Source: Candidatus Bathyarchaeota archaeon (GTDB lineage Archaea > Thermoproteota > Bathyarchaeia > RBG-16-48-13 > GCA-020345945). From it: a stretch of 13,030 bases of DNA. Under the pieces are notes generated by a model. The model saw only the letters and a program-made list of their open reading frames with translations, was not told where the DNA came from and did no database searches. Where the stretch lies: the NCBI GenBank assembly GCA_020345945.1, contig CP070773.1, positions 1,045,998 to 1,059,027 of the forward strand. Reading direction: 5' to 3'. The first letter of the stretch is position 1; every line of letters starts with the position of its first letter. Made by a program: the position numbers and the translations under genes. Positions 1 through 13,030 of the stretch are shown one piece after another.

Positions 1-370
1 GCTTGATTCTTTGATTGAACTTACTGGAGCCAAGTCTGTAAACTACTTGGAAAAACGGCAGTGCTGTGGGGCTCCTACGATGGGGGTAGATGAGAAACTC
101 TCTCTCCAGATCGTCAGGAAAAAGCTCCAGAGCATTCAGGAGGCTAAGGTGGATGCCATAGTTACGGTCTGCCCCTTCTGCCACACTCATCTTGATCTAA
201 ACCAGATACGAATAGAGGAAGACTATGGGGAGAGCTATGGAATACCAGTTCTTCACTATACTCAACTTCTAGGTCTAGCCCAAGGCTATGATCCAAATGA
301 CCTAGGATTCTACGAGAATCGAGTTATGGCTGACGAGTTGCTGGATCTGATACACAACAAGGAGGATTAG
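1..370 (+). CDS. hdrB: HdrB-like heterodisulfide reductase subunit B, C-terminal part (5' end outside window)
   Basis: The reading frame is open to the left edge, so this is the C-terminal ~122 residues of a longer protein. It carries the second half of a CCG domain: adjacent cysteines at bases 62-67 in QCCGAPTMG, then 34 residues, then CPFC at 170-181. This CC-X34-C-X2-C pattern is the non-cubane iron-sulfur ligand set of HdrB, the subunit that in methanogens reduces the CoM-S-S-CoB disulfide. The stop overlaps nothing, but the hdrA start follows by 2 bases, so the two are co-transcribed. HdrC is not in the window and may lie upstream. The substrate here is unknown: the CCG domain is also found in sHdrB, in succinate- or lactate-linked oxidoreductases and in other thiol/disulfide enzymes. 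Pairing with HdrA makes HdrB the best call. Confidence 0.85.
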   Translation, partial: LDSLIELTGAKSVNYLEKRQCCGAPTMGVDEKLSLQIVRKKLQSIQEAKVDAIVTVCPFCHTHLDLNQIRIEEDYGESYGIPVLHYTQLLGLAQGYDPNDLGFYENRVMADELLDLIHNKED

Positions 371-372
371 GA

Positions 373-3300
373 ATGGGAGATGAACCACGTATCGGTGTAT
401 ACATCTGTCATTGTGGTGGAAACATTAGCGACACCGTGAATGTAGAAGCTGCGAAGAAATCTTCCAAGGCTATCAAGGGAGTCGAGGTCGCAGAGACAAC
501 GAAGTACGTCTGTAGCAACCTTGGTCAGAACATGATAAGACAGGGAATAAAGGAACATAAGCTCAATAGGATTGTTGTGGCTTCATGCTCACCCAGACTG
601 CACCTTGAGACGTTTAGACGGACCGTGAAATTGGAGGGATTAAACCCATACCTTCTCGAGATGGTGAACATAAGAGAACACTGCAGCTGGATCCACGATG
701 ATATTGAAAAAGCTACTCTCAAAGCAACCGATCTTCTTCGCGGTGCAGTAGGGCGTGCTCAGTATCTTGAACCCTTGGAACCAAGAAAGGTGAAGGTAAA
801 CAGGGACATCTTGGTCATTGGCGGAGGTATTGCAGGGATCACTGCGGCAACTGAACTCGCCGACAACGGCTATCAAGTCTGCCTTGTAGAGAAGTCATCG
901 AGTATTGGCGGTCATATGGCTCAGCTCAGCAAGACTTTTCCAACACTTGACTGTTCATCCTGCATTCTAACGCCAATGATGGTGTATGCAGTACAACATC
1001 CAAACATCAAGATTCTTTCCATGAGTGAAGTTGTCTCTGTCGAAGGCTCACCCGGAAACTACCGGGTCTCTGTCGTAAAGCATCCCAGATTTGTCGACGA
1101 AGAAAACTGTACAGCTTGTGGTGAATGCTCGAATGAATGCCCGGTGGAAGTTCCCAGCGAGTTTGAGGAAGGAATCGGTACACGTAAGGCCATATACGTT
1201 CCTTTCCCACAGGCTATACCAAACTCCTACTTGATAGATAAGAGAGGAACCCCGCCGTGTAGGTCTGCGTGTCCCGCTGGTGTCAACGTACAAGGCTACG
1301 TCGCACTCATCTCTCAAGGCAAGTTCAAAGAGGCTCTTGAACTGATCAGAAGAGATAATCCCTTCCCCGCCGTCTGTGGCAGGGTCTGCTTCCACCCCTG
1401 TGAGAAAGAATGTAAACGCAACGAGGTCGACGAACCTCTGGCTATCAACGCTCTTAAACGGTTCGTAGCCGATCGTGAGCTAACCCTCAGTACAGAGAAA
1501 ACTGAACCCATACCCCTAATCCATGAAGAGAAGATTGCAGTAGTAGGATCAGGACCTGCCGGACTTACAGCTGCCCGTGAACTAGCTAAATTGGGGTATC
1601 CGGTCACAGTCTTTGAATCCTTACCGAAACCCGGTGGCATGCTAAGGGTAGGTATTCCGAGCTATAGGCTTCCAAAGGATATACTCGATAAGGAAATCGG
1701 CCTGATAGAGAGTCTTGGTGTCAAGATCAAGAATAACATAGAAATCGGTAAAAAACTAACGATCAATGATCTCCGCCAGCAAGGTTACGCTGCGGTGTTC
1801 TTCGCAGTTGGCGTTCAAGAATGCCGAAGACTGAGAATAGATGGGGAAGACCTTGTAGGCGTAATACCTGCACTGGAGTTCCTAAAACAGGCTAACCTAG
1901 GTAGACGTGAAAAAGTTGGACGAAAAGTGGTGGTAATTGGTGGCGGAAATGTCGCTATCGATGCAGCAAGAACCGCTCTAAGAAGCAATGCAAAAGAGGT
2001 CTCCATCCTATATCGAAGATCGAGAGAGGAGATGCCTGCATATTCCACTGAGGTAGAAGAGGCAGTGAGAGAAGGAGTCAAAATCCATTATCTCGTTTCA
2101 CCCAAGAAAATCCTAGGAAAGAAACATGTCAACTCTATAGAATGTATTAGAATGCAGTTGGGAGAACCTGACGAGTCTGGACGAAAACGTCCCGTACCAA
2201 TAGAAGGTTCTGAGTTCACTGTTGAAGCTGACACAATAATCCCGGCAGTTGGACAGTCCCTTGAGATCTCCCTGGTACCCAAAAAGATGAAGCTCTCACA
2301 GGAGAAGACGATCGTTGTCGACCCTATTACGCTCCAGACGAATATATCGTTCGTATTTGCTGGGGGGGATGCGGTAACAGGAGAGGCTACCATCGTCGAT
2401 GCGATAGCCCAAGGAAAGAAGGCTGCCGTATCTATCGACCGCTACCTTAGAGGCGAAGATATGGAGGTCGAGAGAGGAGAACTCCCCCCAGTAGTCGAAG
2501 AGGTTCCCAAGGAAAATGTGGCGAAAGTACCTAGACAAGTGATGCCTAAACTTCCCCTTGACCAGAGAACCATTAACAAAGAAGTGGAACTCGGATTTAC
2601 AGAAGAAATGGCGTTGAAAGAAGCCAAGAGATGCCTTGCTTGCGGAGGATGCTCAGAATGTCTAGAATGTGAGAAAGTATGTGAGATAGAGGGATGCATA
2701 GATCATCATCAGAAAGAAGAGACATATGAACTAGACGTGGGTGCTATTATTGTCTCCACTGGCTTCGAACAGATCAATCCAAAAAACCTGGGGGAGTATA
2801 GTTTCGGGGAGCACCCAGACATAATTACCAACCTGCAATTTGAACGCCTAATGATACAAGGAATACGCAAGCCATCCGATGGGAAGAAACCTAGAAAAGT
2901 AGCCTTCGTACTCTGTGTCGGAAGTCGCATGTTGAACGGAGATACTGGTGAGAAACACTGCTGCAAGATAGGCTGTATGGTCGCGATAAAACAGGCCAAA
3001 CTGTTGCAGAAAGCTATACCTGAGGCTGAACCGTGGATCTTCTACGTCGACGTAAGGGCTGACGGAAAAGGTTACGAAGAGTTCTACATGGATGCCCAGG
3101 AACACGGCGTACAGTTTGTCAGAGGTCGAGTAGCAGAGGTTCTCCCTACCGACGGAGGAGTCTTGGTGAGGGCTGAAGACACCTCTCTCGGAACACTGAT
3201 TGAGGGAAACTTCGATCTAGTAGTCTTGAGCTCAGAGATTGTTCCCCATGTATCAACTCAAGATATCGCCAGACGACTTGGTATTCACATAGGATCGGAC

Positions 3301-4131
3301 GGTTTCTTCCTAGAGAGACACTACAAGCTTAAACCCGTTGACAGCCGACGACCAGGAATATATCTCAGTGGATGTGCGCTTGGCCCCAAAGATGTGAGAG
3401 AGACTACTCTTGAAGCGATGTCGACAGCTTTACGGGCTGCAACTTTCCTAGGAACTGGTGAAATCTCGCTCTCCCCAGAGGTGGCTTCCATAGATCTATC
3501 AACATGCAATGATTGCCGGGAGTGCGTGGATTTCTGTCCTGCAGGTGCCATCGAAGACACGTCGGAAGGATTGGTAGTCAACCCTATATCGTGTATTGGG
3601 TGTGGGATGTGTGTGCCCCGGTGTTCCCAACAGGCAATCGATCTTCACCACTGTAACGAAGCTCAACTGCTGGCTCAAATCCATAACCTTAGCAAGGAAG
3701 GGGAGTCGCCGAGGATAATTGCCTTTCTTGAAGGCAATACTGCTTATGCCTCTGCGGACCTTGCTGGACAGACCCGGCTGGACTATTCTCCGCTTATCAA
3801 AATAATCCGTGTTCCAAGTACTGGGCGGGTCGGCTTTAACCATGTTTTGAACGCCTTCTCCTCTGGCGCTGACGGTGTAGTATTCATTGAAGGGGACGAC
3901 AGTGTCTTCGACGAAGAGAAGTTGAGAAAACATGTCATTGACCTGAAGAAAGAGTTGAAAGAATATGGGGTTAATCCCCTGCGTTTGATTCATACTACAA
4001 CCACGATCCCACAATACGACAAGATCTTAAATCTATTCGAGACTTTTGTTGAAAGAATCTCCAAGATGGGAGTCCTCTCTAGAGACGAACGCTCAAGAAT
4101 CAAAGAAGAAATAATGGAAGCAAAGAAATGA
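373..4131 (+). CDS. hdrA: HdrA flavoprotein fused to an NfnB/GltD-like NAD(P)H oxidoreductase module and a degenerate MvhD domain
   Basis: This is the electron-bifurcating flavoprotein of a heterodisulfide reductase-type complex, unusually long at 1252 aa (typical HdrA is ~650). Domain order by residue: HdrA N-terminal domain 1-135 (Cys12/14/47/72); first half of the FAD domain, VIGGGIAG at 148-155 and LDCSSCILTP at 192-201; first ferredoxin cluster Cys246/249/252/256; inserted NfnB/GltD module ~293-694; cysteine-rich segment 754-775; second half of the FAD domain ~785-1030 with CVGSR at 848-852; two [4Fe-4S] motifs, Cys1045/1048/1051/1055 and Cys1074/1077/1080/1084; and an MvhD/FlpD-like C-terminal domain 1113-1232. 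The inserted module has its own FAD motif (VVGSGPAG, 390-397), an NAD(P)H motif (GGGNVAIDAART, 523-534, then YRRSREEMPA, 547-556) and a second FAD motif (FAGGDA, 662-667). The MvhD-like domain has no cysteine left. GGAGG at 361-365 sets the start. A soluble cytoplasmic complex with HdrB is expected. The electron donor (NADH or NADPH) and acceptors are inferred, not shown. Confidence 0.9.
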   Translation: MGDEPRIGVYICHCGGNISDTVNVEAAKKSSKAIKGVEVAETTKYVCSNLGQNMIRQGIKEHKLNRIVVASCSPRLHLETFRRTVKLEGLNPYLLEMVNIREHCSWIHDDIEKATLKATDLLRGAVGRAQYLEPLEPRKVKVNRDILVIGGGIAGITAATELADNGYQVCLVEKSSSIGGHMAQLSKTFPTLDCSSCILTPMMVYAVQHPNIKILSMSEVVSVEGSPGNYRVSVVKHPRFVDEENCTACGECSNECPVEVPSEFEEGIGTRKAIYVPFPQAIPNSYLIDKRGTPPCRSACPAGVNVQGYVALISQGKFKEALELIRRDNPFPAVCGRVCFHPCEKECKRNEVDEPLAINALKRFVADRELTLSTEKTEPIPLIHEEKIAVVGSGPAGLTAARELAKLGYPVTVFESLPKPGGMLRVGIPSYRLPKDILDKEIGLIESLGVKIKNNIEIGKKLTINDLRQQGYAAVFFAVGVQECRRLRIDGEDLVGVIPALEFLKQANLGRREKVGRKVVVIGGGNVAIDAARTALRSNAKEVSILYRRSREEMPAYSTEVEEAVREGVKIHYLVSPKKILGKKHVNSIECIRMQLGEPDESGRKRPVPIEGSEFTVEADTIIPAVGQSLEISLVPKKMKLSQEKTIVVDPITLQTNISFVFAGGDAVTGEATIVDAIAQGKKAAVSIDRYLRGEDMEVERGELPPVVEEVPKENVAKVPRQVMPKLPLDQRTINKEVELGFTEEMALKEAKRCLACGGCSECLECEKVCEIEGCIDHHQKEETYELDVGAIIVSTGFEQINPKNLGEYSFGEHPDIITNLQFERLMIQGIRKPSDGKKPRKVAFVLCVGSRMLNGDTGEKHCCKIGCMVAIKQAKLLQKAIPEAEPWIFYVDVRADGKGYEEFYMDAQEHGVQFVRGRVAEVLPTDGGVLVRAEDTSLGTLIEGNFDLVVLSSEIVPHVSTQDIARRLGIHIGSDGFFLERHYKLKPVDSRRPGIYLSGCALGPKDVRETTLEAMSTALRAATFLGTGEISLSPEVASIDLSTCNDCRECVDFCPAGAIEDTSEGLVVNPISCIGCGMCVPRCSQQAIDLHHCNEAQLLAQIHNLSKEGESPRIIAFLEGNTAYASADLAGQTRLDYSPLIKIIRVPSTGRVGFNHVLNAFSSGADGVVFIEGDDSVFDEEKLRKHVIDLKKELKEYGVNPLRLIHTTTTIPQYDKILNLFETFVERISKMGVLSRDERSRIKEEIMEAKK

Positions 4132-4186
4132 CTAGTCGTTTCTTAGTCAAAATATCCTGTAAAATGGAATCAAGGAGAGATATGCG

Positions 4187-4621
4187 ATGACTAAACTATT
4201 TGGAAAATATGAGTATCCTGAAGGACTGTACTACTCGAGAGATCATCTCTGGGCCAAGATTGAAGATGGGAAGGTCCGGGTTGGACTTACCGATTTCGCA
4301 CGGCAGATCTCTGGCAAGATCAGGTCTATTCGTCTAAGACCTCCTGAACGTACAGTTGAACAAGGCAGAACTCTTGGGACTATGGAGACAGGGAAATGGG
4401 TAGGTCCAATAAAATCACCGATTAGTGGAACCATCCTTGAGAACAACTCAGTCTTAAGGAGAAAGGCTAGTCTACTTAACGAGGATTCATATGGACAGGG
4501 CTGGGTCTCTCTGCTTCAGCCTATAAACCTTGAAGAAGAACTGAAGCTATTGATGACTGAGATTGATGAGTCCTGGCTTCGACAAGAGATGGAGAAATAC
4601 GGAGAAGAAGAACAACCCTGA
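4187..4621 (+). CDS. GcvH-like lipoyl carrier protein (possible lipoate-binding protein, LbpA-like)
   Basis: This 144-aa protein has the GcvH fold signature: YSRDHLWAKIEDGKVRVGLT near residues 16-35 and LLNEDSYGQGW at 96-106. The lipoylation lysine is Lys70 in TMETGKWVGPIKSP, aligned with the ESVKAASD segment of glycine cleavage H proteins. The C-terminal ~25 residues form an acidic helical tail beyond the usual end. In glycine cleavage the H protein carries aminomethyl groups between P, T and L proteins. None of those is in this window; instead it sits between hdrBA and an OsmC-like gene, with a lipoate ligase downstream. The residues around Lys70 differ from standard GcvH, which fits a lipoate-binding protein dedicated to an Hdr-type complex, though an ordinary GcvH cannot be excluded. 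GGAGAG at 4174-4179, 7 bases upstream, supports this ATG. It lies 55 bases after hdrA and is probably in the same operon. Confidence 0.85.
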   Translation: MTKLFGKYEYPEGLYYSRDHLWAKIEDGKVRVGLTDFARQISGKIRSIRLRPPERTVEQGRTLGTMETGKWVGPIKSPISGTILENNSVLRRKASLLNEDSYGQGWVSLLQPINLEEELKLLMTEIDESWLRQEMEKYGEEEQP

Positions 4622-4702
4622 TTCCCGTATCGCTTCAGAGGCTTTCCTGGAGTGTACTTGATTAGTGCCAAGGGATGGGGATGGTTATAGGGGAAGACAA
4701 GA

Positions 4703-5152
4703 ATGACGAAGTTCCCTAAAAAGGTGAAGTACGATATCAATTTGGTTTGGGACATGGAAAGCGGAGGAGATGTCTATTTCAAGCGTTCTCCGAAGCTGAA
4801 ACTAGATATGCCGGTAGAGTTCGGTGGCAAGGGCAGGTCTCCGTGTCCAGACGAGTACTTCCTATCAGCGGTTGGCGGATGTTATCTCACAACTTTTCTA
4901 TACTTCAAGGAAAGGCTAGGACTAAAACCGAGAGATTTAAGGGTGACAGTCCAGGCAACAGCGAATTACTTTGCACCTAAGGGCTATAGAATCACAGAGA
5001 TAATGGTCTTTATGCAGGTCGATGTAGATGAAGAAGAAAAGGAGAAAGCTGAAGAGTGCATAGAACTGACGATAGAACACTGCCACTTGACCCGTTCAAT
5101 GGAACAGGGACTTCCCATCAAGGTAGTACCCAACGTAAGGGTTCATAGCTGA
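4703..5152 (+). CDS. OsmC/Ohr-family protein (thiol peroxidase-like)
   Basis: This 149-aa protein matches the OsmC fold in length and layout. It has a GGKGRSPCPDEYFLSAVGGC segment (residues 41-60) and a C-terminal EHCHLTRSM segment (125-133). Cys60 and Cys127 fall where the peroxidatic and resolving cysteines of OsmC/Ohr lie (about 60 and 125). The pair suggests hydroperoxide reduction or another thiol/persulfide reaction in the cytoplasm. Ohr/OsmC enzymes are known to be reduced by lipoylated proteins rather than by thioredoxin, which makes the position between a lipoyl carrier gene and a lipoate ligase gene notable. Additional cysteines at 48 and 119 are of unknown role. A purine-rich GGGGA at 4690-4694 precedes the ATG by 8 bases. 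Many archaeal OsmC-like proteins have no proven activity, so the peroxidase role is inference. Confidence 0.85.
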   Translation: MTKFPKKVKYDINLVWDMESGGDVYFKRSPKLKLDMPVEFGGKGRSPCPDEYFLSAVGGCYLTTFLYFKERLGLKPRDLRVTVQATANYFAPKGYRITEIMVFMQVDVDEEEKEKAEECIELTIEHCHLTRSMEQGLPIKVVPNVRVHS

Positions 5153-5192
5153 TAACTTTCTTCAAATCAAGACTTGAACTGGTGACGCATCT

Positions 5193-6299
5193 ATGAGGAA
5201 GTGGAGGTTGATCGATATGGGCACAGCCAGACCTTTTGTCGCCCAGACTTTCTATGAGGCCGTTGCTGAGGCTGTCGATCGAGGTTTATCCCCAAACACG
5301 ATAATTCTAGTCCAACCCTCAGATCCCTACGTATGCATAGGCTTCCACCAAGAGGTTGAACGGGAGATCGATCTCGAGTACTGTCGAAGCAGAGGCCTTC
5401 CGATTATCAGAAGATCTCAGGGAGGTGGTGCAGTATACCTCGATAGCAACCAGCTCTTCTATCAAGTAGTAGCAAAGGATCAGAATGAGACTATCCCTAC
5501 GCGGGTAGAAAGACTCTTTGAGAGGCTTCTGAAGGTGACGGTCTATGTTTACAGAAGGCTTGGTTTACCTGCGAAGTTCAAGCCGTTGAACGACGTCATT
5601 GTGAATGGAAGAAAGATCTCCGGAAACGGGGCTAGCAGACTTGGAAACGGGACAACAATCCTAGTCGGCAATATAATCCTAGACCTAGACTACGATTCGA
5701 TGGCTAGCGTCCTGAAGGTTCCAAGCGAAAAGTTCAGAGACAAGATAGCTAAGAACATGAAAGATTGGGTTACCTCGCTGAATAGAGAACTAGGCTTCGT
5801 CCCATCCCAAGATGAGGTCAAGACGTCTCTAGTAGAGGGTTACGAGAAGGTCTTGAGAATCAAACTTATCGAGTCTGGGATCACTGAGGCTGAGAGAAGG
5901 ATATGGGAAGATGAGATTGAACCGAGACATCTCTCCATGGAATGGCTGTACATGCCTGAGTTGAGACACAAAGAGCTCCTAGAAGGAAGAAAAGTGAAGA
6001 TCGCTGAAGGCATACATGTAGTTGAGACTGATCACAAAGCACAGAAGTTGATAAGAATAAGGGCGGCTCTTAGGGAGACCAGAATAATTGACATAATGGT
6101 AACGGGCGACTTCTTCATGGTGCCCGAGGAAGCCCTCCAAGATCTAGAGTTAAGACTAAAGGGGGTATCCCTGAATAAGGACGAAGTCTTAGGTAGAGTT
6201 CGAAGGTTTTATGAGAGTAGTAAAGTTCAGACCCCTGGATTGACTCAAGAAGAACTCGCAGAGGCTATAATGAAATTAGGGGAATTCGCAGAGATCTAA
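5193..6299 (+). CDS. lplA: Lipoate-protein ligase A with fused C-terminal accessory (LplB-like) domain
   Basis: Attaches lipoate (or octanoate) to carrier lysines, using ATP to form lipoyl-AMP. The N-terminal catalytic domain (~1-250) has the lipoate-binding RRSQGGGAVYLD motif at 73-84 and the catalytic-lysine segment NGRKISGNG at 138-146 (Lys141). The C-terminal ~100 residues (from about 268) resemble the accessory domain: KLIRIRAALRETRI then GDFFMVPEE near 305-313. In some archaea (e.g. Thermoplasma) the two domains are separate LplA and LplB proteins; here one 368-aa chain holds both. The usual histidine after GGGAVY (HDLG in many LplA) is leucine in this protein (LDSN). GGTGA at 5181-5185 supports the ATG. 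The gene follows the OsmC gene by 40 bases in the same direction. The lipoyl carrier two genes upstream is the obvious substrate. It is the last gene before a new promoter. Confidence 0.9.
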   Translation: MRKWRLIDMGTARPFVAQTFYEAVAEAVDRGLSPNTIILVQPSDPYVCIGFHQEVEREIDLEYCRSRGLPIIRRSQGGGAVYLDSNQLFYQVVAKDQNETIPTRVERLFERLLKVTVYVYRRLGLPAKFKPLNDVIVNGRKISGNGASRLGNGTTILVGNIILDLDYDSMASVLKVPSEKFRDKIAKNMKDWVTSLNRELGFVPSQDEVKTSLVEGYEKVLRIKLIESGITEAERRIWEDEIEPRHLSMEWLYMPELRHKELLEGRKVKIAEGIHVVETDHKAQKLIRIRAALRETRIIDIMVTGDFFMVPEEALQDLELRLKGVSLNKDEVLGRVRRFYESSKVQTPGLTQEELAEAIMKLGEFAEI

Positions 6300-6341
6300 C
6301 CCCCCTCAACAGAGATACTCTTCTACTTTACGGAACACCAG

Positions 6342-6356
6342 CGAAAGGTTAAAAGA
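6342..6356 (+). promoter_or_regulatory. BRE/TATA promoter for secE-spt5-rpl11
   Basis: GCGAAAGGTTAAAAG reads as a purine-rich BRE (CGAAAG) directly followed by an A/T-rich TATA element (TTAAAA). A start site about 25 bases downstream would fall near 6376, giving a ~28-base leader before secE. It lies in the 104-base gap after lplA, which otherwise holds only a pyrimidine-rich stretch (6317-6329) that could help terminate the lplA transcript. The position of the start site is inferred. Confidence 0.55.
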
Positions 6357-6403
6357 CGGGTCTGAGTACAATCCCGAGAACCCTGTATCAGAGGAAGAAG
6401 ACT

Positions 6404-6583
6404 ATGGAACTCCGCGAGTTCATAACCAGCTGCAGAAGAGTCCTGACGATCTCAAAGAAACCTTCTGGGAATGAACTTCAGCTATCAGTCAAGATTTCTG
6501 CACTTGGACTTCTCTTGATAGGCGGAGTTGCTTTCATCATCCGGTTTGCTTCAGCGATGATACAGGGCTTTACAGCACCATAA
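6404..6583 (+). CDS. secE: Preprotein translocase subunit SecE (Sec61 gamma)
   Basis: A 59-residue protein with the archaeal SecE/Sec61-gamma layout. It has a short cytoplasmic amphipathic N-terminus (MELREFITSCRRVLTISKKP), a linker, and one C-terminal membrane segment (about residues 31-48, ISALGLLLIGGVAFIIRF) followed by a short tail. It clamps SecY in the protein-conducting channel. The identification rests on length, single C-terminal membrane helix, the RVL..SKKPS pattern, and its position directly before spt5, which is a conserved archaeal arrangement. Purine-rich GAGGAAGAAG (6391-6400) lies just before the ATG. It ends 16 bases before the spt5 start. Sequence of such small proteins diverges fast, so the context carries much of the weight. 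Confidence 0.85.
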   Translation: MELREFITSCRRVLTISKKPSGNELQLSVKISALGLLLIGGVAFIIRFASAMIQGFTAP

Positions 6584-6599
6584 CCTTTGGGATGATCAT

Positions 6600-7091
6600 T
6601 TGGAGGCTAAAGAAGAACAGTCATTGGTCTTCGCAGTTAGAACAACTGCGGGACAGGAGAGAAACGTTGCTGATATACTGGCTGCAAGGGCGCAGTCCAA
6701 AGGACTTGATCTTCGTGCGATTCTTGCGCCCGAGACGCTTAAAGGCTATATCTTCATTGAGGTTCCAAGCCCTCATCTAGTTGAAGATGCCATCTCAGGG
6801 ATCAAACACATAAAGTCTAGAGTCCCTGGTCTTGTTAGTTTCGTGGATATAGAGAGATACATCATCACCAAACCTGTAATCGAGGAGTTGGAAGTTGGAG
6901 CTTCGGTAGAGATTATCGGGGGGCCGTTCAAGGGGATGAAAGCTACTATAACACGTGTCGACCGTTCAAAGCAAGAAGTTACATTGGAACTACTTGAGGC
7001 AACCTTCACTCTTCCGATAACTGTACATGCCGACTATGTGAAATTAACTCGACGGGCTAAATCGGATGAAGAATCAAGTGATGCTGCATGA
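6600..7091 (+). CDS. spt5: Transcription elongation factor Spt5 (archaeal NusG)
   Basis: Binds RNA polymerase clamp together with Spt4 and increases processivity. The 163-aa protein has an NGN domain (about residues 9-90; LVFAVRTTAGQERNVADIL, then ETLKGYIFIEV) and a KOW domain (about 98-135; VGASVEIIGGPFKGMKATI). A short charged tail follows. The start is a TTG: no other in-frame start exists upstream before a stop that would leave the NGN domain intact, and GGGATGATC at 6589-6597 resembles the GGTGATC part of the archaeal ribosome binding site, though it lies very close. The stop overlaps the L11 start by four bases (ATGA), so translation is probably coupled. The alternative frame at 6592-6780 is not a gene. 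Confidence 0.93.
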   Translation: MEAKEEQSLVFAVRTTAGQERNVADILAARAQSKGLDLRAILAPETLKGYIFIEVPSPHLVEDAISGIKHIKSRVPGLVSFVDIERYIITKPVIEELEVGASVEIIGGPFKGMKATITRVDRSKQEVTLELLEATFTLPITVHADYVKLTRRAKSDEESSDAA

Positions 7092-7579
7092 GTGAGACAA
7101 AGAAGATCGATACCTTGATCTCAGGAGGAGAAGCTACTGCTGGTCCACCTCTCGGACCAATTCTTGGGCCCCTCGGTGTAAATGTACTTGAGATCGTGAA
7201 TAAGATCAATGAGCTTACGAAAGATTATGCGGGGATGAAGGTCCCTGTTCATATAAGTGTCGATGTCTCTTCCAAAGAATTTGATGTAGAAGTCGGTACC
7301 CCTACAGTAGCTGCATTGATAGTGCGGGAGCTCGGTGTCTCGAAGGGATCTGCCACCCCAAATACAGAGAAGGTAGGGGATCTCACTATGGAACAAGCTC
7401 TAAGGATCGCAGAGTTGAAACGTCATCAGCTTCTTGCAGGTTCAAGCAAGGCTGCAGTAAAAGAGATCCTGGGATGCTGTGTTAGCATGGGCGTTACAGT
7501 AGCTGGAAAGGATCCAAAGACAGTTCTAAGCGAGATCGATGATGGAACCCATGCAGAATTATTCAAGGAAGACCCTTGA
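7088..7579 (+). CDS. rpl11: 50S ribosomal protein L11 (uL11)
   Basis: A 163-aa archaeal L11. The N-terminal domain shows the proline/glycine-rich signature GPPLGPILGPLGVNVLEIVN (residues 19-38), the surface contacted by translation factors and the stalk base. The C-terminal domain binds the GTPase-associated region of 23S rRNA (VGDLTMEQALRIAELKR, then AAVKEILGCCVSMGVTV). The ATG overlaps the spt5 stop (ATGA), an arrangement that favours translational coupling. A purine-rich AATCGGATGAAG stretch sits upstream inside spt5. Length and the acidic C-terminus are normal for archaea. The gap of ~95 bases to L1 contains a separate promoter. Confidence 0.97.
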   Translation: MSETKKIDTLISGGEATAGPPLGPILGPLGVNVLEIVNKINELTKDYAGMKVPVHISVDVSSKEFDVEVGTPTVAALIVRELGVSKGSATPNTEKVGDLTMEQALRIAELKRHQLLAGSSKAAVKEILGCCVSMGVTVAGKDPKTVLSEIDDGTHAELFKEDP

Positions 7580-7612
7580 CCTGACCTGATAAATCGAGTC
7601 CAGAGGAGACTC

Positions 7613-7631
7613 TTCGCCAAATAGTTATATA
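7613..7631 (+). promoter_or_regulatory. BRE/TATA promoter for L1-L10
   Basis: TTCGCCAAATAGTTATATA contains a textbook TATA element, TTATATA (7625-7631), with a BRE-like CCAAATAG just before it. A start site near 7653 is expected, about 25 bases downstream of the box centre. That would fall after the ATG at 7645 and about 22 bases before the TTG at 7675, which supports the TTG as the L1 start. L1 could still also be read from the upstream promoter. Confidence 0.55.
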
Positions 7632-7674
7632 CCCTGTTTCAACTATGCTTTCAGCCATTTCGGGAGTTCCTTCG

Positions 7675-8331
7675 TTGCCTCTTGACTCAAACACCCTTAT
7701 CTCAACTATCGATCAAGTCAAGAAATCCTCTAAGAAGAGGGGGTTTGTCCAATCAATCGACTTGATCGTGGCTCTGAAGAATATAGATGTCAAGAAACCT
7801 GAGAACCGTATGAACGAGCTTATTCATCTCCCCCATCCCTTAACTAGGAAGAACAGAGTATGTGTAATCGCATCTGGTTCTTTGGCCGTCAACGCCAGAA
7901 ATGCTGGAGCTGACTATATACTCTCTCAGGAGCAGCTTGAGGCGCTCTCAGAGGATAAGAAGGCTGCGAAGAGATTGACAAGGGATTACAACTCTTTCGT
8001 GGCCGAAGCACCTTTAATGCCTCTTGTTGGCCGAGTCTTAGGTCCAGTCTTGGGTCCTCGCGGCAAGATGCCAACCCCGGTCCCTCCTAACGTCGATATT
8101 GAACCAATACTGCAAAGGCAGAGAGCTTCTGTAAGAATTCGGATAAGAGATCAACTCTCAGCTTCCTGTACTGTGGGTGATGAAGAAATGGAGAGTAGTG
8201 ATATCGTTGAGAACATTCAAACCCTCGTCTCACGCCTAGAAGAAAAGTATGAGAAAGGGATCAATAACCTAGGAGTCGTTTATCTGAAGTCGACTATGGG
8301 AAGCCCTGTCAAAGTGCAGCAAAGTGGGTGA
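7675..8331 (+). CDS. rpl1: 50S ribosomal protein L1 (uL1)
   Basis: Binds 23S rRNA at the E-site stalk and in archaea also represses translation of its own mRNA. The 218-aa protein from TTG 7675 matches the length and N-terminus of archaeal L1, where SKKRGFVQSIDLIVALKNID follows about 20 residues after the start. The GRVLGPVLGPRGKMP loop and a C-terminal STMGSPVKV are typical. I prefer the TTG over the in-frame ATG at 7645 for three reasons: GGGAG at 7662-7666 lies 8 bases before the TTG while nothing comparable precedes the ATG; the extra ten residues are not expected in the family; and the TATA box at 7625-7631 would place transcription start after the ATG. The stop overlaps the first bases of the L10 ribosome binding site, so L1 and L10 are co-transcribed. 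Confidence 0.93.
   Translation: MPLDSNTLISTIDQVKKSSKKRGFVQSIDLIVALKNIDVKKPENRMNELIHLPHPLTRKNRVCVIASGSLAVNARNAGADYILSQEQLEALSEDKKAAKRLTRDYNSFVAEAPLMPLVGRVLGPVLGPRGKMPTPVPPNVDIEPILQRQRASVRIRIRDQLSASCTVGDEEMESSDIVENIQTLVSRLEEKYEKGINNLGVVYLKSTMGSPVKVQQSG
7680..7723 (+). promoter_or_regulatory. Candidate stem-loop at the start of the L1 coding region
   Basis: TCTTGACT (7680-7687) and AGTCAAGA (7716-7723) form a perfect 8-bp stem around a 28-base loop, starting two bases after the proposed L1 start codon. In Methanococcus, L1 represses its own mRNA at a site shortly downstream of the start codon, so the location is suggestive. I could not match the loop to the 23S rRNA L1-binding motif, and stems of this size occur by chance at several places in a window this long. 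Confidence 0.25.
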
Positions 8332-8342
8332 GGTGGGTTCGG

Positions 8343-9194
8343 ATGCAAGTAAGTGAAATTCCTCAATGGAAAATCGAAAGAGTAGAGGCGATCTCCAAAA
8401 TGGCTCTTGAATATCCTGTAATCGCCATAGGAAATCTCAACAAGATCAGAGCCTCTCAGATACAATCACTGAGAAAGAGCCTTCGTGACGAAGTAACTTT
8501 CCTTGTAACTAAGAACAACTTGATCAAGAGAGCATTGAACCGAGTTGAGAAAGAAAGACCCAATATTGGGGAGCTAGTCGAGAGAATCGAGGGATCAAAT
8601 CTCATAATATTCACCAAGATGAATCCCTTCAGACTTCTCCTACTCCTAGAGAATAACAAGACCCTGCTTACCGCAAAGGTCGGAGATATCGCTCCTGAGG
8701 ATATAGTCATCTCAGCTGGGAATACTGGAATGCCCCCTGGCCCAGTAATCAGCGATTTCACCGAAGTAGGGGTTCGAACCAGGATAGAGTCTGGAAGCGT
8801 CTGGGTCATCCAAGATACTGTTGTAGCCAAGAAGGGAGATCCGATCTCTCTAAAACTAGCAAGCATGTTATCAAAAATGGGAATAAAACCCATAGAGAGC
8901 AGTCTATCCATCTACGTCGCATATGATCAAGGAACAGTCATACCCTCAGAGTCGCTGAAGATTGATGTGGAAGGATTCAAGAAGGATCTTCTAGAAGCTG
9001 AGCAGAACGCGTTGAATCTTGCTCTATTTGCTTGGTATCCTACAGCAAAGAATATCGGAGGAATGTTTAGGAAAGCTGTTGCCCAAGCCAAAAGTCTGGG
9101 GGTCAGCTCCTTCTACATCGATAAAGACTTCATCCCAGATCTGCTTCGTCAATCAAACAATCAAGCTTTGAGTCTAGAAAGTCATGTCGACTGA
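8343..9194 (+). CDS. rpl10: 50S ribosomal protein L10 (uL10, archaeal P0)
   Basis: Base of the ribosomal stalk: it binds 23S rRNA with L11 and carries L12 dimers. The N-terminal rRNA-binding domain (from IPQWKIERVEAISKMALEYP) and the domain II insertion (GNTGMPPGPVISDFTEVGV) are clear. The C-terminal spine begins near FAWYPTAKNIGGMFRKAVAQ, but the protein stops at 283 residues. Many archaeal P0 proteins are ~340 residues and end in an acidic tail plus GLSALFG, as L12 does; that tail is absent here. The ATG at 8343 is preferred over GTG 8328, because GAGGTG at 8330-8335 is an excellent ribosome binding site 7 bases before it. The next 159 bases have stops in every frame and no displaced acidic tail, so a recent frameshift is unlikely. 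Confidence 0.95.
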   Translation: MQVSEIPQWKIERVEAISKMALEYPVIAIGNLNKIRASQIQSLRKSLRDEVTFLVTKNNLIKRALNRVEKERPNIGELVERIEGSNLIIFTKMNPFRLLLLLENNKTLLTAKVGDIAPEDIVISAGNTGMPPGPVISDFTEVGVRTRIESGSVWVIQDTVVAKKGDPISLKLASMLSKMGIKPIESSLSIYVAYDQGTVIPSESLKIDVEGFKKDLLEAEQNALNLALFAWYPTAKNIGGMFRKAVAQAKSLGVSSFYIDKDFIPDLLRQSNNQALSLESHVD

Positions 9195-9353
9195 TCAAAG
9201 GTTTGGTCGAAGCGGCTACTATTTGGAATAAAGGATACGTTTCTAGGAAAAGTACAAAAAGGAGATCTTGAACTAGGAGAAGGAGTTGAATGTCTAATAC
9301 AACTCAGTTGCTTATACCATATTTGAATAGGTGCTTGGAGGTGAGAGAGTTCG
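9195..9353. other. L10-L12 intergenic leader region
   Basis: A 159-base gap longer than others in this operon. A/T-rich elements at 9225-9233 (GAATAAAGG), 9252-9260 (TACAAAAAG) and 9310-9317 could serve as TATA boxes for a separate L12 promoter, but I cannot choose among them. It holds a strong GGAGGTGA at 9337-9344 for L12 and a short reading frame described separately. A separate L12 promoter would make sense because L12 is present in several copies per ribosome. Confidence 0.35.
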
Positions 9354-9361
9354 ATGTCTGA
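9290..9361 (+). CDS. Possible 23-residue leader reading frame overlapping the L12 start
   Basis: An ATG at 9290 is preceded by AGGAG (9281-9285) at close spacing and opens 23 codons (MSNTTQLLIPYLN at the N-terminus) that end with TGA at 9359-9361, 8 bases inside the L12 gene in another frame. Its translation would cross the L12 ribosome binding site at 9337-9344 and terminate right beside the L12 start. That layout could couple or modulate L12 translation. There is no known family, and the frame could be chance. Confidence 0.2.
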   Translation: MSNTTQLLIPYLNRCLEVREFDV

Positions 9362-9662
9362 ATATATTCACGCAGCACTACTGCTCCATACTGCAGAAAA
9401 GAAGATCGATGAGAAAAACCTTACCAAGGTTCTATCAGCTGCAGGTCTCAAACCAGACGAGATTCGAGTGAAAGCGTTGGTCGCATCTCTTGATGGGGTA
9501 GATATTGAAGAGGCGATCAAGACCGCAGCAGCCGTACCTTCTGTAGCAGTCGTATCACCTTCTGAGGAAGTCAAAGAAGCTCCGAAGGAGGAGAAGAAGG
9601 AAGAAGAGGAGAAGAAGGAGGAAGAAGCTATCCAAGGTCTTGGGGCTCTTTTTGGCGCCTAG
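9354..9662 (+). CDS. rpl12: 50S ribosomal protein L12 (archaeal P1 type)
   Basis: Stalk protein that recruits elongation factors to the ribosome. The 102-aa protein has the archaeal N-terminal dimerization/L10-binding helices (YIHAALLLHTAEKKIDEKNL), an alanine/proline-rich hinge (AAAVPSVAVVSPS), a highly charged lysine/glutamate segment, and the conserved C-terminal factor-binding tail GLGALFGA. This is unrelated in fold to bacterial L7/L12. GGAGGTGA at 9337-9344, 10 bases before the ATG, is the strongest ribosome binding site in the window, fitting the need for excess L12. The purine-rich run at 9587-9628 simply encodes the charged segment. Confidence 0.97.
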   Translation: MSEYIHAALLLHTAEKKIDEKNLTKVLSAAGLKPDEIRVKALVASLDGVDIEEAIKTAAAVPSVAVVSPSEEVKEAPKEEKKEEEEKKEEEAIQGLGALFGA

Positions 9663-9900
9663 ACTGCTTCCATCCCCCCACTCTTTTCATGCATCTTCCA
9701 AAGAGTAGAGAAAGATCTGCTTCTGTACTCCTATACCTTCAAATCCAGGCATGGGAAGTGCGACTTGAACATTAACTCCCGATCCACCGATTAAGAAAAG
9801 TGGTATGCAAAAAACATTAGGCATAATTATGAGCCATTCATCGTAGAGTGCAAGGAATTAGAGAGTCCCTTCCGCGCCCCTGTTCAAAAGGTGTCGATAA
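9663..9900. other. L12-alaS intergenic region
   Basis: The 238-base gap holds a pyrimidine-rich tract just after L12 (9667-9688), a plausible weak terminator, and the ribosome binding site AGGTG (9889-9893) for alaS. A/T-rich stretches at 9791-9800 (TTAAGAAAAG) and 9822-9831 (CATAATTATG) could be alaS TATA boxes. No tRNA or other structured RNA was found. A small minus-strand reading frame is listed separately. Confidence 0.4.
9687..9824 (-). CDS. Possible small hypothetical protein or gene remnant, minus strand
   Basis: A 45-codon frame beginning MPNVFCIPLFLIGGSG and ending KQIFLYSLEDA lies antisense in the 238-base gap between L12 and alaS. The frame is open for 11 further codons upstream (to a stop at 9858-9860). 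The composition looks protein-like: a hydrophobic N-terminus, a glycine patch and few rare residues. No ribosome binding site precedes the ATG and I recognise no family. It could be a small gene, the decayed end of an older gene, or chance. Confidence 0.2.
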   Translation of the reverse strand: MPNVFCIPLFLIGGSGVNVQVALPMPGFEGIGVQKQIFLYSLEDA

Positions 9901-12648
9901 ATGTCCTCAATATTTGATGTCGAACTCTTCGGAGAGAAAGGCTTCAAGAGGAAGAAGTGTCCCACCTGTGGGCGGTTCTTTTGGACATTAAACCCGGAGA
10001 TAGAACTTTGCGGTGATCAGCCTTGTGTCGAGTATAGTTTCCTCGGGAATCCTCCAGTCCAATCCTCTTTTACACTCACTGATGTCCGCGAAACATTTCT
10101 CTCATTCTTCGAGGAGCATGGACATGAACGTATTGGACGATATCCCGTTGTAGCGAGATGGAGAGACGATGTTTTCCTAGTTGGAGCTTCGATATACGAC
10201 TTCCAGCCTTGGGTAACAAGTGGTGCTGTCCCTCCTCCTGCGAATCCCCTTACAATCTCTCAACCTTCGATAAGGCTGACAGACATAGACAACGTCGGAC
10301 GAACTGGAAGGCACTTGACGGAATTTGAGATGATGGCTCATCATGCCTTCAACTTCGGTGACAAAGAGATCTATTGGAACAACCGGACAGTCGAGCTCTG
10401 TTTCGATCTTTTCACAGATAGAATAGGAATTCCCTCCGACAAGTTGACTTTTATTGAGGATCTCTGGCAAGGCGGAGGTAATGCTGGAGAAGACTTCGAA
10501 GTTTTGGTCGACGGCTGTGAGATAGCAACACTCGTCTTCATGCAATACAAGGTACAGAACGGTGACCTTGTCCCAATGTCGACAAAGGTTGTGGACACTG
10601 GGTACGGCCTTCAAAGAATTCTTTGGTTAACTAAAGGAACTCCCACAATCTACGACGCGATCTTCGGAGACGTTCTGGGCTTCCTGAGGGGAGAGATCGG
10701 TCTCGGAAGACCGGAGGAACAGATCTTTCTCGAAGCCTCTAAGCTTTCAGGCCAGATGGAACTGAGCAGCAAGGAGAGTAGATCAAAACTAAGAGCAAAG
10801 ATCGCCTCAAGGATCGATATAGCACCCGATGAACTTGAGAGCTTGATGCATCCTCATGAGCTTGTATATGCAATAGCGGATCACACACATGCTCTTATCT
10901 TCATGATGGGTGACGGGGTTGTCCCCTCTAATGTTGGCGCCGGTTATCTGGCAAGGCTCTTGATCCGGAAATCCTTGAGATACTTCCGAGAGTTAGGCTT
11001 AGAACTCCCCTTGAGAGAACTCGTCAGTCGTCAGATACAAACTCTAACGTTAGACTTCCCTGAATTCAAGGAGATCTCAGACGAGATACTAGAGATAGTT
11101 GATGTAGAAGAGGATAGACATCGACAGGTATTGAAAAGAGGTGAAGTCCTCGTCAGAAGAATCGCGAAGGATCTCCAAGGCAAAAAAACCTCAAAAATAC
11201 CAACTGGAAGACTGGTTGAGTTTTACGATTCCCACGGACTCACTCCTGGCTTTGTCAAAGATATCGCTGAAGGACAAGGTGTTCAAGTCTCAATCCCCGA
11301 GGATTTCTATGCTCAAGTCGCTGCAAGACATGAGAAGCCAAAATCTGAGGTGGAGGATTCGATGACCTTTGAGGATCTAGGTGAGAAAATCTCTGGTATT
11401 CCGCCGACTAAGTTATTGTTCTATGAGGATCCCTATCTAGACTCTTTCTCAGCAAAAGTCCTTAAAGTAATCGATAATGGGTGGGTTGTCCTAGATCAAA
11501 CCGCATTCTACTCTGAGGGAGGAGGTCAGCCTGCGGATCATGGAATTATGAAATCCGCCCAAGGAGAAGGTAAGGTTGAGAATACCCAAAGGATCGGAAA
11601 TACCATTCTTCATCTCCTGAAGGACTCTGTACCCGCGGTGGGGGAGACTGTCTCCTGCGTAGTTGATTGGGATCGAAGAAAGAGACTGATGCGAAGTCAT
11701 ACCGCTACCCACATAGTAAACGGGGCTGCACGAAGAGTCTTGGGACAACATGTCTGGCAATGTGGAGCTCAGAAAGGACTAGATGTCAATCGATTAGACA
11801 TTACACACCACAAGCATCTGAATGCTGAACAAGTCAAAGAGATCGAGATGACCGCGAACTCTTTTCTCGTTACTAATACCACGGTTAATGTTTCTTTTGT
11901 CCCCCGTGAAGAAGCCGAGCAGAAGTATGGCTTTAGGCTTTACCAAGGAGGGGCTGTTCCGGGAAGAGAGATCCGTGTAGTACAGATAGGTGACTGGGAG
12001 GTAGAAGCTTGCGGGGGAACCCACTGTCGTTCAACAGGTGAGGTCGGGCTGATCAAGCTGTTGCGTTCAGAGAGGATTCAAGACGGTGTTGAGAGGTTGG
12101 TATATGCTGTCGGGCCATCCGCTGTGGAACTGATCCAAGAGAGAGATATGCTTCTTGAAACGGCTTCATCACTTCTCGGAGTTCCCATACTAAAGGTAGA
12201 TTCAGCCTTAGAGTCTGTTCTTGATATCAACCGTAATACAGAGAAGCGGCTCAGACAAGTTGAAGGAGAACTTTCAGGGCTCCTAGCATCCAGTCTTCTT
12301 GAAAACGCTGAAGAAGTCTCAGGATTCAAACTCATCACGTACTCCCGCCCACTTGAAGACATAGATTTCCTAATAGACCTAGGTGGAGTACTCTCACAAA
12401 GAGAACCGAAGGTCGTCTCTGTTCTTTTCGCAGTCGGAGATACAGCTCGGATCATCGTGACAGTTGGAGACGCGGCAGTCAACTCTGGTATCCATGCTGG
12501 AAAAATCGCGGAGACCCTCTCTAAAAGCCTTGGTGGGGGTGGAGGGGGAAAAGCAGACTTCGGTCAGGGGGGCGGTCCAAAAGTAGATTTGGTGTCCAAG
12601 ATAGCGTCCTCCCTCGAAGAACTCATCCGTTCCCAAGCAGGCAGCTAG
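9901..12648 (+). CDS. alaS: Alanyl-tRNA synthetase, archaeal type
   Basis: Charges tRNA-Ala and edits mischarged Ser/Gly. The 915-aa protein has an archaeal N-terminal extension with four cysteines (Cys20, Cys23, Cys37, Cys42) likely to bind zinc. The class II catalytic core follows (for example SQPSIRLTDIDNVG and LTEFEMMAHHAFNFG, then VPSNVGAGYLARLLIRKSLR). The editing domain shows HTATH at 600-604 and CGGTH at 704-708, which together supply the usual zinc ligands. The C-terminal DHHA1-type region ends in a glycine-rich GGGGGGKADFGQGGGPK segment. AGGTG at 9889-9893 lies 7 bases before the ATG. The gene follows L12 in the same direction after 238 bases and converges with the next gene at 11 bases. 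Length and motifs are complete. Confidence 0.97.
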   Translation: MSSIFDVELFGEKGFKRKKCPTCGRFFWTLNPEIELCGDQPCVEYSFLGNPPVQSSFTLTDVRETFLSFFEEHGHERIGRYPVVARWRDDVFLVGASIYDFQPWVTSGAVPPPANPLTISQPSIRLTDIDNVGRTGRHLTEFEMMAHHAFNFGDKEIYWNNRTVELCFDLFTDRIGIPSDKLTFIEDLWQGGGNAGEDFEVLVDGCEIATLVFMQYKVQNGDLVPMSTKVVDTGYGLQRILWLTKGTPTIYDAIFGDVLGFLRGEIGLGRPEEQIFLEASKLSGQMELSSKESRSKLRAKIASRIDIAPDELESLMHPHELVYAIADHTHALIFMMGDGVVPSNVGAGYLARLLIRKSLRYFRELGLELPLRELVSRQIQTLTLDFPEFKEISDEILEIVDVEEDRHRQVLKRGEVLVRRIAKDLQGKKTSKIPTGRLVEFYDSHGLTPGFVKDIAEGQGVQVSIPEDFYAQVAARHEKPKSEVEDSMTFEDLGEKISGIPPTKLLFYEDPYLDSFSAKVLKVIDNGWVVLDQTAFYSEGGGQPADHGIMKSAQGEGKVENTQRIGNTILHLLKDSVPAVGETVSCVVDWDRRKRLMRSHTATHIVNGAARRVLGQHVWQCGAQKGLDVNRLDITHHKHLNAEQVKEIEMTANSFLVTNTTVNVSFVPREEAEQKYGFRLYQGGAVPGREIRVVQIGDWEVEACGGTHCRSTGEVGLIKLLRSERIQDGVERLVYAVGPSAVELIQERDMLLETASSLLGVPILKVDSALESVLDINRNTEKRLRQVEGELSGLLASSLLENAEEVSGFKLITYSRPLEDIDFLIDLGGVLSQREPKVVSVLFAVGDTARIIVTVGDAAVNSGIHAGKIAETLSKSLGGGGGGKADFGQGGGPKVDLVSKIASSLEELIRSQAGS

Positions 12649-12659
12649 TCTAATGGAAG

Positions 12660-13030
12660 CTACTGTCTCGGTCCAAAATCGAATATGAGAATAGTCGGCA
12701 CACCTCGAAGAGTGGCTATAAAGACTGGGTCCATTTGACTCACAGCTCTCCAGAGTGGGTTCTGGATCCGCTCTGCCATATTGATCTGCACAACCAGAAA
12801 TCTGATCTTATTGACATCTCGAACGTGATGAAGACTCGCCCTATAGTTAAACCGCACATATTTGTGTGAGTCATCTAGTTGCTGGAACTCTTGTTCATAA
12901 CCGATCAGTCCTATCCTTGAATCTACAGGGACATTCTGCTTGATCCAATCTACTGCTTCCGGTACCCCCCCTCCTGGGTGTCCTATTAAGTAAGTATAAT
13001 TCTCCCTGCCTATGATCGGGTTATAATAGA
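12660..13030 (-). CDS. GT-C membrane glycosyltransferase (ArnT/PMT-like), C-terminal soluble part, partial
   Basis: A minus-strand frame is open from the right edge (13028) to a TAG at 12660-12662, giving the last 122 residues of a longer protein. It starts YYNPIIGRENYTYLIGHPGG, continues GVPEAVDWIKQNVPVDSRI, and ends with IRFLVVQINMAERIQNPLW and PVFIATLRGVPTILIFDF. The pattern NP(I/L)xG, then GxxEAxxWI, then a FLVVxIN...QR-like strand, then PVxxxxxxGVxxxxIF, is that of the soluble C-terminal domain of polyprenol-phosphate sugar-dependent glycosyltransferases in the PMT/ArnT group. These are membrane proteins with many N-terminal helices, which would lie outside the window. No membrane helix is visible in this part. 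The specific sugar and acceptor cannot be told. The 11-base gap to alaS leaves little room for two separate terminators. Confidence 0.6.
   Translation of the reverse strand, partial: YYNPIIGRENYTYLIGHPGGGVPEAVDWIKQNVPVDSRIGLIGYEQEFQQLDDSHKYVRFNYRASLHHVRDVNKIRFLVVQINMAERIQNPLWRAVSQMDPVFIATLRGVPTILIFDFGPRQ

What the first reader, a model, noticed from the sequence alone, without database searches (positions are those of the whole stretch)
1..6299. HdrBA, a lipoyl carrier, an OsmC-like protein and a lipoate ligase in one run: a candidate lipoyl-linked redox system
Seen: five same-strand genes with short gaps (2, 55, 81 and 40 bases) join an Hdr pair to a lipoylatable protein, a dithiol peroxidase-like protein and the enzyme that would lipoylate the carrier; no glycine cleavage P, T or L gene is present. 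Known: sulfur oxidizers use sHdr complexes with lipoate-binding proteins and a dedicated lipoate ligase. Inference: here a differently built, NAD(P)H-linked HdrBA may reduce or oxidise protein-bound lipoamide in place of CoM-S-S-CoB. This may be an undescribed variant of the Hdr-Lbp theme in a non-sulfur-oxidizing archaeon.
Basis: partly seen in the sequence, partly recalled or inferred. Interest (0 to 1): 0.75.

Follow-up and report, generated by a model that had tools for sequence, protein, structure and literature searches.

The report
Lipoyl redox carrier coupled to Hdr
An archaeal gene cluster joins an iron-sulfur disulfide reductase to a small protein built to carry lipoic acid and to the enzyme that would load it, and similar clusters in other archaea suggest that protein-bound lipoic acid may serve there as a redox shuttle outside its textbook roles.

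Summary
The five-gene run is real: hdrB (cut by the contig start), hdrA with an inserted NAD(P)H (GltD/NfnB-like) module, a GcvH-fold carrier with a lipoyl-type lysine, OsmC and a two-domain lipoate ligase. The carrier is not the glycine-cleavage H protein: 71.9 bits against a 115.85 cut-off, and the genome has gcvT-gcvH beside a gcvP piece elsewhere. It belongs to a 'KW' type (E[ST]xKW at the lysine) in Bathyarchaeota, Asgard archaea, Nitrososphaerota and a few bacteria. Of 76 KW loci, 48 have Hdr/CCG-type disulfide reductase genes within eight genes, against 0 of 20 canonical gcvH loci; a flavin disulfide reductase lies beside 16 of 20 canonical but 0 of 76 KW genes. Best reading: a lipoylated redox carrier for Hdr/CCG enzymes. 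Against exclusivity: 0 of 18 related HdrA loci had a carrier nearby. Prior art: Hdr-LbpA of sulfur oxidizers, HdrA with this insertion, and a 2022 suggestion for Culexarchaeia that GcvH offers the disulfide to HdrB. New variant of a known kind; no biochemistry; direction of electron flow unknown.

The parts
2..370 (+). HdrB, C-terminal part (start cut by the contig end)
   Evidence: CCG 56.4 bits, TIGR03288 126.6 bits to its last third; one CC-x35ish-CxxC motif present; N gap directly before the window
373..4131 (+). HdrA, 1252 residues
   Evidence: NF040770 843.8 bits; methanogen HdrA 5odc 623.9 bits; four CxxCxxCxxxC motifs
1249..2472 (+). GltD/NfnB-like NAD(P)H module inserted in HdrA (about residues 293-700)
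   Evidence: Fer4_20 and Pyr_redox_2; NfnA 9n5u 425.8 bits over residues 294-700; GGGNVA motif
3715..4071 (+). FlpD/MvhD-like tail of HdrA without the cluster cysteines
   Evidence: PF02662 82 bits, residues 1115-1233; no cysteine in the printed last 150 residues
4187..4621 (+). KW-type GcvH-fold lipoyl carrier, 144 residues
   Evidence: GCV_H 100.9 bits; below the GcvH equivalog cut-off; METGKWVGPIKSP around the lysine, no cysteine
4394..4396 (+). codon of K70, the predicted lipoylation site
   Evidence: invariant in all 13 rows of A1 and all 53 rows of A2, window included; aligned with the lysine of canonical GcvH
4703..5152 (+). OsmC-family protein
   Evidence: PF02566 56.7 bits; two OsmC-type cysteines kept in 7 of 7 carrier-linked copies
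5193..6299 (+). lipoate-protein ligase, LplA domain plus LplB-like C-terminus
   Evidence: PF21948 143.9 bits, LplB 61.5 bits against cut-off 65; 51-65% identical to the ligases next to KW carriers at 12 other loci, but 33% and 27% to the two other own-genome ligases

Best explanation
The run encodes a dedicated lipoyl-protein redox system. The ligase attaches octanoate or lipoate to K70 of the carrier; LipS1/LipS2, encoded elsewhere in the genome, would insert the sulfur atoms if octanoate is used. The lipoyl disulfide/dithiol arm then visits HdrB, whose CCG (non-cubane cluster) site exchanges two electrons with it, as it does with CoM-S-S-CoB in methanogens. HdrA links that couple to NAD(P)H through its GltD/NfnB-like insertion and its FAD, possibly with bifurcation to a low-potential carrier. 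OsmC probably uses the dithiol (peroxide or other thiol chemistry). Shown: gene content, lysine, motifs, recurrence of the neighbourhood. Inferred: lipoylation, physical contact, the reaction and its direction.
For: Same strand, short gaps. Carrier fails the GcvH cut-off while both other own copies pass. 48 of 76 KW loci have CCG, HdrA, HdrC or MvhD genes within 8 genes, 0 of 20 canonical gcvH controls (Fisher p 1.5e-7). A pyridine-nucleotide flavin disulfide reductase lies within 3 genes of 16 of 20 canonical and 0 of 76 KW genes. Ligase or LipS genes within 8 genes: 29 of 76 against 2 of 20 (p 0.017). The window's ligase belongs with the ligases next to KW carriers at 12 other loci. Own genome has LipS2 and LipS1. 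G123, 67% identical in the carrier, has hdrC-hdrB-HTH-carrier-OsmC-LipS2-LipS1-ligase-LipT-like with hdrA divergent.
Against: From HdrA's side the link is weak: 0 of 18 other Bathyarchaeia loci with related HdrA tails show a carrier within 7 genes. The insertion-bearing HdrA was seen beside a carrier only in the window; two further cases rest on equal contig lengths. 28 of 76 KW loci have no CCG/Hdr/MvhD gene in view, some on short contigs. In 11 other genomes of the same order the best hit was 104.3 bits, far below 219.6 in G123; their motifs were not read. No biochemistry.
Confidence: 0.58

Rival explanations
1. Sulfur handling as in the sHdr-LbpA system: the lipoyl arm carries sulfane sulfur to an Hdr-like complex that oxidises it.
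For: Same cast: Hdr-type proteins, GcvH-like carrier, dedicated ligase, LipS1/S2 (PMC6067878 passages and section 5; PMC10332631 passages).
Against: HdrA is full-length methanogen type (5odc 623.9 bits; 6tjr 149.3 bits; that 6tjr is sHdrA is recalled). The carrier has no cysteine, whereas the paper reports two conserved ones except in some archaeal LbpA. TusA not found in the own genome (66% complete). TusA-like genes near 3 of 76 KW loci. DsrE was not searched. No LbpA of a sulfur oxidizer was compared.
Confidence: 0.1
2. Hdr stands in for the L protein of glycine cleavage: the carrier is an H protein and HdrABC reoxidises its dihydrolipoyl arm.
For: GcvH fold and lysine. No dihydrolipoamide dehydrogenase over the family cut-off was seen in the own genome (best 142.6 bits, cut-off 408.8).
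Against: The gcvT/gcvP genes have their own gcvH beside them. The window carrier fails the GcvH cut-off. KW loci were not scanned for gcvP or gcvT with profiles, but none was noted among the recurrent clusters that I named.
Confidence: 0.12
3. Neighbours without a joint reaction: the carrier, OsmC and ligase form one unit and Hdr, which has another disulfide substrate, lies beside it by history.
For: 0 of 18 related HdrA loci have a carrier. In 20 of 76 loci the ligase is next to the carrier, with varied redox partners. OsmC lies within 8 genes in 7 of 9 rows of the window's carrier clade.
Against: Partners vary, but CCG/Hdr-type reductases recur at 48 of 76 loci against 0 of 20 controls; same strand and short gaps here.
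Confidence: 0.2

Closest known systems
sHdr-LbpA sulfur oxidation with sLpl(AB)-LipS1/S2 (PMC6067878, PMC10332631)
   Same: Hdr-type proteins, GcvH-like lipoyl carrier and dedicated ligase in one neighbourhood
   Different: Full-length HdrA with NAD(P)H module, carrier without cysteine, TusA not found in the own genome
Ehe cluster of Culexarchaeia (PMC9723716): hydrogenase, HdrBC, HdrA2B2C2 and GcvH
   Same: GcvH encoded with Hdr in a non-methanogen; authors suggest that its lipoyl moiety meets HdrB
   Different: Membrane hydrogenase, SdhA and CdhA there; here a NAD(P)H-module HdrA, OsmC and ligase. Culexarchaeia sequences were not compared
Type III HdrA / HdrA9-11 (PMC12054007, PMC9012536)
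   Same: GltD/NfnB-like insertion in HdrA; reported also from Bathyarchaeota, there with mvhADG
   Different: Here beside a lipoyl carrier; FlpD-like tail without cluster cysteines; GGGNVA motif, where the paper reports GXGXXG in type III
Glycine cleavage H protein
   Same: Fold and lysine position
   Different: Below the equivalog cut-off, KW setting, other neighbours

Membership tests
sHdr-LbpA sulfur oxidation | Carrier with conserved lipoyl lysine | tested here: met
   K70 invariant in all 53 rows
sHdr-LbpA sulfur oxidation | Two conserved cysteines in LbpA (except some archaeal ones) | tested here: not met
   No cysteine in the window carrier; rule from PMC6067878
sHdr-LbpA sulfur oxidation | Lipoate ligase in or near the hdr-lbpA cluster | tested here: met
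   LplA 40 bases after OsmC in the same run
sHdr-LbpA sulfur oxidation | Short sHdrA-type subunit (recalled: 6tjr) | tested here: not met
   1252-residue HdrA, 623.9 bits to 5odc against 149.3 to 6tjr
sHdr-LbpA sulfur oxidation | TusA/DsrE sulfur-transfer genes | tested here: inconclusive
   TusA not found in a 66% complete genome; DsrE not searched
Glycine cleavage H protein | GCV_H domain | tested here: met
   100.9 bits
Glycine cleavage H protein | GcvH equivalog score (TIGR00527) | tested here: not met
   71.9 against cut-off 115.85; both other own copies pass
Glycine cleavage H protein | Linked to gcvT/gcvP | tested here: not met
   None in the window; gcvT and a gcvPB piece lie beside another gcvH
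HdrABC with type III HdrA | HdrA with inserted GltD-type module | tested here: met
HdrABC with type III HdrA | HdrB with CCG motifs and HdrC | tested here: inconclusive
   One CCG motif in the part present; hdrC and the rest of hdrB lie beyond the contig end
HdrABC with type III HdrA | CoM-S-S-CoB as substrate | tested here: inconclusive
   McrA not found in a 66% complete genome; substrate not testable here
Lpl(AB)-LipS1/S2 lipoate assembly | Ligase with LplA and LplB parts, LipS1 and LipS2 in the genome | tested here: met
   LplA 143.9 bits, LplB 61.5 bits just under cut-off 65; LipS2 338.8 bits over cut-off; LipS1 339.9 bits with a profile built here
OsmC/Ohr lipoyl-dependent peroxidase | Two catalytic cysteines | tested here: met
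   7 of 7
OsmC/Ohr lipoyl-dependent peroxidase | Active-site Arg and Glu of Ohr | tested here: inconclusive
   Arg position lies before the aligned part and no equivalent was recognised; Asp at the Glu position in the Ohr alignment, followed by Glu
OsmC/Ohr lipoyl-dependent peroxidase | Peroxidase activity with lipoyl protein | not testable with these tools
   needs an assay

The most novel reading that the evidence does not exclude
Protein-bound lipoate is a general thiol/disulfide electron currency in many uncultured archaea and some anaerobic bacteria, filling the place that CoM and CoB hold in methanogens. KW-type carriers are its mobile holders, and interchangeable CCG/Hdr modules plug into it: HdrABC with NAD(P)H or hydrogen, FAD-oxidase plus CCG protein for 2-hydroxyacid-like substrates, DsrM-like membrane modules, and OsmC as an outlet.
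Probability: 0.35. Interest if true: 0.85.

Novelty: new variant of a known kind. Interest (0 to 1): 0.62.

Why it matters
The disulfide substrate of Hdr complexes in non-methanogenic archaea is an open question (stated as unknown in PMC9723716). A lipoyl carrier with its own ligase gives a concrete, testable candidate. If true, lipoate would extend from a swinging arm inside enzyme complexes, and from sulfur oxidation, to a redox shuttle in Bathyarchaeia and Asgard archaea.

Tried and rejected
Upstream link to another gcvH: a second gcvH lies about 0.5 kb before the window, after an HdrA-MvhD cluster, but a 100-N run lies between, so this adjacency is not evidence.

Cysteine-free FlpD tail as a mark of carrier-linked HdrA: rejected. 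In 18 other Bathyarchaeia HdrA loci (the 17 next-best tail hits after the window and G123:C72, plus one lower hit, three between them not fetched), the last 150 residues hold 0-2 cysteines and no carrier was found within 7 genes. Some of these contigs end near HdrA.

KW type as one clade: not supported. The tree needs 4 changes of that label and has few columns for its rows. OsmC against controls alone is not significant (7 of 76 against 0 of 20, p 0.34); its weight comes from the window's clade.

Contig identity: the protein that I read as alanyl-tRNA synthetase on this contig is nearest to G003 of another family of the class (57%); best in the same order 48%. The contig fits the class; its place in the bin is unsure.

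Not done: no LbpA of a sulfur oxidizer and no Culexarchaeia GcvH was fetched or compared. A structure job for the carrier was accepted but had not finished when last asked; nothing rests on it.

Limits of the counts: the profiles were built from the KW loci themselves. Five of the 80 loci were dropped because no reading frame with the motif was recognised (L099, L118, L120, L121, L126). The 80 are the best of a capped list. Many contigs are short, and Thorarchaeota supply 20 of 76 rows. Counting hydrogenase and Nuo-type genes too gives 54 of 76; the control figure of 0 of 20 leaves hydrogenase out, and the listing shows a hydrogenase-like gene in 3 of those 20. The collapsed Fisher test used approximate group counts and is not relied on. 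Controls: 20 regions picked from lower-scoring hits plus L005; 19 of the 20 regions and L005 held an ES[VI]KA carrier; L142 (ESVKS) was left out. The flavin reductase search used one query protein.
Full report
WHAT IS THERE. The window holds five + strand genes with gaps of 2, 55, 81 and 40 bases. They are the C-terminal part of HdrB, a 1252-residue HdrA, a GcvH-fold protein, an OsmC protein and a lipoate ligase with LplA and LplB-like parts. The window begins directly after a 100-N run, so hdrB is cut and what lies upstream is uncertain. After the ligase come a gap of 300 bases and Spt5; the next genes look like ribosomal proteins and alanyl-tRNA synthetase (read by eye).

HdrA. The core matches methanogen HdrA (5odc, 623.9 bits); residues 294-700 match NfnA/GltD-type modules (9n5u, 425.8 bits). 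It has four CxxCxxCxxxC motifs. Its FlpD-like tail has lost the cluster cysteines. Twelve of those 120 are longer than 1200 residues, and 8 of the 12 have no cysteine in the last 150 residues.

THE CARRIER. Around the lysine it reads METGKWVGPIKSP, against ESIKAVSDVYSP in the genome's gcvT-linked GcvH. The lysine is invariant in all 53 rows of an alignment of relatives, window included. It fails the GcvH equivalog cut-off (71.9 against 115.85 bits), while both other own-genome copies pass (155.5 and 127.1). It has no cysteine. The genome also has LipS2, LipS1 and two more ligases, so lipoate assembly is plausible. McrA and TusA were not found in this 66% complete genome.

RELATIVES. A search of 201 genomes of the class and of GTDB species genomes (best 80 of a capped list) shows KW-type carriers in Bathyarchaeota, several Asgard groups, Nitrososphaerota, Geothermarchaeota and a few bacteria (names). 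In 76 loci (window plus 75 of 80), within 8 genes: CCG 46, HdrA 16, HdrC 10, MvhD 7, FAD-oxidase 29, ligase 27 (next to the carrier in 20), LipS1 9, LipS2 6, LipT-like 6, OsmC 7; any of CCG/HdrA/HdrC/MvhD 48. Among 20 canonical gcvH loci: 0 with these, 2 with ligase or LipS genes, 0 with OsmC. A flavin disulfide reductase (Pyr_redox_2 plus dimerisation domain; superfamily of dihydrolipoamide dehydrogenase, but similar neighbours score below that family's cut-off) lies within three genes of 16 of 20 canonical and 0 of 76 KW genes. The two carrier types thus keep different kinds of disulfide reductase beside them.

THE NEAREST RELATIVES. G123 (67% carrier identity; its contig has the length and match position of the Bathyarchaeota record L056) has a hydrogenase large-subunit gene at the contig start, a divergent hdrA without insertion, then hdrC-hdrB-HTH-carrier-OsmC-LipS2-LipS1-ligase-LipT-like. 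LipS1 is over its family cut-off, LipS2 below it. In the window's carrier clade (9 rows, support 90/74) OsmC lies within 8 genes in 7; of the other two, L061 ends at the carrier and L065 shows none. L062 holds in one stretch ligase, LipS1, LipS2, a CCG/FAD-oxidase pair, OsmC, the carrier, a CCG protein paired with a protein without Pfam match, hydrogenase, MvhD, HdrA, HdrB and HdrC. The window's ligase is 51-65% identical to ligases next to KW carriers at 12 other loci, but 33% and 27% to the other two own ligases.

HOW IT PROBABLY WORKS. The ligase modifies K70; the lipoyl arm exchanges two electrons at the HdrB CCG site; HdrA passes them to or from NAD(P)H. GGGNVA would favour NADP(H) by the rule in PMC12054007, if that rule applies to this motif. 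OsmC, with both cysteines, could draw on the dithiol as Ohr proteins do (recalled; one search is a listing only). Everything after gene content and motifs is inferred.

AGAINST. Starting from HdrA instead, 18 other Bathyarchaeia loci with related tails show no carrier within 7 genes. The insertion-bearing HdrA was seen beside a carrier only in the window. In 11 other genomes of the same order the best carrier hit was 104.3 bits, against 219.6 in G123. So the link is strong from the carrier's side and weak from HdrA's side.

WHAT IS KNOWN. Hdr with lipoate-binding proteins is established in sulfur oxidizers (PMC6067878: passages and section 5; PMC10332631: passages). HdrA with this insertion is described (PMC9012536 passages; PMC12054007 passages and section 7 part 1). 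HdrA2 with fused MvhD has a [2Fe-2S] cluster there (PMC5296606 passages), unlike this tail. A GcvH-borne disulfide for HdrB was suggested for Culexarchaeia (PMC9723716 passages). Searches of the held library listed no paper whose title or shown abstract reports the wider KW-type pattern; I read only the papers named here, and subscription papers and preprints were not covered.

VERDICT.

Noticed in passing
L057, L058, L059, L062 (for example L058:13081-13482 and L058:16828-17196): GcvH-fold paralogs beside CCG proteins in which the lipoyl lysine is replaced by Arg or Met; seven form a branch with support 100/98. They cannot be lipoylated there and may be docking subunits (inference).
   Followed up: partly
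Thorarchaeota loci such as L104, L107, L127: The KW carrier is followed on the other strand by a gene that I read by eye as Orc1/Cdc6, then an FAD-oxidase and a CCG gene.
   Followed up: no
L038, L039, L046: Carrier preceded by a weakly DsrM-like gene, a CCG gene and a CtaB-like gene.
   Followed up: no
L128, L130 (Syntrophomonadaceae): Acetoin-dehydrogenase-like genes and LipB/LipA-like genes (read by eye) lie next to a KW carrier, FAD-oxidase, CCG, ligase and LipS genes.
   Followed up: no
window 9901-12648: The protein read as alanyl-tRNA synthetase is nearest to another family of the class (57%) rather than the same order (best 48%).
   Followed up: partly
L097, L113 (Borrarchaeum): KW carrier with a gene that I read as TusA seven genes away and no Hdr/CCG gene within eight.
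   Followed up: no
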